Assembly: GCA_021773135.1 (NCBI GenBank)
Contig: JAJFKP010000004.1
Location: 62,001-126,000 of the forward strand
Direction of reading: 5' to 3'
DNA: 64,000 nt
From: Woeseiaceae bacterium
Lineage (GTDB): Bacteria; Pseudomonadota; Gammaproteobacteria; Steroidobacterales; Woeseiaceae
The position numbers and the translations under genes are program-made. Shown one piece after another: positions 1 through 64,000 of the stretch. Numbering within the stretch: the stretch's first letter is position 1; every line of letters starts with the position of its first letter. The notes under the pieces are model-generated. The model had not been told where the DNA came from and made no database searches. It saw only the letters and a program-made list of their open reading frames with translations.

Positions 1-1
1 G

Positions 2-349
2 CCAATAAGCCTTGAATTTGCAAAGGAAGCGTTACGCGATTTACTGGCAATGCAGGATCGGCTGGTATCGATTGAAAATATCCAGAAGACCGTGGCCGAT
101 TACTTTAAGATTCGCGTCGGCGATCTTTTGTCCAAGCGTCGCAGCAGGTCGGTTGCCCGACCGCGGCAGATTGGGATGGCGCTGGCAAAAGAGTTGACCA
201 ATCACAGCCTGCCGGAGATCGGGGATGCTTTTGGAGGTAGAGACCATACGACGGTGTTACACGGCTGCCGCCGAATTGCCGCTCTGCGTGAAACTGAAAA
301 GCGGGTTGACGAGGATTACATCAACCTGTTGAGAACACTGACAGGATAA
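2..349 (+). CDS. dnaA: Chromosomal replication initiator DnaA, C-terminal fragment
   Basis: Only the last ~115 codons lie in the window; the reading frame is open from base 2. The fragment is DnaA domain IV, the helix-turn-helix that binds DnaA boxes. The diagnostic motif [11 protein letters not shown] near the C terminus contacts the TTATCCACA box, and the preceding stretch [13 protein letters not shown] is also typical of the family. DnaA binds origin boxes, oligomerises with ATP and melts the origin. It heads the classical dnaA-dnaN-recF-gyrB order, and the spacer after it carries DnaA boxes, consistent with autoregulation or origin function. The ATPase domain lies outside the window. Confidence 0.97.
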
Positions 350-358
350 TGTGGATAA
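350..358 (-). promoter_or_regulatory. DnaA box, perfect consensus
   Basis: TGTGGATAA, the exact complement of TTATCCACA, overlapping the end of dnaA by nothing and starting immediately after its TAA stop. Confidence 0.75.
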
Positions 359-482
359 GCTGTTAATAATTCACCCTGAAAACGTTATGCACAGGTAATC
401 CACAGGTCAGCCGCTTTGCATACATATTTTTGCACGGCTAAAATAGCAGTATAACTATTTGTTTTGTATACAATTTTTATAA

Positions 483-491
483 TTATCCACA
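483..491 (+). promoter_or_regulatory. DnaA box, perfect consensus
   Basis: TTATCCACA. It lies at the edge of the AT-rich stretch and is followed after 13 bases by the trinucleotide-like tract CTAATAGTAATAATAA at 505-520. Confidence 0.75.
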
Positions 492-557
492 GGTCTTCTG
501 GCGACTAATAGTAATAATAAATTAACTATATCCAATATTTATTAACAGGTGGAATTG

Positions 558-1655
558 ATGAAGTTAACGGCAGGACGCGAGTCTCTTTTAAAACCCTTAC
601 AAGCTGTTATCGGTGTTGTTGAGCGCCGTCAGACAATGCCTATATTGGCAAATGTTCTGTTGGTGGCTAAGGATGGAGAGGTTTCGGTAACGGCGACTGA
701 CCTGGAAGTTGAACTGGTTGCTGTCGCAGATGTTGCTGTCGATTCTCCTGGCGAGGTTACGGTTCCGGGAAGAAAGCTGCTGGATATCTGCCGGGCTTTG
801 CCTGATGACGCCGAGATATCGATCAGCCAGAGCGGCGAAAAATTAAATATTAAATCGGGCCGGAGCAAATTTTCGCTGACGACACTGCCGGCCGCAGAGT
901 TTCCGACAGTCGATGATATTAACGCCGGACATACGGTAACGGTATCCCAGGCAGTGTTGCGCCGGCTGCTGGAGAAGACGCACTTTTCGATGGCACAGCA
1001 GGACGTACGGTACTACCTGAACGGGCTGCTGCTGGAGACCGGGAAGAACGTGCTGCGGGCGGTGGCAACCGATGGTCATCGGCTGGCGTTATGCGAAGTA
1101 GACCTTGATGACAAGAAGGCGCCGGAACAGCAGGTGATCGTTCCGCGTAAGGGTGTATTGGAGTTGCAGCGTCTGATGGGCGGTGAAGGAGATCTGCAGA
1201 TTGAATTGGGGAGCAATCACGTTCGCATCCAGTTAGAAGGAATTCGCTTCACATCGAAGCTAATTGACGGCCGTTTCCCCGAATATGAGAGAGTGATACC
1301 GCACGACACGAGCAATGCACTGTCTGCGGACAGGAGTCTTTTCAGGAGCGCGCTGCAGCGTACCGCGATCCTGTCGAACGAGAAATATCGCGGTATAAGG
1401 CTGATCATTCGGCAAGGCGGGATGGTGTTGCAGGCGCACAATCCCGAGCAGGAAGAGGCCGAAGAAGAGCTGGAAGCAGAATACACGGGGGAGGAGATAG
1501 AGATTGGCTTCAACGTTAACTATCTCCTGGACGCGCTCAGCGCCATTGAGTCAGACGAAGTGTCGCTGGCGCTGGTGGATGGCAATTCGAGCTGCCTGCT
1601 GCGGGAGCCTGGCAAGGATGACTGCAAGTACGTTGTAATGCCGATGCGCCTGTAG
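558..1655 (+). CDS. dnaN: DNA polymerase III sliding clamp, beta subunit
   Basis: The 365-residue product matches the usual beta-clamp length (366 in E. coli). The N terminus MKLTAGRESLLKPLQAV aligns directly with E. coli MKFTVEREHLLKPLQ, which fixes the start at the ATG at 558 rather than the in-frame GTG at 549; AGGTGG sits about 6 bases upstream. The C terminus YVVMPMRL is the conserved clamp ending next to the binding pocket used by polymerase and other clamp partners. The protein forms a dimeric ring that tethers Pol III to DNA. It follows dnaA and precedes recF by 13 bases, so the genes are probably co-transcribed. Confidence 0.97.
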   Translation: MKLTAGRESLLKPLQAVIGVVERRQTMPILANVLLVAKDGEVSVTATDLEVELVAVADVAVDSPGEVTVPGRKLLDICRALPDDAEISISQSGEKLNIKSGRSKFSLTTLPAAEFPTVDDINAGHTVTVSQAVLRRLLEKTHFSMAQQDVRYYLNGLLLETGKNVLRAVATDGHRLALCEVDLDDKKAPEQQVIVPRKGVLELQRLMGGEGDLQIELGSNHVRIQLEGIRFTSKLIDGRFPEYERVIPHDTSNALSADRSLFRSALQRTAILSNEKYRGIRLIIRQGGMVLQAHNPEQEEAEEELEAEYTGEEIEIGFNVNYLLDALSAIESDEVSLALVDGNSSCLLREPGKDDCKYVVMPMRL

Positions 1656-1668
1656 CTGACGTATCGAT

Positions 1669-2736
1669 TTGAGCCTGGTCAGTCTCAAATGTACGGACTT
1701 TCGCTGTATTGAATGCGCCGAGCTCGACTTCGCAGCGGGAAATAATCTCATATACGGGCCGAATGGCTCCGGCAAGACCAGCGTCCTTGAGGCGATCGCC
1801 TACCTTGGCCGCGGCCGCTCGTTCCGTGGCGCGACAACCCGGCAACTCGTTCGACACGGGCAGAATGAGTTCGTGTTGTTCGGACGAGTTGAGCGAGCCG
1901 GCAGGAAAATCGGCATCGGTGTCAGAAACAGCGCGGCCGGCCTTGAGGTGCATACCAACGGTGAGAAACGCGCGTCAACAGCCGCCCTGGCGGAGGCGCT
2001 GCCGTTGCAGGTGATTGATCCGGACGTTCACAAGCTGGTCGCGGGTGGTCCGGAAGACCGGCGCCGCTTCGTAGACTGGATAGCGTTCCACGTGGAACAC
2101 AGTTACCTCGAGCTGTGGCGCAGGTTTCGGCGGACGCTCAAACAACGGAATGCCGCACTGAGGCGGGGTTCAGGCGCTAATGACCTGAGGGGCTGGGACA
2201 AGGAGATGGTCGAGCTGGGCCTTGCGGTCGACGACGTGCGCAGAAGAATGCTTGATCGCACCAGGCCCGCGTTCCTGGCGACAGGCGAGGCGCTGCTCGG
2301 CACTGCTATTGATTTTGAGTATTACCGGGGTTGGCCTGCCGATGTAGGCCTCGCTGAAGCCATGGCGGGGGCGATACAACGTGATCAACAGGCGGGCGCA
2401 TCGCAGGTTGGCCCGCACCGAGCGGATATCCGTCTGAAGCTCGATGATCGCCAGGCCAGAAAAATGGTGTCGCGCGGGCAGCAGAAGTTGTTGGCGTGTG
2501 CAATGATCCTGGCGGCGACAGAAGAGGTACAGAAGCAACTGGAGTGGCCATTGCTGTTGTTGCTGGACGACCCGGCAGCGGAGCTCGATGGAGCGTCGTT
2601 GCAGCGCTTGATGGATGCGGTCAGGCGACTTGGTTGCCAGGTCATCGCAACCACGCTCGAGGCGGACAGGGAGTTATTCGCCGACAAACCAAGCCTGTTC
2701 CACGTGGAACACGGATCCATCCAGGCATCGCCTTAG
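1669..2736 (+). CDS. recF: DNA replication and repair protein RecF
   Basis: A 355-residue SMC-like ABC ATPase that loads RecA at single-strand gaps. The start is TTG: the N terminus MSLVSLKCTDFRCIE aligns residue for residue with E. coli MSLTRLLIRDFRNIE, and no better start exists. Walker A GPNGSGKT is at about 30-37; the signature SRGQQKLLACAM and Walker B LLLLDDPAAELD are in the last third. No clear ribosome site is visible, so translation may be coupled to dnaN, which ends 13 bases before. The coding sequence contains two parS-like palindromes, both encoding the tetrapeptide FHVEH context. Confidence 0.95.
   Translation: MSLVSLKCTDFRCIECAELDFAAGNNLIYGPNGSGKTSVLEAIAYLGRGRSFRGATTRQLVRHGQNEFVLFGRVERAGRKIGIGVRNSAAGLEVHTNGEKRASTAALAEALPLQVIDPDVHKLVAGGPEDRRRFVDWIAFHVEHSYLELWRRFRRTLKQRNAALRRGSGANDLRGWDKEMVELGLAVDDVRRRMLDRTRPAFLATGEALLGTAIDFEYYRGWPADVGLAEAMAGAIQRDQQAGASQVGPHRADIRLKLDDRQARKMVSRGQQKLLACAMILAATEEVQKQLEWPLLLLLDDPAAELDGASLQRLMDAVRRLGCQVIATTLEADRELFADKPSLFHVEHGSIQASP
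2084..2099. promoter_or_regulatory. parS-like ParB-binding palindrome 1 (inside recF)
   Basis: CGTTCCACGTGGAACA: the inner 14 bases are a perfect palindrome, and the 16-mer differs from the Pseudomonas-type parS TGTTCCACGTGGAACA only at its first base. It is read in recF as FHVEH. Close to dnaA-dnaN, as expected for chromosomal centromere sites. Confidence 0.75.
2696..2711. promoter_or_regulatory. parS ParB-binding palindrome 2 (inside recF 3' end)
   Basis: TGTTCCACGTGGAACA, a perfect 16-base palindrome identical to the Pseudomonas-type parS consensus. It overlaps the last codons of recF and again encodes FHVEH. It lies 612 bases after the first site. Confidence 0.85.
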
Positions 2737-5423
<2,687 letters not shown>

Positions 5424-6179
5424 TTACTGTTCCCGCGGTTCCGGATTGGCCGGACTCTTCACACCGCTGTAACCACTACTGATCTCACTCATCCTGGACT
5501 CTATCCACTGCTGTACCAGCAGATTGGTTTCTTTGGGTGGACGGGATTCAGGGGCAATGGGTGGCCCGATACAAAATCGAATCAAACCGGGACTTTTCTT
5601 CAGGCCACGGCGCGGCCAGAAATCACCGGCGTTGTGCGCAACAGGTACAATCACGCACTGCGCCTCTTTCGCCAGGGCGGCGCCGCTGACTCCGTAACGC
5701 CTGGTTTCCCCCAAAGGCATGCGCGTGCCTTCCGGAAAAACCGTAAGCCAGACGCCTTCACGCAGCCGCTCCTTACCCTGCTCGATGACCTGGCTCACCG
5801 CTGTATGACCGGCGCCCCGGTTGATTGCAATTGGCCGCATGGCCGCCAGGCCCCAGCCGAACAGGGGGATCCACAACAGCTCGCGTTTCAACACCCAGGT
5901 TTGCGGTGGAAAAATGGCCAGCTGGGCATAAGTCTCGAACACTGTCGTATGCTTGATCAGTATCACGCTGGGCTCCGACGGAATATTCTCAAGTCCCTCG
6001 ATCGCATAGTCGAGTCCGCACAGGCGCTTGCCCATGAACAACATGCTGCGACCCCACGCGCGCGCCACGGCAAAGCGCGTCCGGTAAGGAAACGGTGCGA
6101 GCAAAACGATCGTCAGCGCGGACACACAGACCGAAACGTAAAAATAGATCTGAAACAGCAGGGACCTCAACCAGACCAT
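5424..6179 (-). CDS. 1-acyl-glycerol-3-phosphate acyltransferase family protein (PlsC-like)
   Basis: A 251-residue membrane-bound lysophospholipid acyltransferase. An N-terminal hydrophobic segment (about 8-30) is followed by the catalytic motif KHTTVFET, an H-x4-E variant common in gammaproteobacterial PlsC relatives instead of H-x4-D, and by the FPEGTR phosphate-binding motif near 150. It transfers an acyl chain to a lysophospholipid, probably lysophosphatidate. The ATG at 6179 overlaps the gmhB stop as TGATG, which decides the start over the TTG one codon earlier. It is the last gene of the minus-strand glyQ-glyS-gmhB operon, an order common in gammaproteobacteria. Confidence 0.9.
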   Translation of the reverse strand: MVWLRSLLFQIYFYVSVCVSALTIVLLAPFPYRTRFAVARAWGRSMLFMGKRLCGLDYAIEGLENIPSEPSVILIKHTTVFETYAQLAIFPPQTWVLKRELLWIPLFGWGLAAMRPIAINRGAGHTAVSQVIEQGKERLREGVWLTVFPEGTRMPLGETRRYGVSGAALAKEAQCVIVPVAHNAGDFWPRRGLKKSPGLIRFCIGPPIAPESRPPKETNLLVQQWIESRMSEISSGYSGVKSPANPEPREQ

Positions 6180-6736
6180 CAATCGGCCACGCAGTCTGTT
6201 ATCAACGCAGTCGCCGCATCGGCAAGGTCCGCGAATATTTCCACTTCCCTTTCCTGTGCGGCGATTGCCGCCGCCGTCTCCATTCCATTGCCGGTAAGTA
6301 CCAGGATAGGCCGCGCTCTGACCGCGAACGCCGCATCCAGGTCTCGCATGGAGTCTCCAATCACCGGAACATCCACCAGCGACACCGCATAATGTTGGGC
6401 AGCATCAAGCAACAGTCCCGGCTTCGGTTTGCGACAGACACATTCCTCATCAGGCCGATGCGGACAGAAAAAGATCTTATCAATGACGCCCCCATGACGA
6501 CGGACACATTCCTGCATCTTGCCGTGAATCGTCGCGAGTGTTTCCTGATCGAATAATTTCCTGCCGACACCCGACTGATTGCTGGCGACCACAACGGTGA
6601 ATCCGGCTTTGGTGAGTGCGCCAATGGCCTCGGCCGAACCCTCAATGGGCCGCCATTCCTCCGGAGACTTAACGAAAGCGTCGGAGTCGTAATTGATTAC
6701 ACCATCACGATCGAGGATGACGAGATGATGTACCAC
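6179..6736 (-). CDS. gmhB: D-glycero-beta-D-manno-heptose 1,7-bisphosphate 7-phosphatase
   Basis: A 185-residue HAD-family phosphatase of the LPS heptose pathway, removing the 7-phosphate from heptose bisphosphate. The nucleophile motif DRDGVIN is at about 9-15, the zinc-binding cluster CPHRPDEECVCRKP near 90-104, and motif IV GDSMRDLDAA near 133. The start is GTG at 6736, three bases after the glyS stop, so the genes are translated in series. Histidinol-phosphatase-like HADs share the fold, but the cysteine cluster and the gene neighbourhood favour GmhB. Confidence 0.9.
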   Translation of the reverse strand: MVHHLVILDRDGVINYDSDAFVKSPEEWRPIEGSAEAIGALTKAGFTVVVASNQSGVGRKLFDQETLATIHGKMQECVRRHGGVIDKIFFCPHRPDEECVCRKPKPGLLLDAAQHYAVSLVDVPVIGDSMRDLDAAFAVRARPILVLTGNGMETAAAIAAQEREVEIFADLADAATALITDCVAD

Positions 6737-6739
6737 GGC

Positions 6740-8848
6740 CTATGCCTGGGGAGCGGTCAATCTGGAGAGGTCTGCCACACCCATAAACAGGCCGCGCAAT
6801 TCGGCAAGGAGGGCCAGGCGATTCTGCTTTAGCGACGCGTCGTCGGCCATGACCATCACGTCATCAAAGAAGGCGTCCACCGGTACTTTCAGTTCCGCCA
6901 GACGACGCAGCGCCTCGGCATAAGACCGATTCCTGATGAGTGGCGTGACATCTTTTTCGGCCGCCTGCAGCGCGTGAAACAATACCCGTTCGGCATCATC
7001 CTGTAACAGCGCTGTATCGACCTCTGTCGCTCCCGATTCAGGCTCATCCAGGTTCGCCTTGCGCAGAATATTCGCGGTTCGTTTGTTAGCGGCCGCCAGG
7101 CTGACCGCGGCATCCAGGGTCAGAAAGTCCGCGACGGCTACCAGCCGCGCATGAAAATCGACGAGCGATGCCGGTCGCAGACTCAGCACTGCTGCAAACA
7201 TATCCGCACTAAAACCCGCTGCACCGTCCACGAAATAGCCGCGCATCCGTTCAATGATGTAGTCATACATTGCCTCCCGGTTCGCGTTGCGATCTTCGTT
7301 CGTGATCGGTTGCTGCACAGCCGCCGCTTTTACCGCCTCAAGAAAATCGATATCCAGGTTCTTCTCTATAAGAATACGAACGACTCCCAGTGCCGCACGC
7401 CGCAACCCGAAAGGATCTCGATTACCGGTCGGTTTCTTGCCCAGCAGAAAAACACCCGCAAGCGTGTCGAGCCGGTCCGCGACCGCGAGTACCTGGCCAG
7501 GAAACGACACCGGCAATACGTCGCCGGCGAAGCGCGGCAAATATTGTTCACCAATTGCCACGGACACCGCCTCAGGTTCACCATCGGCGGCAGCATAGTA
7601 ACGGCCCATCACGCCCTGCAATTCCGGAAACTCGCCGACCATGCCGGTCAGCAGGTCACATTTCGCCAACACGGCAGCCCGGGTCACCAACGATGCGTCC
7701 GCGCCGGTCTGCTCCGCCAGCATGGTTGCGAGCGCGGCTACGCGCATGCTCTTGTCATGCAGGGTGCCGAGACCTTTCTGGTAAACAACGCTTTTGAGGG
7801 CCTCAGCCCGTTGTGCAAGCGTGGTCTTCTGATCTGTATCCCAGAAAAATGCCGCGTCAGCGAGTCGCGGCCGAATTACCCGTTCGTTGCCGTCCCGAAC
7901 CCGATCCGGCTCCAGGCTGTCAAGATTGGCCAGGGTGACGAACGCCGGCAACAATTTCCCGCCGGACGTTTCGATTGGAAAATATCGCTGGTGTGACGTT
8001 AGCGTCTCGATAATGACTTCTTTCGGTAACTCGAGGTAGGCGCTATCGAAGGATCCGGTAACCGGGACCGGCCATTCCGTCAGCGCGGTAACCTCGTCAT
8101 AAAGCGCATCCCCGCCAATAGCCATGCCGCCGGCATCGGCCGCCGCCCGTGCCACTGCCGCGACGACAACCTCGCGTCGTTTATCAAAATCTGCAACCAC
8201 GCACCCTTCTGACTCCAGGCGGGTCGCATAGTCGGCGGGCGATTGTAATTCGATACGCGCAGCGCCCTGAAACCGATGCCCACGAGTTGTCCGGCCGGAC
8301 TCGATATGCAGCACCGTGCCGGGTATGACTTCGTTACCGTGAAGCATCACGAGCCAGTGTACCGGGCGCACAAACTCAACCTCACTGTCGCCCCAGCGCA
8401 TGCGTCTCGGGACAGGCAACGCGTCAAGTGCGGTACTGACAACCTCGGGAATCAGCTGCATCGCGGTGCGGCCCAACTCTGTCGATCTGCACACCAGCCA
8501 TTCGCCAGCGTCGTTACTTTCCCGGCTGAGAGACTCGATCCCAACGCCGCACTTCCTGGCGAAAGCCAAACCTGCTTTCGACGGCTCGCCGTCGGCAGCA
8601 AAGGCTATCGACGTCGGCGGACCCTTTTGCGTGACTATGCGATCTGCCTGGGCCAACGCTACGTCACTTACGACGACCGCAAGTCGGCGCGGACTTGCGT
8701 AGGCGTGTATCGGTCCGGCCTCGAGCCTGGCGTTCTGCAGGCCGTCGACCATTGCCACAGAGAAGGCGTCGCGAAGGGCTCTTAGCGCTTTCGGCGGCAG
8801 CTCTTCCGTCCCCAGCTCTATGAGCAGGTCAGCGCTCGGGCCGCTCAC
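6740..8848 (-). CDS. glyS: Glycyl-tRNA synthetase beta subunit
   Basis: A 702-residue subunit of the alpha2-beta2 bacterial glycyl-tRNA synthetase; the beta chain recognises tRNA-Gly and has an HD-like domain. The N terminus begins [17 protein letters not shown], the hallmark of the family, and the length is close to E. coli (689). The GTG start overlaps the glyQ stop by four bases (GTGA), so synthesis of the two subunits is translationally coupled. Confidence 0.97.
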
Positions 8849-9777
8849 TGTGCCGCACCGCCGGCGCGCACGGACCCGACCATCGGAAAGCCAAGCGCTT
8901 CACGACTGGCGAAATAGGCTTCTGCAATCCCGCGTGCCATCGTCCTTACTCGCAGGATGAAGCGCTGCCGCTCGCTAACGGATATCGCCTGTCTGGCATC
9001 GAGCAGGTTAAAAGTGTGGGATGCCGTCAACATCTGCTCATAGGCAGGCAGTGCGAGGCCTGCCTCAACCAGCCGCAGGCTTTCTTTCTCCGCCTGGTCA
9101 AATGCCACAAACAAGGCGTCTACGTCCGCTTCCTCGAAATTGTACCGGGACTGCTCAACCTCATTCTGGTGATAAACGTCTCTGTAACTGATGCGGCCGA
9201 GCGGACCGTCCGTCCAGGTGATATCGAAGATGCTCTCTACATCCTGCAGATACATTGCGAGGCGTTCCAGACCATAGGTTATTTCACCGGTAACCGGCCG
9301 ACATTCGAGACCACCGACCTGCTGGAAATAGGTGAACTGGGTAATCTCCATGCCATTCAGCCAGACTTCCCAGCCGAGGCCCCAGGCACCCAGAGTCGGA
9401 GATTCCCAGTTGTCTTCAACGAAACGGATGTCGTGTACGGTGGGATCGATACCAATCGCCCGCAGTGAATCGAGGTACATTTCCTGGATTTCATCCGGTG
9501 ACGGTTTGATCACCACCTGGTACTGGTAGTAGTGCTGCAGTCGAAACGGATTGTCACCGTAACGGCCGTCGGTCGGCCGCCTGCACGGCTGAACGTACGC
9601 CGAACTCCAGGGCTCCGGTCCGATAGCACGCAAAAAAGTCGAGGGATGAAAGGTGCCGGCACCCATCTCCATGTCGTAGGGCTGTGCAATAACACAGCCG
9701 CGTTCAGCCCAGAATTGCTGCAGTGTCAGGATTAACTCCTGAAATGTCTGCATTCGGGCGGGGGTTTCCTTATCCAT
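8845..9777 (-). CDS. glyQ: Glycyl-tRNA synthetase alpha subunit
   Basis: Catalytic subunit of the tetrameric GlyRS; it activates glycine and joins it to tRNA-Gly with GlyS. Conserved blocks include [35 protein letters not shown] and [21 protein letters not shown], all close to E. coli. I choose the ATG at 9777 (310 residues; E. coli 303) because it leaves ten residues before the conserved TFQ, as in relatives. Alternatives are the ATG at 9753 and an upstream ATG at 9846, which would add an unsupported 23-residue leader. First gene of the operon; it diverges from glnA. Confidence 0.95.
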
Positions 9778-9944
9778 CAATGACGTCGCGCGGGCGCGAA
9801 CCTGTTCGCTTACGGTTGCTGGTGAAGCCGCGCAGTATAACCGCATCTGCCGTCTGTGTGAGCGGCGACGGGCGCTGGAAGGCAGGGCCGGCGGGGTGTC
9901 CGCAGCCCGGGACCCGCACAGGGCAGGTGCGCCGTGAAGCGAAA

Positions 9945-9961
9945 CGCACTATAATGGTGCA
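9945..9961. promoter_or_regulatory. NtrC enhancer site 1
   Basis: CGCACTATAATGGTGCA fits the NtrC consensus TGCAC-N5/7-GGTGCA, with one mismatch at the first base. Its centre is about 129 bases before the predicted sigma-54 transcription start. Confidence 0.8.
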
Positions 9962-9975
9962 GGCGCCTGGGTCGC

Positions 9976-9992
9976 TGCACCACCGTAGTGCA
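9976..9992. promoter_or_regulatory. NtrC enhancer site 2
   Basis: TGCACCACCGTAGTGCA is a perfect TGCAC-N7-GTGCA inverted repeat. Its centre is 31 bases from site 1, three helical turns, matching the geometry of the paired NtrC sites at E. coli glnAp2. Confidence 0.8.
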
Positions 9993-10055
9993 GAGAATCG
10001 TTCGGCGGTTCCCAATCAGGACAATAAAAACAGTGACTTATCATTGCCGGGGAGC

Positions 10056-10071
10056 TGGCACGGTTTCTGCA
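10056..10071 (+). promoter_or_regulatory. Sigma-54 promoter of glnA
   Basis: TGGCACGGTTTCTGCA matches the -24/-12 consensus TGGCACG-N4-TTGCA, with one mismatch (CTGC for TTGC). GG at 10057-10058 and GC at 10069-10070 are correctly spaced. Predicted start is near 10082, giving a leader of about 66 bases. Confidence 0.85.
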
Positions 10072-10147
10072 ACAGGCAATTCATTCCGGGCGCAACGGCA
10101 ACGCCGTCCGCTCCATCTGCAATGCGAACATTTTTAAGGAGTAACAC

Positions 10148-11557
10148 ATGACCCCCGCTGAGGTGATCGACCTGATCAAGGAAAAAGACGTCAAGTTTAT
10201 CGATTTTCGATTCACGGACACCAAGGGCAAGGAACAACACGTCACCATACCGGCGCGCTACGTTGATGAGGACCTTTTTGAAGAAGGCAAAATGTTCGAT
10301 GGCTCGTCAATTGCCGGCTGGAAGGGAATCAATGAGTCAGACATGATTCTGCTGCCGGACGCAGCTTCAGCGGTGATCGATATCTTCTCTGAAGACACGA
10401 CCATGAACCTGCGTTGCAACGTCATCGAACCAGCGACGATGCAGGGCTACGATCGTTGTCCGCGTTCACTGGCGGAACGTGCAGAGGCTTACCTGAAATC
10501 GACCGGCATCGCTGACGCCGCCTATTTCGGTCCCGAGAATGAATTTTTTGTTTTCGATGACGTGCGCTGGGACGACTCAATGCAGGGCGCCTATTACGCC
10601 ATTGATTCGAGCGAAGGGGCGTGGAATTCGGGGCGTGGCTATGACGACGGCAACACCGGTCACAGACCGACCGTCAAAGGCGGTTATTTCCCGGTGCCGC
10701 CGGTCGACTCGCTGCACGATATTCGCTCCGCGATGTGCCTTGGCATGGAAGAAATGGGCGTTGAAACGGAGGTGCATCATCATGAAGTCGGCACCGCGGG
10801 ACAATGTGAAATAGGGGCACTGTTTAATACCCTCAAGCGCAAGGCAGATGAAGTTCAGATCATGAAATACGTTGTTCACAACGTCGCGCATAGCTATGGC
10901 AAAACGGCGACATTCATGCCCAAACCGCTCGTGAACGACAATGGTAACGGCATGCACGTACACCAGTCGCTCTTCAAGAATGGCGAAAATCTTTTTGCCG
11001 GTGATGGCTACGGCGGCTTGTCGGAAATCGCGCTGCACTACATCGGCGGCATCATCAAGCATGCAAAGGCGCTGAACGCGTTCACGAACCCCGCGACCAA
11101 CAGCTATAAACGTTTGGTACCGGGTTTTGAGGCACCCACCATCCTTGCCTACTCAGCGCGCAACCGCTCGGCATCAATTCGCATACCCTACATCGTCAAT
11201 CCGAAGGGTCGGCGCATCGAGGTCCGTTTTCCCGACTCAATGGCGAATCCCTACCTCGCATTTTCCGCACTGATGCTCGCCGGTCTCGATGGCATCCAGA
11301 ATCAGATTCATCCCGGTGAAGCCATGGACAAGGATCTTTATGATCTGCCCCCGGAAGAGGAAAAGAATCTCAACCTGGTGGCCTTTTCACTGGATGAAGC
11401 ACTTGCAGAACTCGACGCTGATCGCGGCTTCCTTAAAGCAGGCGACGTATTCGGCGACGACCTGATCGACGCCTATATCAACCTGATGCAGGAGGGCGTA
11501 ACGCGTCTGCGAATGACCACGCATCCGGTCGAATTTGACATGTATTACAGCCTCTAG
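10148..11557 (+). CDS. glnA: Glutamine synthetase type I
   Basis: A 469-residue dodecameric enzyme making glutamine from glutamate, ammonia and ATP; the main ammonia-assimilation step. Family blocks seen: [55 protein letters not shown] and the C-terminal adenylylation loop with Tyr398 in DLYDLPPEE, so activity is probably switched off by GlnE adenylylation. The start has an excellent ribosome site (TTAAGGAGTAACACATG). Control by nitrogen limitation is indicated by the sigma-54 promoter and NtrC sites upstream and by ntrBC two genes downstream. Confidence 0.98.
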
Positions 11558-11648
11558 AACTCCGCTGGCGCCGCGGCGCCTGAGGTCATCAAGAGCGCCA
11601 TCAAGCGGGCTGGCAGTGGCCTCAAAGGCCTGAAAAAGGGACAAAAAC

Positions 11649-11680
11649 GTGAACCGGGCGGCACTTATGCGCCCGGTCAC
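11649..11680. terminator. Hairpin after glnA, possible terminator or attenuator
   Basis: GTGA(A)CCGGGCG pairs with CGCCCGGTCAC across an eight-base loop, one bulge. No T-run follows on the + strand, so if it ends glnA transcription it is not a classical intrinsic terminator; it may instead limit read-through into the DUF4124-ntrBC genes. Confidence 0.35.
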
Positions 11681-11716
11681 TGGTCAAACAGAAACATGCA
11701 CTGATATGCTCAAGTT

Positions 11717-12238
11717 ATGCTCAAGCGAATATTTATCACAACCGTCGCAGTTGTCACTGCCGGCACCGTCATGGCCCAGGCCTACCGCTGGACCGATGCC
11801 AACGGTGTTGTGCATTACTCAGACCGGCCACAGGAAGGCGCCGAAGTCATCCAGTTGCCAAAAACCACAGCGTCGACCAGGCCCATCTCACCACAGATCA
11901 GGACAACCTCTCTGGACGAGCCTGCGGAGAACGCACAACCCACGTTTGCGTACGAGAGCATCGAAGTTAGTGCACCGGCACCCGAAGAAACGCTGTGGAA
12001 CATAGAGGGCGTACTCAACGTCACGCTGAATCTGCAACCGGCGCTGCAGTCGGGGCACCAGGTACGCGTCTACTTCGACGGCGAGGCGAGAGTGGTCGCC
12101 GGGACGAGCTTCCAGCTGCAGGAGGTCTTCCGGGGAGCACACAATATCCAGGCCGAGGTGCTCGACGAGAACGGTCAGCTGATGGGCAGAAGTCAGCCGA
12201 CTCGCTTCTACGTTCAACAGAACGCAATCGGCAACTAG
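11717..12238 (+). CDS. DUF4124 domain-containing exported protein
   Basis: A 173-residue protein with a short signal peptide (MLKRIFITTVAVVTAGTVMAQ) followed directly by a DUF4124 motif, AYRWTDANGVVHYSDRPQEGAEV. The remainder (about 90-170) looks like a small beta-rich domain. Function unknown; such proteins are periplasmic or membrane-attached and frequently sit between glnA and ntrB in gammaproteobacteria. The start ATG lies in a short direct repeat (ATGCTCAAG twice, 11705-11725). The following ntrB begins within about 15 bases of its stop. Confidence 0.85.
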   Translation: MLKRIFITTVAVVTAGTVMAQAYRWTDANGVVHYSDRPQEGAEVIQLPKTTASTRPISPQIRTTSLDEPAENAQPTFAYESIEVSAPAPEETLWNIEGVLNVTLNLQPALQSGHQVRVYFDGEARVVAGTSFQLQEVFRGAHNIQAEVLDENGQLMGRSQPTRFYVQQNAIGN

Positions 12239-12252
12239 TCCCTGGTTCCGGC

Positions 12253-13329
12253 ATAAAATCGCGCGACGGGGAGCCGCCGCAAACCGACGATATATTCGAC
12301 TCGCTAAATACGGCAGTCGTCATTGTCGATCGCAATCTCCTGATCGAAACACTCAATCCTGCAGCAGAAAACATACTCAGCATCAGCCTGTCCCGTGCTC
12401 GCCATAAGTCGATTCTTGAATTGTTTGGTGACGACGAAGAGCTGGGTGACATTCTGCATCGAGTTCTCGCCAGTGGCGACAACTACGCCAACGAAATTCG
12501 TCTTGCGCCAACAGAGGTATATGCCGAAGAGCGCCTGCTTGAGTGCCGGGTCTCCGCGCTGCAGCGCAATCGCTCAGAAGATGCACTGCTGATCGAGATG
12601 TGGGATGTAACACGGCGCACTCGAATAAGCCGGGAAAACGCACTGTTGATCCAACATGGTGCAGGCAGGCAAATGATTCGCCAGCTTGCACACGAAATCA
12701 AAAATCCGCTGGGCGGTTTACGCGGCGCCGCGCAGCTGCTCGAACGCCAGCTCGCGACAGACGAACTGAAAGAATACACCGAGGTCATCATAAGCGAGGC
12801 CGATCGACTGGCTGCACTCGTGGACACTCTGCTGGGACCCGGCGGTCCACCTGACAAGCGCTCGCAAAACATTCACGAAGTGCTTGAGTACGTTGTGCGG
12901 CTGTTACAACCTGAGTTGGGTGCAAACATTCGCGTGCATCGCGATTACGATGCAGGCTTACCCCAGATCAACCTTGATCGGGATCAGATGGTCCAGGCGT
13001 TTCTAAACCTTATTCGCAACGCGGCCACCGCCCTCGATGGCCGGGGGTTGATCACACTTCGCAGTCGCGCAGCGATGAATTTCACGATTGGCGATGTACG
13101 TCACCCGGTGGTTGCCAGCATCGAAATTCAGGACGACGGGCCTGGCATTGTGCCGGAATTACAAGACTCAATTTTTTATCCGATGGTCACCAGTCGGCCG
13201 GACGGCACAGGTCTGGGGCTGCCGGCCGCCCAGGAACTCATCAGTCGTCATGGTGGCCTGATCGAATTCGACAGCCGCCCGGGGCATACGGTATTCCAGG
13301 TTCTCATTCCTTTCACCGATGCGACTTGA
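12253..13329 (+). CDS. ntrB: Nitrogen regulation sensor histidine kinase NtrB (start codon non-canonical)
   Basis: Sensor of the NtrBC pair: phosphorylates NtrC under nitrogen limitation and, with PII, removes the phosphate in excess. A PAS domain (DDIFDSLNTAVVIVDRN onward) is followed by the phospho-acceptor motif QLAHEIKNPLGGLRGAAQLL, with His near 146, the N box NLIRNAATAL and G boxes DDGPGI and GTGLGLPAAQ. E. coli NtrB aligns from about ten residues before DDIFDSL. In this frame there is no ATG, GTG or TTG between a GTG at 11995, deep inside the DUF4124 gene, and the loss of the PAS domain. The ATA at 12253 would give 358 residues (349 in E. coli). I take 12253 provisionally; a base error or an unusual coupled start is possible. 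Confidence 0.85.
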   Translation: MKSRDGEPPQTDDIFDSLNTAVVIVDRNLLIETLNPAAENILSISLSRARHKSILELFGDDEELGDILHRVLASGDNYANEIRLAPTEVYAEERLLECRVSALQRNRSEDALLIEMWDVTRRTRISRENALLIQHGAGRQMIRQLAHEIKNPLGGLRGAAQLLERQLATDELKEYTEVIISEADRLAALVDTLLGPGGPPDKRSQNIHEVLEYVVRLLQPELGANIRVHRDYDAGLPQINLDRDQMVQAFLNLIRNAATALDGRGLITLRSRAAMNFTIGDVRHPVVASIEIQDDGPGIVPELQDSIFYPMVTSRPDGTGLGLPAAQELISRHGGLIEFDSRPGHTVFQVLIPFTDAT

Positions 13330-13333
13330 GTAA

Positions 13334-14734
13334 ATGAGTGACAAGCTGCAGGTGTGGATAGTCGATGACGACCAGTCAGTGCGCTGGGTACTGCAAAAGG
13401 CACTGCACCAGGCTGATATGGAAACGCGCGCATTCGAGCGGGGCGAACACCTGCTGGCAGCGCTCGGCGACAACCAGCCCGATGTCTTGATTACAGACGT
13501 TCGCATGCCGGGAATGGATGGACTAACCCTGCTGGAACGATTGAGCACACGCTGTCCCGAGTTGCCGGTGATCGTGATCACCGCTCACAGCGATCTCGAC
13601 AACGCTGTCGCCGCGTACCAGGGCGGCGCATTTGAATATCTGCCGAAACCATTTGACGTGGACGAAGCCGTCAGCCTGGTGGAGAAGGCAGCCCGACAAA
13701 GCGGCCTGGCGCTTGGCAGCGTTGCCAGTTCACGTAGTGATATTCCTTCCCTGATTGGCCAGGCGCCAGCGATGCAGGAGGTGTTCAGGTCGATCGGGCG
13801 CCTGGCGCGTTCCAGCATGACGGTGTTGATCACCGGAGAATCAGGCACCGGCAAAGAACTGGTCGCACAGGCTTTGCACCAGCATAGTCCGCGAGCGGGA
13901 CACCCTTTTGTCGCGCTCAACACCTCAGCGATAGCAGCCGAACTGCTCGAATCAGAACTGTTCGGTCACGAACGCGGCGCATTCACCGGCGCCGAAGCGC
14001 GACGCATAGGGCGATTCGAACAGGCAGACGGTGGCACGCTTTTCCTCGACGAAATTGGAGACATGTCGCCAGCACTGCAAACACGACTGTTGCGCGTTCT
14101 TGCCGAGAGTGAGTTCTACCGGGTTGGTGGACAAGCGTCGATTCGAGTTGATGTCCGGGTCATTGCGGCGACGAATCAGGATCTGGCGCGTGCGGTCAAG
14201 GAAGGACGTTTTCGCGAAGACCTGTATCACCGCATCAACGTCATGCGAATCAATACACCACCGCTGCGCCACCGTCGTGAGGACATACCGGCGCTGCTGA
14301 ATCACTATCTTGATGACGCCGGCACGGAACTCGGTTCTCCGGCAAAATCCGTTAACAGCGATGCCATGGCGCTTCTGCAGGGCTATGACTGGCCTGGAAA
14401 TGTACGCCAGCTAGTGAACGCCTCGCGCAGACTTACCGTAACGGCGCCGGGCGGTGTCATCACAGCGGCCGACATACCCGAGGATATCGGCGGGCGGTCC
14501 GGCGCCAAAAGGTTGCAGGAGGAGTGGACCCAGAGCCTGGCTTTCTGGGCTGAAAAGCGACTGCTTAATAATGACAATGCACCCCTGGTCGAGGAAGCCT
14601 TGCCGGAATTCGAGAAAACGTTGATCAGGACCGCGCTGGCGAAAGCGAAGGGCCACCGCCAGGACGCTGCGAAGATGCTCGGCTGGGGCCGCAACACCCT
14701 GACAAGAAAAATCCGGGCGCTCAACCTCGACTAA
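13334..14734 (+). CDS. ntrC: Nitrogen regulation response regulator NtrC
   Basis: A 466-residue sigma-54 activator. The receiver domain has the acidic pair near 11-13 and the phospho-acceptor Asp55 in LITDVRMPG. The AAA+ domain has GESGTGKE near 168 and the sigma-54 contact loop GAFTGA near 215. A Fis-type HTH closes the protein (AAKMLGWGRNTLTRK). It should bind the two enhancer sites upstream of glnA. It starts four bases after the ntrB stop, in the same transcript. Confidence 0.97.
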   Translation: MSDKLQVWIVDDDQSVRWVLQKALHQADMETRAFERGEHLLAALGDNQPDVLITDVRMPGMDGLTLLERLSTRCPELPVIVITAHSDLDNAVAAYQGGAFEYLPKPFDVDEAVSLVEKAARQSGLALGSVASSRSDIPSLIGQAPAMQEVFRSIGRLARSSMTVLITGESGTGKELVAQALHQHSPRAGHPFVALNTSAIAAELLESELFGHERGAFTGAEARRIGRFEQADGGTLFLDEIGDMSPALQTRLLRVLAESEFYRVGGQASIRVDVRVIAATNQDLARAVKEGRFREDLYHRINVMRINTPPLRHRREDIPALLNHYLDDAGTELGSPAKSVNSDAMALLQGYDWPGNVRQLVNASRRLTVTAPGGVITAADIPEDIGGRSGAKRLQEEWTQSLAFWAEKRLLNNDNAPLVEEALPEFEKTLIRTALAKAKGHRQDAAKMLGWGRNTLTRKIRALNLD

Positions 14735-14876
14735 CAGCTTCCTGAACTTATTGAAAAGGGCAAATTCGATCCGAGTCTGCCATTGGCTTTCCGGGCAGCG
14801 CGGCTGTTTGATACGGTGATTGAAGAGATTTTCGAGGACGACGCCGACGAACAGGCGAGGCGTTGACGGCAAGACC
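14735..14876. other. ntrC-pyrD convergent spacer with an open in-frame tail
   Basis: 142 bases between the convergent ntrC and pyrD. In the ntrC frame the stop TAA is followed by 43 further sense codons before a TGA at about 14864-14866, reading LPELIEKGKF...FDTVIEEIFEDD. No start codon with a ribosome site opens this segment, so I do not call a gene. No terminator hairpin is obvious. Confidence 0.4.
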
Positions 14877-15806
14877 TCAAACGGACAGCGAACCGACCAG
14901 CTCGGACACCGAGCGCATTGCATGCCGGTGCAAATAGTCTGCTATTCCTGTGTTAATTTCGCGACACAACAACGGATCGTAGAACAGCGCCGTACCAACG
15001 CCGACGGTTGTCGCACCGGCAATGATAAATTCGAGCGCGTCCGTTGCATTGGCAATGCCGCCCTGTCCGATAATTGGGATATTGTTTGGCGCGGCGACTT
15101 CGTGCACCTGATGAACTTTTAATAACGCAATCGGTTTGATAGCCGGACCCGACAGACCGCCACGAACGTTGCCGATGACGGGTTTACGTTGCTCGGCATC
15201 AATTGCCATACCCATGACCGTATTGACCACCGCAAGCGCGTCTGCTCCCGCGTCAATACAACGGCGCGCGTTTTCCTGGATGTCGGTCTGGTTCGGCGAC
15301 AACTTTGCGATGATGGGTTTCGTCGTGCTGTCGCGACAGGCAGCAACAACGCGCGCAGACATGTCCGGGTCGTTGCCAAATGAAACGCCCCCCTCCTTGA
15401 TATTCGGACAGGAGATGTTGATCTCAATTGCATCAATAGGTGAGTCATCAAAACGACGCGTTACGGCCGCATAGTCTTCCACCGTCGAGCCGCATACGTT
15501 GGCCATGAATCGCGTTTCATCGAAATCAAGCGCTGGCAGGATGTCATCGACAACCGTATCTACCCCGGGGTTCTGCAAGCCGATTGCATTGAGCATCCCC
15601 ATCGGCGTTTCGTAAACACGATGCGGTGGATTGCCGAGTCTCGGCTCGAGCGTCGTTCCTTTAAGAACTATTGCGCCAACGTCCCTGTTCGAAAAACCTT
15701 CAATGCGCGTGTATTCCTCGCCAAAGCCAACGCACCCGGATAGCAGCACAATGGGTGAGTCGAATTGCAGTCCGCAGAAATCGGTTTTGACAGATGGGGG
15801 AGGCAC
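14877..15806 (-). CDS. pyrD: Dihydroorotate dehydrogenase, class 1B-type catalytic subunit
   Basis: A 309-residue FMN enzyme oxidising dihydroorotate to orotate in pyrimidine synthesis. Blocks GLQNPG, NISCPNIKEGG (catalytic Cys in the class 1 position), KLSPNQTDI, NTVMGMAID, GGLSGPAIKP and IPIIGQGGI match the class 1B (PyrDB) type typified by Lactococcus, not the membrane class 2 enzyme of E. coli. Class 1B normally pairs with the iron-sulfur/FAD subunit PyrK to reduce NAD; no pyrK lies in this window. The start is GTG at 15806. Cytosolic. It diverges from trmL. Confidence 0.92.
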   Translation of the reverse strand: MPPPSVKTDFCGLQFDSPIVLLSGCVGFGEEYTRIEGFSNRDVGAIVLKGTTLEPRLGNPPHRVYETPMGMLNAIGLQNPGVDTVVDDILPALDFDETRFMANVCGSTVEDYAAVTRRFDDSPIDAIEINISCPNIKEGGVSFGNDPDMSARVVAACRDSTTKPIIAKLSPNQTDIQENARRCIDAGADALAVVNTVMGMAIDAEQRKPVIGNVRGGLSGPAIKPIALLKVHQVHEVAAPNNIPIIGQGGIANATDALEFIIAGATTVGVGTALFYDPLLCREINTGIADYLHRHAMRSVSELVGSLSV

Positions 15807-15880
15807 TGCAGCTAAAGTCGTCCGAATTTGTTCATATCGCGCGCGATCTTACACACCTATTCATGCAAAATGCATAGCCT

Positions 15881-16345
15881 ATGTTCAGTCTCATTCTGTA
15901 CGAGCCGGAAATTCCCCCGAATACGGGCAACATAATACGCCTTTGTGCCAATACGGGTGTACAGCTGCACCTCGTCAGGCCACTTGGCTTTGAGCTGGAC
16001 GAACCCAGGCTGAAACGAGCCGGGCTGGACTACCGGGAGTTTGCAGAAGTGACTGTCCACGACGATCTGCCCGCCTGCCTGAGTGCGTTGCAACATCCTC
16101 GCGTGTTTGCGTTGAGTACACGGGGCGACACCGACTTCTCGGCACCGAACTTTAGCGACAGCGACGCGTTCCTGTTCGGCCCCGAAACCCGCGGGCTGCC
16201 GCAGGAGATTCTTGACTCACTGCCGCCCGAACAAACTCTCCGGTTACCGATGCTTCGGACCAGTCGCAGCCTCAACCTGTCAAACGCCGCAGCGGTCATG
16301 GTTTACGAGGCGTGGCGACAGCTCCGTTTCACGGGGCGTGGCTGA
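15881..16345 (+). CDS. trmL: tRNA (cytidine/uridine-34 2'-O)-methyltransferase
   Basis: A 154-residue SPOUT-fold enzyme that 2'-O-methylates the wobble nucleotide of tRNA-Leu. Diagnostic segments: MFSLILYEPEIPPNTGNIIRLCANTG at the N terminus, FLFGPETRGLP in the middle, and LRLPMLRTSRSLNLSNAAAVMVYEAWRQ in the knot that binds SAM. Length equals that of E. coli TrmL (157). It ends one base from the convergent gpsA. Confidence 0.95.
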   Translation: MFSLILYEPEIPPNTGNIIRLCANTGVQLHLVRPLGFELDEPRLKRAGLDYREFAEVTVHDDLPACLSALQHPRVFALSTRGDTDFSAPNFSDSDAFLFGPETRGLPQEILDSLPPEQTLRLPMLRTSRSLNLSNAAAVMVYEAWRQLRFTGRG

Positions 16346-16346
16346 A

Positions 16347-17351
16347 CTATTCCGGCTTGAGGCCTCTGCGCATCAACGTACCCACCGCCTCGCGCGGTGC
16401 AACACCTTCATAAAGAATGCGATAGATCTCATTACAGATCGGCATAACAACCTGCGCCTTTTCTGCCACTTCCTTGACCGCTTTTGCTGCGAGCACGCCC
16501 TCTACAACCTGCTGAATTTCATCCTGCGCCTCCTGCACCGACCTGCCGCGCGCCAGCGCGAGACCCATGCGCCGATTCCGCGACAGGTCGTCAGTACAGG
16601 TGAGTACCAGGTCGCCCATTCCCGCCAGGCCCATAAACGTCTCGCTGTTCGCGCCCAAAGCCACGCCCAGGCGCATCATTTCAACCAGGCCGCGATTGAT
16701 CAGCGCGATGCGGGTGTTGGCACCGAAACCGAGACCATCTGACAGTCCGGCACCGATGGCTAAAACGTTCTTGACCGCACCGCCAACCTCGACACCGACG
16801 ATGTCTTCCGATGTGTAGGCACGAAAGTTATCGCCTGACAGTGTGGTGGCCAGTTCACCGGCAAAAGCAGCGTCATTGGCAGCAATCGTCATGGCCGTTG
16901 GCAGGCCCTCGCCAACTTCCTTCGCAAAAGTCGGGCCCGATAATACGGCGATGGGCTGCTGGTCGCCGAAAATTTCCTGCGCAACCTGGTGTGGCAGTTT
17001 GCCGGTCGACAGCTCAAACCCTTTCGTCGCCCAGCAAATTCTCGCACCGTCATCGAGCATGGGCGCCACGGTCGTGAGCGTTTCGCGCAACCCATGGCTG
17101 GGCACCGATATCAGGATATCTTTTGCGCCGGCCACACAGGCCTGTATGTCCGTTACGACCTCGATATTCTCCGGAAACCTGGCACCCGGCAAATAGCGGT
17201 CGTTACAACGGCTTGCGTCAATCGCCAGGAGCTGCTCCCGGTCCCTGCCCCACAGCCGCACCGATCTGCCACTGCGGGCAAACTGCAGTGCCAGTGCCGT
17301 GCCCCATGACCCGGCACCGAGAACTGCAATTGGCGGCTTATCGGCAGGCAT
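16347..17351 (-). CDS. gpsA: Glycerol-3-phosphate dehydrogenase [NAD(P)+]
   Basis: A 334-residue enzyme making sn-glycerol-3-phosphate from dihydroxyacetone phosphate for phospholipid synthesis. N-terminal dinucleotide fold IAVLGAGSWGTALA, catalytic Lys in GGAVKNVLAIGAG, and the helix with GLAGMGDLVLTCTD...SRNRRMG are as expected. It is the last gene of the rhodanese-grxC-secB-gpsA operon, the order also seen in E. coli; secB ends 12 bases before it. Confidence 0.97.
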   Translation of the reverse strand: MPADKPPIAVLGAGSWGTALALQFARSGRSVRLWGRDREQLLAIDASRCNDRYLPGARFPENIEVVTDIQACVAGAKDILISVPSHGLRETLTTVAPMLDDGARICWATKGFELSTGKLPHQVAQEIFGDQQPIAVLSGPTFAKEVGEGLPTAMTIAANDAAFAGELATTLSGDNFRAYTSEDIVGVEVGGAVKNVLAIGAGLSDGLGFGANTRIALINRGLVEMMRLGVALGANSETFMGLAGMGDLVLTCTDDLSRNRRMGLALARGRSVQEAQDEIQQVVEGVLAAKAVKEVAEKAQVVMPICNEIYRILYEGVAPREAVGTLMRRGLKPE

Positions 17352-17362
17352 TGGCCAGCAAC

Positions 17363-17857
17363 TTAATGCCCTTTGCCGCCACTGCTGCCGCCGTTATCGG
17401 CAGCGGCGCGGGCCTCCGCCTGCGCGATGCCCTGTGCGTAGAGCGCATCGAAATTAATCGGTTGCAGAACAAACTCCGGAAAGCCGCCCCTGGAGATCAT
17501 CGAGGCGATTGCCTCGCGAGCATACGGAAACAATATATTCGGACAGAAACTGCCTACGAGGGCTTTCATTTCCTCTTCGCCGTAGCCGGACATGTGAAAA
17601 ATCCCCGCCTGTTGCAGCTCAACAAGAAAAATCGTTTTGTCTTCTTCCTTGGCCTCAACCGTGACCGACAGGACGACCTCGTGGGTATTGTCCGACACAC
17701 TGGAATGCGTGCTGCGCAGATTCAGGTCTGTCTTGGGAGCCCAGTCCGATCTGGTGAACACCTGCGGTGTGTGCGGAGATTCGAAAGAAAAATCCTTTAC
17801 GTAAACTTTCTGAATTGCGAGCTGCCTCTCGGGCGCCTTTTCATCACTCTCTGCCAT
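17363..17857 (-). CDS. secB: Protein-export chaperone SecB
   Basis: A 164-residue cytosolic tetrameric chaperone that keeps preproteins unfolded and hands them to SecA. The core IQKVYVKDFSFESPHTPQVF and the segment CPNILFPYAREAIASMISRGGFPEFVLQPINFDALYAQ are diagnostic. The C-terminal tail is Gly/Ser-rich, as usual, ending near KGH. Placed between grxC and gpsA as in E. coli. Confidence 0.97.
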   Translation of the reverse strand: MAESDEKAPERQLAIQKVYVKDFSFESPHTPQVFTRSDWAPKTDLNLRSTHSSVSDNTHEVVLSVTVEAKEEDKTIFLVELQQAGIFHMSGYGEEEMKALVGSFCPNILFPYAREAIASMISRGGFPEFVLQPINFDALYAQGIAQAEARAAADNGGSSGGKGH

Positions 17858-17917
17858 GCTTGTATCCTGTTAGTTAAACCGTGTTTGTTTAGAAATTCGA
17901 TCGTTGTGCAATATTTT

Positions 17918-18187
17918 TCAGCCGCCAAGCAGCCGGTCGAGTTCGCCTTTCTGCTCCAGCGCATACAGCTCATCGAACCCGCCAATCGGCTCGTCATTAA
18001 TGAAAATCTGCGGCACCGTTCTGCGTCCGCTGCGTTGTTCCATCGTCGCACGCAGCTCCGCGTTGCCGCTGATCAGGATATCCTCAAAAGGAACGCCCTT
18101 CTTTTTTAGTAACATTCGTGCGGCCAGGCAGAAAGGGCACTGCGCTGTGCCATACATTACTACTGTCGCGGTGTGGCTGGATGTCAT
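17918..18187 (-). CDS. grxC: Glutaredoxin 3
   Basis: An 89-residue thioredoxin-fold oxidoreductase with the dithiol motif CPFC at about 17-20, cis-Pro in TVPQIFIN, and GGFDELYALEQKGEL at the C terminus. It reduces disulfides and mixed glutathione disulfides. It starts 42 bases after the rhodanese stop and lies 60 bases before secB. Confidence 0.96.
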   Translation of the reverse strand: MTSSHTATVVMYGTAQCPFCLAARMLLKKKGVPFEDILISGNAELRATMEQRSGRRTVPQIFINDEPIGGFDELYALEQKGELDRLLGG

Positions 18188-18229
18188 TGCTACGGCTCTC
18201 TCCGGTTTGCGTTCTGCCGGCTGTTCTCG

Positions 18230-18679
18230 TTAACCCTTTTTCTTGCCCCTGGTTTTCTTGCCGGTAACGAGTGGCAGGTTCGCCTGTGTCCAGGCCGCAA
18301 CGCCGCCTTTCAGTCCGTATATGCTTTCGACGCCAGACTTGCGCAGTGTATTTACCGCTCTTGAAGATGTCATGCCTGTGTCACACACGGCAAGAATGGG
18401 TTTGCTTTTGAACTTGTCGATCTTGTCCTTATGGGCGTCGAGTTCGTCAAACGGTATGTTCTTGGCACCCACAATATGACCACGCGCAAATGCATCAGCG
18501 CCGCGCAGGTCGATAACCACTGCGTCCGCGTTGATAAGGCCGACCGCGGCCTGCGGTTCAACGTTCGTGATGCCGCTCGCTTTACGCCGCAGCTCCGAAA
18601 AAACCAGCACAAAAAAACTGATCGTTAAGGCGGTGACAAGAATCATGTGGTTTGATGCAAATTCAAGAAACGTATTCAT
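18230..18679 (-). CDS. Membrane-anchored rhodanese-like protein (YibN type)
   Basis: A 149-residue protein with one N-terminal membrane helix (about 12-28) and a cytoplasmic rhodanese domain. The catalytic loop AVCDTGMTSSRA carries the active Cys; GLKGGVAAW closes the domain. The tail is lysine-rich (TGKKTRGKKKG). Sulfur-transfer activity is inferred from the family; the E. coli homologue YibN is a membrane protein encoded in the same position before grxC and secB. First gene of this minus-strand operon, diverging from the envC-like gene. Confidence 0.9.
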   Translation of the reverse strand: MNTFLEFASNHMILVTALTISFFVLVFSELRRKASGITNVEPQAAVGLINADAVVIDLRGADAFARGHIVGAKNIPFDELDAHKDKIDKFKSKPILAVCDTGMTSSRAVNTLRKSGVESIYGLKGGVAAWTQANLPLVTGKKTRGKKKG

Positions 18680-18848
18680 GGTTTTCCAGATGCGGGTTTA
18701 CGGTGTTTCGGAGCGCGTCGGCCGGGCCAAAAGCGGCCCACGCAGTCCTGATTCCTTAAAGGTAGCGCAGTTACGGGCGAATCGCCCAGTATACCAGCGC
18801 CGGCAAGCCGCTGGTGTAATGATGAGCAATGCAATTACACTTCAGCCC

Positions 18849-20006
18849 ATGGTTTTTGTTCGTCGAATTACGCTCGTTCTTGCGCTGCTCCTCGCGGGCC
18901 CGGCATGGGGCCAGGAGGCGGGGCTCGCCAAAATCAAAGAGCGAGAGCTCGAAGCGGTACGCGAGAAGATCAGCGCACTCAAGGTCAATATGGACCAGCG
19001 GGCCTCCGAGAGAGATCGCATCACGGGCGAATTGCAGTCCGCGGAGGTACAGATTGCCGAGAAGCGCGCGCGCATGAAAGAGCTTGAACGGCAGCGAACG
19101 TTCAGCGAAAAGAAAAAGGCCGATCTGTCAGAGAAGCTTGCCAGCAAGGAAACCGAGCTGGCCGCTGAAGCAGAACAGCTCTCGGCGCAGGTGGTGGCGG
19201 CGTACACCAGCGGCGAGCAGGAGCGTATCAAGCTGCTCCTTAATCAGCACGATCCGGCTACCCTGGGGCGGCTCATGACCTATTACCGGTATATGAGTGA
19301 TTATCGTGGCGCCAATATCGAGTCGGTCAACGGGCATATTGCGGACCTCTCTGAACTCAGGCAGCAGGCGGCCGCTGAGGAAGCGCGGCTCGCGGGTCTT
19401 GCGCGGGCGCGTTATGCCGAACTAACTGAATTGCAGGGCGCACAGGAAAAACGTCAGCAGCTGCTGGCGTCCCTTAAATCCCGCATTGCGGAGGAAGGCT
19501 CCGAAATTGCGCGCCTGGCGGCGGAGGAGAAGGACCTCGCGCGCCTCATTATCGAACTGACCAGCATTCTGTCTGACTACCCGATTACATCGGAAGAACC
19601 ATTCAGCAGCCTCAAAGGCAATCTGACCTGGCCAATCGCCGGCAGAATGATCCATGACTTCGGGCAGCCACGGGCGGGCGGCATGAAATGGAATGGCGTT
19701 GTACTGTCCGCGCCGCGCGGCCGGGAGGTGCGGGCGATCTATCACGGCAGGGTTGTCTTCGCGGACTGGCTGGCCGGCATGGGTCTCCTGGTGATCGTCG
19801 ATCACGGTGATGCCTACATGACACTCTATGGCTACAACGAATCCACGTTAAAAAGCGCCGGAGACTGGGTTGCGCCGGGAGACGTGATTGCCACCGTTGG
19901 CGACAGTGGCGGCCAGCAGCAAACCGGCCTGTATTTCGAAGTCCGGCAGGGCGCGAAACCGATGAATCCCCGCACCTGGGTGTCGCGGCAGCCCGGTCAG
20001 CGCTAG
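18849..20006 (+). CDS. envC: Murein hydrolase activator EnvC-like protein
   Basis: A ~385-residue exported protein: signal peptide MVFVRRITLVLALLLAGPAWG, a long coiled coil (about 25-235) and a C-terminal LytM/M23 domain. The catalytic histidines of active M23 peptidases are missing: the site expected to read H-x3-D reads MKWNGVVL, and the H-x-H end reads TGLYFEV. That pattern is characteristic of EnvC, which activates amidases AmiA/AmiB at the septum instead of cutting peptidoglycan. In-frame ATGs at 18819/18822 would add ten residues; none has a strong ribosome site. Frame remains open far upstream without support. In E. coli gpmM precedes it; here it does not. Confidence 0.88.
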   Translation: MVFVRRITLVLALLLAGPAWGQEAGLAKIKERELEAVREKISALKVNMDQRASERDRITGELQSAEVQIAEKRARMKELERQRTFSEKKKADLSEKLASKETELAAEAEQLSAQVVAAYTSGEQERIKLLLNQHDPATLGRLMTYYRYMSDYRGANIESVNGHIADLSELRQQAAAEEARLAGLARARYAELTELQGAQEKRQQLLASLKSRIAEEGSEIARLAAEEKDLARLIIELTSILSDYPITSEEPFSSLKGNLTWPIAGRMIHDFGQPRAGGMKWNGVVLSAPRGREVRAIYHGRVVFADWLAGMGLLVIVDHGDAYMTLYGYNESTLKSAGDWVAPGDVIATVGDSGGQQQTGLYFEVRQGAKPMNPRTWVSRQPGQR

Positions 20007-20097
20007 CCAATGGCTCGGCGGCCGGGGTCTCGCGCCGGCAGCAAGCTGTGCTAACTTGCAAGACCGACTCGGTTCCAGTTAAGTTCGATATCAACCT

Positions 20098-21339
20098 ATG
20101 TCTATAAAAATAAGAGCAACCCTCGTCCTGGTCATTGGCACTATCCTTGGTGTCAGCCTGTCATTGGGCGGAGGGGCCATAAACAGCCGGGCAACCGCCG
20201 ATACGCGAGACCTGCCGTGGGAGCAGGCACACCTGCTGGCGGAAGTAATGGAGCGCGTCAAACGGGATTATGTTGAGCCCATCGATGACAACGTTCTGCT
20301 CGAAAAAGCCATTCGCGGCATGGTGTCGGATCTGGACCGGCATTCAGCGTTTCTCGATGCGGATGAGTACAAAGATATCCGCGTCAGCACCAGCGGGCGC
20401 TACACAGGAGTCGGAATCGAGGTCAGCGTCGTTGGGGAGTCCCTGTTGGTGGTCGCGCCGATCGACGGCACGCCTGCGCACAAGGCGGGTGTGATGGCGG
20501 GCGACGAGATTATCTCCATTGATGATCGTTCGGTCGCCGATGATGGCCTGGAAGAAACCATCCAGAAACTTCGCGGGCGTGCCGGCACGCCGGTCTCGAT
20601 GCAGGTACGACGCGCAGGCTACGAAGATGCGCTGAGCTTTCGCCTGACCCGCAAGAAAATCGATGTGGCCAGCGTGCGCCACGAGATCCTGGAAGGATCG
20701 GTCGCCTATCTGCGGCTTAGCCAATTCAACCAGACGACCACCGACGAGGTGTCGCGGGCGCTCGACGAAATGATGCAGGAAGCGCAGGAGAACACCGGCA
20801 ATATGCTGACCGGCATGATTCTCGATCTGCGCAACAACCCCGGCGGTGTGCTCGATTCCGCTGTCGACATTACCGACCTGTTTCTCAATGATGGTGTAAT
20901 CGTATCCGCACACGGTCGCTCGCCGGAATCGCAGTTCACCCGCAGTGCGCAGGATGGGGACATTCTGGATGGTGCCGCCATAGCGGTGCTCGTCAATGGC
21001 GGTTCCGCATCGGCGTCAGAGATCGTTGCAGGCGCATTACAGGATCATAATCGTGCAACGATTATCGGTACCAAAACTTTTGGCAAAGGTCTCGTGCAAA
21101 CTGTAATGCCGCTATCGAAAGGGCGAGCCATCAAGCTCACTACGTCGCATTATTTTACGCCTTCCGGAGATTCGATTAATGAAGTTGGCGTGCAGCCGGA
21201 TGTATACATAGAAGGCTCCGGACAACACCCCGACCATAGTTTGCGCACGCTGCTCGATCGTGAGGGAGATGTGCAGCTTATCGAAGCGCTCGAATTGCTG
21301 CGTAATCAACCCATTCTGCAATCGCTGGCACCCGACTAA
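20098..21339 (+). CDS. S41 family C-terminal processing peptidase (CtpA-like)
   Basis: A 413-residue periplasmic serine protease. An N-terminal signal anchor (about 7-26) is followed by a PDZ domain (YTGVGIEVSVVGESLLVVAPIDGTPAHKAGV) and the S41 catalytic domain: Ser in NGGSASASEIVAGAL and Lys in GTKTFGKGLVQT form the Ser-Lys dyad. Such proteases trim envelope proteins and peptidoglycan enzymes. It follows the EnvC-like gene by 91 bases and precedes the YibQ-like gene by 23, so a cell-wall remodelling operon is likely. Confidence 0.95.
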   Translation: MSIKIRATLVLVIGTILGVSLSLGGGAINSRATADTRDLPWEQAHLLAEVMERVKRDYVEPIDDNVLLEKAIRGMVSDLDRHSAFLDADEYKDIRVSTSGRYTGVGIEVSVVGESLLVVAPIDGTPAHKAGVMAGDEIISIDDRSVADDGLEETIQKLRGRAGTPVSMQVRRAGYEDALSFRLTRKKIDVASVRHEILEGSVAYLRLSQFNQTTTDEVSRALDEMMQEAQENTGNMLTGMILDLRNNPGGVLDSAVDITDLFLNDGVIVSAHGRSPESQFTRSAQDGDILDGAAIAVLVNGGSASASEIVAGALQDHNRATIIGTKTFGKGLVQTVMPLSKGRAIKLTTSHYFTPSGDSINEVGVQPDVYIEGSGQHPDHSLRTLLDREGDVQLIEALELLRNQPILQSLAPD

Positions 21340-21362
21340 ACAGATCCCGGAAAACCAATCGA

Positions 21363-22148
21363 ATGGCGCGGCAAGACGTCAAGCAAATCCTGAAGAGTTT
21401 GGGCCAGGCCCTGCTGCTGCTGGCTGGCAGCTATGCCACTGCGGCAACACAGACGCCCCGCATCGCAATCATCATTGACGACCTCGGCTACCAGAAAGCC
21501 GCGGGCGAGCGGGCCATCAGCCTCCCGGGGCCTGTTGCTTACGCCATTCTGCCGAATACACCGAGGGACGCCTATCTCGCCAGGTTTGCGCATGCAAAAG
21601 GCAAGGAGGTACTGCTGCACCTGCCGTTGCAGGCCGTGCAGGACCGCAGTGCGGTCGGCGGCAGCCTGTTACTGGATATGTCGCGACAGCAGTTTCTGCA
21701 GGCATTCTCCAACAGCCTGGAGGCAGTGCCGCATGTGGTTGGCGTTAACAGCCACCGCGGCAGTTTGCTGACGCGCCACCCGGGTCATATGGGCTGGCTG
21801 ATGGAAGAAATCCTGGATCGGGGCGACCTGTTTTTCGTTGACAGCTATACGACGGCAGCTAGCGTTGCGCTGCGGGTTGCCAATGAAAACGGTGTGCCCG
21901 CGCTGCGGCGCGATGTGTTCCTGGATCCGGACCCTGAACCGGCAACGCTGGTACGGGAATTTGCGCGGTTAAAACAATTGGCACGGCAGCAGGGCTTTGC
22001 TGTTGGTATTGGCCACCCGTATGCCGGTACGCTGGCATTCCTCGAAACAGCATTGCCTTTATTGGCAGAAGAAGGATACGAGCTGGTTCGCATCAGTGAT
22101 CTGGTTGCATCACGAGCCGTCCCTGTGAGTGCTACGGCCGCCGATTGA
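21363..22148 (+). CDS. Divergent polysaccharide deacetylase family protein (YibQ-like)
   Basis: A 261-residue exported protein (hydrophobic stretch at about 14-28) of the divergent NodB-fold family. Seen: RIAIIIDDLGYQ at the start of the domain with the metal-site Asp pair, LLHLPLQ, GVNSHRGS and GIGHPYAGTLAFLE. Substrate unknown; periplasmic carbohydrate is inferred from the fold. E. coli has the same envC-yibQ neighbourhood. Confidence 0.9.
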   Translation: MARQDVKQILKSLGQALLLLAGSYATAATQTPRIAIIIDDLGYQKAAGERAISLPGPVAYAILPNTPRDAYLARFAHAKGKEVLLHLPLQAVQDRSAVGGSLLLDMSRQQFLQAFSNSLEAVPHVVGVNSHRGSLLTRHPGHMGWLMEEILDRGDLFFVDSYTTAASVALRVANENGVPALRRDVFLDPDPEPATLVREFARLKQLARQQGFAVGIGHPYAGTLAFLETALPLLAEEGYELVRISDLVASRAVPVSATAAD

Positions 22149-22151
22149 GCG

Positions 22152-22772
22152 ATGAGTTTTTATCGTGAACGAGTATTGCCGGGGCTGATTGACAAGCTCT
22201 GTTCGACAAGTCCGAACCAGAAACAGCGGCAAAAGATCGTGCCGCTTGCCGCGGGTACCGTCCTCGAAATCGGTTTTGGCAGCGGGCTGAACCTGCCATT
22301 TTATGCTACCGGGAAAGTCAGCAAGATCTGGGCGCTCGAGCCGTCCGCGGGGATGCGGCGCAAGGCGGCTGCGCTGATTGACGCGTCGCCAATCGAGGTC
22401 GAATTGATCGACCTGCCGGGCGAAGAAATTCCGCTGGAAAACGACAGCGTCGACACGGTACTGGTGACCTATTCACTGTGCACCATTGCCGACCCGGTAA
22501 CAGCGCTGGAAGGTATGCGCCGGGTGCTAAAGCCACATGGCCGGCTGCTGTATTGCGAGCATGGACTGGCGCCGGACCAGCACGTTGCTCGCTGGCAAAA
22601 TCGACTGAACCCCGCGTGGCGCAGAATCGCTGGTGGATGCCAAATGAACCGTGACATTCCCGCACTGCTGCAAGCAGGCGGATTCTCGGTGCGGGCCGAT
22701 GAACGAATGTATATTCCCGGCATCAGGGTGCTTTGCTACAACTACTGGGGTGCGGCGGTTGCCGCAAACTGA
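22152..22772 (+). CDS. Class I SAM-dependent methyltransferase
   Basis: A 206-residue cytosolic protein. The SAM-binding motif VLEIGFGSGLNLPFY lies near 37-51, the acidic loop WALEPSAGM after it, and the post-I and post-III motifs TVLVTYSLCTI and LKPHGRLLYCEHG fit Methyltransf_11 proteins. The substrate cannot be deduced; relatives are often loosely labelled phospholipid or UbiE-like methyltransferases. It starts three bases after the yibQ-like stop, suggesting co-transcription. Confidence 0.88.
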   Translation: MSFYRERVLPGLIDKLCSTSPNQKQRQKIVPLAAGTVLEIGFGSGLNLPFYATGKVSKIWALEPSAGMRRKAAALIDASPIEVELIDLPGEEIPLENDSVDTVLVTYSLCTIADPVTALEGMRRVLKPHGRLLYCEHGLAPDQHVARWQNRLNPAWRRIAGGCQMNRDIPALLQAGGFSVRADERMYIPGIRVLCYNYWGAAVAAN

Positions 22773-22820
22773 CCGGATAAAGGGTTGAACATTAGCTGCC
22801 GACTCGCCTCTAATGGATGA

Positions 22821-23831
22821 ATGATTTTGCGCGAATTCCTTATGACAAAACCAATTAACACCGTGGCGCCGGTTATCCTGCTGCTGTTGCTCTGTTTCAC
22901 AGGCCAGGCGGTTGCCCAGGACGAGCCGGCAGTGCCGAAAGACCCGGTCGCCTGCCCGATGGTGTATGACCCCGTATGCGGCAGCGATGGCAAGACCTAT
23001 TCCAATGACTGCGTGGCTCGTGTTGCCGGCATGCAAATTGTGGGTCAGGGCGAATGTCCGCGAGTAGCGCCACTGCAGGGCACCTCGCCTGATGATGCAC
23101 CACTCGCCGGCGAGCTGTGCCCGGAAGTATTCGCACCGGTATGCGGTGACGATGGCAATACTTACGGCAACCAGTGTCTCGCTGCGGTTGCCGGCATAGA
23201 AGAAGTAAGCATAGGCGCCTGTTCAATAGAATTGGAGAGTTGCCCGGACGACTTTGAACCGGTGTGCGGAGTGGACGGCAATACCTATAGCAATGTTTGT
23301 TTTGCAAGCGCTTCCGGAGTTGAGATCCAGGACCTCGGCGCCTGTGCAGCAACCGGCTGCCCGGCCGACTACGATCCGGTTTGCGGCGTGAATGCCAGGA
23401 CCTATCAAAATCGTTGCGAGGCAGACCTCGATCGGGTTCCGGTGCAGCGAGCCGGGGTGTGTGACGTCAACAACTGCCCCAAGATTTACATACCGGTCTG
23501 TGGACCGGATGGCACCAGCTACGACAATGCCTGCGAGGCTCAGGCGGTGGGCGTCGACGTCGTAACGCAGGGCGCCTGTAATACGCGGCCGTGCCCAAAT
23601 CTGTACGTACCCGTTTGCGGTGCCGATGACCTGACTTATGGCAATGCCTGCCTTGCGGAACGTGCCGGCAAACGCATAATGCATGCAGGTCTTTGTGAAG
23701 CACAGGGCCGCAACTGTCCCCGTGTGTACCAACCGGTCTGCGGCTTGAATGGCATTACTTACGAGAACGATTGTCAGCTCCAAAACGCCAACGAGACGCT
23801 CGCCTACGCCGGAGCGTGTGTCGGGCAATAA
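22821..23831 (+). CDS. Secreted protein with seven tandem Kazal-like domains
   Basis: A 336-residue exported protein: signal peptide with a Leu-rich core (about 15-32), then seven repeats of the form CPxxYxPVCGxDGxTYxNxC...GxC, starting near residue 45 and running to the C terminus. Each repeat keeps Kazal cysteines 2, 3, 4 and 6 at the classic spacing (C-x7-C-x10-C) but lacks cysteines 1 and 5, so each should have two disulfides rather than three. Kazal domains usually inhibit serine proteases, and the residues just before the second Cys would be the reactive loop; inhibition here is inference. GGATGA precedes the ATG at 22821; a second ATG at 22842 is possible. Confidence 0.92.
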   Translation: MILREFLMTKPINTVAPVILLLLLCFTGQAVAQDEPAVPKDPVACPMVYDPVCGSDGKTYSNDCVARVAGMQIVGQGECPRVAPLQGTSPDDAPLAGELCPEVFAPVCGDDGNTYGNQCLAAVAGIEEVSIGACSIELESCPDDFEPVCGVDGNTYSNVCFASASGVEIQDLGACAATGCPADYDPVCGVNARTYQNRCEADLDRVPVQRAGVCDVNNCPKIYIPVCGPDGTSYDNACEAQAVGVDVVTQGACNTRPCPNLYVPVCGADDLTYGNACLAERAGKRIMHAGLCEAQGRNCPRVYQPVCGLNGITYENDCQLQNANETLAYAGACVGQ

Positions 23832-23881
23832 ATTTCGTTCGGCCGGCTTTGCCGGGCTGTGCTATGAGGCAAGACGCACGT

Positions 23882-24256
23882 ATGACACCAACAGCAATCA
23901 TCAGAAAGTGGATCGAGTGTTTTAATGCCGCAGACGTCGATGGACTGATGGCGCTGTATGCCGCCGATGCGGTGAACGACCAGGTCGTTTTTACCGAGCC
24001 ACTGCACGGAAGTGACGACATCAGGAAGATGTTCGAGCTCGAATTCTCGAGAGCGAAAATGGTTTGTATCGAGGAACAGATTTACGCAGACGGTGACACC
24101 GCAATGCTGCAGTGGCGGGACCCGCTAGGGCTGCGCGGGTGCGGCTTTTTTACCGTCAGGAATGGCCGAATCGTGCACCAGAAAGGCTACTTCGATCAGC
24201 TGACGTTCTTCAAAGCGCAGGGGCTGCCGGTCCCGCAGGATTATCTCGAGGGCTGA
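23882..24256 (+). CDS. SnoaL-like / nuclear transport factor 2-fold protein
   Basis: A 124-residue protein beginning MTPTAIIRKWIECFNAADVDGLMALYAADAV, the standard opening of the NTF2-like SnoaL family (cone-shaped alpha+beta barrel). The middle has HGSDDIRKMFELEF and the end GRIVHQKGYFDQLTFFKAQGLP. Such proteins are small isomerases, dehydratases or binding proteins; the role here is unknown. ATG at 23864 would add six residues; I prefer 23882 because relatives begin there. A stand-alone gene, convergent with the HerA-like ATPase. Confidence 0.8.
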   Translation: MTPTAIIRKWIECFNAADVDGLMALYAADAVNDQVVFTEPLHGSDDIRKMFELEFSRAKMVCIEEQIYADGDTAMLQWRDPLGLRGCGFFTVRNGRIVHQKGYFDQLTFFKAQGLPVPQDYLEG

Positions 24257-24290
24257 TGCCGCGCGTCGGCAGGTCCGCCCCGGAACGATC

Positions 24291-26687
24291 CTACCAGGCC
24301 GGTTCGAGCCGGCCATCACCTTTGTCGCGATAGGGCATCCACAGCAACCCAATCAAAGGCACGCTGATATCGGTTGCCTTGGCCTTTACCTCTACTTCAT
24401 TGAGCTCTTCCGTCTGGGCGTCATAGGCGTCATCCAGCGCATCGACCTCCTGTTGCAGATCATTTTCGAGCGTCGTCAGGTCGTCGCGAACTTTCTTTGC
24501 AGTAGCCTTTGCGCGATCTACATCACCGGCCTCTTTGCGAGCGCCCGATGCGCTGCGAATCGCGGTGCCCATCTTACTCGCCGAGGCGCTCGTTAGTTTC
24601 TTGCGCCCCAGCACGGCACCGAGAATGGCGGTGCCGAACGAAATGGCGGTATCGAGCTTCTTCTTGCTTGATTGCTGCTGTTCGCGCTCGATGGCCTGCT
24701 GCGCGCGCAGCAGCCGATTCTCCAGTGTCGCGGCTTTCGTCGAGTAACGTTTTCGGAGCTTCGCAACCGCAACATCGCGGCGTTCGTTGGCAAGCTGTTG
24801 CAGGCGAACTCGAAAGTCTCCCTCGCTTTCTCCGGCTGTGGATGTCAGCTTGTATTTCTTGCTGCGATACAACGTGATGGTTTGATTCTGGCGCAACCAG
24901 CGTTTGAACTCGCGGCTCCAGCCAGTATATTTTTTCTCGTTCGACCCATCAGCAGGAAGCTCGGCATAAGTCCCGCTCGCCTCCCCGTCGCTGACAAGGT
25001 TGTCTGCCTGCAGGTCCAGCGGTTCGGCATGGTCCCAGTCGACGGTGACCGGGCCATCTTCAAACTCAACGGTAAACAGCATTTCCTTGCGTTCGCTGAC
25101 GTCGTACCGTGCATTGCTGAAAGTCATGTCGCTGGCGGCAACCAGTCGCGGAAAATATTGCAGTCCCTCATCGGCTGCAGGCAAGTAGAACTGCCGGATT
25201 GATGGCGCCATGACCGGCGCATCGCCCCCGGCCGCTGCCGGTTTCGATACCGCACCTGCACCCGCATCTATCGCGGCGGGTTTTCGCCCCGCCATGAGCA
25301 TCTTTATCTGGTCGCGGGTCATCGGTCCGGCGAGATATGACATGACCCAGCGGGTATTGAAAACGACGGTGTCTTCTTCGTGCACGTTATGCAGCAGGAA
25401 CCGTCGCTTGCCCAGGCCGGCAAGCGTTCTCTCCATGCGTTGCTTGTCGAACGTCCCGCCCTGGTTTGCGCCCTCAAGGCCCTCCATAACACGTGCCTTG
25501 TCGCGCTCGGTCTGCAGCCGCCCGATAAACCAGGTACCGGTGTTCGACAGCCCCTTGTAGTCGAGATCCACCGGGTTCTGCGTCGACAGCACCAGACCGA
25601 GGCCATACGCACGTGCCTGTTTCAGCAAGGTCAGCAGCAAACGTTTAGTGGGCGGATTCGCGACCGGCGGCATATAGCCAAATATTTCGTCCATGTACAG
25701 TATCGCGCGTAAACTTGAGGTGCCCTGTTGCGCGCGCATCCAGCCAATCAGATCATTCAACAGCATGGCCACAAAGAACATGCGCTCGTTTTCATCCAGG
25801 TGTGCAATCGACATCACCGATATGCGTGGCTTGCCCGACTCGGTGTACAGCAGCCTGCCTGAGTCCAGGGCCTCACCCTCCATCCACACGCTGAAGCCGG
25901 GCGCCGCGAGCAGGTTATTAAGGCGCATGGCGAGTGAGAAGCGGTCTTTCGACGGATAGAACGACTCGATGTCCATCACACCGACCCGATTGATCGGCGG
26001 CGTCTGAATGGCCGCGATCAGTGCAGCGATGTCGAGATCGCGCCCATCCTGCCAGGCGTGATCAAGAATCTGCGAAATAAGAATGTGTTCACGACTGGTA
26101 ATGGGATCTGCATTGATTCCCAGCAAAGAAAGAATGCTCGTTGCCGTCGCCTGCACCCGTTCCCGATAGAGGTCACCGTCTTCCATCAACACACGCTTTG
26201 GCGCTGTAAACGACTGCAACACGGAAACCGGCTGGCCGGCGTTACTGCCCGGCGTGTAGATGGAGACGTCGGTTTTCTCGCGAAACTTTTTAATGCGTGC
26301 GCCGTCCTGACCCGAACCGGCGAGACCCTTTTTCCACAGCGCCGCCTGCCCTTTGGCATATTCGTCCGGTGTCTGGCCTTTATCACTTGCCGCCCGGGTG
26401 TTGATCCACGGCTTGAAGCTGTCCGCATCGAAACCCGGAAACGTCAGCATCAGGTTGCCCATATCACCTTTCGGATCGATCGCGATCACCGGGATATTGT
26501 CCATGGCAGCTTCTTCGAGAATGCCAATGCCCAGGCCGGTCTTGCCGGACCCGGTCATGCCGATAATCACCGCATGCGTGGTCAGGTCCTTGGCGTCATA
26601 CAACACCAGGTCGTCGGTGCGTTCATCGGTCTCGGTGTCATGCCTTTTACCGAGGTAGAAAGCGCCAAGTTTTTCATAATCAAGCAT
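24291..26687 (-). CDS. HerA-like helicase/ATP-binding protein (DUF853 family)
   Basis: A 798-residue P-loop ATPase of the FtsK/HerA clade. Walker A GMTGSGKT is at about 43-50, IPVIAIDPKGDMGNL follows, Walker B is in AILYMDEIFGYMPP near 330, and an arginine-containing LSTQNPVDLDYKGLSN segment lies after it. The C-terminal third includes a long, strongly charged coiled coil (about 630-770) before the ending LIGLLWMPYRDKGDG. HerA proteins translocate DNA with nucleases in repair, but no nurA-like partner is adjacent. It starts nine bases after the OPT transporter stop, so the two are probably co-transcribed. Confidence 0.88.
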   Translation of the reverse strand: MLDYEKLGAFYLGKRHDTETDERTDDLVLYDAKDLTTHAVIIGMTGSGKTGLGIGILEEAAMDNIPVIAIDPKGDMGNLMLTFPGFDADSFKPWINTRAASDKGQTPDEYAKGQAALWKKGLAGSGQDGARIKKFREKTDVSIYTPGSNAGQPVSVLQSFTAPKRVLMEDGDLYRERVQATATSILSLLGINADPITSREHILISQILDHAWQDGRDLDIAALIAAIQTPPINRVGVMDIESFYPSKDRFSLAMRLNNLLAAPGFSVWMEGEALDSGRLLYTESGKPRISVMSIAHLDENERMFFVAMLLNDLIGWMRAQQGTSSLRAILYMDEIFGYMPPVANPPTKRLLLTLLKQARAYGLGLVLSTQNPVDLDYKGLSNTGTWFIGRLQTERDKARVMEGLEGANQGGTFDKQRMERTLAGLGKRRFLLHNVHEEDTVVFNTRWVMSYLAGPMTRDQIKMLMAGRKPAAIDAGAGAVSKPAAAGGDAPVMAPSIRQFYLPAADEGLQYFPRLVAASDMTFSNARYDVSERKEMLFTVEFEDGPVTVDWDHAEPLDLQADNLVSDGEASGTYAELPADGSNEKKYTGWSREFKRWLRQNQTITLYRSKKYKLTSTAGESEGDFRVRLQQLANERRDVAVAKLRKRYSTKAATLENRLLRAQQAIEREQQQSSKKKLDTAISFGTAILGAVLGRKKLTSASASKMGTAIRSASGARKEAGDVDRAKATAKKVRDDLTTLENDLQQEVDALDDAYDAQTEELNEVEVKAKATDISVPLIGLLWMPYRDKGDGRLEPAW

Positions 26688-26696
26688 CAGTTTTAT

Positions 26697-28622
26697 TTAC
26701 TCCGACTTTGCTGCGGCGACGCGGTACATCCACAAACAGACCATGCCGATGACCACAATTCCGACACCGCCACCAAACTGCAGCGACTCGCCAAGGGCAA
26801 ATACGTCGGGGTTACCTGAGCGTACGATCGGGATGGCCATGAGAATGCCGACGAGTGCCTCACCGGTGATCAGGCCAGCGGCGAATAACATGCCGTGGCG
26901 CATACTTTTTTCACCGTCGACTCCCCGGCGCGCGTGCACCCTGGCGGCGAAATGCGCAATCAGACCGCCAACCAGAATTGCGGACGAGAGCTCCAGCGGC
27001 AGGTAAATGCCGACGGCGACCGCGAGCACCGGGGCGCGAAATGAAGAGCCTTTCGCCTTCAGAATTTCGTCGGTGATGATAACGAGGATTCCGACCACAG
27101 CGCCGATCAGCGCCATGGTCCACGGCAGGCCGCCCTGGAACACCCCCTGCGCAACCGAAGCCATAAGCGTCGCCTGTGGCGCCGACAAGGGGTTGGGATG
27201 CTCCGCGGTCGGTACACCGATGCCGTAAGCCTGCAGCAGCAGGTTGAGGATTGGCGCCATGACGAATACGGCCGAGAGAACGCCAACACCCTGCATGACC
27301 TGCTGTTTCCACGGCGTTGCACCGAGAATGTGGCCAGCCTTCAGGTCCTGCATATTGTCCCCCGCGATCGCCGCTGCGCAGCAGACCACGCCGCCGATCA
27401 TAATGGCTGCAGAAGGCCCAATGCCGGAATCTGCGCCCATCATCGCGAGCAGCACGAGCGACGCGAACAGGATGGTCGCGATCGTGATGCCCGAGATCGG
27501 ATTGTTGGATGAACCGACAAGACCGGCCATGTAACCCGCCACTGAAGAAAACAGGAAACCGGCAACGACCATTATCAAGGTCATCGCAATACTGATGCCG
27601 AAATTGGACACGATGTTCTGGTACAGAATGAATATCGGGATGACGAACAGGCCAATGCCGATCATCACGAAGTTCATCGGCATATCGCGTTCGGTATGGT
27701 TCGTTACCGCGGATGGGCCTGCTTTGTACTGAGCAAGGCCGCTCTTGATGCCGTCGACCAATGAGCCGCGCATGGAAATCAGCGCCCACACGCCGCCAAC
27801 CACCATCGAGCCGACGCCGAGATAACGAATCTGCTGGCTCCATATCTGACCGGAGAGATCTTCTGCGCTGGCCCCTGCTGCATGCAGCGCAGCCAGTTCA
27901 GGACTGCTGTCGAGGAAGAAGGCCGAATAAATCGGAATTCCCAGGTACCAGGAAATAGCGCCACCCGCGAACACCAGTACAGAAATATTCAGGCCGACGA
28001 TAAAACCGACGCTGATCAATGCCGGCGACAGGTTAATGCCGACATAACCAATCGTTGAGCCGCCAAAGTAGCGCGCCGCCTGTGCGGTGCCGGTTAGAAT
28101 CTTAAGGCCGGTGGCGGCAAACTTGATCACCGCGCCGGTGATTGCGGCCATGGCGAGAAACCTGATCCCACCGGACGGGTCCTCGCCGACCTTGAGCACC
28201 TCAGCGGTCGCAACACCTTCCGGGTACGCGAGGTTCTGCTCGACGATCAGCGACCGGCGCAATGGAATCGTAAACAGCACACCGAGCAGCCCGCCGAGGC
28301 CGGCGATGGCGCTGACCCACCAGTAGTCGAAGACATCCCAGTAGCCGAGAATGATCAACGCCGGAATCGTGAAAATGACGCCGGCAGCAAGCGACTCACC
28401 CGCTGACGCTGCGGTCTGCACGATGTTGTTTTCAAGAATATTCGAAGTCTTGAACATCCGCAGTATGGCCATCGATATGACGGCGGCAGGAATAGATGCG
28501 GATACTGTCAACCCGGCAAATAACCCCAAGTATGCATTTGCACCGGAAAGTACGGCAGAGAGAACGACGCCAAGCAGTATTGCCTTGACGGTCAGTTGCG
28601 GTAACGCGGGTGGTGTATTCAT
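26697..28622 (-). CDS. OPT family oligopeptide transporter
   Basis: A ~641-residue inner-membrane transporter with many hydrophobic segments. Family segments: SGANAYLGLFAGLTVSASIPAA near the N terminus, NNIVQTAASAGESLAAGVIFT, and NPISGITIATILFASLVLL. OPT proteins carry peptides or metal chelates using the proton gradient; substrate unknown. I choose the ATG at 28622 (MNTPPALPQ), which has GGAGAGG upstream, not the upstream start at 28691. Divergent from the sodium:solute symporter. Confidence 0.92.
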   Translation of the reverse strand: MNTPPALPQLTVKAILLGVVLSAVLSGANAYLGLFAGLTVSASIPAAVISMAILRMFKTSNILENNIVQTAASAGESLAAGVIFTIPALIILGYWDVFDYWWVSAIAGLGGLLGVLFTIPLRRSLIVEQNLAYPEGVATAEVLKVGEDPSGGIRFLAMAAITGAVIKFAATGLKILTGTAQAARYFGGSTIGYVGINLSPALISVGFIVGLNISVLVFAGGAISWYLGIPIYSAFFLDSSPELAALHAAGASAEDLSGQIWSQQIRYLGVGSMVVGGVWALISMRGSLVDGIKSGLAQYKAGPSAVTNHTERDMPMNFVMIGIGLFVIPIFILYQNIVSNFGISIAMTLIMVVAGFLFSSVAGYMAGLVGSSNNPISGITIATILFASLVLLAMMGADSGIGPSAAIMIGGVVCCAAAIAGDNMQDLKAGHILGATPWKQQVMQGVGVLSAVFVMAPILNLLLQAYGIGVPTAEHPNPLSAPQATLMASVAQGVFQGGLPWTMALIGAVVGILVIITDEILKAKGSSFRAPVLAVAVGIYLPLELSSAILVGGLIAHFAARVHARRGVDGEKSMRHGMLFAAGLITGEALVGILMAIPIVRSGNPDVFALGESLQFGGGVGIVVIGMVCLWMYRVAAAKSE

Positions 28623-28862
28623 AGACCTCTCCGGTTCTTCTTGTTGTGTAGGCTGCTTCGGCCGTCGGCAATTATCGCGCAGCCGCTGCATTTTAGCTGA
28701 CAGTTAAGGCGATGCCTATCAGCTGCGGCAACCGCGGCCCCGTATGATACCTTTGGCGCAGCCGCCTGGCCCGGTCTGCTGCACAGACGAATTCTGACAA
28801 TAAACTGGCAGCCACACGCCGACCCGGCCGAAACTGAAGTGCATTCGCGAAAGAGGACGCAA

Positions 28863-30359
28863 ATGACCCAATCAATCGTCGTTGTTGCCTATGTCCTGAT
28901 GTTGCTGGGCATCAGTGTCTACAAGAGCCGCACGGTCAGGTCGGCCGAAGATTTCATGGTCGCCGGGCGCAGCGTGCCGGTCTACATGCTGGTGGCAACG
29001 CTGGTTTGTACCTGGATCGGTTCCGGCAGCCTGTTTGGAACCGCGGGCCTGACTTTTCGGACCGGAATATCGGAGCTATGGTTTTCTGCCGGAGCCTGGG
29101 TCGGCATCCTGGTCATCTACCTGATCGCTGCCCGCGTGCGCCGCATCGCCCAGTACACGCTGACGGATCTTCTCGAAAAGCGCTACAGCCAGCTGGCCAA
29201 GGTGCTTGGCACGGTAACCATCATCATTGCCTACATGGTTATTGCCGGCTACCAGTTCAAGGGCGGCGGCCGGTTCATCGCCATTTTGTCGGACGGCTCG
29301 ATAACGCCTGAGACCGGCATGATCATTGCGGCTGTTCTGATCATCGGCTTCACCGTGCTTGCGGGGATGGTGTCGATTGTGTCCATCGATATTTTTAATG
29401 GTTCAATCATGCTGCTGGCAATGGTCATTACCCTGCCCGTCGCCATTTCCGGCCACGGCGGGCTGGACGCCGTCATTACGACGATTCAGCAAACCGAACC
29501 AAGCCACCTGTCGGTCATGGGCGGTCATGACTTCATATGGGTCGTTGGCATTGCGTTACCCACTTTCCTGTTGCTGATGAGCGAAAGCAGCATGTACCAG
29601 AAGTTTTCATCGGCGGACAGCGAACAAAACGCGCGCAAGGCCGTAATGGGGATGTTCATCGGCGTAGTGGTTGTCGAAACACTAATGATGCTGATCGCCC
29701 TGGTTGGGTTCGCTATTTATGCGGATGATCCGCGCTTCTTCTTGGCGGATGGCAGCGTAAATCGCGCCATGGCGGAAGAAATTATCCTGCGTATCGGCTT
29801 CGAGCAATTGCCGGTTCTGATCGGCGCACTCCTGCTCGCGGCAGGAGCGGCGATCGTCATCTCGACGGGCAATACGTTTCTGATGGTGACGTCGACGAAC
29901 GTTACCAGGGATATTTTCCAGGCGTTCTTTTACAAGGATGCGACGCAGCAGCAAATCGTCTGGATTCAGCGTGCCTGCATATTGGGAATCGGGCTGCTTG
30001 CGTACCTGATGATGAGCCAGTTCGACACCATCCTGGAAATGGCGCTGATGTCTTACACGATGATCGGGGCATCGCTGGCGCCGCCGTTGCTGGCAGCGTT
30101 TTTCTGGAAGCGCGTAACCCGCGCTGGCGGTGTTGCATCGATCGCGTCAGGCATGCTGACCGTCATCATCATCGCTGTGCTGAACTCTATCTATAAAGAT
30201 ACCGCCGAGGGCCCGAATATCCTCGGCGTCTCCTTCCCTATGGATACAGACTACATCGCCATTCCAGCCGTGGTCGTTTCAATCACTACCCTGATCGTCG
30301 TGAGCCTTCTGACTGCACCGCCTGTGCAGAGTGACTGGGAGGAGTTTATCGAGGCATGA
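28863..30359 (+). CDS. Sodium:solute symporter family protein
   Basis: A ~498-residue inner-membrane SSS (LeuT-fold) transporter with about 13 hydrophobic segments. Typical features are the early SAEDFMVAGRSVPVYMLVATLVCTWIGSGSLFGTAG segment and RRIAQYTLTDLLEKRY. Substrate not deducible. GAGGA lies seven bases before the ATG at 28863, which decides against the GTG at 28839. Its stop is 42 bases from the convergent tatC stop. The 240-base spacer between it and the OPT gene shows no clear site. Confidence 0.9.
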   Translation: MTQSIVVVAYVLMLLGISVYKSRTVRSAEDFMVAGRSVPVYMLVATLVCTWIGSGSLFGTAGLTFRTGISELWFSAGAWVGILVIYLIAARVRRIAQYTLTDLLEKRYSQLAKVLGTVTIIIAYMVIAGYQFKGGGRFIAILSDGSITPETGMIIAAVLIIGFTVLAGMVSIVSIDIFNGSIMLLAMVITLPVAISGHGGLDAVITTIQQTEPSHLSVMGGHDFIWVVGIALPTFLLLMSESSMYQKFSSADSEQNARKAVMGMFIGVVVVETLMMLIALVGFAIYADDPRFFLADGSVNRAMAEEIILRIGFEQLPVLIGALLLAAGAAIVISTGNTFLMVTSTNVTRDIFQAFFYKDATQQQIVWIQRACILGIGLLAYLMMSQFDTILEMALMSYTMIGASLAPPLLAAFFWKRVTRAGGVASIASGMLTVIIIAVLNSIYKDTAEGPNILGVSFPMDTDYIAIPAVVVSITTLIVVSLLTAPPVQSDWEEFIEA

Positions 30360-30401
30360 TCCGCTGGCAGCAGCATGAAGCTGTCTGTACCTCCGGCTAA
30401 A

Positions 30402-31190
30402 CTAATCGGCGACGACTTCCTCTTCCTCCGGCTCGTCCTTACGAATAGTAAATACCTTTGACATTACTATGCCGAGCTCGAACAGGATGTAGATCGGTAC
30501 CGCCAGGAGGGTCTGGCTGATCACATCCGGCGGTGTGAGGAACATGCCAATGACGAACGCACCCAGAAAAACATACGGTCTTGCGCCGGAGAGTTTCTGC
30601 GGTGATGTCAGCCCGGTCCAGACAATCAGCACCGTTGCGATAGGCACCTCAAAAGCCAGGCCGAAGGCGAAAACAATCGTAATAATAAAATCGAGAAACT
30701 TCGCAATATCCGTCTGTGCCTCGACCAGCTCCGGTGCTTCACCGACAAAAAATTTGAAAATCAACGGGAACACGACGTAATAGGCAAACGCGATACCGAG
30801 ATAGAAAAGCGCGATACTCGATGCCAGTAACGGAAACGCAAAACGTTTTTCTTTTCTATACAGGCCGGGTGCGACAAACGCCCAGATCTGGTAGAGGACG
30901 ATAGGCATGGCAATAAACAGCGCCGCAAAAAAAGCCATTTTTACCGGTGTAAGAAACGTTGACGCGACGTCTGTCGCAATCATTTTGCCTTCCGGCAGGA
31001 CTTCCATGAGCGGTCTGGCAACCATCGTGAATATGTCGCCACGCCACGGCAGGAGTACCACAAAGACAGTGAGTGTGGCAGCAAGCATCTTCAATAGCCG
31101 GTTGCGTAATTCAACCAGGTGAGAGATTAAGGTCCCTTCCGCGAGATCCTCGTCCGAGGGAGCGGCCGTGTTTTCAACTTCCTCGGTCAC
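30402..31190 (-). CDS. tatC: Sec-independent (Tat) translocase subunit TatC
   Basis: A 262-residue, six-helix inner-membrane protein that recognises twin-arginine signal peptides. The conserved N-terminal LISHLVELRNRLLKMLA and the FLTPVKMAFFAALFIAMPIVLYQIWAFVAPGLYRKEKR segment are diagnostic. The start overlaps the tatB stop by four bases, indicating translational coupling. The C-terminal tail is acidic (EPEEEEVVAD). Confidence 0.97.
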   Translation of the reverse strand: MTEEVENTAAPSDEDLAEGTLISHLVELRNRLLKMLAATLTVFVVLLPWRGDIFTMVARPLMEVLPEGKMIATDVASTFLTPVKMAFFAALFIAMPIVLYQIWAFVAPGLYRKEKRFAFPLLASSIALFYLGIAFAYYVVFPLIFKFFVGEAPELVEAQTDIAKFLDFIITIVFAFGLAFEVPIATVLIVWTGLTSPQKLSGARPYVFLGAFVIGMFLTPPDVISQTLLAVPIYILFELGIVMSKVFTIRKDEPEEEEVVAD

Positions 31191-31669
31191 GCAGTACTCT
31201 TGTCTTCAGTCGTGTTGCTTGCAGTGTCGTTAAGTTCGCCTGCCGGGACGTCATCCGCACTGACACTGACTTCTTTGCGCTCAGCCTCTGTAACGGCGAG
31301 TTCTTCTGCAGCATTGTCGAGCTGGTCATCTACGCCCGTGCCGACTTCTTCTGCAGCATGTGCCGGCGAATAGTCATCGTCTTCACGTGGCAGCGTGTAT
31401 TCGGGTTCTGCGCTGTCCGCGGAATCAGATTTGCTTGCTGCTTTTTCGGGTTGTGTACTTGGCTCGCGAGCCGGCGGAGGGTTGATGCTGAGTGTCTCGT
31501 TAAGGTTGAGCTCTTCTTCGATCTGGCGCTTCATGACCCGGGTCATGCGACGCGCCTGGCCCAGCCAGCTGCCGATCTGGTTTGCAACGCGCGGCAACCT
31601 CTCGGGACCTAACACAATGAGCCCGATCACCAGCAATATGATCAGCTCCCCACCGCTGACTCCGAACAT
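31187..31669 (-). CDS. tatB: Sec-independent (Tat) translocase subunit TatB
   Basis: A 160-residue protein: one N-terminal membrane helix opening with MFGVSGGELIILLVIGLIVLGPERLP (Glu8 and the GPERLP hinge typical of TatB), then an amphipathic helix and a long acidic, low-complexity cytosolic tail. With TatC it forms the receptor for folded Tat substrates. Located 14 bases after tatA and overlapping tatC. Confidence 0.95.
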   Translation of the reverse strand: MFGVSGGELIILLVIGLIVLGPERLPRVANQIGSWLGQARRMTRVMKRQIEEELNLNETLSINPPPAREPSTQPEKAASKSDSADSAEPEYTLPREDDDYSPAHAAEEVGTGVDDQLDNAAEELAVTEAERKEVSVSADDVPAGELNDTASNTTEDKSTA

Positions 31670-31683
31670 AGCGGTTGTCCGGC

Positions 31684-31920
31684 CTAGCTTTGGTTGTTCT
31701 TGGTGGATTCTTCGGCGGGCGTTGACTCGAAGCTTGCGTCTTTCGACTGATCGTCGAGTTGTTCAGCTGACTCCTGGTCCGCAGAGTCCATAGCGGAGCG
31801 GAAACCTTTGACGGCACCGCCCAAGTCTGTACCGAGAGATTTAAGGCGCTTGGTGCCGAAAATGGCGATTACTATCACCAGTACGATCAACAGCTGCCAA
31901 ATGCTTACATTGGCGAACAT
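31684..31920 (-). CDS. tatA: Sec-independent (Tat) translocase subunit TatA
   Basis: A 78-residue protein: short membrane helix [15 protein letters not shown], the FG hinge, amphipathic helix [22 protein letters not shown], then an acidic tail. It forms the transport pore or membrane-thinning patch. Its ribosome site AGGAG (31930-31934) directly follows a GGGGC-TTTA-GCCCC hairpin at 31935-31948. Confidence 0.95.
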
Positions 31921-31934
31921 CGTTTTTTTCTCCT

Positions 31935-31948
31935 GGGGCTAAAGCCCC
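31935..31948 (-). promoter_or_regulatory. Small hairpin abutting the tatA ribosome site
   Basis: On the minus strand GGGGC and GCCCC pair around TTTA, and the AGGAG ribosome site begins at the very next base. It could influence translation of tatABC or mark the end of an upstream transcript; neither is shown. Confidence 0.35.
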
Positions 31949-32044
31949 TCCTTCAGTCGTAAGACTCCGCGTACACGGGGCCCGAATTAATACTCATGAT
32001 ACAGGCGTATGCCTAACAAAACCGGTCGAAGATCACGCCTGGGA

Positions 32045-32485
32045 TCATCCTGTTTCCAGCCAGAAAGTCACGGGTCCGTCGTTGACCAGCGAGACCTCCA
32101 TATTGGCGCCAAATACGCCACTTTCAACGATCGGCAACCTTTCACGGCAGGCCGCGAGAAACTGCTCAAAGTACTGTCTGCCCATTTCCGGCGGTGCAGC
32201 ACCGCTAAAACTCGGCCGTGTACCTTTCGCAGTGTCAGCGGCCAGTGTGAACTGCGGTACAACCAGCAGCTCGAGTTCGTCGTCAATCAGGCTGCGGTTC
32301 ATGCGGCCATCGGTGTCGGGAAAAACCCGATAGGTCAGTACCTTTTCGGCCATTCTGACCGTTGTCCCGGCGCTGTCATCCGGCTGTACCGCGATGAAAA
32401 CCAGCAGCCCCCGCCCAATTGAGCCTTTCACGTCGCCCTCCACGCGTACGCCGGCAGAGCTCACTCTTTGTATCAGGCCAATCAT
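32045..32485 (-). CDS. dtd: D-aminoacyl-tRNA deacylase
   Basis: A 146-residue enzyme that removes D-amino acids (and mischarged Gly) from tRNA. N terminus MIGLIQRVSSAGVRVEG, active-site segment VVPQFTLAADTAKGTRPSFSGAAPP, and C-terminal NDGPVTFWLE with the cross-subunit Gly-cisPro motif are all present. Upstream of the tat operon by 124 bases, probably separately transcribed. Confidence 0.95.
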   Translation of the reverse strand: MIGLIQRVSSAGVRVEGDVKGSIGRGLLVFIAVQPDDSAGTTVRMAEKVLTYRVFPDTDGRMNRSLIDDELELLVVPQFTLAADTAKGTRPSFSGAAPPEMGRQYFEQFLAACRERLPIVESGVFGANMEVSLVNDGPVTFWLETG

Positions 32486-33001
32486 CGTCAGCTAATCAGT
32501 CGATCTCAGCAGCATGCGGCCGGACATCATACCGGTCGCAGCCAGAGCGGCAAGTCGTCTCAAAAATGGCGGAATTCGCCTTATTAGACGCTCGCATAGG
32601 GCATTGGTGCCTGTGGCAGGCTACTTTCGGTAGATCGGCGTCGCGCAGGCCGCAAAGCACCCTGCTGGCGCGGTGCGGGTTTCGTCCACGGAAGGGCACC
32701 CCGGGATGCTTTGTCTTCGATCTGCACCAGGGAAGGAGGCCCCGACCAGCCGGTCGGGGCCATTTCAATCGTGCCAAAGCCCTGTGGATAACCACTTGAG
32801 ACCAATTTTATCCATCAAGAAGCAATAAAATAACCACTTTTGAAATAAATAATAAAAAGTGGGAATAGAAGGGCAAAAAACGCAAAATGGATGCAATGGT
32901 GGCAAAGCGAACCACGTAAAAACCGGTATGCAGGTCGGGATCAGGCATCTACACTGTCCGCAGCGCAATACCGCTAACTAACCAGGAATTCGGGATAAAG
33001 C
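32486..33001. other. Gene-free region with hairpin, DnaA box and AT-rich repeats
   Basis: 516 bases with no convincing gene. The left half (about 32500-32735) is GC-rich and unassigned. A perfect 10-base-pair hairpin lies at 32738-32761. The right half is AT-rich: a perfect DnaA box at 32783-32791 (TGTGGATAA), the direct repeat ATAACCACTT at 32788-32797 and 32830-32839 (42 bases apart), and the inverted repeat CCACTTTT/AAAAGTGG at 32834-32841 and 32855-32862. It leads into the TRAP substrate-binding gene. Confidence 0.6.
32738..32761. terminator. Perfect 10-bp hairpin, possible terminator
   Basis: GGCCCCGACC pairs exactly with GGTCGGGGCC across the four-base loop AGCC. Only ATTTC follows on the + strand and no T-run on either strand, so a classical intrinsic terminator is uncertain; a structured RNA end or repeat is also possible. 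Confidence 0.4.
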
Positions 33002-34099
33002 ATGAAGAGACGGCAATTTGTGACGGCAATGGCAGCAGCAGCGGGCGTATCTGCTTGCGCACAGGATAACGACGCCGGGAGCAGCGGCGTGACGGCCGCA
33101 TCGCAACAGACATTCGAGTGGAACCTGGTCACAAGCTGGCCGCCAAACCTTCCCGGCCTCGGCGTCGGTATCCAGAATATGGCTGACCGCATTGGCAAAG
33201 CCAGCAACGGCCGCCTGAAAATCAAAGTGTACGCAGGCGGTGAGCTGGTGCCCGCGCTGGAAGTACTGGATGCGGTGAGTCGCGGTACGGTGCAGATGGG
33301 GCACGATTCGGCCTATTACCATCGCGGCAAGGTACCGGCGGCGCAATACTTTACAACGGTGCCATTCGGGCAGACCGTTCACGAGATCAATGCCTGGCTG
33401 TATTATGGCGGCGGACTGGAGTTGTGGCGCGAGCTATACGAGCCGTTCAATGTAATCCCTTTCGTCGCTGGTAATACCGGCGTGCAAATGGCCGGTTGGT
33501 TTAATAAGGAAATTAACTCGGTCGAGGATCTGAAGGGGCTGAAGATGCGCATCCCGGGTGTCGGCGGTGAGGTGATGCAACGTGCGGGCGCAACCCAGAT
33601 TACCGTTCCGGCCTCGGAAATATTCACAGCCCTGCAGACCGGCGCGATCGATGCCGCCGAGTGGGTCGGCCCATACAATGACATCGCGCTGGGCCTGCAC
33701 AAAGCAGCGCGCTATTACTACTACCCCGGATGGCACGAGCCCGGTCCCATGCTGCAATTAACGATCAACATTGATGCCTGGAATTCATTACCGGAAGACC
33801 TGCAGGAAATTGTCAGGTCAGTTTGCCAGGCAATCAACCTGGATATGATGGCGGACTATACCTGGGGCAACGCAGTCGCGCTGCAGGAGCTGAAGAAGGA
33901 TCCGAACGTCGAGTTGCGGCGATTGCCGGATGACGTGTTGCGGCTGTTACGACAATACAGTCGCGAAGCCATCGATAAAATGTCCGCCGGCAACGACTTT
34001 GCCGCACGCATCCAGGCGTCATTCGATGCCTTCCAGAGCATGGCAATTCCGTATCACGAAATAACCGAACTCGCCTACCTGAACGCGAGATCTCTGTAA
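33002..34099 (+). CDS. TRAP transporter substrate-binding protein (DctP/TakP-like)
   Basis: A 365-residue periplasmic binding protein. The N terminus MKRRQFVTAMAAAAGVSAC combines a twin-arginine-like pair with a lipobox-like VSAC, suggesting a Tat-exported lipoprotein. The binding domain has LVTSWPPNLPGLGVGIQNMADRI, GGELVPALEVLDAVSRGTVQMGH and KGLKMRIPGVGGEVMQRAGAT with the conserved substrate carboxylate-binding Arg; ligands are probably organic acids such as 2-oxoacids. The membrane subunits lie downstream on the opposite strand, convergent, 16 bases away. Confidence 0.9.
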   Translation: MKRRQFVTAMAAAAGVSACAQDNDAGSSGVTAASQQTFEWNLVTSWPPNLPGLGVGIQNMADRIGKASNGRLKIKVYAGGELVPALEVLDAVSRGTVQMGHDSAYYHRGKVPAAQYFTTVPFGQTVHEINAWLYYGGGLELWRELYEPFNVIPFVAGNTGVQMAGWFNKEINSVEDLKGLKMRIPGVGGEVMQRAGATQITVPASEIFTALQTGAIDAAEWVGPYNDIALGLHKAARYYYYPGWHEPGPMLQLTINIDAWNSLPEDLQEIVRSVCQAINLDMMADYTWGNAVALQELKKDPNVELRRLPDDVLRLLRQYSREAIDKMSAGNDFAARIQASFDAFQSMAIPYHEITELAYLNARSL

Positions 34100-34101
34100 C
34101 C

Positions 34102-34115
34102 GCGTGGTCACACGC
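34102..34115. terminator. Small hairpin between convergent TRAP genes
   Basis: GCGTG and CACGC pair around GTCA in the 16-base gap between the dctP-type and dctM-type stops. Short stem and no T-run; only a weak candidate. Confidence 0.25.
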
Positions 34116-35483
34116 CTAGTTGTAGAGGCGATTCGGCAACCAGGTAACGATGTCCGGAAACATGGCCAGGATGATCAGTGCAAGAATCTGTATGCCGACA
34201 AAGGGAATGACGCCGCGATAAATCTGCCCGGTGGTCACCTCGGCCGGCGCAACGCCGCGCAGGTAAAAAAGTGCGAAGCCGAACGGCGGCGTAAGGAATG
34301 AAGTTTGCAGGTTAATCGCAATCATTATCCCCAGCCAGACCGGGTCGAGACCCATCGACAGCAACACCGGTGCAACGATGGGCACAACCACAAACGTAAT
34401 TTCAATGAAGTCGAGTACGAACCCCAGCAGAAACATCACGAGCATGACGACCAGCAGTGCGCTGAATACGCCTCCCGGCAGCGCCTCCAGTACAGTGCGT
34501 ACGCCGTCATCGCCGCCGTAGCCGCGAAAGACGAGCGAAAATACCGAGGCGCCGATCAGGATCATGAACACCATGCTGCTGATGCGCAGCGTGCCGCGCA
34601 TAATTTCCTGCAGCCGGGAAAACGAGAGCCCGCCCCGCTGCATCGCGATCAGCAGCGCACCCATTGCACCGACGCCCGCAGCCTCCGTTGGGGTTGCCAG
34701 GCCACCGAGAATGGAGCCAAGGACACCAAGTATCAGAATAAGTGGCGGCAGAAGCGCGTTAACCAGCCTGCCAAGCGACACCTTCTCATCGCCCGCTACA
34801 TGGGCGGGCATGACAGACGGTCGCAATACGGCAGTCAGAACAAGATAGGCAACATAAAGGACAACGAGCAGCAAACCGGGAATCAATGCGCCCGCAAACA
34901 AATCTCCAACAGATACGGTCTTCGGCGAAAAAACCCCCTGCGAAAGCTGCGCCTGCTGGTAGGCAGACGACATGACGTCGCCCAGCATCACCAGGATGAT
35001 CGAGGGCGGAATGATCTGGCCCAGCGTTCCGGACGCACAAATCGTGCCGCTCGCAATCTCGGCTGAGTACCCACGCTTCAGCATCGTCGGCAGGGACAGA
35101 AGCCCCATCGTGACGACCGTTGCACCCACAATGCCGGTACTGGCCGCCAGCAACATACCGACCAGCGTAACGGATATTCCAAGCCCGCCGCGCAGCGAGC
35201 CAAACAACGCGCTCAGTGTTTCGAGCAGGTCCTCTGCAATCCTGGCCCGCTCAAGCGTTATGCCCATAAACACAAACAGCGGTACCGCAATCAGCGTCTC
35301 ATTGGTCATGATGCCGAAGAGCCTGCTGGGGAGGCCGGTGAGAAATGCCGCTTCAAAGCCGCCGCCGATAACGCCGGCAAGCGCAAACATCAGCGCAGTG
35401 CCGCCGAGAGAAAAAGCAACGGGAAAACCCGCCAGCAGCAGCAGCACAACAGAGACAAACAGCAGCAACGCCATCCACTCCAT
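34116..35483 (-). CDS. TRAP transporter large permease subunit (DctM-like)
   Basis: A 455-residue inner-membrane protein with about 12 hydrophobic segments. Typical: FPVAFSLGGTALMFALAG near the N terminus, LIAVPLFVFMGITLERA, ASGTLGQIIPPSIILVMLGD and FLTPPFGFALFYLRG. It is the sodium-coupled translocating subunit. It starts two bases after the small subunit, after trkA-trkH on the same strand. Related to the variety carrying mannitol, oxoacids or other carboxylates; substrate not known. Confidence 0.93.
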   Translation of the reverse strand: MEWMALLLFVSVVLLLLAGFPVAFSLGGTALMFALAGVIGGGFEAAFLTGLPSRLFGIMTNETLIAVPLFVFMGITLERARIAEDLLETLSALFGSLRGGLGISVTLVGMLLAASTGIVGATVVTMGLLSLPTMLKRGYSAEIASGTICASGTLGQIIPPSIILVMLGDVMSSAYQQAQLSQGVFSPKTVSVGDLFAGALIPGLLLVVLYVAYLVLTAVLRPSVMPAHVAGDEKVSLGRLVNALLPPLILILGVLGSILGGLATPTEAAGVGAMGALLIAMQRGGLSFSRLQEIMRGTLRISSMVFMILIGASVFSLVFRGYGGDDGVRTVLEALPGGVFSALLVVMLVMFLLGFVLDFIEITFVVVPIVAPVLLSMGLDPVWLGIMIAINLQTSFLTPPFGFALFYLRGVAPAEVTTGQIYRGVIPFVGIQILALIILAMFPDIVTWLPNRLYN

Positions 35484-35485
35484 GC

Positions 35486-36001
35486 TCAGCGACCTTTCAA
35501 TTCGCGCAGTGAGAGTAACGCCAGCGACACACCCTGCAATGCAACCAATAACGGCATGACGAGCAGCATCGATTTTAGGAGGGGCAGCAACGGGTATGGC
35601 AGACCCCCCGCATTAAGCGATACTTCGCGAATATTCCAGGACGCGGCAACGTAGTCGAGCGCCTCATAGGCAAAGAAGCAGCACAGTGGCAACACGAAAA
35701 AAATTACGCCAGCCAGGTCGACAATGGCCTGCTTTTTTCGAGACATGTCGCGATAAAAAATATCGACGCGAACGTGCTCGTCGCGCTGCATCGTGTAAGC
35801 CGCGCCCAGCATGAACACGGTGGCGTGCATCCAGGTCAGCGACTCCTGCAGCCAGATGAAGCCGCTGTCAAAAACGTAACGAATTACGACGATCACAAAA
35901 CTGACGATGACCATGGCAAGCGTGAGCCACGCCGTGGCACGACCGATACCAATGTTAACCCTGTCGATCACGGTGCGCTGCACCGCTGACCCGGCCGCCA
36001 T
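35486..36001 (-). CDS. TRAP transporter small permease subunit (DctQ-like)
   Basis: A 171-residue protein with four hydrophobic segments and the conserved WLQESLTWMHATVFMLGAAYTMQRDEHVRVDIFY stretch of DctQ. The ATG at 36001 overlaps the trkH stop as TGATG, which fixes the start and implies translation coupled to trkH; an upstream frame extension to 36088 runs inside trkH and is unlikely. Confidence 0.9.
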   Translation of the reverse strand: MAAGSAVQRTVIDRVNIGIGRATAWLTLAMVIVSFVIVVIRYVFDSGFIWLQESLTWMHATVFMLGAAYTMQRDEHVRVDIFYRDMSRKKQAIVDLAGVIFFVLPLCCFFAYEALDYVAASWNIREVSLNAGGLPYPLLPLLKSMLLVMPLLVALQGVSLALLSLRELKGR

Positions 36002-37452
36002 CAATGACGCCAGAAGGTCGGCGTAATCAGCACCAACAGGGTGAATATCTCCAGTCTGCCCAGCAACATCCCGACGACCGCAACCCACTTGCCAACATCA
36101 CTGACGGTCATGAACCCGGCCGCCACATCGCCCAAGCCCGGACCCAGGTTATTCAGCGTCGCCGCCACCGCGGAGAAAGCGGTGACCTGGTCGAGGCCGG
36201 TCGCCATCATGGCCAGCAGCATGACACCAAATACGACGATGTAGACCGAAAAGAATCCCCAGACAGCGTCAACCACCCTGTAATTAACGGCGTTGTTGCC
36301 AAGCTTGACCGGAATTTCGGCGTTAGGATGAACGAGGCGCGCGATTTCCCGCGCCCCCTGTTTGGCTATCAGGAGCCAGCGAATCACCTTGATGCCACCC
36401 GCGGTCGAGCCGCCGCAGCCGCCGATAAAACTCGCGAAAATGAGCAGCACCGGTAATGCACCGGGCCAGGCGGCATAGTTCGCGGTCGTGAACCCGGTTG
36501 TGGTTGCGATCGAGACAGACTGGAACAGCCCGTTCAGCAACGAGTCGTACGCGTCCGCGTAGGTACCGAGAACGAACAAACTGACAATAACGATCGAAGA
36601 CAGGACCAGAAGGACAAAAAAGTAGGCGCGAAACTCAGGATCCTGACGATAATGATTGATCGTGACATTGCGCCAGGCAAAAAAGTGCAGGGAGAAATTC
36701 ACGCCGGCAAGCATCATGAAAAAAATGGCGACAATATCAATTGCGGCACTGTCAAAATAGCCGACCGACAGGTCGTGGGTCGAAAAGCCGCCGATCGCTA
36801 CGGTGGAAAAAGCATGGCAAAGCGCATCGAACCAGCCCATCCCGACAATCATGTAGCCGGCCATGCAGATGACGGTGAACCAGAAGTACACATACCAAAG
36901 CGCTTTCGCGGTCTCAGTAATTCTCGGTGTCAGCTTGGTATCTTTAACCGGGCCCGGCGTTTCCGCTCGATAAAGCTGCATGCCGCCAACCCCGAGCATT
37001 GGCAATACCGCGACAGCAAGAACGATGATGCCCATGCCGCCCAGCCATTGCAGCTGTTGGCGATAGTAGAGAATCGATTTCGGCAGGGAGTCCAGGCCGG
37101 TCAGTACCGTTGCCCCTGTGGTCGTCAGTCCGGACATCGATTCGAACACGGCATCTGTAAATGACATTGAAGGCACGTCTGCCAGGAACAACGGCATTGC
37201 TCCAGCGGTTCCGAGCACTGTCCAGAAAGAGGCAACCACGACGAAACCGTCACGCAGCCGCAATTCCTTGCGCCGATTTCGCATCGGGTACCACAGTGCA
37301 AGGCCGGCTAACAGCGTAAATCCAAAGCTCTGGATGAAAGGCAGCCAGGACTGTTCGTCAAAAACCAGGCTGAATATGATCGGCGGCAACATCGTCACAC
37401 TGAACATCATGAGCAGCAGCCCGAGGATTCGTTGTGCGACAGCCCAGTTCAT
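36001..37452 (-). CDS. trkH: Trk potassium uptake protein TrkH
   Basis: A 483-residue potassium channel/transport subunit. It contains the four-fold pore repeats, including the filter-like SGLTTTGATVLTGLD, GGFSTHDLS, ATTTGFTTANYA and NNLGPGLGDV, and the GGCGGSTAGGIKVIR region. It works with the NAD-binding gate TrkA, encoded 45 bases upstream. The stop overlaps the start of the TRAP small subunit by one base. Confidence 0.96.
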   Translation of the reverse strand: MNWAVAQRILGLLLMMFSVTMLPPIIFSLVFDEQSWLPFIQSFGFTLLAGLALWYPMRNRRKELRLRDGFVVVASFWTVLGTAGAMPLFLADVPSMSFTDAVFESMSGLTTTGATVLTGLDSLPKSILYYRQQLQWLGGMGIIVLAVAVLPMLGVGGMQLYRAETPGPVKDTKLTPRITETAKALWYVYFWFTVICMAGYMIVGMGWFDALCHAFSTVAIGGFSTHDLSVGYFDSAAIDIVAIFFMMLAGVNFSLHFFAWRNVTINHYRQDPEFRAYFFVLLVLSSIVIVSLFVLGTYADAYDSLLNGLFQSVSIATTTGFTTANYAAWPGALPVLLIFASFIGGCGGSTAGGIKVIRWLLIAKQGAREIARLVHPNAEIPVKLGNNAVNYRVVDAVWGFFSVYIVVFGVMLLAMMATGLDQVTAFSAVAATLNNLGPGLGDVAAGFMTVSDVGKWVAVVGMLLGRLEIFTLLVLITPTFWRH

Positions 37453-37497
37453 CTGATGGTTATTCCGTGATAGCTGTCATTCGGATTGCCGCGACAA

Positions 37498-38874
37498 TCA
37501 AACGAATGACACGCCGACCTGAAAGAGATTCTCTATCTTTTCAATCTTGCGACGATCTGTCATAAACAGGATGACATGATCGTCGGTTTCGATCACCGTG
37601 TCGTGATGCGCCATGATTACCTGGTCGCCCCGAACGAGTGTGACGATGTTCGTGCCGCGCGGTAAATTGAGGTCTTCAATCCTGCGACCTACGACATTCG
37701 ATTCATCCGCAGTACCGTGCGCGACGGCTTCGATGGCTTCAGCGGCCCCGCGTCGCAGAGAGTGTACTTTGACGACATCGCCGCGTCGCACGTGCGCGAG
37801 TAGCGATCCGATTGTTACCTGCTGCGGTGAAATAGCAATATCGATTGAACCCGATTCGACCATTTCGGCATACGACGGACGATTGATCAGAGCCATCACT
37901 TTATGTGCACCCAGCTGCTTGGCAAGCATTGCAGACAGGATGTTGGCCTCTTCTGCGTTGGTCAGTGAACAAAAGACGTCGACATTGTCGATGTTTTCCT
38001 CCAGCAGTAACTCCTCGTCGGCCGCGTCACCGACAAGAACGATTGCCTTGTTAAGCTGCTCCGAGATCTCGCGAGCCCGCTTGGGATTGCGCTCGATGAT
38101 TTTTACCTGGTTGGTCTGCTCCAGCGCGAGCGCCAGGCGGACCCCGATATTGCCGCCACCGGCGATGACCACGCGCCGCACCGGGTCTTCCAGTTGCCGC
38201 ACCTCACTCATGAAAACGCGCACATCCTGACGTGCAGCAATAAAGAACACTTCGTCGCCATCGCGAATGACGGTATCGCCGTCAGGTTGCAGAGACTTTC
38301 CGTCACGGTATATCGCCGCAATCCGGCCTTCCGTATTGGGTACATGTTCTTTCAACGCCGCGATCTTCTGGCCGACCAAAGGCCCGCGCTGTTCGGCCCG
38401 CGCCCCAACCAGGCGTACCCGGCCTTCTGCAAAGTCGAGTACCTGCAAAGCACCCGGATACAGAATGAGCTGCTCAACGAATTCACAAACCAGCTGTTCC
38501 GGGCTAATGCGTACATCCACCGGTATTGCATCCTGGGTAAAGAGCTTGCGTGCGTTCATGTAGTCGGCCGACCTGATACGGGCGATCTTCGTCGGCGTGT
38601 GATAGACCGTGTAAGCGACCTGGCAGGCCACCATGTTGGTTTCATCCGAGTCCGTCAGTGCGACGATAATGTCCATGTCATCAGCGCCAGCACGTTCAAG
38701 TACCTCCGGATAAGAGGCATGCCCGACGACGGTGCGAATATCCAGCCGATCCTGCAGTTCACGCAATACGTCAGCGCTCACATCGACAACCGTGACTTCA
38801 TTGGCTTCCTCGCGCGACAGGTGAAACGCCGCGGATGAGCCGACCTGACCTGCGCCGAGAATTAGTATTTTCAT
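37498..38874 (-). CDS. trkA: Trk system potassium regulatory subunit TrkA
   Basis: A 458-residue peripheral membrane regulator with two RCK units: Rossmann motifs ILGAGQVGSSAAFHL at the N terminus and VIAGGGNIGVRLAL near 234, each followed by a TrkA-C domain (around 140-215 and 370-455). It binds nucleotides and gates TrkH. First gene of the trkA-trkH-TRAP operon on the minus strand. Confidence 0.97.
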   Translation of the reverse strand: MKILILGAGQVGSSAAFHLSREEANEVTVVDVSADVLRELQDRLDIRTVVGHASYPEVLERAGADDMDIIVALTDSDETNMVACQVAYTVYHTPTKIARIRSADYMNARKLFTQDAIPVDVRISPEQLVCEFVEQLILYPGALQVLDFAEGRVRLVGARAEQRGPLVGQKIAALKEHVPNTEGRIAAIYRDGKSLQPDGDTVIRDGDEVFFIAARQDVRVFMSEVRQLEDPVRRVVIAGGGNIGVRLALALEQTNQVKIIERNPKRAREISEQLNKAIVLVGDAADEELLLEENIDNVDVFCSLTNAEEANILSAMLAKQLGAHKVMALINRPSYAEMVESGSIDIAISPQQVTIGSLLAHVRRGDVVKVHSLRRGAAEAIEAVAHGTADESNVVGRRIEDLNLPRGTNIVTLVRGDQVIMAHHDTVIETDDHVILFMTDRRKIEKIENLFQVGVSFV

Positions 38875-38907
38875 TGTCTTTCTTCGGCTCTGTGACTGGC
38901 GCTCATT

Positions 38908-41079
38908 TTACATGAGATCGAGATTGGCATAAGCAAGCACGAGTATTTTTGTGCCCACAGACTCGAAATTGACCTCGACCTGCGCATGCGCGCCCTGGCC
39001 GCTGCAATTCAGAATGACGCCATCGCCAAACTTCCCGTGGCGGACGCGCTGGCCGAGGCGAACACCGAGCTCAGCGCCCGGCGCTACGCTGCCGGCACGC
39101 CCGCGCCTACCGGGAGCCGAGTGAACCGGGCGACTGACCTGGACCCGCGGTCTGATCTCCTCCACCAGCTCATCGGGAATTTCAGCAATAAACCGCGATG
39201 CCTGGGCAAAGCTGTCCATGCCGTGCAAGCGACGCTGTTCTGCATGCGTAATATACAAGGACTCTTTTGCACGGGTAATGCCGACGTAACAAAGGCGTCG
39301 TTCTTCCTCCAGTCCGTTGGGATCCGCAATCGAGCGTTGGTGGGGAAACAGGCCGTCTTCCATCCCGCACATGAACACAAGTGGGAATTCGAGCCCTTTG
39401 GCCGAATGCATGGTCATCAACTGCACGCAGTCTTCCCAGGCATCCGCCTGTCCCTCGCCAGCCTCAAGTGCCGCATGTGACAGGAAGGCATCCAGATGGG
39501 ACATTTCCTCGGCCGGATCCGGCTCGAACCCTTTTGCAGCGCTGACCAGTTCTTCCAGGTTTTCGATGCGGGTCTCACCACGCTCGCCTTTTTCCTTCCT
39601 GAAAAACTCGATCAGACCGCTTGCCTGGATAACGTGATCGACCTGCTCATGCAGATCGAGTCCGTCAGTATCCCTGGCCATTCGTTCGATAAGGTTCAGG
39701 AATACGACGATGGCTGAAGATGCCCGACCACTTAACGCATTGCTCGCTACCGCGCCTGCTGCGCGCCACATCGAACAGCTGTTCGCCCGCGCGTAGCTGC
39801 GCATCGCCTCCAGCGTTCTCGCACCGATGCCACGCGTCGGCTTATTGACGATGCGCTCGAAAGAACTGTCGTCATCGCGATGCGAAATCAGGCGCAAATA
39901 GGCCAGCGCGTCTTTGATTTCCTGTCGCTCGAAAAACCTGAGGCCGCCATAAACGCGGTACGGCAGACGGGCATTGATCAGGGCTTCCTCAAGCACCCTC
40001 GACTGGGCATTGGAGCGATAAAGCACGGCCGCATCCGCCCGTGCATTTCCCTGTTCACTCCAGGTGCGCAATTTGCCGATAACAAACTCCGCTTCATCGC
40101 GTTCGTTATAGGCTGAATAAATACGAACCGGCTCGCCCTGTCCGCCCTCGGTCCACAGGTTCTTGCCCAGGCGCGCCGTATTGTTCCTGATGACGGCGTT
40201 CGCGGCGTCAAGAATTGTCTCCGTTGACCGATAATTCTGCTCGAGTTTGACGACGGATGCGCCGGAGAAGTCTTTCTGGAACTGCTGTATGTGTTCCACC
40301 CGCGCACCACGCCAGCGATAGATGGACTGATCGTCGTCACCCACCACAAACGGCACGCCTTCTTTGCCGGCCAGCAGTCTCAGCCAGGCATACTGAATGG
40401 CATTCGTATCCTGGAACTCGTCTACGAGCAGGTGTCGAAATCGCCGTTGATATTGTGCCAGCAACTCAGGCGTATCGCGCCACAGCTCGTGTGCGCGCAA
40501 CAAAAGCTCGGCAAAATCGACCAGGCCGCCGCGGTCACAGATTTCCTGGTACTGGTGGTAAAACGCAATCTGTTGGCGACGGTTGGGGTCGTTTTCATCA
40601 TCCAGGTGCTGCGGACGAAGGCCCTCGTCTTTCTGGGCGTTGATGAAATACTGGATCTCGCGTGGCGCCCAGCGGTCGTCGTCGACCTCCAGGCTTTTTA
40701 TCAGTCGCTTGATGATTCTTTGCTGGTCATCGGCATCAATAATCTGGAAGTTCTGTGGCAGGCCCGCTTCTTTCCAGTGGCGTCGAAGCAGCCGATGCGC
40801 GAGACCGTGAAAAGTGCCTATCCACAGGTGGTTGACCGGCATCTGCAACAACGCTTCTATTCTGCCGCGCATTTCGGCGGCTGCCTTGTTCGTAAAGGTG
40901 ACTGCCAACAGCCCCTGGGGCGATACGCCTTCCACGTCAATCAGCCATGCAATTCGATGCGTCAGAACCCGGGTCTTGCCACTTCCTGCGCCGGCGATAA
41001 CCAGCAAGGGCTCCGGCGGTGCTGTTACGGCGGTCCGCTGCGCTTCGTTCAGCGACTCGAGAATCGGTGTGACGTCCAT
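38908..41079 (-). CDS. uvrD: DNA helicase II
   Basis: A 723-residue superfamily 1A helicase acting in nucleotide-excision and mismatch repair. Q-motif SLNEAQRTAV, Walker A AGAGSGKTR near 30-38, TFTNKAAAEMRGRI, motif II LLVDEFQDTN near 217, GDDDQSIYRWRGA and motif VI VGITRAKESLYI are intact. Sequence is closer to UvrD (MDV..LLDSLN..QREAV) than Rep. The C terminus ends in a Tudor-like segment GVRLGQRVRHGKFGDGVIL. Confidence 0.96.
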   Translation of the reverse strand: MDVTPILESLNEAQRTAVTAPPEPLLVIAGAGSGKTRVLTHRIAWLIDVEGVSPQGLLAVTFTNKAAAEMRGRIEALLQMPVNHLWIGTFHGLAHRLLRRHWKEAGLPQNFQIIDADDQQRIIKRLIKSLEVDDDRWAPREIQYFINAQKDEGLRPQHLDDENDPNRRQQIAFYHQYQEICDRGGLVDFAELLLRAHELWRDTPELLAQYQRRFRHLLVDEFQDTNAIQYAWLRLLAGKEGVPFVVGDDDQSIYRWRGARVEHIQQFQKDFSGASVVKLEQNYRSTETILDAANAVIRNNTARLGKNLWTEGGQGEPVRIYSAYNERDEAEFVIGKLRTWSEQGNARADAAVLYRSNAQSRVLEEALINARLPYRVYGGLRFFERQEIKDALAYLRLISHRDDDSSFERIVNKPTRGIGARTLEAMRSYARANSCSMWRAAGAVASNALSGRASSAIVVFLNLIERMARDTDGLDLHEQVDHVIQASGLIEFFRKEKGERGETRIENLEELVSAAKGFEPDPAEEMSHLDAFLSHAALEAGEGQADAWEDCVQLMTMHSAKGLEFPLVFMCGMEDGLFPHQRSIADPNGLEEERRLCYVGITRAKESLYITHAEQRRLHGMDSFAQASRFIAEIPDELVEEIRPRVQVSRPVHSAPGRRGRAGSVAPGAELGVRLGQRVRHGKFGDGVILNCSGQGAHAQVEVNFESVGTKILVLAYANLDLM

Positions 41080-41227
41080 GAAAACTTTGCGAGGGAATAA
41101 GGGCTCTTAGAGGAGGCGCAGTCTAGCAAAGAAAAGTCGCCGGCGAGCGACCAAAGGCTGTGGCCGCAGGCCGGTTTGCAGCGCCTGTCAGGCGAGTGGT
41201 CGAGGTCGATGTTCGACCCCTAAAGCG

Positions 41228-42895
41228 TTAGGGGGACCAGCGCACGCCGACCAGGTACTGATTGCGTTCATACTGAATGCGAGTATCGTTCGATGCCGCC
41301 TCGCGCAGCGCGTATTCGGCGACAATATCCAGCGACTCGGTCATTTTGAACGTTCCTACGATGCGACCCGTTGCCGTTTCAAGCGTCTTGCGACCGGCCG
41401 TAGGCTCATGGAAGGCAAACGCATTCTCGTAGTTGTAGATGCTGAAGACGCCGGACGCTTCAAGATCGAAACGCTGACCTAGCTGCAGGTGGAAAGCCGC
41501 GCGATAGCCATCGCGAATATAGTTATTGTACCCAACGTAGCGATCTTCGCGATCGGTACGCGTGTACCCGACGCTAAACCACATGGAATTGGTGATACGC
41601 TGACGTGCTTCGACGCCGGCCTCCAGGTAGTCGTAGCGTATCGTTTCGTTACCAATAAGCTGCCTTCCGTCGAGCTCGAACGAGGGGCGATCACCGAATC
41701 TGCGCGTGTAATACTTTGTAGTGACGCGTAGCAGCGATGTGGACGTAAATCGATACTGGCCATTCAAGCCTACCGACCAGTATTCGTGGTCGTATTCCGG
41801 CGCGATCTCTATATCACTATAGTTCCACAGCTGTCCGGTTGCGCGGCCTCCAAGCGTAATCGCACCGAATCGTTTCCGCAGCCAGAATTCCGGGCCGTAG
41901 CGCAGGTAGGAAAGTCGGTCTGATATATCCACGCCACCGATATCGCGTTCGAGGCCATTGTCCGGGTCATAGTAACTTTCTTCATGTTGTGCAATTTTGA
42001 AGGCGCTGAATACGCGCGTTTCCCCGGTCTCGGTTTTACGCTGGTACTCGCTGCCGAAGCCGACCTCGTGCAGATACTCATCGCCATTCTTGAGATTCTT
42101 GTCCTGATAGAATCGTCCACCAAAACGGTAGCTGCCAAAAAAGCCCTCGTGCTCAAGACTATTGACCTTGTACTTGGCATTGACACTGATCGGTACGTAA
42201 AGTCCGCTTTGTACCACCGGCGTCACCACGGGGAGTGCCGGATCTGCAAGATCAACATAGGGTGTGTCGGGACTGCGAAACACATTGCTGTCCATCGCGG
42301 CACCGGAACGAATGCGGATGTCGAGATTGGTAAAACTTCGTTCTCGCTCCTGGACAGCAGCCACCGCGGTCACAGGCGCTGTCGCTTCGAGGTCACGCTG
42401 TATTTGGCTGATGGCGCGTCCTGCAAGCTGGCTTATGTCACTACGCTGTTGTTGTGTCCGAGCCTGGCGCAGCCACCGGAGTGCTTCGGCGAGGTTGCCC
42501 ATTCGATAAGCATTCAAGCCAAGGTTGTAATGGGAAATTGCTTCCAGCGGACCGTAGGTCGCCGATTTCTCCAGCGCATTGCGGGCCCGTGAATATTGAC
42601 CAGCGCGGTAGTGTGCGACGCCAGTGTTGTAATGTAACAGCGGCGTGTCCATGCCGGCCGCGGCAGCTTCCCGATACCGCAACAGCGCCGCCCAATACAG
42701 GTCGTCACGAAAGAGCCGGTTGCCGTCTGCAAACAGCTCACTGGCGGTCGCTGCCAGCGCAGACGAAACAGGCAGCACGCAGACCAGAACAACGATGGCC
42801 ACGGCCTGCTGTAGTTTGCGTGCGAATCTACCTGCTTGATTGGGTCGCGGATCCGTAATTGTTCTGCTCTCCTGGCGGGGTGCAAAGCGCGTCAT
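41228..42895 (-). CDS. TPR-containing outer-membrane beta-barrel-like protein
   Basis: A ~555-residue exported protein: basic N terminus, hydrophobic signal segment ending SSALAA, TPR repeats at about 45-160 (LFRDDLYWAALLRYREAAAAG, LLHYNTGVAHYRAGQYSRARNALEKSA, SHYNLGLNAYRMGNLAEALRWLRQA), then a long alternating-hydrophobic C-terminal half rich in Tyr, Arg and Asn with strands of the WFSVGYTRTD type, ending YLVGVRWSP. The layout resembles TPR-plus-barrel proteins such as surface lipoprotein assembly modifiers, but I cannot assign a function. A GTG at 42931 would add 12 residues. No partner gene adjoins. Confidence 0.75.
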   Translation of the reverse strand: MTRFAPRQESRTITDPRPNQAGRFARKLQQAVAIVVLVCVLPVSSALAATASELFADGNRLFRDDLYWAALLRYREAAAAGMDTPLLHYNTGVAHYRAGQYSRARNALEKSATYGPLEAISHYNLGLNAYRMGNLAEALRWLRQARTQQQRSDISQLAGRAISQIQRDLEATAPVTAVAAVQERERSFTNLDIRIRSGAAMDSNVFRSPDTPYVDLADPALPVVTPVVQSGLYVPISVNAKYKVNSLEHEGFFGSYRFGGRFYQDKNLKNGDEYLHEVGFGSEYQRKTETGETRVFSAFKIAQHEESYYDPDNGLERDIGGVDISDRLSYLRYGPEFWLRKRFGAITLGGRATGQLWNYSDIEIAPEYDHEYWSVGLNGQYRFTSTSLLRVTTKYYTRRFGDRPSFELDGRQLIGNETIRYDYLEAGVEARQRITNSMWFSVGYTRTDREDRYVGYNNYIRDGYRAAFHLQLGQRFDLEASGVFSIYNYENAFAFHEPTAGRKTLETATGRIVGTFKMTESLDIVAEYALREAASNDTRIQYERNQYLVGVRWSP

Positions 42896-42961
42896 ATCAG
42901 GGCATTTTGCCCGGTTATGGAAAATTCGCACTAATTGGTGTTCAACACTGTGACGTGGCGC

Positions 42962-42996
42962 AAAAAAATCCCCCTATTGCGTCAACAATGGGGGAA
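42962..42996 (-). terminator. Intrinsic terminator of the sigma/anti-sigma/acidic-protein operon
   Basis: On the minus strand CCCCCATTG pairs with CAATAGGGGG across TTGACG (one bulge), followed by seven T residues. It sits about 70 bases after the acidic protein's stop and before the TPR gene, so the two are separate transcripts. Confidence 0.85.
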
Positions 42997-43065
42997 TTTC
43001 TGGCTAATCGCGGCAATTTGGCGTAAATCCGATCTCCGGCATTAACGGGCGGTGCATCGCGACGA

Positions 43066-43572
43066 TCAGGCTAGCCCGTCAGCTTCGGCACCGTCATCGT
43101 CCGACATTTCGTCACGACTGCTGGCGACGTCATCGTCATCATCATCGTCGTCGTCATCGTCCATCTCGTCGTCTTCCATTTCTTCTTCGTCAAACTCGTC
43201 GGTGTCAATCTCATCGCCTTCGTCGAAGTCGCTCTCGTCCTCGGAATGTTCCTCATCTTCGTCGGATTCAAAATCTTCATCGTGATCGAAATCATCGTCG
43301 CGTGCCATTTCATCATCGAAAAACGATTCTTCTTCGTCACGAATATCGTCATCGCGTTCGTCCATGTCGTCGTTTTCGTCCTGATCCATGAAATCGTCGT
43401 CGTCATCCATGTCGGGTCCGCGCAGTTCCATGACGTGTCCATCAAGATCACCGATATCGTCGAGAACCTCCATGGTCATATCGAGTTCGTCATCATCCGC
43501 TGCGGCGATTGCCGGGAACGTTGCCAGGCATGTCATGGCGAGGCTCGCAGCAAATAGTCTGATCGTTTTCAT
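43066..43572 (-). CDS. Extremely acidic exported protein
   Basis: A 168-residue protein with a clear signal peptide (MKTIRLFAASLAMTCLATFPAIAA, cleavage near 24). The mature part is more than half Asp+Glu (by my count about 58 Asp and 26 Glu), with an uninterrupted run of 11 Asp near 139-149, several Met and few Lys/Arg. It should be disordered and strongly metal-binding in the periplasm. The DNA is a GAY-trinucleotide microsatellite in places (43132-43170). It follows the anti-sigma gene by 41 bases and is followed by a strong terminator. No family recognised; calcium or metal buffering is a guess. Confidence 0.8.
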   Translation of the reverse strand: MKTIRLFAASLAMTCLATFPAIAAADDDELDMTMEVLDDIGDLDGHVMELRGPDMDDDDDFMDQDENDDMDERDDDIRDEEESFFDDEMARDDDFDHDEDFESDEDEEHSEDESDFDEGDEIDTDEFDEEEMEDDEMDDDDDDDDDDDVASSRDEMSDDDGAEADGLA

Positions 43573-43613
43573 CCTGCTTTCTCCGTTTGATACTTCGGTA
43601 TCCCGAAGCTCCT

Positions 43614-44255
43614 TTAAATCACGGACACCTGCAGCCGGAACATCTTGTCATCGTTCCCATGCTGTAGCGTGGCCAAAAGTTCTCCGCCAACCGGCGACGT
43701 CGCAATAAGGGTCAACGGCAGAATGTTCCTGCCTTCCCTGAGACTGGTCATCCAGGTGATTTCTCTCTGCCCGGAGAATCCCTGTACTTCAATTCCATCG
43801 GGCAACGAAACCGTCATCGACGCGTCCGTCAGCGCGGTGGCGGAAGAAAATACGAGATTGAATGTTTGCGGTGATTCCAGCGCCATTGTGACGGTCGGTA
43901 TTGCCGGCTGGTCCGGCTCAGGGCTCAGGAACAATACGCTGCTCACAACCCAGATCATGAGACTGGCCGCTACTGCACCACCAAATCCGGTCATTACCCA
44001 GCGGTTTCTTTGTCGCTTTGCACCTGCTTGCGCGGCTCTCGCCAGGGCGCGGTCGTAAAAACCATTGGCGGGCTGGGGACAACTGGTTTCACCGAAGCGT
44101 GCCAGTCGAGTCAGCAACTCCCGGTGGCCGCCAACCAGGGCCTGGCAGGCGGCACAGTCCTGAACGTGTTGCTCGACGGCACGCCGCTCGTCGCTACTTG
44201 CCATCCCGTCAAGATAGTCATCGAGAATTTCAGTTACCTGGTCGCAATTCATCAT
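43614..44255 (-). CDS. Putative zinc-finger anti-sigma factor
   Basis: A 213-residue protein. The N terminus has the ZAS motif: Cys4, His30-x3-Cys34-x2-Cys37 (EQHVQDCAACQ), which binds zinc and holds the sigma factor. One membrane helix lies at about 86-108, followed by a periplasmic, beta-rich domain of ~100 residues that may sense envelope conditions. It lies 27 bases after the ECF sigma gene, the standard sigma/anti-sigma pairing. Confidence 0.88.
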   Translation of the reverse strand: MMNCDQVTEILDDYLDGMASSDERRAVEQHVQDCAACQALVGGHRELLTRLARFGETSCPQPANGFYDRALARAAQAGAKRQRNRWVMTGFGGAVAASLMIWVVSSVLFLSPEPDQPAIPTVTMALESPQTFNLVFSSATALTDASMTVSLPDGIEVQGFSGQREITWMTSLREGRNILPLTLIATSPVGGELLATLQHGNDDKMFRLQVSVI

Positions 44256-44282
44256 AGTCTTCCTTTTCAGTACCTAGAACGC

Positions 44283-44834
44283 TCAAATGGAAGAAAGGGT
44301 TCCATTCGCCACCAGAATTTCGCGCAGGCGCGCCCTTGCACGATGCAGGCGGGACTTCAGCGTACCGACGGGTACGCCGATAAGCTCTTGAATTTCGGTC
44401 AATTTATAGCCCTCGCAATCGTGCAATAGCACGACCATGCGGTGCTCGTCGCTGAGTGCCTGCAGTGCGCCTTCGAGCTCGTCTGCACAGTCCTGTTGTT
44501 CGGCATCGGCCTCGGGGTTCAGATCCCCGGCCACGGCGTCGATACCCTGCCCCGGCAGCTGGTCTTCGGACACTGCAACCAGGCGCTGGCGCGCATAGCG
44601 GCGGCGATTGTCGATGAAGTGGTTGTACATGATGCGACACAGCCAGGAACCGGGTTCCTCGATTTCTATGAGGCTGTCGAGCTTCGGAAAGACCTTCGTC
44701 AACACGTCCTGAAAAAGGTCTTCGGCCTCAGGCTTGTTGCCGCACAGACGGTAGGCGAGCCGATACAATCGATCGAGATGCGGCCTTAACAGGGTCTCGA
44801 AGCTTGCGCGCTGGTTGTCATCCGCCGAACTCAT
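44283..44834 (-). CDS. ECF-type RNA polymerase sigma factor
   Basis: A 183-residue sigma-70 family member with region 2 (YRLAYRLCGNKPEAEDLFQDVLTKVF) and region 4 (LQALSDEHRMVVLLHDCEGYKLTEIQELIGVPVGTLKSRLHRARARL) and no region 3, the ECF layout. It probably transcribes its own operon and an envelope-stress or metal-related regulon, restrained by the adjacent anti-sigma factor. The spacer to ctaB (71 bases) shows no obvious hairpin. Confidence 0.93.
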   Translation of the reverse strand: MSSADDNQRASFETLLRPHLDRLYRLAYRLCGNKPEAEDLFQDVLTKVFPKLDSLIEIEEPGSWLCRIMYNHFIDNRRRYARQRLVAVSEDQLPGQGIDAVAGDLNPEADAEQQDCADELEGALQALSDEHRMVVLLHDCEGYKLTEIQELIGVPVGTLKSRLHRARARLREILVANGTLSSI

Positions 44835-44905
44835 AGGCCCGAGTGTAGTAGCGGGCCATCAATTCACAAGGATCACGTCACAAATCTGAGAAACAGGTTC
44901 GAGTG

Positions 44906-45805
44906 TTACAGGGCGATGCGGACAATGAAATAGTGGTCGATCAGCAGCGCGCCAAACAACAGCATCAGGTAAGTAATGGAAAACCGGAACACCTGCATCG
45001 GCAGCTCCACATCGGTGTCACTCTTGAGCTTGATTGCATAGTAAAGAAACCGACCGCCCAACAGGAGTGCGGACACCAGGTAGATAAGGCCGCTCATGCC
45101 CGACAGATAGGGGATGATCGTTACGAGCACCATGAGAATCGTATACAGGAGAATGTAGTTGCGCGTGAATGCCTCGCCGTGGGTGACCGGGAGCATAGGG
45201 ATATTGACGCGGGCATAGTCATCTTTCTTTGCAATGGCGAGCGCCCAGAAGTGCGGCGGTGTCCACGTAAAGATAATCAGGAACAGCAGCAACGCGTCAC
45301 TGTGTATCTCCCCGGTAACGGCGGTCCAGCCAAGGATGGGCGGCGCTGCGCCGGCGGCACCACCGATGACAATGTTTTGCGGCGTCGCGCGCTTCAGGAA
45401 AACGGTGTAGACAACCGCATAACCTATTAAGGATAAAAAAGTCAGTATAGCTGTCAGCGGATTCACGACGAACCAGAGCATCGCCATCGAAAGCACGCAC
45501 AGGATCATTGCGAACGTGAGGGCATTTGCCTCAGACAATTTCCCCTGCGGCAGTGGCCGGTTGTGCGTGCGTGACATTTGCACGTCTATACGCGCATCGA
45601 GAACGTGGTTAACGATAGCGGCCGACGAGGCGGCCATGCCGATGCCGAGTGTGCCAACCAGCATGGGAATGGCACCGGGCCAGCCGGGGACGGCCAGAAC
45701 CATGCCAACGACTGCTACAAACACAATTAACATGACTACTTTCGGCTTGGTCAGCTCGTAGTAGTCGCGCCAATGGACAGGCCGTTGTAGTGTGCTTGCG
45801 GTCAA
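44906..45805 (-). CDS. ctaB: Protoheme IX farnesyltransferase (heme o synthase)
   Basis: A 299-residue inner-membrane UbiA-superfamily enzyme that adds a farnesyl group to heme b, giving heme o for the oxidase. The first Asp-rich motif is in NHVLDARIDVQMSRTHNRPLPQG. About eight hydrophobic segments. The only suitable start is TTG at 45805, four bases after the preceding gene's stop, so coupled translation is likely. Downstream end of the oxidase assembly operon. Confidence 0.95.
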   Translation of the reverse strand: MTASTLQRPVHWRDYYELTKPKVVMLIVFVAVVGMVLAVPGWPGAIPMLVGTLGIGMAASSAAIVNHVLDARIDVQMSRTHNRPLPQGKLSEANALTFAMILCVLSMAMLWFVVNPLTAILTFLSLIGYAVVYTVFLKRATPQNIVIGGAAGAAPPILGWTAVTGEIHSDALLLFLIIFTWTPPHFWALAIAKKDDYARVNIPMLPVTHGEAFTRNYILLYTILMVLVTIIPYLSGMSGLIYLVSALLLGGRFLYYAIKLKSDTDVELPMQVFRFSITYLMLLFGALLIDHYFIVRIAL

Positions 45806-45809
45806 GTGG

Positions 45810-46382
45810 TCACCCTATTCGTGACAGTTCCAGCAGATGTTTCAAATCATCCACCATGTCGCCAGGTTCAACCAAAGGCGAAAAATACATAATCAGATTA
45901 TCGAGAGGATCGATCAGGTAAATACCCCCATCGGGAACATCCTGCGGCCTCTTGTCCGACAGCAAATCAGCAAAGCCCTTGTCGCTTATAGTTATGAGGC
46001 CTGCATGCTGTTCGTCAATAAACACTTTATCCGGCGCGGCCGCACCGTGCAAGAAGACCCGGGTGATACGGTCCTTATCCGCCGCGAGCATAAGACGAAT
46101 CTGGCGCTGCCGGTGCAGCGCCTCCTGGCACGCCGGACCACAGTCCCGGGTATTCATATAAACCAGTCGCCACGGCGCAGCGGCGGTTTCCGGAATGGCC
46201 AATTCCGGAAGCGCTTCTGCGAGGCTGACTATGGGCTGCAGCAGTTCGCCATGGTTGACCCTTGCCTGCGGCTGCAGCTGACCGCTTATGTACATCCAGG
46301 TCGCGAATAATAGCGGCCCAAAAAACACCAGCGCGATAATGCCTATTTGCAGGCGTCCCCCCCGGGACAGATTTTCAGTCAC
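45810..46382 (-). CDS. SCO-like thioredoxin-fold protein of the cytochrome oxidase cluster
   Basis: A 190-residue membrane-anchored protein: N-terminal helix (about 12-32), then a domain beginning PWRLVYMNTRDCGPACQEALHRQRQIRLML. The C-x3-C motif (CGPAC) in the position used by SCO/SenC copper chaperones, and GIYLIDPLDNLIMYFSP later, point to a thioredoxin fold. A copper-delivery or redox role in Cu-A assembly is inferred from location; the canonical SCO His is not evident. Its GTG start overlaps the surf1 stop by eight bases. Confidence 0.8.
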   Translation of the reverse strand: MTENLSRGGRLQIGIIALVFFGPLLFATWMYISGQLQPQARVNHGELLQPIVSLAEALPELAIPETAAAPWRLVYMNTRDCGPACQEALHRQRQIRLMLAADKDRITRVFLHGAAAPDKVFIDEQHAGLITISDKGFADLLSDKRPQDVPDGGIYLIDPLDNLIMYFSPLVEPGDMVDDLKHLLELSRIG

Positions 46383-47094
46383 GAGCTACCCTCTTCCGCA
46401 AATGCCAGAACAACAACGCAATGACCGTCGCCGCCATGGCAAACCACTGCACGGCGTAACCATAGTGCGTCGCCGGGCCGCTTAGGTTGGGCTGCCAGCG
46501 GCGCGCGAATCCGTCCTTTTCCTCAGGCGCCAGCAGCAGCAGGATTGGCAGAACCGGCGACCCCAGCGCTGCGGCGATTTCATTGCTGCGCGGGTAGACG
46601 GCAACCCGCGGCCAGTCGCCAGCTTCCGCAAAGGCCTCACCGGGTCGGATGGCGACCTGCGGCAAGTGCCCTACCAGGCCTCTAATCGTTCGGTATCCGC
46701 CGTCCAGTGCGGTATCGATATCCGTGTCCCGCGGCCCTGATTTGGGTACCCAGCCGCGATTAACCAGCAGCAGCGGGTCGACCGTATTCGGCTTGAACGG
46801 CGTAATGACGAAATAGCCGGGCCTGCCATTTTGCACAATGTTGTCGATCAGGACCTGGCGGTCGTACTGAAACTCGCCATCAACCTGAATTCGGTCAAAC
46901 TCACCAAGAGCTTCATAGTTACTTACCCGCGCATACGGAGCATCGCCTTCAAACCGGTCCAGCAACGCTTTCTTTTCTCCCGCCCGGTCCAGTTGCCAGA
47001 ATGCCAGCGATACAAATATGCCGACAAATACGAGACCGGCTGCCGGCGGGAAAAACCTGCGGAACTGGGGCGTCTTTATCAGGTCTTCAATCAC
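46375..47094 (-). CDS. SURF1 family cytochrome oxidase assembly protein
   Basis: A 239-residue inner-membrane protein with the SURF1 layout: a helix at each end (GLVFVGIFVSLAFWQLDRA and WFAMAATVIALLFWHLRKR) and a periplasmic domain with GRPGYFVITPF and LLVNRGWVPK. It assists heme a insertion in subunit I. Start is GTG at 47094. Divergent from the small twin-membrane protein. Confidence 0.93.
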   Translation of the reverse strand: MIEDLIKTPQFRRFFPPAAGLVFVGIFVSLAFWQLDRAGEKKALLDRFEGDAPYARVSNYEALGEFDRIQVDGEFQYDRQVLIDNIVQNGRPGYFVITPFKPNTVDPLLLVNRGWVPKSGPRDTDIDTALDGGYRTIRGLVGHLPQVAIRPGEAFAEAGDWPRVAVYPRSNEIAAALGSPVLPILLLLAPEEKDGFARRWQPNLSGPATHYGYAVQWFAMAATVIALLFWHLRKRVARD

Positions 47095-47133
47095 GATATA
47101 CTTCCGATCAATCTTTGTGAGACTTTCGCACCT

Positions 47134-47337
47134 ATGAAGCTGGCCGTCATTCTTATCCTGCTCGCCATTATTGCCAGCCTTGGTTCGGGCCTCTGGTTCC
47201 TGGCAAAAGACGATCAGGGTTCCACCCGGGTCCTGACGGCTTTGAAAATTCGTGTCCTGCTGTCAGCGATATTGATCGGGTTTCTCGTTTTCGGCTATTA
47301 CCAGGGCTGGATCATTCCCCAGGCTGGACCCGGTTGA
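47134..47337 (+). CDS. Twin transmembrane protein (DUF2909 type)
   Basis: A 67-residue protein with two membrane helices (MKLAVILILLAIIASLGSGLWFLA and ALKIRVLLSAILIGFLVFGYYQGWI) separated by a short polar loop, DDQGSTRVLT. Small proteins of this form are conserved next to surf1 and the oxidase genes in gammaproteobacteria; function not known. The start lies 39 bases from the divergent surf1 start. No other + strand gene occurs in this cluster. Confidence 0.85.
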   Translation: MKLAVILILLAIIASLGSGLWFLAKDDQGSTRVLTALKIRVLLSAILIGFLVFGYYQGWIIPQAGPG

Positions 47338-47501
47338 GAACCCCCAATCCGCCCGCATTCTTCAATTTTTCCTAAATCGACGGTCGCGGATTGATCGCGA
47401 ACATCCCTGTTCGCGACCTTCGCAGAGCGAAGGCGCATGCGCGTCCCGATTCGCGTCCTGCGAAGCGGTGATCTTTAGTACGCCGTCGAAATAGACGCTA
47501 A
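47338..47501. other. Palindrome-rich convergent spacer
   Basis: 164 bases between two convergent genes. TCGCGAACA/TGTTCGCGA (47395-47403 and 47408-47416), CCTTCGC/GCGAAGG (47417-47423 and 47427-47433) and GCGCATGCGC (47433-47442) are stacked without gaps. There is no long T-run, so this may be a REP-like element or a multi-hairpin terminator. Confidence 0.5.
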
Positions 47502-48368
47502 CTACATCCAGTAAACAAAAACGTACAACCCAACCCACACGACGTCCACGAAGTGCCAGTACCACGCAGTAGCCTCGAACGCAAAATGCCGGTCAGGCGT
47601 AAAATGCCCCTTCATTACCCGTAACCAGATAATGGTCAGCATGATTGCGCCAATCGTTACGTGCATACCATGAAACCCGGTCAGCATGAAAAAGGTCGAA
47701 CCGTAAATGCCGGTCGTCAGCTTCAGGTTCATGTGCTCATAGGCTTCGATATATTCTTCGGCCTGCAGGAAGACGAAAACAAAACCGAGCAGGAAGGTTG
47801 CCGCGAGCATGATCTTCAGCAGGTTTCGCTGCCCATGCAGCAAGGCATGATGGGCGATTGAAACCGTCACACTGCTGGTTAACAGGATCGTTGTATTGAT
47901 CAGCGGCAGGCCGAAAGGACCCATCTTCTCGAATTCGCCACCGACATTGCCGGGGCCATTCGTAGGCCAGGTGTTCTCAAATCCGCCCCAGACAAGAAGG
48001 TTGGTGAAGAAGTTGTTGCTGTCGCCACCCAGCCACGGCACCGCCATGTTCCTGGCGTAAAACAAGGCGCCGAAAAACGCCGCGAAAAACATGACCTCGG
48101 AAAAAATGAACCAGAACATGCCCATGCGGAACGACATATCGACCTGGTTGTTATAACGGCCGCCTTCGCTTTCACCTATGACTTCGCCGAACCAGCCGAT
48201 CAGCATAAATACCACGATGGCGACCCCGACCATCATCACCCAGAAGCCGGAGTCCGCGCCGTTCAGCCAGACAGAAACCCCGACCATGAGAAAAAACAGG
48301 CCGGCCGAACCGACAATCGGCCAGTGGCTTTGGTGCGGTACGTAATAGTGGTCATCGGCGTGAGACAT
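47502..48368 (-). CDS. coxC: Cytochrome c oxidase subunit III
   Basis: A 288-residue inner-membrane subunit with seven helices. Segments GMFWFIFSEVMFFAAFFGALFYAR, GFHGMHVTIGAIMLTIIWLRV and YWHFVDVVWVGLYVFVYWM are diagnostic for subunit III. It stabilises the aa3 oxidase. Follows ctaG by 15 bases. Confidence 0.97.
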   Translation of the reverse strand: MSHADDHYYVPHQSHWPIVGSAGLFFLMVGVSVWLNGADSGFWVMMVGVAIVVFMLIGWFGEVIGESEGGRYNNQVDMSFRMGMFWFIFSEVMFFAAFFGALFYARNMAVPWLGGDSNNFFTNLLVWGGFENTWPTNGPGNVGGEFEKMGPFGLPLINTTILLTSSVTVSIAHHALLHGQRNLLKIMLAATFLLGFVFVFLQAEEYIEAYEHMNLKLTTGIYGSTFFMLTGFHGMHVTIGAIMLTIIWLRVMKGHFTPDRHFAFEATAWYWHFVDVVWVGLYVFVYWM

Positions 48369-48383
48369 AGATAATTCCGGGGT

Positions 48384-48989
48384 TCAGCGTGTACCGTGTG
48401 CAGAATCTGCACCGTGATCCATGTTCTCCGGCATTGCAGCGTCGTCGGTCGTACCGCCGGTGTCAAAGAACGTGTATGAAAGTGTGATTGTGTCGATAAA
48501 ATCGGGCAGATCAGAATCAACGATAAACCGGACCGGCATTTCTTTAACCTCGCCAGGCAGAAACTCCTGGGCAGAAAAGCAAAAACAGTCCAGTTTCTTG
48601 AAATAACTTGCCGCCTGCGCGGGTGCCACGCTGGGCACGGCCTGCGCAACCCTGAACTGATCGGTCAGGTTCTGAGCAACGAACATGGCTTCGTACAGAC
48701 CGCCTGGATGAATAGTCATCTTTTCGACGGCCGGTCGAAACTCCCAGGGAGCGTACTGGTTGACGGTGGTGACAAACTCGAGGCTCAGTTCGCGGCTCTC
48801 GTCAGCGACTGCAACGACGTTCTCCGCCGCCTGCCCCTTGGTCTTTCCGCCCAATCCCGTTACTTCGCAAAACACGTCATAAACAGGCGGCAAAACGAAC
48901 ACACCGAAAACAAACATCCCGGCAGCAAACAGGAGCAAACGCGCCGTTAAAGCGTTGGTGCTTACCGATTCAGGTTTCTTGTTACTCAT
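48384..48989 (-). CDS. ctaG: Cytochrome c oxidase assembly protein CtaG/Cox11
   Basis: A 201-residue copper chaperone for the Cu-B site of subunit I. One N-terminal membrane helix (about 15-36), then the copper motif [22 protein letters not shown] with the paired Cys. The C terminus is Met/His-rich. It starts eight bases after the small membrane ORF. Confidence 0.95.
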
Positions 48990-48997
48990 AATCGCCT

Positions 48998-49108
48998 TCA
49001 GGCTCTCAAAATACCCAGCAAGATAAATCCAAAATAAAAGCAGAGCGCAATGATCGTCATGATAATAACGGTCTTGCGAATCCCTTTATTCTGTTGTGCA
49101 TCAGTCAT
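48998..49108 (-). CDS. 36-residue membrane protein, cytochrome oxidase small assembly protein-like
   Basis: The ATG at 49108 opens 36 codons: a polar, basic start ([12 protein letters not shown]) and one membrane helix ([22 protein letters not shown]), ending RA before TGA at 49000-48998. It sits exactly between coxA (13 bases upstream) and ctaG (eight bases downstream), where oxidase clusters of proteobacteria carry a tiny single-helix assembly protein. No strong ribosome site; coupling to coxA is plausible. Confidence 0.75.
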
Positions 49109-49121
49109 TCGTGGAATTGCG

Positions 49122-50738
49122 TTAGGAAAAAGCAGTCTCGGCGGTTACTTTCGGTGGCGTATCGAACGTATGGTATGGCGCAGGTGAAGGTACGGTCCAC
49201 TCCAGTCCCTGTGGGTTATCCCAGACTTCCTGAGTCGCCACGGCGCCCTTCTTGCGCACACACTGAAAGACGATATAGACGAACAGCAGCTGGGAGAATC
49301 CAAAGCCGATTGCGCCGATACTGGCAATCGAATTGAAATCGGCGAACTGCGTCGAGTAATCCGGTATGCGCCTTGGCATGCCGGCGAGTCCCAGGAAGTG
49401 CATCGGGAAAAATGTGACGTTTACAAAAATTGTTGACAGCCAGAAATGTATCTGTCCGAGTCGTTCATTGTAAAAATATCCGGTCCATTTCGGGATCCAG
49501 TAGTAAACGGCTGCCATCAGGCCGAATATGGAGCCCGGCACCAGGACGTAGTGAAAATGCGCGACCACAAAATAGGAGTCGTGATACTGAATATCAGCCG
49601 GCACGATCGCCAGCATCAGGCCGGAAAAACCACCGATCGTGAACAGGAACAGGAAGCCTAATGAAAACAACATTGGCGTTTCGAACGTCATTGAGCCCTT
49701 CCACATCGTCGCCATCCAGTTAAATACTTTCACACCCGTGGGAACAGCGATCAGCAAGGTCGAAAACATGAAGAACATCTGGCCGGTCAGGGGCATGCCG
49801 GTTGTGAACATGTGGTGCGCCCAGACGATGAACGACAGGAAGGCAATACTGGATGCGGCATACACCATGGAATCGTGCCCAAACAACGGCTTCCGGGAAA
49901 ACGTCGGGATGATTTCCGAGACCACGCCGAATGCCGGCAAAATCATGATGTAGACCTCGGGGTGACCGAAAAACCAGAAAATATGCTGGAACATCACCGG
50001 ATCGCCACCGCCGGCCGCGAGGAAGAAACTGGTGCCGAAAAACTGATCGGTCAGCAGCATCGTTACTCCGCCGGCGAGAACCGGCATGACGGCAAGCAGC
50101 AGGTACGCCGTGATAAGCCAGGTCCAGACAAACATCGGCATTTTCAACAATGACATGTCCGGAGCGCGCATGTTGATGATCGTTACGATCACGTTAATGG
50201 CGCCCATGATTGACGAAATGCCCATCAGGTGCACGGAAAAAATCAGGAAAGGAAACGCATCGCCGGTTTGCAACACGAGCGGCGGGTACATGGTCCAGCC
50301 ACTGGCCGGCGCGCCACCCGGCATGAACAGCGTTGAGGCGAGGATCGTGAAGGCCACCGGAAGTATCCAGAACGACCAGTTGTTCATTCGTGGCAACGCC
50401 ATATCCGGCGCACCTATCATCAGGGGAATCATCCAGTTCGCAAGGCCTACGAACGCAGGCATAACGGCCCCGAAGACCATGATCAGCGCGTGCATGGTGG
50501 TCATCTGGTTGAAAAACGCCGGGTCTATGAATTGCAGGCCTGGCGTAAACAATTCCGTGCGAATGACCAGCGCCATCGAACCACCGAAGAAGAACATCAG
50601 GAGGCTGAAAATAAGATACATCGAGCCGATGTCTTTGTGATTCGTCGCATAAAGCCAGCGACGCCAGCCTTTTGCCGGGCCGTGATCGTGTTCGCTGCTA
50701 TCGTCTGCCGCGTGTCCGTCCAGTACGGCGGTACTCAT
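49122..50738 (-). CDS. coxA: Cytochrome c oxidase subunit I
   Basis: A 538-residue, 12-helix catalytic subunit of an aa3-type oxidase. WFFGHPEVYIMILP carries the Cu-B/Tyr-His cross-link, HHMFTTG and HFHYVLVPG carry Cu-B and heme ligands, and the K- and D-pathway segments look normal. It reduces oxygen to water while pumping protons. Its start overlaps the coxB stop by four bases. Confidence 0.98.
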   Translation of the reverse strand: MSTAVLDGHAADDSSEHDHGPAKGWRRWLYATNHKDIGSMYLIFSLLMFFFGGSMALVIRTELFTPGLQFIDPAFFNQMTTMHALIMVFGAVMPAFVGLANWMIPLMIGAPDMALPRMNNWSFWILPVAFTILASTLFMPGGAPASGWTMYPPLVLQTGDAFPFLIFSVHLMGISSIMGAINVIVTIINMRAPDMSLLKMPMFVWTWLITAYLLLAVMPVLAGGVTMLLTDQFFGTSFFLAAGGGDPVMFQHIFWFFGHPEVYIMILPAFGVVSEIIPTFSRKPLFGHDSMVYAASSIAFLSFIVWAHHMFTTGMPLTGQMFFMFSTLLIAVPTGVKVFNWMATMWKGSMTFETPMLFSLGFLFLFTIGGFSGLMLAIVPADIQYHDSYFVVAHFHYVLVPGSIFGLMAAVYYWIPKWTGYFYNERLGQIHFWLSTIFVNVTFFPMHFLGLAGMPRRIPDYSTQFADFNSIASIGAIGFGFSQLLFVYIVFQCVRKKGAVATQEVWDNPQGLEWTVPSPAPYHTFDTPPKVTAETAFS

Positions 50739-51553
50739 CGTAAATCTCCTTCCGCGCTGGCGACCGAGGTCACCGCGCCTTTCTCATTGAGCAGCCAGGC
50801 ATCGAAAGCTTCCTGCCCGACAACCTCGACCACGATTGGCATATAGCCATGGTCCATCCCGCAAAGTTCCGCACACTGGCCGCGATAGATGCCGGGCACC
50901 TCCGCCTTGAACCAGGTTTCATTCATGAATCCCGGTATGGCGTCTTTCTTGATCGCGAGATCCGACACCCACCAGGAATGGAGCACATCGTTCGATGTCA
51001 GCAGAATGCGAACCTTGGCGTCGACCGGAACTACCAGGGGCTTGTCCACGTCCAGCAAATAGTTTTCGACCGTTTCGGGATCGATACCGGAGTCTCGCCG
51101 GCGCGCGGCCTGGCTGGCGCGTGCGAGGGTGCTGTAAAACGCAACGTCCTCCCCCTGGTAACTGTAATGCCACTTCCATTGATAACCTGTGACCACAACG
51201 GTCAGGTCCGGATCGCGGGTGTCTTCAAGCTTGATCATCAGCTCGGCGGATGGCACCGCCATCACAATCAGGATAACGACCGGGATCGCCGTCCAGATAA
51301 CTTCTGCCGCCATGTTGTGCGAGAACTTCGCAGGTACCGCCCCTTTCGATTTGCGGTGCATGAATATGGAATAGATCATCGCGCCAAACACGACGACGGC
51401 AATCGCGACACACCACCAGAAGATAACCATGTGAATGTCTTGGGTTGCGGCGCTGAGCTCGGTAACGCCCCTGGGCATGTTTAGTTCCCAGTCGGCAGAA
51501 GCCGTGCCTGCCGCCAACAGCGTAAGCGCGCCGGTTAATATTTTTCGGATCAT
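50735..51553 (-). CDS. coxB: Cytochrome c oxidase subunit II
   Basis: A ~272-residue subunit: signal peptide-like start MIRKILTGALTLLAAGTASA, two membrane helices (about 45-65 and 88-106) and the periplasmic Cu-A domain with GYQWKWHYSY and GQCAELCGMDHGYMPI, which supplies the Cys2-Glu-His-Met ligands. No C-terminal cytochrome c domain. I choose ATG 51553; the frame is open to 51781 but without homology. It receives electrons from cytochrome c. Confidence 0.96.
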   Translation of the reverse strand: MIRKILTGALTLLAAGTASADWELNMPRGVTELSAATQDIHMVIFWWCVAIAVVVFGAMIYSIFMHRKSKGAVPAKFSHNMAAEVIWTAIPVVILIVMAVPSAELMIKLEDTRDPDLTVVVTGYQWKWHYSYQGEDVAFYSTLARASQAARRRDSGIDPETVENYLLDVDKPLVVPVDAKVRILLTSNDVLHSWWVSDLAIKKDAIPGFMNETWFKAEVPGIYRGQCAELCGMDHGYMPIVVEVVGQEAFDAWLLNEKGAVTSVASAEGDLR

Positions 51554-51863
51554 CAATTTCTCACTCAAGCAGTCGGCTGTGTGCCACTGCGCAGATGCAT
51601 TCTCTTTTTTGTGTCCATCGAGTCGCAATATGTAGTTAGCGCAATTACCGTCGTGCCAGTCATCATCTGACAATCGTTTTCCGGGGAAGTTTAAAGCTTG
51701 CGTGCGGCGCTGACGTACACCGATCGGAACGCCGCGAAGTTTACTGAAAGGGTCTCCGGCTTGCAAACCGACCGCACTCAATTTCGAAAAATTAATCGTT
51801 TCAAAAACAGCTAGTTATAGCTACTGATTCACGATGCGATAATGCGCTTTGCAGGGCTTGTAT
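51554..51863. other. coxB upstream spacer (310 bases)
   Basis: No gene. It must hold the promoter of the coxB-coxA operon, but I cannot point to a convincing -35/-10 pair. A short AGCTA/TAGCT hairpin lies near 51810-51823 after the bioC stop side. Nothing else recognised. Confidence 0.3.
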
Positions 51864-52754
51864 TCAGCGCCTTCTACGCACCTTGATTTCTCCCGGATCG
51901 AACCGAAATTCTCCATCTGTCGCTCGAGGCCCGGCGCCCCAGGCGTGTCCGAAAACCAGCTCCAGTGTCAGCCGCAGCGAGCCATCGGACGCATCGCCAA
52001 ACAACGCTTTTTCGACGCCGCCAAGGCGACCTTTTCCAGTCAGCGTCGCGCGTCTCTCACGCAGGCAATTGCGGACGGCGCAGGCATCGAGATCCCGGTA
52101 GAGTGCGCCTTTATCCGTGTAAGTCACGTTCAGCAGGTCGACATCCAGCACCGGGTCGGAGAAACCTGACTGCACCAGGGCATCACCCACGTCATGCATA
52201 TCAGGGAATGCCCGCACGGCCACATCCGGTCCGGCCAGTGACCAGGCGCGACGAAGTTCGGCGAAACTGTCCGGACCGAGGGTCGCAAACGTAAATACGC
52301 CGCCCTTTTTCAGCACTCTTGCCACTTCGCCAAGGCAAGCTGCCAAATCATCAACCCACGGCAGCAACAAATTCGCAACAACCAGATCGAAGCTGCCGGT
52401 CTGGAATGGCAGGCGGGCTGCGTCGGCACGCAATTCCGTCGTCCTCGACAGGAAGGATTTCTTCTGCCTGGCCACGCGCAACATCCCGGCTGACAGGTCC
52501 AGCGCTGTGACACGGCTCCGCGGGTAAGCTTTGGCGAGCGCGCGGCTTGATCGACCCGTCCCGGCGCCAAGGTCGAGAATTGACTTTGGCGCTATGACGA
52601 GCGGCGACATTCTCTCCATCAGCCCCGCAAAGGCCTGGCGGTGCACAAAATCTGCAGACTCAAAGTGTTCTGCAGCGCGATCGAAGCGCCGGCACATGTG
52701 CCGAGTATTAATGTTGCTGCTGCCTTCTTTCACGGTTGCACGGGTTGTTTCCAC
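51864..52754 (-). CDS. bioC: Malonyl-ACP O-methyltransferase BioC
   Basis: A 296-residue SAM-dependent methyltransferase that starts pimelate synthesis for biotin by methylating malonyl-ACP. N-terminal RRFDRAAEHFESADFVHRQ, SAM motif ILDLGAGTGRSSRALA and ANLLLPWVDDLAACLGEVARVLKKGGVFTFATLGPDSFAELR match BioC. No other bio genes are in the window; comF is divergent, the usual neighbour of bio clusters. Confidence 0.92.
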   Translation of the reverse strand: METTRATVKEGSSNINTRHMCRRFDRAAEHFESADFVHRQAFAGLMERMSPLVIAPKSILDLGAGTGRSSRALAKAYPRSRVTALDLSAGMLRVARQKKSFLSRTTELRADAARLPFQTGSFDLVVANLLLPWVDDLAACLGEVARVLKKGGVFTFATLGPDSFAELRRAWSLAGPDVAVRAFPDMHDVGDALVQSGFSDPVLDVDLLNVTYTDKGALYRDLDACAVRNCLRERRATLTGKGRLGGVEKALFGDASDGSLRLTLELVFGHAWGAGPRATDGEFRFDPGEIKVRRRR

Positions 52755-52811
52755 GTTATCGAGCCAATTTCGTCGCGTGCGCTACCCGCAGAGTCGCTTA
52801 ATGTTCTGCGC

Positions 52812-53513
52812 ATGCTTTTGCGGCTAAAAAGTTTTCTGTTGGCGCATTCCTGCGCGTTCTGCGGGCAGGGCACACGCACTCAACGAGTATGCGATTCATG
52901 CCTGCAGATTCTGCCGTGGAATGCGGTGTTCTGCCCCTGTTGCGGTCAGCCCGTGGCGGCGGATTCTGCGCCGGACGTGCTGTGTGCGGCCTGTCAGCAG
53001 CGCCTGCCCGCATATTACAGGGCACGTTCGGCATTTCGCTACGCGTTTCCCATCGATAGCGCGCTCAAGGCGTTAAAGTTTAGCCGCCAGCTAATCTATG
53101 CACCGGCGCTGGCTGAACTACTTTTACCCACGTTCAATGCTTTCTTCGCAGATACGGATGTGCTGATCCCGGTGCCGCTGCATCGTCGTCGTCACGTCTT
53201 GCGCGGCTTCAATCAATCTGCCGAGATCTGTCGCAACCTCGCAAAGCATACCGGCCGTCCGGTCAGCGAACAGGCTGTGCGTCAGCGACACACAGCGACC
53301 CAGTCAGGTTTAACTGCCCCGGCACGCCGGCGTAACCTGCGCAATGCATTCAAAGTTCGCGGCACGCTAACCGGCAGTCAGCCGTTGATCGTCGACGATG
53401 TCATTACGACCGGCACGACCTGCGAAACCCTGGCACGTGCACTGCTTGCTGCCGGTGCTGTCCGGGTGGGGGTCCTGACGATTGCGCGCTCGTCATTCAG
53501 GGTGCTGCAGTGA
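52812..53513 (+). CDS. comF: ComF family protein (phosphoribosyltransferase-like)
   Basis: A ~233-residue protein: N-terminal Cys4-type zinc fingers (CAFCG, CDSC, CPCCG, CAAC) and a phosphoribosyltransferase fold with the PRPP loop PLIVDDVITTGTTC near 195-208. ComF is needed for DNA uptake in naturally competent bacteria; the Gram-negative relatives are sometimes called GntX. I choose the ATG at 52812, which leaves the first CxxC about 14 residues from the start. Its 3' end overlaps the convergent ubiA by 17 bases. Confidence 0.9.
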   Translation: MLLRLKSFLLAHSCAFCGQGTRTQRVCDSCLQILPWNAVFCPCCGQPVAADSAPDVLCAACQQRLPAYYRARSAFRYAFPIDSALKALKFSRQLIYAPALAELLLPTFNAFFADTDVLIPVPLHRRRHVLRGFNQSAEICRNLAKHTGRPVSEQAVRQRHTATQSGLTAPARRRNLRNAFKVRGTLTGSQPLIVDDVITTGTTCETLARALLAAGAVRVGVLTIARSSFRVLQ

Positions 53514-54414
53514 GAAACGTATAGTGCAGAACAATCCCGATGAAAATCACCATGCCGACATAATGATTGTGCAGAAACGCTGCAAAACAGCTGCTCGGCT
53601 GCCGGTCGCGTGCCAGCCACTGGTGATATCCCATCAACATCGCTGCGACACCGACCGAGCCGTAGTACCAGGAACCCAGATCAGCCATGTCACCAATAAA
53701 CACCAGGGCAACCAGCATCAGCAACTGCAGCCCGCCGATCACAAACAGGTCGGCGTCGCCGAACAAAATGGCCGTCGATTTCACCCCTATCTTGTGATCG
53801 TCCTCACGATCGACCATTGCGTAAAACGTGTCGTATATGACTGCCCAGATCAGCGCTGTGCCGAACACCAGCCAGGCAAGCTGTGGCGCCTCGCCCGTCT
53901 GCGCGGCGAAGGCCATCGGAACCGCCCAGCCGAAAGCTGCCCCGAGGACAAACTGGGGAATGGATACAAATCGTTTGATGAAGGGATAAAGAATGGTCAG
54001 CCCGGCCGCACCAGCAGCCAACATTTGCGCCAGGGGGTTCAGCATGGCCGCAAGGCCAATGGCGATCAGGGCGAGTGCTACGAATAGCGTCAGCGCTTCA
54101 GCCGGCGCAACGGCCCCGGATGCAATCGGTCGTTTGCGCGTCCGCTCGACGTAGGGATCTATGTTCCGGTCGGCGAAGTCATTGAGTACGCATCCCGCGG
54201 AGCGCATGACAATGACGCCAAGCATGAAGACGAGAAAAACACCGCTGTCCGGGTGCCCCTTGCCCGCCAGCCACAGCGCCCACAGCGTTGGCCAAAGCAG
54301 CAGCCACACGCCAATCGGGCGGTTCAGGCGCATGAGGGCAGCGTAATTCAAAAGCTGCGCGACGACGCCGGTCGGTGCCGATGACGCCGCTTTTTGCCGG
54401 GTATCACTATTCAA
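53497..54414 (-). CDS. ubiA: 4-hydroxybenzoate octaprenyltransferase
   Basis: A 305-residue inner-membrane prenyltransferase of ubiquinone synthesis. Asp-rich motifs are NDFADRNIDPYVERTRKRPIASG and YDTFYAMVDREDDHKIGVKSTAILFG; about eight helices. It supplies the quinone used by the respiratory chain whose oxidase is encoded nearby. Tail-to-tail with comF. Confidence 0.96.
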   Translation of the reverse strand: MNSDTRQKAASSAPTGVVAQLLNYAALMRLNRPIGVWLLLWPTLWALWLAGKGHPDSGVFLVFMLGVIVMRSAGCVLNDFADRNIDPYVERTRKRPIASGAVAPAEALTLFVALALIAIGLAAMLNPLAQMLAAGAAGLTILYPFIKRFVSIPQFVLGAAFGWAVPMAFAAQTGEAPQLAWLVFGTALIWAVIYDTFYAMVDREDDHKIGVKSTAILFGDADLFVIGGLQLLMLVALVFIGDMADLGSWYYGSVGVAAMLMGYHQWLARDRQPSSCFAAFLHNHYVGMVIFIGIVLHYTFLTAAP

Positions 54415-54454
54415 AAGGTCGGGTCCTGTCGATCAAGGGGGCAAAATACCAGAT

Positions 54455-56557
54455 TCAGACTTTGCCGTATTGATGTGCGTCACCCAGCCAGCGGCGAACA
54501 ATTTGTTGTGCTGCCGGCTTGAACTGTCGCTGAATTATTTCAGCGCTTTTCTGGACAACCGGCATCAACTCGGCATCGCGCACCAGGTTTGCAATGCGAT
54601 ATTCCGGCAGCCCGGTCTGTTTGGTACCGAGCAGTTCACCGGGCCCGCGCAGCTCGAGGTCTCGCTGCGCGACCAGGAAGCCGTCATTAGTCTCGCGCAG
54701 CACGGCGAGTCGGTTGCGCGCCAGTTGCCCCAGCGGTTGTTTGTAAAGCATGACGCAATGACTTTGTTGTGCGCCCCGACCCACCCGGCCCCGCAGCTGG
54801 TGTAGCTGCGACAGTCCCATGCGTTCCGAGTTTTCAATGATCATGAGCCCGGCGTTCGGCACATCCACGCCGACTTCGATGACGGTGGTTGCGACCAGCA
54901 CATCAATATCACCGGCCTTGAATGCCCGCATGATTTCTTCACGCCGGGCGTTTTTAATTCGCCCATGCACGAGCCCGACGCGGAGCGGGTCCAGTGCGTC
55001 GGTCAGCATTGCGAAGCTGGCTTCGGCTGCCTGGTAGTCGAGCAGCTCGGACTCATCGATCAACGGGCACACCCAGTAGGCCTGCTGTCCGCTGGCACAC
55101 GCGCTGCGTACCCGTTCGACCACCTCGGCACGGCGCGTGTCCGGGAGCGCGATCGTGGTTACCGGCTGTCGTCCTGGCGGCAGCTCGTCAATGATTGAAG
55201 TATCGAGATCTGCATAGGCCGCCATCGCCAGCGTACGAGGTATGGGCGTGGCGGTCATCACGAGCTGGTGCGGGTGTTTGCGCGCGTCGGAATGCCTGTT
55301 GGCGAGGCCCTTGTTTCTGAGGGCAACGCGCTGGTGGACGCCGAAGCGGTGCTGTTCGTCAATGACGACGAGCGCGAGATTGGCAAATTCGACGCCTTCC
55401 TGGAACAGCGCATGCGTGCCCACAATAACGCTGGCACGACCTGCCTGAATTGCCTCCAGTGACGCGCGTCTTGCAGCCTGTTTCTGACTACCGGACAGCC
55501 AGGCCAGTTCAATCCCGAGAGCGTCGAACCAGGCGGAAAAACTCGCCCAGTGCTGTTCCGCGAGCAGTTCGGTGGGTGCCATTATCGCGGCCTGGCTCCC
55601 CGCGGAAACCGCCTGCATACAGGCCGCGGCGGCAACGACTGTCTTGCCCGAGCCAACATCTCCCTGGATCAGGCGCATCATCGGATGCGCCAACGCCAGA
55701 TCAGCCGCAATCTCGGCAACCACCCGTTCCTGCGCGCCAGTCAGTTTGAAAGGCAGGCTGCTTACAAATAAGCCTCGCAGTCCCTTTCTATCGACCAGTG
55801 GCGTTGCCGGCTCGCGGCTGGCGAGATCGCGAAGATTGCGCAGGCTCATGTAGTGCGCCAGTAACTCCTCGAATGACAGCCGCAGCTGGCACGGGTGTTT
55901 GCCGTTCTCAATGCTGGCGAGATCGACATCGGGCGGCGGTTTGTGCAGGTAGTGCAGCGCGGCTTCCAGCGACGGCAGCTCAAGCTCTTGCAGAACTTGC
56001 GCAGGCAGCAGCTCCTCCGGTGCTTCCCGGCGCATCATTTCGAGTGCCTGGGCGACGAGGTTCCTGAGGCGTCCCTGCTGGACACCTTCAGTCAGCGGGT
56101 AGATTGGCGTCAGAGCGTCGTCAACTTCCGGTTCCTGTTCTCCGCGCAGGACCCGATATTCCGGGTGCACCATTTCAATGCCAACCGGTCCGGGGCGCAC
56201 GTCACCAAAGCAGGTAACGGTCGCACCGTTTTGAAACTGCGCCTGCTGTTGCCGGGAAAAATGAAAGAAGCGCAGCGTGATTTGACCACTGCCATCGCTT
56301 ATGCGGACGAGCAGGCTGCGCCGACCCCGGTAAACGGTTTCGGCAAGCAAGACCGTGCCGCTAACCAGGCAGCGCATGCCCGGCCGGGCAGCGCCTATCG
56401 GTACAAACGATGTGCGATCTTCATACCGCAGCGGCAGCAGGAACAGCAGGTCCTCAACCCGATAAAGCCCGAGGCGCTCAAGCGTGCGCGCAAGAGCGGG
56501 CCCCACACCGCGCAAGACGGTGAGCGCGGAAGAAAGGCCGGGTTTGGATTTCGTCAC
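54455..56557 (-). CDS. recG: ATP-dependent DNA helicase RecG
   Basis: A 700-residue fork-reversal helicase. Wedge/OB domain in the first ~230 residues, then Walker A GDVGSGKTVVAAAA near 296, DExH box VVIDEQHRFGV near 405, TATPIPRTLAM, and the TRG-type end QLHQLRGRVGRG...LRGPGELLGTKQTGLP. It lies 17 bases after ridA, in the gmk-rpoZ-spoT-ridA-recG run. Confidence 0.97.
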   Translation of the reverse strand: MTKSKPGLSSALTVLRGVGPALARTLERLGLYRVEDLLFLLPLRYEDRTSFVPIGAARPGMRCLVSGTVLLAETVYRGRRSLLVRISDGSGQITLRFFHFSRQQQAQFQNGATVTCFGDVRPGPVGIEMVHPEYRVLRGEQEPEVDDALTPIYPLTEGVQQGRLRNLVAQALEMMRREAPEELLPAQVLQELELPSLEAALHYLHKPPPDVDLASIENGKHPCQLRLSFEELLAHYMSLRNLRDLASREPATPLVDRKGLRGLFVSSLPFKLTGAQERVVAEIAADLALAHPMMRLIQGDVGSGKTVVAAAACMQAVSAGSQAAIMAPTELLAEQHWASFSAWFDALGIELAWLSGSQKQAARRASLEAIQAGRASVIVGTHALFQEGVEFANLALVVIDEQHRFGVHQRVALRNKGLANRHSDARKHPHQLVMTATPIPRTLAMAAYADLDTSIIDELPPGRQPVTTIALPDTRRAEVVERVRSACASGQQAYWVCPLIDESELLDYQAAEASFAMLTDALDPLRVGLVHGRIKNARREEIMRAFKAGDIDVLVATTVIEVGVDVPNAGLMIIENSERMGLSQLHQLRGRVGRGAQQSHCVMLYKQPLGQLARNRLAVLRETNDGFLVAQRDLELRGPGELLGTKQTGLPEYRIANLVRDAELMPVVQKSAEIIQRQFKPAAQQIVRRWLGDAHQYGKV

Positions 56558-56574
56558 GCCGTGGTCGAGCGCTA

Positions 56575-56955
56575 TTACAAAGCCAGGATCGCCTCGGCCT
56601 CGATGTCGACGCCCTTGGGCAAGGAGGCCACGCCGAGCGCCGCGCGTGCCGGGTAGGGTTCGGTAAAATAATCAGACATTACGGCGTTTACAGTGGCGAA
56701 ATTACCCAGGTCAGTGAGATAAATCGTCAGCTTGACGATCTGGTCCAGGTCGCCACCCGCAGCGCGGCAAACCGCCTGCAGATTATCGAAGACGCGCCTG
56801 GCACGGGCTTCAAAGTCACCGTCCACGACCTCCATCGTGCTCGGATCGAGCGGGATCTGGCCGGACAGGAAAACAAGGTTGCCGCTCTGCACGGCCTGCG
56901 AGTATGTGCCGATTGCCGACGGCGCGTGTTCGGTGGTGATGGTCTTTTTACTCAA
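56575..56955 (-). CDS. ridA: RidA family 2-iminopropanoate/enamine deaminase
   Basis: A 126-residue trimeric enzyme that hydrolyses reactive enamine/imine intermediates of PLP enzymes. It has [23 protein letters not shown] at the start, and the catalytic-site YPARAALGV (Arg) and [10 protein letters not shown] (Glu) at the end. It occupies the place that trmH has in E. coli between spoT and recG. Confidence 0.95.
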
Positions 56956-57000
56956 CGGATTCTCCGGGTGACGGTTTTATTATGCGGGGTCGTTGCAAAT

Positions 57001-59154
57001 TCAGGAATCGCGACTGACGCGGTGGACGTTGGCCATTTTGCGTACGTTGCGGATGATACGCGCGAGATGCACGCGGTTCTTGACCTGTAACAGGAAGGTC
57101 ATCGACGTGGTGTCCTGGTGCCGATTCACAACCGCAACTTCTTCTATATTGGACTGGGAGTCTGCAATGACGGCTGCGACTTCGGCCAGTACGCCGGTCT
57201 TGTTGACGGATTCGACGTGAATTTCGCTCGAGAAATCCTGGTCAAGTCCCTCTTCCCAGCTCACGGACAGCCATTTCTCTGGCTGCTTCCTGAAATTGGT
57301 CAGGTTGCCGCAGGTGTTGCGATGAATGACAACGCCACGACCAGAACTTAAATATCCCATGACATTATCCCCGGGAATGGGGTGGCAACATTTACCGTAG
57401 CTGACGACCATGCCTTCCGTGCCGGCGATAACCAGGCTGGCCGAGGTTGGCTCAGCATCGTCTTCCCGGATGCCGACCAGGAAGCGCGCCGTCAAAGGCG
57501 CCAGTCGCTCACCCAGCCCGAGTTGCTCGAAGAGACTTGACGGGTCTTTCAGGCCGAGCTCGTCCAACGCCTCTCGCAGGCGCACCTTGCCTACTTTTCG
57601 CAGCGACGAACCGAGGTCTTTCAGTGAGCGGTCGAGCAGGCGTTTGCCCAAATCCACGGATTCGCTCGAGCGCATATTCTTCATATACTTCTGGATAGCG
57701 CTGCGCGCTTTCGCCGTCGTTACAAAGGTCACCCAGTTCGGGTTTGGCTTGGCACCGCGCGCCGTCACGATCTCGACTGTCTGGCTGTTATGCAGAGTCG
57801 TGCGCAATGGCACCAGCGTTCGGTCGACCTTGGCGGCAACGCAGCGATTGCCAACATCGGTATGTACGGCATAGGCGAAGTCGACCACGGTGGCTCCTTT
57901 GGGCAAGGGCAGGATGTCGCCTTTCGGCGTAAACACGTAGATCTTGTCCGGAAACAAATCGACCTTGACGCTTTCAAGGAATTCCTCAGATGTCCCGGTC
58001 TGCTGTATTTCCTCCAGACGGGACAGCCAGTCGCGCGCCCGCCGCTGCGGCGTTGCCGAAGATTTGTCGATCGCCTTGTAACGCCAGTGCGCAGCTACCC
58101 CCGACTCGGCAACGCTATCCATTTCACGCGTGCGTATCTGTACTTCGAGTGGCAGCCCCTTTGGTCCGAATAACGTCGTGTGCAGTGACTGGTAGCCATT
58201 AATGCGGGGAATGGCGATGTAGTCTTTAAAGCGCCCCGGCATCGGCTTGTATAAACCATGCACTATGCCGAGCAGCCGGTAACAGGTGTTGACGTCGTCC
58301 ACAATAATTCGAAAGCCATATACATCGACAACGTCGTTCAGAGGCCGCTTCTTTTCCGCCATCTTCTTGTAGATGCTGTAAAGGCGTTTCTCGCGCCCCC
58401 GTACCTCACCGTCAATATTCTCCGCCGTCATCGCATGGAGAATGTGTTCCGATATTTTTTTGACAATTTGACGCTGGCTGCCCTTGCTGCGCTTCAAGGC
58501 TCTTCCCAGCACAGCGTATCGATATGGGTAAAGATAGCGAAAGCCCAAATCTTCCAGCGCAACTTTCATGTGATTGATACCAAGCCTGTTGGCAATGGGC
58601 GCGTATATATCAAGTGTTTCGCGGGCGATGCGCGCCTGTTTTTCGCGCGGCATGGCATCGAGCGTCGACATGTTGTGCAAGCGGTCGGCAAGCTTTACGA
58701 GAATGACGCGAATATCCTCGATCATGGCCAGCATCATCTTGCGAAAGCTCTCCGCGTGGGCTTCGGCTCGACTCGTAAACTGCATCTGGTCCAGTTTGCT
58801 GACGCCATCGACCAGGGCGGCAACTTCGGCGCCGAATTCCTCCTCGATCTCGGCAATTGAAATATCCGTATCCTCGACGACATCGTGCAGAATCGCAGCG
58901 CTGATGGTCTGCGGATCCAGGTGCATGTCTGCGAGCGATTGTGCGACTGCTACCGGGTGGGAAATGTAGGGCTCACCCGAGAGGCGAGTTTGCCCGGCAT
59001 GCGCAAGCGCGCCGAATTCGTACGCTTTAATGATCCCCTCTATATGTTCTGCCGACACATAGGTTTCGAGGCTCTCGATAAGTTGCCTTAAATCACGGGC
59101 GCGTCTGGTTGACCCACCCGGGAGTTTGGCAAGCAGAGTAGCGGCGTAGTCCAT
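57001..59154 (-). CDS. spoT: Bifunctional (p)ppGpp synthetase/hydrolase
   Basis: A 717-residue stringent-response enzyme. The HD hydrolase is intact (YISHPVAVAQ, AAILHDVVEDT, DRLHNMSTLD); the synthetase has YGFRIIVDDVNTCY, GRFKDYIAIPRINGYQSLHT and EVQIRTREMD with catalytic Glu and Arg; TGS domain from about 385; C-terminal ACT domain ending MANVHRVSRDS. SpoT-type rather than RelA because the HD residues are intact and rpoZ precedes it. Located between rpoZ and ridA. Confidence 0.95.
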   Translation of the reverse strand: MDYAATLLAKLPGGSTRRARDLRQLIESLETYVSAEHIEGIIKAYEFGALAHAGQTRLSGEPYISHPVAVAQSLADMHLDPQTISAAILHDVVEDTDISIAEIEEEFGAEVAALVDGVSKLDQMQFTSRAEAHAESFRKMMLAMIEDIRVILVKLADRLHNMSTLDAMPREKQARIARETLDIYAPIANRLGINHMKVALEDLGFRYLYPYRYAVLGRALKRSKGSQRQIVKKISEHILHAMTAENIDGEVRGREKRLYSIYKKMAEKKRPLNDVVDVYGFRIIVDDVNTCYRLLGIVHGLYKPMPGRFKDYIAIPRINGYQSLHTTLFGPKGLPLEVQIRTREMDSVAESGVAAHWRYKAIDKSSATPQRRARDWLSRLEEIQQTGTSEEFLESVKVDLFPDKIYVFTPKGDILPLPKGATVVDFAYAVHTDVGNRCVAAKVDRTLVPLRTTLHNSQTVEIVTARGAKPNPNWVTFVTTAKARSAIQKYMKNMRSSESVDLGKRLLDRSLKDLGSSLRKVGKVRLREALDELGLKDPSSLFEQLGLGERLAPLTARFLVGIREDDAEPTSASLVIAGTEGMVVSYGKCCHPIPGDNVMGYLSSGRGVVIHRNTCGNLTNFRKQPEKWLSVSWEEGLDQDFSSEIHVESVNKTGVLAEVAAVIADSQSNIEEVAVVNRHQDTTSMTFLLQVKNRVHLARIIRNVRKMANVHRVSRDS

Positions 59155-59260
59155 GACTTATAATAGCCTGTCGCCGCAATGGTCGCAGCGCAGAGGCGTG
59201 GACAAAGTGTGGTCAGGCTCCGACAGTCGCCTGCGGATGCGGGGTCAGGCCCCGCAACAA

Positions 59261-59542
59261 TCAGTCGCCGATCGAAATTCCGCGCATTGGCAAAATGTCT
59301 TCGACGGCTTCCGGCTGCATGAATTCTTCCGGCATCGGCGTTTCAATTTCTTCCAGGATCGCGGGTGTCACATGACCCTCAGCGATCTCACGTAACGCGA
59401 TTACCGTGGGTTTGTCATTCTCCAGGCTGACTAAAGCATCCGCGCCGTGTGCTACCCGTCGAGCCCGTTTGGCAGCGACCAGTACCATTTCAAAAATGTT
59501 GTCGATATTCACAAGACAATCTTCGACCGTGATTCTGGCCAT
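59261..59542 (-). CDS. rpoZ: RNA polymerase omega subunit
   Basis: A 93-residue subunit that helps assemble beta-prime and forms part of a ppGpp site. N-terminal [29 protein letters not shown] and [16 protein letters not shown] are diagnostic; the length matches E. coli (91). A GCGGGG/CCCCGC hairpin lies in the spacer to spoT near 59236-59253. Confidence 0.96.
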
Positions 59543-59562
59543 CTAATCCTAACTCCAGTAGT

Positions 59563-59583
59563 GGCCCGCTAAGGGGCCTTTTT
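59563..59583 (+). terminator. Terminator-like hairpin oriented + between gmk and rpoZ
   Basis: GGCCC and GGGCC pair around GCTAAG and are followed by TTTTT on the + strand, whereas the flanking genes are on the minus strand. It could stop antisense transcription, or be incidental. Confidence 0.3.
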
Positions 59584-59622
59584 CTTGATCAAGACCCACC
59601 AGTCTATCGCATAAGCCAGGCG

Positions 59623-60240
59623 CTAAACCAGTATATTTTCGATTCGGCTGCAGAGTTCCGGTCTGCTGGCATGGTTTGCTTCACCCTCGCCCGACAGAAT
59701 GGCCTCCATGGCATCGACGGCTTCATCCAGGTCGTCATTAATGATCACATAGTCAAACTCGCGCCAATGCGACATATCGCCCAGAGCGTCAGACAGGCGT
59801 CGGGCAATAACAGCATCACTGTCAGTTTGCCGGCCACGCAGCCGGCGCTCCAGTTCGCGGCGGGACGGCGGCATCACGAAAATCGTAACGCAGGACGGCA
59901 TCGAGGCGCGGACCTGCTGCGCGCCCTGCCAATCGATCTCGAGGATGACATTCGCGCCGTTCGACAGGTGTTGCTCCACCTGCGATCGACTCGTGCCGTA
60001 GTGATTATCGAACACGACGGCCGATTCGAGCAGCTCTCCCTGCCGTTCCAATTCCACAAACCTGTCTTCGCTGACGAAGAAATAGTCGCGCCCGTCTTCC
60101 TCATTCTTCCGCTGCGCACGCGTGGTATAGGAAACGGAAAACCTGAGCTGGGGGTTGCGTTTAACCACCGCTTTAACGAGCGTAGTTTTACCGGCACCAG
60201 ATGGCGCGGCGATGACAAACAGGGAGCCTGCGGCACTCAA
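59623..60240 (-). CDS. gmk: Guanylate kinase
   Basis: A 205-residue enzyme phosphorylating GMP to GDP. Walker A APSGAGKTTLV at about 11-21; GMP-binding SVSYTTRAQRKNEEDGRDYFFVSEDRF and EIDWQGAQQVR follow. It lies six bases after yicC and 80 before rpoZ. Confidence 0.97.
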   Translation of the reverse strand: MSAAGSLFVIAAPSGAGKTTLVKAVVKRNPQLRFSVSYTTRAQRKNEEDGRDYFFVSEDRFVELERQGELLESAVVFDNHYGTSRSQVEQHLSNGANVILEIDWQGAQQVRASMPSCVTIFVMPPSRRELERRLRGRQTDSDAVIARRLSDALGDMSHWREFDYVIINDDLDEAVDAMEAILSGEGEANHASRPELCSRIENILV

Positions 60241-60245
60241 GCGTC

Positions 60246-61112
60246 TTACTCTACGTTCTGGATTTGTTCGCGCATTTGTTCGATCAGTACTTTGAGATCG
60301 ACTGCGGCGTTGGTCGTTTGTTTGTCGGCCGACTTCGAGCCGAGTGTATTCGCTTCGCGGTTCAGTTCCTGCATCAGGAAATCGAGTCGTCGACCGACCG
60401 GCTCCGTCTTTCTCAGCGCACCACGAACTTCGCTGACGTGACTTTCCAGCCGATCGAGTTCTTCATCGACGTCCAGTTTCTGTGCGATTAATGCCAACTC
60501 CGTTTCGAGCCGATCCGGGTCTGCTTCGATGTCCAGCTTATCGATGCGCTCCTGTTGTTTGGCCCTCACGGCGCTCTGCACTTCGGGCATTCGGTCTCTT
60601 ACCGATGCTGCAATCGCAACAACGTCATCGAGGCGCGAGTCAAGCATATCGGCAATTCGCTGGCCTTCACTTGCGCGCATCGTTCCCATCTCGGCCAGTG
60701 CATTGACCAGCGCAGTGTTCGCTTCCGAGTACAGCGGTTCAGTGTCTATCTCCGGATCTGCCACAACGCCCGGCCAGCGCAGCACATCCAGCGCGTCCGG
60801 AGCGCGGCAGTCCGGCAGCAGGCTGGCGATGCGGGCCGTGCTGGCGCCAATCTGCTGCACCAGGTCGGTATTGAGGTTGAGCTCGGCGGCACTGGCTTTT
60901 GCACGTCGCAGGTGCAATGAACACTCGACTTTACCGCGCGCGAGTTCATGACCAATCGTGTTGCGAAAGTCGATTTCTTTCGAGCGTAGTTCGTCGGGCA
61001 GGCGAAACTGCACATCCAGGTAACGATGGTTAACGGCTCGCAACTCGCAGGTTAAGGTGCCGAACGGCGTTTCGACCGCGGCCCGGGCGAATCCGGTCAT
61101 ACTGTTTAACAT
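60246..61112 (-). CDS. YicC/YloC family endoribonuclease
   Basis: A ~288-residue protein of the YicC family, now regarded as an endoribonuclease. The N terminus MLNSMTGFARA fits the family start (MIRSMTAYAR in E. coli) and has AAGGATG upstream, choosing ATG 61112 over the GTG at 61115. Other blocks: ELRAVNHRYLDVQFRLP and the C-terminal GRRLDFLMQELNREANTLGSKS. It heads the minus-strand run yicC-gmk-rpoZ-spoT. Confidence 0.93.
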   Translation of the reverse strand: MLNSMTGFARAAVETPFGTLTCELRAVNHRYLDVQFRLPDELRSKEIDFRNTIGHELARGKVECSLHLRRAKASAAELNLNTDLVQQIGASTARIASLLPDCRAPDALDVLRWPGVVADPEIDTEPLYSEANTALVNALAEMGTMRASEGQRIADMLDSRLDDVVAIAASVRDRMPEVQSAVRAKQQERIDKLDIEADPDRLETELALIAQKLDVDEELDRLESHVSEVRGALRKTEPVGRRLDFLMQELNREANTLGSKSADKQTTNAAVDLKVLIEQMREQIQNVE

Positions 61113-61302
61113 CACACATCCTTTTGGTATTCCGGCGCAAACGAACCATCAACACCTGGCATCTATAGCGGGGATTTTTCCAGCTGGCCGCATACTGCAC
61201 GAAATCATCGGTTTTGAGAATGCGGTCGTTGTTCCTGGCAGATTATTTATTCTAAGCTGGCTGACCGATATGGACCAGCAGCTGGGCCTACGAATAATTC
61301 CT

Positions 61303-62049
61303 ATGAAAATCGAATACGCAAAAGTCTCCGCGATGGGAGATCGCCAGGATAACCAGGATCGAGCTGCGGTCGTGGTTGCCGAGGATGCTGCCATCATGCT
61401 GGTCTTCGACGGGATGGGAGGCCATTCGGACGGTGCACGTGCAGCCGAAGTTGGCATGAAGGTCGTCCAGGACAGGTTTACCTCCGCATCGCTACCGATT
61501 TTTGATCCTTACGGTTTTCTCTATATGGCGCTCGAAAAGGCGCATGAGGAGGTCGTCAAGCTGGGGCTCGAACAGGCGGTCGATTTCCGACCCCGGGCGA
61601 CCTGCGCAATCTGCCTGATACAGGAAAACGGTGCCTGGTGGGCGCATATTGGCGATAGCCGCATCTACCAGCTGCGGGCCGGCAAGCTGGTCAGCCGTTC
61701 GCGAGATCACAGTCATGTCGAGGTCCTCATCCAGGAGGGTGCAATCACCGAGGAAGAGGCGCTGGATCACCCGATGCGCAATTTCGTCGAATGCTGCATT
61801 GGCGGGGACGCGCCGGTTCCGGACATGACGATTACCCGCATGAAGCCGCTTTTTCCCGGCGACGTCCTGTTGGCATGTTCTGACGGTCTGTGGTCAGGGA
61901 TGAATGACGATGAGATTGCCGAGGTGGCAACGCGCAGCACGACGAGTCTCGCCGAGAATCTAAAGACGCTAAGTATCAAAGCGCTGACAATGAACGCACC
62001 GTACAGCGACAACACGACGGGCACGGCTCTACTTTGGCTCGGTGAATAA
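61303..62049 (+). CDS. PP2C-family serine/threonine protein phosphatase
   Basis: A ~248-residue metal-dependent phosphatase. Metal-ligand motifs: GDRQDNQDRAA, VFDGMGGHSDG, HIGDSRIYQLRAG, CSDGLW and YSDNTTGTALL, all intact, so activity is expected. Substrates unknown; no adjacent Ser/Thr kinase is seen. The ATG at 61303 (MKIEYAKVSAMG) gives the family start; ATG 61270 would add 11 residues. Divergent from yicC, before rph. Confidence 0.9.
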   Translation: MKIEYAKVSAMGDRQDNQDRAAVVVAEDAAIMLVFDGMGGHSDGARAAEVGMKVVQDRFTSASLPIFDPYGFLYMALEKAHEEVVKLGLEQAVDFRPRATCAICLIQENGAWWAHIGDSRIYQLRAGKLVSRSRDHSHVEVLIQEGAITEEEALDHPMRNFVECCIGGDAPVPDMTITRMKPLFPGDVLLACSDGLWSGMNDDEIAEVATRSTTSLAENLKTLSIKALTMNAPYSDNTTGTALLWLGE

Positions 62050-62215
62050 TATCTGCCTGCGACCATAGCCCGGCCAGCGTCCTGCCTTTTGGCGTATCAT
62101 GGTGACCCGCGCCGTTTGCCTGAAAGTTTAACCAGGCGTCGTTTCTGCAGGCAATCGCGTGCTCGACAAGGGTCCCGACCCTGTTCTGACACCGCCCCAG
62201 TTTAAGGAGAGACCT

Positions 62216-62938
62216 ATGCGCCCGAGTGGCCGCACGCCGGATGAGTTACGCCCGGTACGATTTATTGCTGACTACACTAAACATGCTGCCGGCAGCGTGC
62301 TCGCCGAATTCGGCGATACACGCGTGCTGTGCACTGCGAGCGTAGAACATCGCGTGCCGATCTGGTTGCGTGGTCGCGGCAAAGGGTGGGTGACGGGCGA
62401 ATATGGCATGCTGCCAGGATCAACCAACACTCGCTCTGCCAGGGAAGCCGCGAGAGGCAAGCAAAGTGGCCGCACGCAGGAAATTCAGCGCCTGATCGGT
62501 CGTTCATTGCGTGCGGCGACAGACCTTAAGGGACTGGGTGAAAAAACCGTTACGCTCGATTGCGATGTTCTGCAGGCTGACGGCGGGACGCGCACGGCTG
62601 CAATCAGCGGCTCATACGTGGCACTGCAAATTGCGATGAACAGGCTGTGCGCACGCGGAGATCTGAAGACTAATCCCATTCATGGACAGATCGCTGCGAT
62701 CTCGGTGGGTATTTTTCGTGGCACCCCTGTTCTTGACCTGGACTACGCCGAGGACTCTCAGGCTGAGACTGACATGAATGTTGTAATGAACGACGCAGGT
62801 CGATTTATCGAAGTACAGGGGACCGCGGAGGGACATGCATTTGACCGCGGCGAATTCGACGCTTTGCTGACCCTTGCGGATAAGGGCGTCGCTGAAATAT
62901 TGCAATTGCAAAGTGCCGCGATCGATTCGGCCGGATAA
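62216..62938 (+). CDS. rph: Ribonuclease PH
   Basis: A 240-residue phosphorolytic 3'-5' exoribonuclease that trims tRNA 3' ends (238 in E. coli). [16 protein letters not shown] at the N terminus, [43 protein letters not shown] and [15 protein letters not shown] are present. AAGGAG lies eight bases before the ATG at 62216, deciding the start. Unlike E. coli K-12, the gene is intact. Confidence 0.97.
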
Positions 62939-62948
62939 CGACAGGGCG

Positions 62949-63554
62949 GTGCCGATACCAAAGAAAATGATCCTGGCAAGTGGCAATGCCGGAAAAATCC
63001 GGGAAATCGAAGCCATCTTTTCCGCGCTCGGCGTCGCGATCATGCCGCAGGGCGCACTGGACATTGAGTCGCCCGAGGAGACCGGCGAAACATTCATCGA
63101 AAATGCGCTGCTGAAAGCGCGTCACGCAGCGGCCGTTTCCGGCCTGCCGGCAATCGCGGATGACTCGGGCATTTGTGTGGACGCATTGCATGGTCGGCCC
63201 GGCGTCTGGTCCGCACGTTACGCGGGCGATGATGCCACCGACGTTGAAAATGTAGACCGCCTGCTCGAGGAGATGGCGACTGTGCCGGAGGGCAAACGGG
63301 ACGCCGGGTTCCACTGTGCAGCGGTGCTGGTTTTTCCGGACACGTCAAAAGCGCCGCTCGTGGTCGAGGCCGTCTGGCGCGGTGAGATTGCACAAGGCCG
63401 GGTGGGTGCCGGCGGTTTTGGGTACGATCCGGTATTCCTCGACAAGAATGCGGGCAAAACCGGTGCACAAATGTCACGGCATGAAAAAAACGAGGTCAGT
63501 CATCGCGGTAAGGCATTTCGCGAATTGCGGCAACGGGTGCGGGGGCTCGAGTAA
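62949..63554 (+). CDS. rdgB: XTP/dITP diphosphatase (RdgB/HAM1)
   Basis: A ~201-residue house-cleaning nucleotidase that hydrolyses dITP and XTP to keep them out of DNA. KMILASGNAGKIREIEAIF, the metal loop PAIADDSGICVDALHGRPGVWSARYAG and GAGGFGYDPVFL are the family motifs. GTG at 62949 is chosen because about six residues precede the first strand in relatives; the ATG at 62967 is an alternative. It starts ten bases after the rph stop. Confidence 0.93.
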   Translation: MPIPKKMILASGNAGKIREIEAIFSALGVAIMPQGALDIESPEETGETFIENALLKARHAAAVSGLPAIADDSGICVDALHGRPGVWSARYAGDDATDVENVDRLLEEMATVPEGKRDAGFHCAAVLVFPDTSKAPLVVEAVWRGEIAQGRVGAGGFGYDPVFLDKNAGKTGAQMSRHEKNEVSHRGKAFRELRQRVRGLE

Positions 63555-63560
63555 TAGTCG

Positions 63561-63707
63561 GATAAGCGGATTATTGCCACCGTTGTCTTTGTATATTCAC
63601 TTACGCGCAGGTTAGCCGGATGGTGCCACCGTTATCCCTATACGTTCACCTGCTCCCAGGTTAGATAAATGTTGCCACCGTTATCTTTGTATATTCACCT
63701 ACCCTGG
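63561..63707 (+). repeat. Three 49-bp tandem copies of the hemW 5' end
   Basis: The unit around GGTTAG...TGCCACCGTT...CAC recurs three times with a constant 49-base period (CCACCG at 63577, 63626 and 63675). Copy 3 is the true start of hemW. Copies 1 and 2 encode the same opening peptide, LPPLSLYIHL and VPPLSLYVHL, then stop at TAG 63613-63615 and 63662-63664. Most differences between copies fall on synonymous positions (TTG/CTA, TCT/TCC, TAT/TAC, TTA/CTG). Because 49 is not divisible by three, the copies are in different frames. Confidence 0.85.
63620..63664 (+). CDS. Possible 14-codon leader peptide upstream of hemW
   Basis: ATG GTG CCA CCG... ending GGT TAG; the predicted peptide MVPPLSLYVHLLPG copies the hemW N terminus. 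Its tail AGGTTAG also contains the AGG that serves as ribosome site for hemW, so translation could be coupled. A first copy could start at TTG 63574 and end at 63615. Whether either is translated is not shown. Confidence 0.35.
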   Translation: MVPPLSLYVHLLPG

Positions 63708-64000
63708 TGCGTTCGCAAGTGTCCGTACTGCGACTTTAATTCACATCGGGCGGGCGAACATACCCAGAAAAAAAGATACCTGCTGGCGCTCGAGAAAGAC
63801 CTGCAGCGTGAAGCGGCGCTGGCGAACGGTCGTGTTGTTGAGACCATCTTTTTGGGTGGCGGTACGCCGAGCTTGTTTACGCCAGATGAAATCGGCAATG
63901 TGCTGCACGCCTGCGGTAAGTTTCTGCAACTAAGCGACGACTGCGAAATTACGATGGAGGCAAATCCCGGTACCGTGGAACGAGGCGCGCTGTCGGCTTA
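63669..64000 (+). CDS. hemW: Radical SAM heme chaperone HemW, N-terminal part
   Basis: The first ~110 residues of a HemN-related radical SAM protein, cut by the window edge. It opens MLPPLSLYIHLPWCVRKCPYCDFNS, nearly identical to E. coli HemW, with the C-x3-C-x2-C cluster motif; TIFLGGGTPSL and ITMEANPGTVE follow. HemW binds heme and delivers it to respiratory enzymes; it lacks the extra residues needed for coproporphyrinogen oxidase, though that cannot be confirmed from this fragment. The start ATG is the third copy of a tandem repeat, with AGG nine bases before it. Confidence 0.95.
   Translation, partial: MLPPLSLYIHLPWCVRKCPYCDFNSHRAGEHTQKKRYLLALEKDLQREAALANGRVVETIFLGGGTPSLFTPDEIGNVLHACGKFLQLSDDCEITMEANPGTVERGALSA

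Follow-up and report, generated by a model that had tools for sequence, protein, structure and literature searches.

A conserved ECF sigma factor locus in Woeseiaceae and relatives encodes a small exported protein that probably works with an anti-sigma switch and a predicted outer-membrane barrel

The window, by which we mean the whole 64,000-nt stretch of Woeseiaceae DNA analyzed here, carries four consecutive genes on its minus strand (Table 1). They encode an ECF sigma factor, a zinc-finger anti-sigma factor, a small exported protein of hyper-acidic composition (the third protein) and a protein combining TPRs with a predicted outer-membrane barrel, for which the ATG at 42895 is a possible true start. 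Gaps of 27 nt and 41 nt separate sigma from anti-sigma and anti-sigma from the third gene, respectively, and a ribosome-site-like GGAG stands upstream of the latter. A first-pass annotation had described three tandem minus-strand genes closing at a terminator, with which both the gene calls and the hairpin fold agree. Its reading of these genes as one transcript holds for the tandem order but overlooked a predicted internal sigma-type promoter and the fourth gene. Elsewhere in the window, positions 34001-36000 show the highest AT skew of any 2-kb step (0.305; next 0.167).

Table 1 Features of the sigma factor locus, with positions in the window
Feature	Position	Strand	Description or basis
ECF sigma factor gene	44283-44834	minus	183 aa; Pfam Sigma70_r2 and r4_2, TIGR02937
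Zinc-finger anti-sigma gene	43614-44255	minus	213 aa; zf-HC2; one membrane helix, predicted periplasmic Ig-like domain
Exported hyper-acidic protein gene (third gene)	43066-43572	minus	168 aa; post-signal motif at about residues 28-58
TPR and predicted 16-strand outer-membrane barrel protein gene (fourth gene)	41228-42931	minus	
Predicted ECF-type promoter GGAACC-N16-CGTTC	44277-44303	minus	precedes anti-sigma and acidic genes; cross-locus conservation
Candidate -35 of sigma gene, TTGTGA	44864-44869	minus	housekeeping-like; upstream-region comparison
Candidate -10 of sigma gene, TACACT	44842-44847	minus	7 nt from ATG; upstream-region comparison
Intrinsic terminator between acidic and TPR-barrel genes	42962-42995	minus	fold energy against shuffles
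Conserved block GCGCCACGTCA.AGT.TT (also written GCGCCACGTCATAGTTTT)	42944-42961	minus	directly past terminator; relatives

The sigma protein consists of sigma2 and sigma4 domains only and, at 183 aa, has the length of about 180-200 aa that defines ECF factors. When residues 2-183 were scanned, Sigma70_r2 and r4_2 exceeded their Pfam cut-offs, and TIGR02937 scored 94.5 bits against a cut-off of 42.9. The neighboring anti-sigma protein scores 40.7 bits with zf-HC2 (Pfam cut-off 22.2), finds its best PDB sequence match in RsiW (E 6.5e-6), and has the features of a class I (zinc-binding) anti-sigma factor, with HxxxCxxC in the sequence and N-terminal helices in the structural model. That model (pLDDT 82.8) begins with a helical part, passes through an uncertain membrane stretch at residues 88-114 and ends in a confident eight-strand domain. 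Across 92 residues, the predicted domain resembles Ig-like macroglobulin-type domains with VIA Z values as high as 9.9, a match that tells fold, not function. As a predicted anti-sigma factor, the protein would bind and inhibit the sigma factor.

The third protein has no Pfam or NCBIfam match up to E 0.1, and the annotation had likewise recognized no family. A Sec-like signal peptide is visible by eye, in keeping with the export proposed earlier. With the mature part taken, by our own reading, to start at residue 25, D or E account for 84 of its 144 residues (58.3%), which confirms the previously noted D/E content of about 58 percent. K and R together contribute five residues, and the longest run of D comprises 11, as had also been noted.

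We looked for the gene trio in other genomes, as had been proposed. An anti-sigma profile yielded 62 named loci, which we label Woeseiaceae-like with the exception of L085, L088, L090, L092 and L093; many of the records bear no title more specific than Gammaproteobacteria, Proteobacteria or Chromatiales. The third gene lies beside the anti-sigma gene in 61 of the 62, the one miss (L038) being a contig that ends within the anti-sigma gene, and the acidic gene is hence not missing from the operons of relatives. Forty further loci with flanks all contain sigma and anti-sigma genes, and by eye the third gene is present in each of them. Ten of these (L144-L153) come from the family or order of the window, with L153 repeating L073, and in L145-L151 the operon is present as a second, divergent copy. 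The thirds of L145 and L147-L151 read TIRLM...AVTKEITLP or variants thereof, mostly with a proline-rich end.

Of 369 Gammaproteobacteria genomes, 57 match the anti-sigma profile at E<=1e-6, 38 of them strongly (E<1e-20, a cut of our own), and 47 match the barrel profile at E<=1e-15, as tallied by hand from the best 8 anti-sigma and best 4 barrel candidates scored per genome. Strong anti-sigma and barrel matches occur together in 37 of the 369 genomes (Fisher p 2e-40, uncorrected for relatedness). A sample of the phylum gave matches at E<=1e-15 in 4 of 398 genomes, namely the window's own genome and three of one Gammaproteobacteria genus. Matches also include two named records whose titles place them outside the class, Desulfobulbaceae (L092) and Polarisedimenticolaceae (L085); as MAGs, either may have been binned wrongly. 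Since the loci are related, their counts are not independent, and co-conservation is silent on which protein binds which.

The anti-sigma factor itself varies within this set. Among the Woeseiaceae-like loci, the N-terminus is readable in 56 (L091 omitted), and in 40 of these the homologue lacks HxxxCxxC and has a short N-terminus. The 40 loci are L046-L072, L074-L082, L084, L086, L087 and L089, and the window is not among them. Inhibition of sigma may therefore be altered in these lineages. Their trimmed homologues retain the pre-membrane stretch, the membrane helix and the sensor. According to a coevolution study, helix 4 of such anti-sigma factors contacts sigma2 and helix 1 contacts sigma4 (PMC7406223), which makes an inhibitor consisting of helix 4 only conceivable for the trimmed homologues.

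Shortly upstream of the anti-sigma gene, GGAACC-N16-CGT is found with at most one mismatch over its nine bases in all 57 Woeseiaceae-like sequences (window included) and exactly in 55 of them (shuffled mean 0.04; L091 left out). At other loci, L144-L153 left aside, 33 of 38 carry it with at most one mismatch and 27 of 38 exactly (shuffled mean 0.01). Because the loci are related, and because the -35 bases are also protein-coding where they overlap sigma, these counts make the evidence look somewhat stronger than it is. The window's -35 (44303-44298) falls within the last codons of the sigma gene, and the -10 reads CGTTC, the usual form being CGTGT. The conservation of this element indicates that the sigma factor very probably drives the anti-sigma and exported protein genes. 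The search for exact GGAACC-N16-CGTGT in 8 genomes, seven of them picked because their locus carries this sequence, returned 32 sites (6 for the reversed pattern), 12 of which lie at the four-gene locus, so that the regulon may be small. The window's own genome contributes 3 exact sites, all elsewhere and without a clear target. In genome G069, one exact site (L207) lies ~100 nt upstream of a gene that we take to be rpoH.

The sigma gene appears to be preceded by a different kind of element in the Woeseiaceae-like group. Near the sigma start of the other loci, GGAACC-N15to17-CGTGT occurs with at most one mismatch in 14 of 38 (shuffles 0.18). A candidate ECF promoter upstream of the window sigma gene (GAACC with an 18-nt gap) was rejected as not conserved, since 0 of 50 Woeseiaceae-like upstream regions come within one mismatch of the consensus. 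CTTGT-N18-TACA is exact in 15 of 50 Woeseiaceae-like sigma upstream regions, the window included (shuffle maximum 3), and TTGTGA-N16-TACACT is a possible housekeeping-like promoter of the sigma gene. As this pair ends 7 nt ahead of the ATG, the sigma mRNA may be nearly leaderless. A sigma-70 promoter scan returned 0 sites. When 2 mismatches to the sigma-gene promoter pattern were allowed, a scan of the window gave 1 unrelated site (2.5 expected by chance); the real site went unlisted since the scanned spacing was one base shorter.

Between the third and fourth genes, the window terminator, a hairpin followed by a T run, folds at -21.7 kcal/mol (z -4.4), a value equaled by 0 of 200 shuffles. 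A simple terminator scan of the window did not list this hairpin, probably because of its bulged stem. Hairpins of -10 kcal/mol or lower ahead of a T run are present in 55 of 56 Woeseiaceae-like sequences, compared to 28 of 56 when shuffled, with medians of -19.2 and -9.95 kcal/mol, respectively. The 18-nt block directly past the terminator recurs with up to five mismatches in 50 of 56 Woeseiaceae-like sequences (two mismatches in the window) and in 0 of 56 shuffled ones, where the shuffles, like those for the promoters and the relatives' hairpins, preserve single-base composition only. This block may serve the barrel gene as a promoter or as a binding site.

The model of the fourth protein (pLDDT 87.3) shows helices at residues 63-197, read as TPRs, leading into 16 strands. 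In Foldseek, the BcsC exporter takes its top two rows (E 5.8e-11), with a TM of only 0.33, and the best 60 of 149 PDB matches to its sequence profile align with the TPR region. Compared separately, the barrel part reaches Z values of up to 19.9 with ordinary 16-strand porins and 17.7 with PgaA. The window protein has no Slam or BBP2_2 Pfam match up to E 0.1. Of three relatives, one (L088) reaches the BBP2_2 cut-off, at 25.9 against 23.7, and the other two remain below it; the Slam TPR model reaches 19.7 bits in L090, under its cut-off of 35.2. A Baseplate_J Pfam row (E 0.0009) lay below its own cut-off and was set aside.

A co-directional barrel gene lies downstream in 58 of the 62 named loci; of the remaining four, L038, L081 and L082 are at contig ends, and L092 has a weak match on the other strand. 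The same holds for 38 of the 40 further loci, the exceptions being L156, which lacks the gene, and L162, which carries it on the opposite strand. Many Woeseiaceae-like loci share their surroundings, with cytochrome oxidase genes and cyoE before and uvrD and trkA after the unit. L085, L088, L090 and L093 show no match to those flanks, yet the barrel gene still follows, pointing to a link beyond mere synteny.

This strong co-inheritance with the next gene, together with the modeled passage from TPRs into a 16-strand barrel and the BcsC rows, lends itself to the main rival of the explanation we favor below: the TPR-barrel would carry the small protein across the outer membrane, where its charged tail would coat the surface or be released, the whole constituting a sigma-controlled coat. 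Locus L167 would fit, as it pairs a third-like gene with a barrel gene and has no sigma or anti-sigma gene within 6 kb. However, genome G069 (L156/L180) contains the sigma, anti-sigma and third genes and no barrel match at E<=1e-15, and the scores of generic porins against the barrel part match or exceed those of exporters. Nor is the charge of the third protein consistently matched to that of the barrel. We compared it with the whole barrel protein, its TPR part, its barrel part and the anti-sigma domain, and 29 other loci gave a weak relation between third and barrel (rho -0.46, p 0.013, the best of eight uncorrected tests). The Woeseiaceae-like group runs the opposite way, acidic tails going with acidic barrels, and none of three correlations run within 53 such loci is significant. 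We do not claim charge matching. We regard the transport of the small protein through the barrel as rather unlikely. G069, which shows no barrel match, and L167, which has no nearby sigma or anti-sigma gene, are two single cases that may point to the third gene as what links the other parts.

What the third proteins have in common is a signal peptide followed by VTMxV, some residues, and IELP or a variant. The window version reads MTMEVLDD...ELRGP, and EMRGP is the Woeseiaceae variant of the second half. The pattern [VIM]T[MILV]x[VILMT] occurs in 54 of 61 thirds of the named loci (shuffled mean 0.7) and in 30 of 43 beyond the named set (shuffled mean 1.2), where L138 counts as a miss owing to a wrong coordinate although it has the motif. 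A two-part pattern fits 59 of 61 thirds in the named set and 13 of 43 outside it; the second half thus varies, or the pattern is too narrow. We also noticed that MTMEVL in the window motif resembles VTMALE, the strand with which the anti-sigma sensor begins, a similarity that might hint at strand mimicry.

Past the motif, the third proteins continue in low-complexity sequence whose length and composition drift widely. Within the Woeseiaceae-like thirds, pairwise identity is 0.50 in the motif segment and 0.52 in the signal peptide, compared with 0.34 and 0.38 in two tail segments, though one acidic block reaches 0.47. Such drift is what would be expected if the third gene were a fast-evolving by-product without a partner, kept by its position, with the barrel protein alone as the true output of the sigma factor. 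That all 62 named loci but one, which is cut by a contig end, and all 40 further ones retain the gene, mostly with the motif, makes this highly improbable in our judgment.

The annotation had proposed that a periplasmic polyanion takes up metal ions, cationic peptides or salt and is raised by the sigma factor under stress. All 56 Woeseiaceae-like thirds indeed keep a strongly acidic tail, with net charges of -37 to -132 and D+E contents of 29 to 65%, which leaves room for a lineage-specific ionic role. Another member of the family, the third of L023/L144 (126 aa, 29% D+E, net -27), has no long acidic runs but retains the motif and parts of the second conserved block. Corresponding operons elsewhere tell against the proposal: net charge ranges from -77 to +16 in 46 thirds from other loci, 7 of which are neutral or positive (e.g., L088 at +8 and L162 at +16; L138 stands at -4), while the gene order and mostly the motif persist. 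The conservation of the motif segment over that of the two tail segments, the one acidic block aside, points the same way. A polyanion is therefore ruled out as a conserved trait beyond the Woeseiaceae-like loci, and the hyper-acidic tail is better described as a lineage trait atop a wider family. Of the original proposal, the idea of a sigma unit that encodes its own probable target stands, whereas polyanion buffering finds no support as a mechanism across the loci. We consider it improbable as the explanation of the locus; metal or peptide buffering would at best be a lineage-specific use.

In many relatives, the small protein neighbors the same switch together with the same predicted outer-membrane channel, and it thus probably works with both rather than simply soaking up metals. 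Gene order and its conservation, the signal peptide, the motif, the promoter consensus and the drift in charge can be read directly from the sequences. The account we tentatively favor, and consider nearly an even bet, infers from them a four-gene ECF sigma module that regulates itself and in which the small exported protein takes part in a trans-envelope relay or feedback. The sigma factor would be held at the inner membrane by the anti-sigma factor, whose Ig-like domain would face the periplasm. Once freed, it would transcribe the anti-sigma and small exported protein genes from the promoter located at the 3' end of its own gene, and would perhaps also raise the barrel protein, whose gene sits beyond the terminator. 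Through its short motif, the small protein would contact another periplasmic component, the likeliest candidates being the anti-sigma Ig-like domain (residues 119-213), the barrel protein's TPR domain (residues 61-197) or both, and would thereby report the state of the outer membrane or barrel assembly to the sigma factor. Its low-complexity tail would serve as a tunable spacer or charge module, hyper-acidic in Woeseiaceae. We prefer such a relay or feedback role because the small protein is common to the genome without a barrel match and to the locus without sigma and anti-sigma, which would fit a partner of both. A bolder version, which strikes us as doubtful, has the small protein physically linking the outer-membrane TPR-barrel to the Ig-like anti-sigma sensor, sigma activity then being set by the state of the barrel. 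The motif would be kept as the tail charge drifts, and part of the Woeseiaceae would have an anti-sigma factor stripped to its last helix, anchor and sensor; this would be an undescribed system.

Several known systems share parts of this arrangement. In the ECF sigma/class I anti-sigma operons RpoE-RseA-RseB and SigW-RsiW, a self-regulated promoter goes together with a neighboring gene for an extra periplasmic protein. Our four-gene unit resembles them in its ECF sigma factor, its single-pass anti-sigma factor with an N-terminal sigma-binding bundle and a periplasmic domain, its predicted self-regulated promoter and its adjacent gene for an extra periplasmic protein. Unlike those operons, it has a periplasmic anti-sigma domain predicted to be Ig-like, it includes a TPR-barrel, and its extra protein is short and of low complexity, likeness to RseB being judged by family scans. 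The cell-surface signaling system FecI-FecR-FecA likewise combines an outer-membrane barrel, in this case a TonB receptor, with an inner-membrane anti-sigma factor and a sigma factor in one locus. The barrel predicted here is, in contrast, a 16-strand TPR protein, and a soluble third protein almost always accompanies it. CnrX, which is encoded with CnrY and CnrH, is also a small periplasmic protein accompanying a sigma and anti-sigma pair; as a folded metal sensor, it is set apart by description from our third protein.

For the barrel protein, periplasmic TPRs ahead of a beta-barrel are shared with BcsC/PgaA, Slam (type XI) and BBP2_2 porins, from which it differs in having four or so TPRs. 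BcsC/PgaA-type polysaccharide exporters combine a TPR array and a 16-strand barrel with a synthase encoded nearby, and it is by shape that the modeled window protein resembles them overall. Slam proteins of type XI secretion carry a TPR part and a DUF560-type barrel of 14 strands; the window protein has 16 modeled strands and, as noted, does not match Slam.

No description of the gene set was found in the literature searched, which had most subscription papers outside its reach. Such a unit is not mentioned in the accessible parts of an ECF review (PMC8103513) and of the coevolution study (PMC7406223). A Woeseiales transcript study reports an ECF sigma transcript named SigV at one site (PMC7451513), which we could not connect to the sigma gene of the window.

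ECF sigma circuits constitute a main route of bacterial envelope sensing, and many of their inputs are unknown. The small protein seems to hold a short motif while its tail shifts from strongly negative to positive, a caution that extreme composition in one genome is a poor guide to function. With one recognizable promoter, and with its anti-sigma factor and barrel together in 37 of 369 genomes, the four-gene unit represents a new candidate input route into these circuits.
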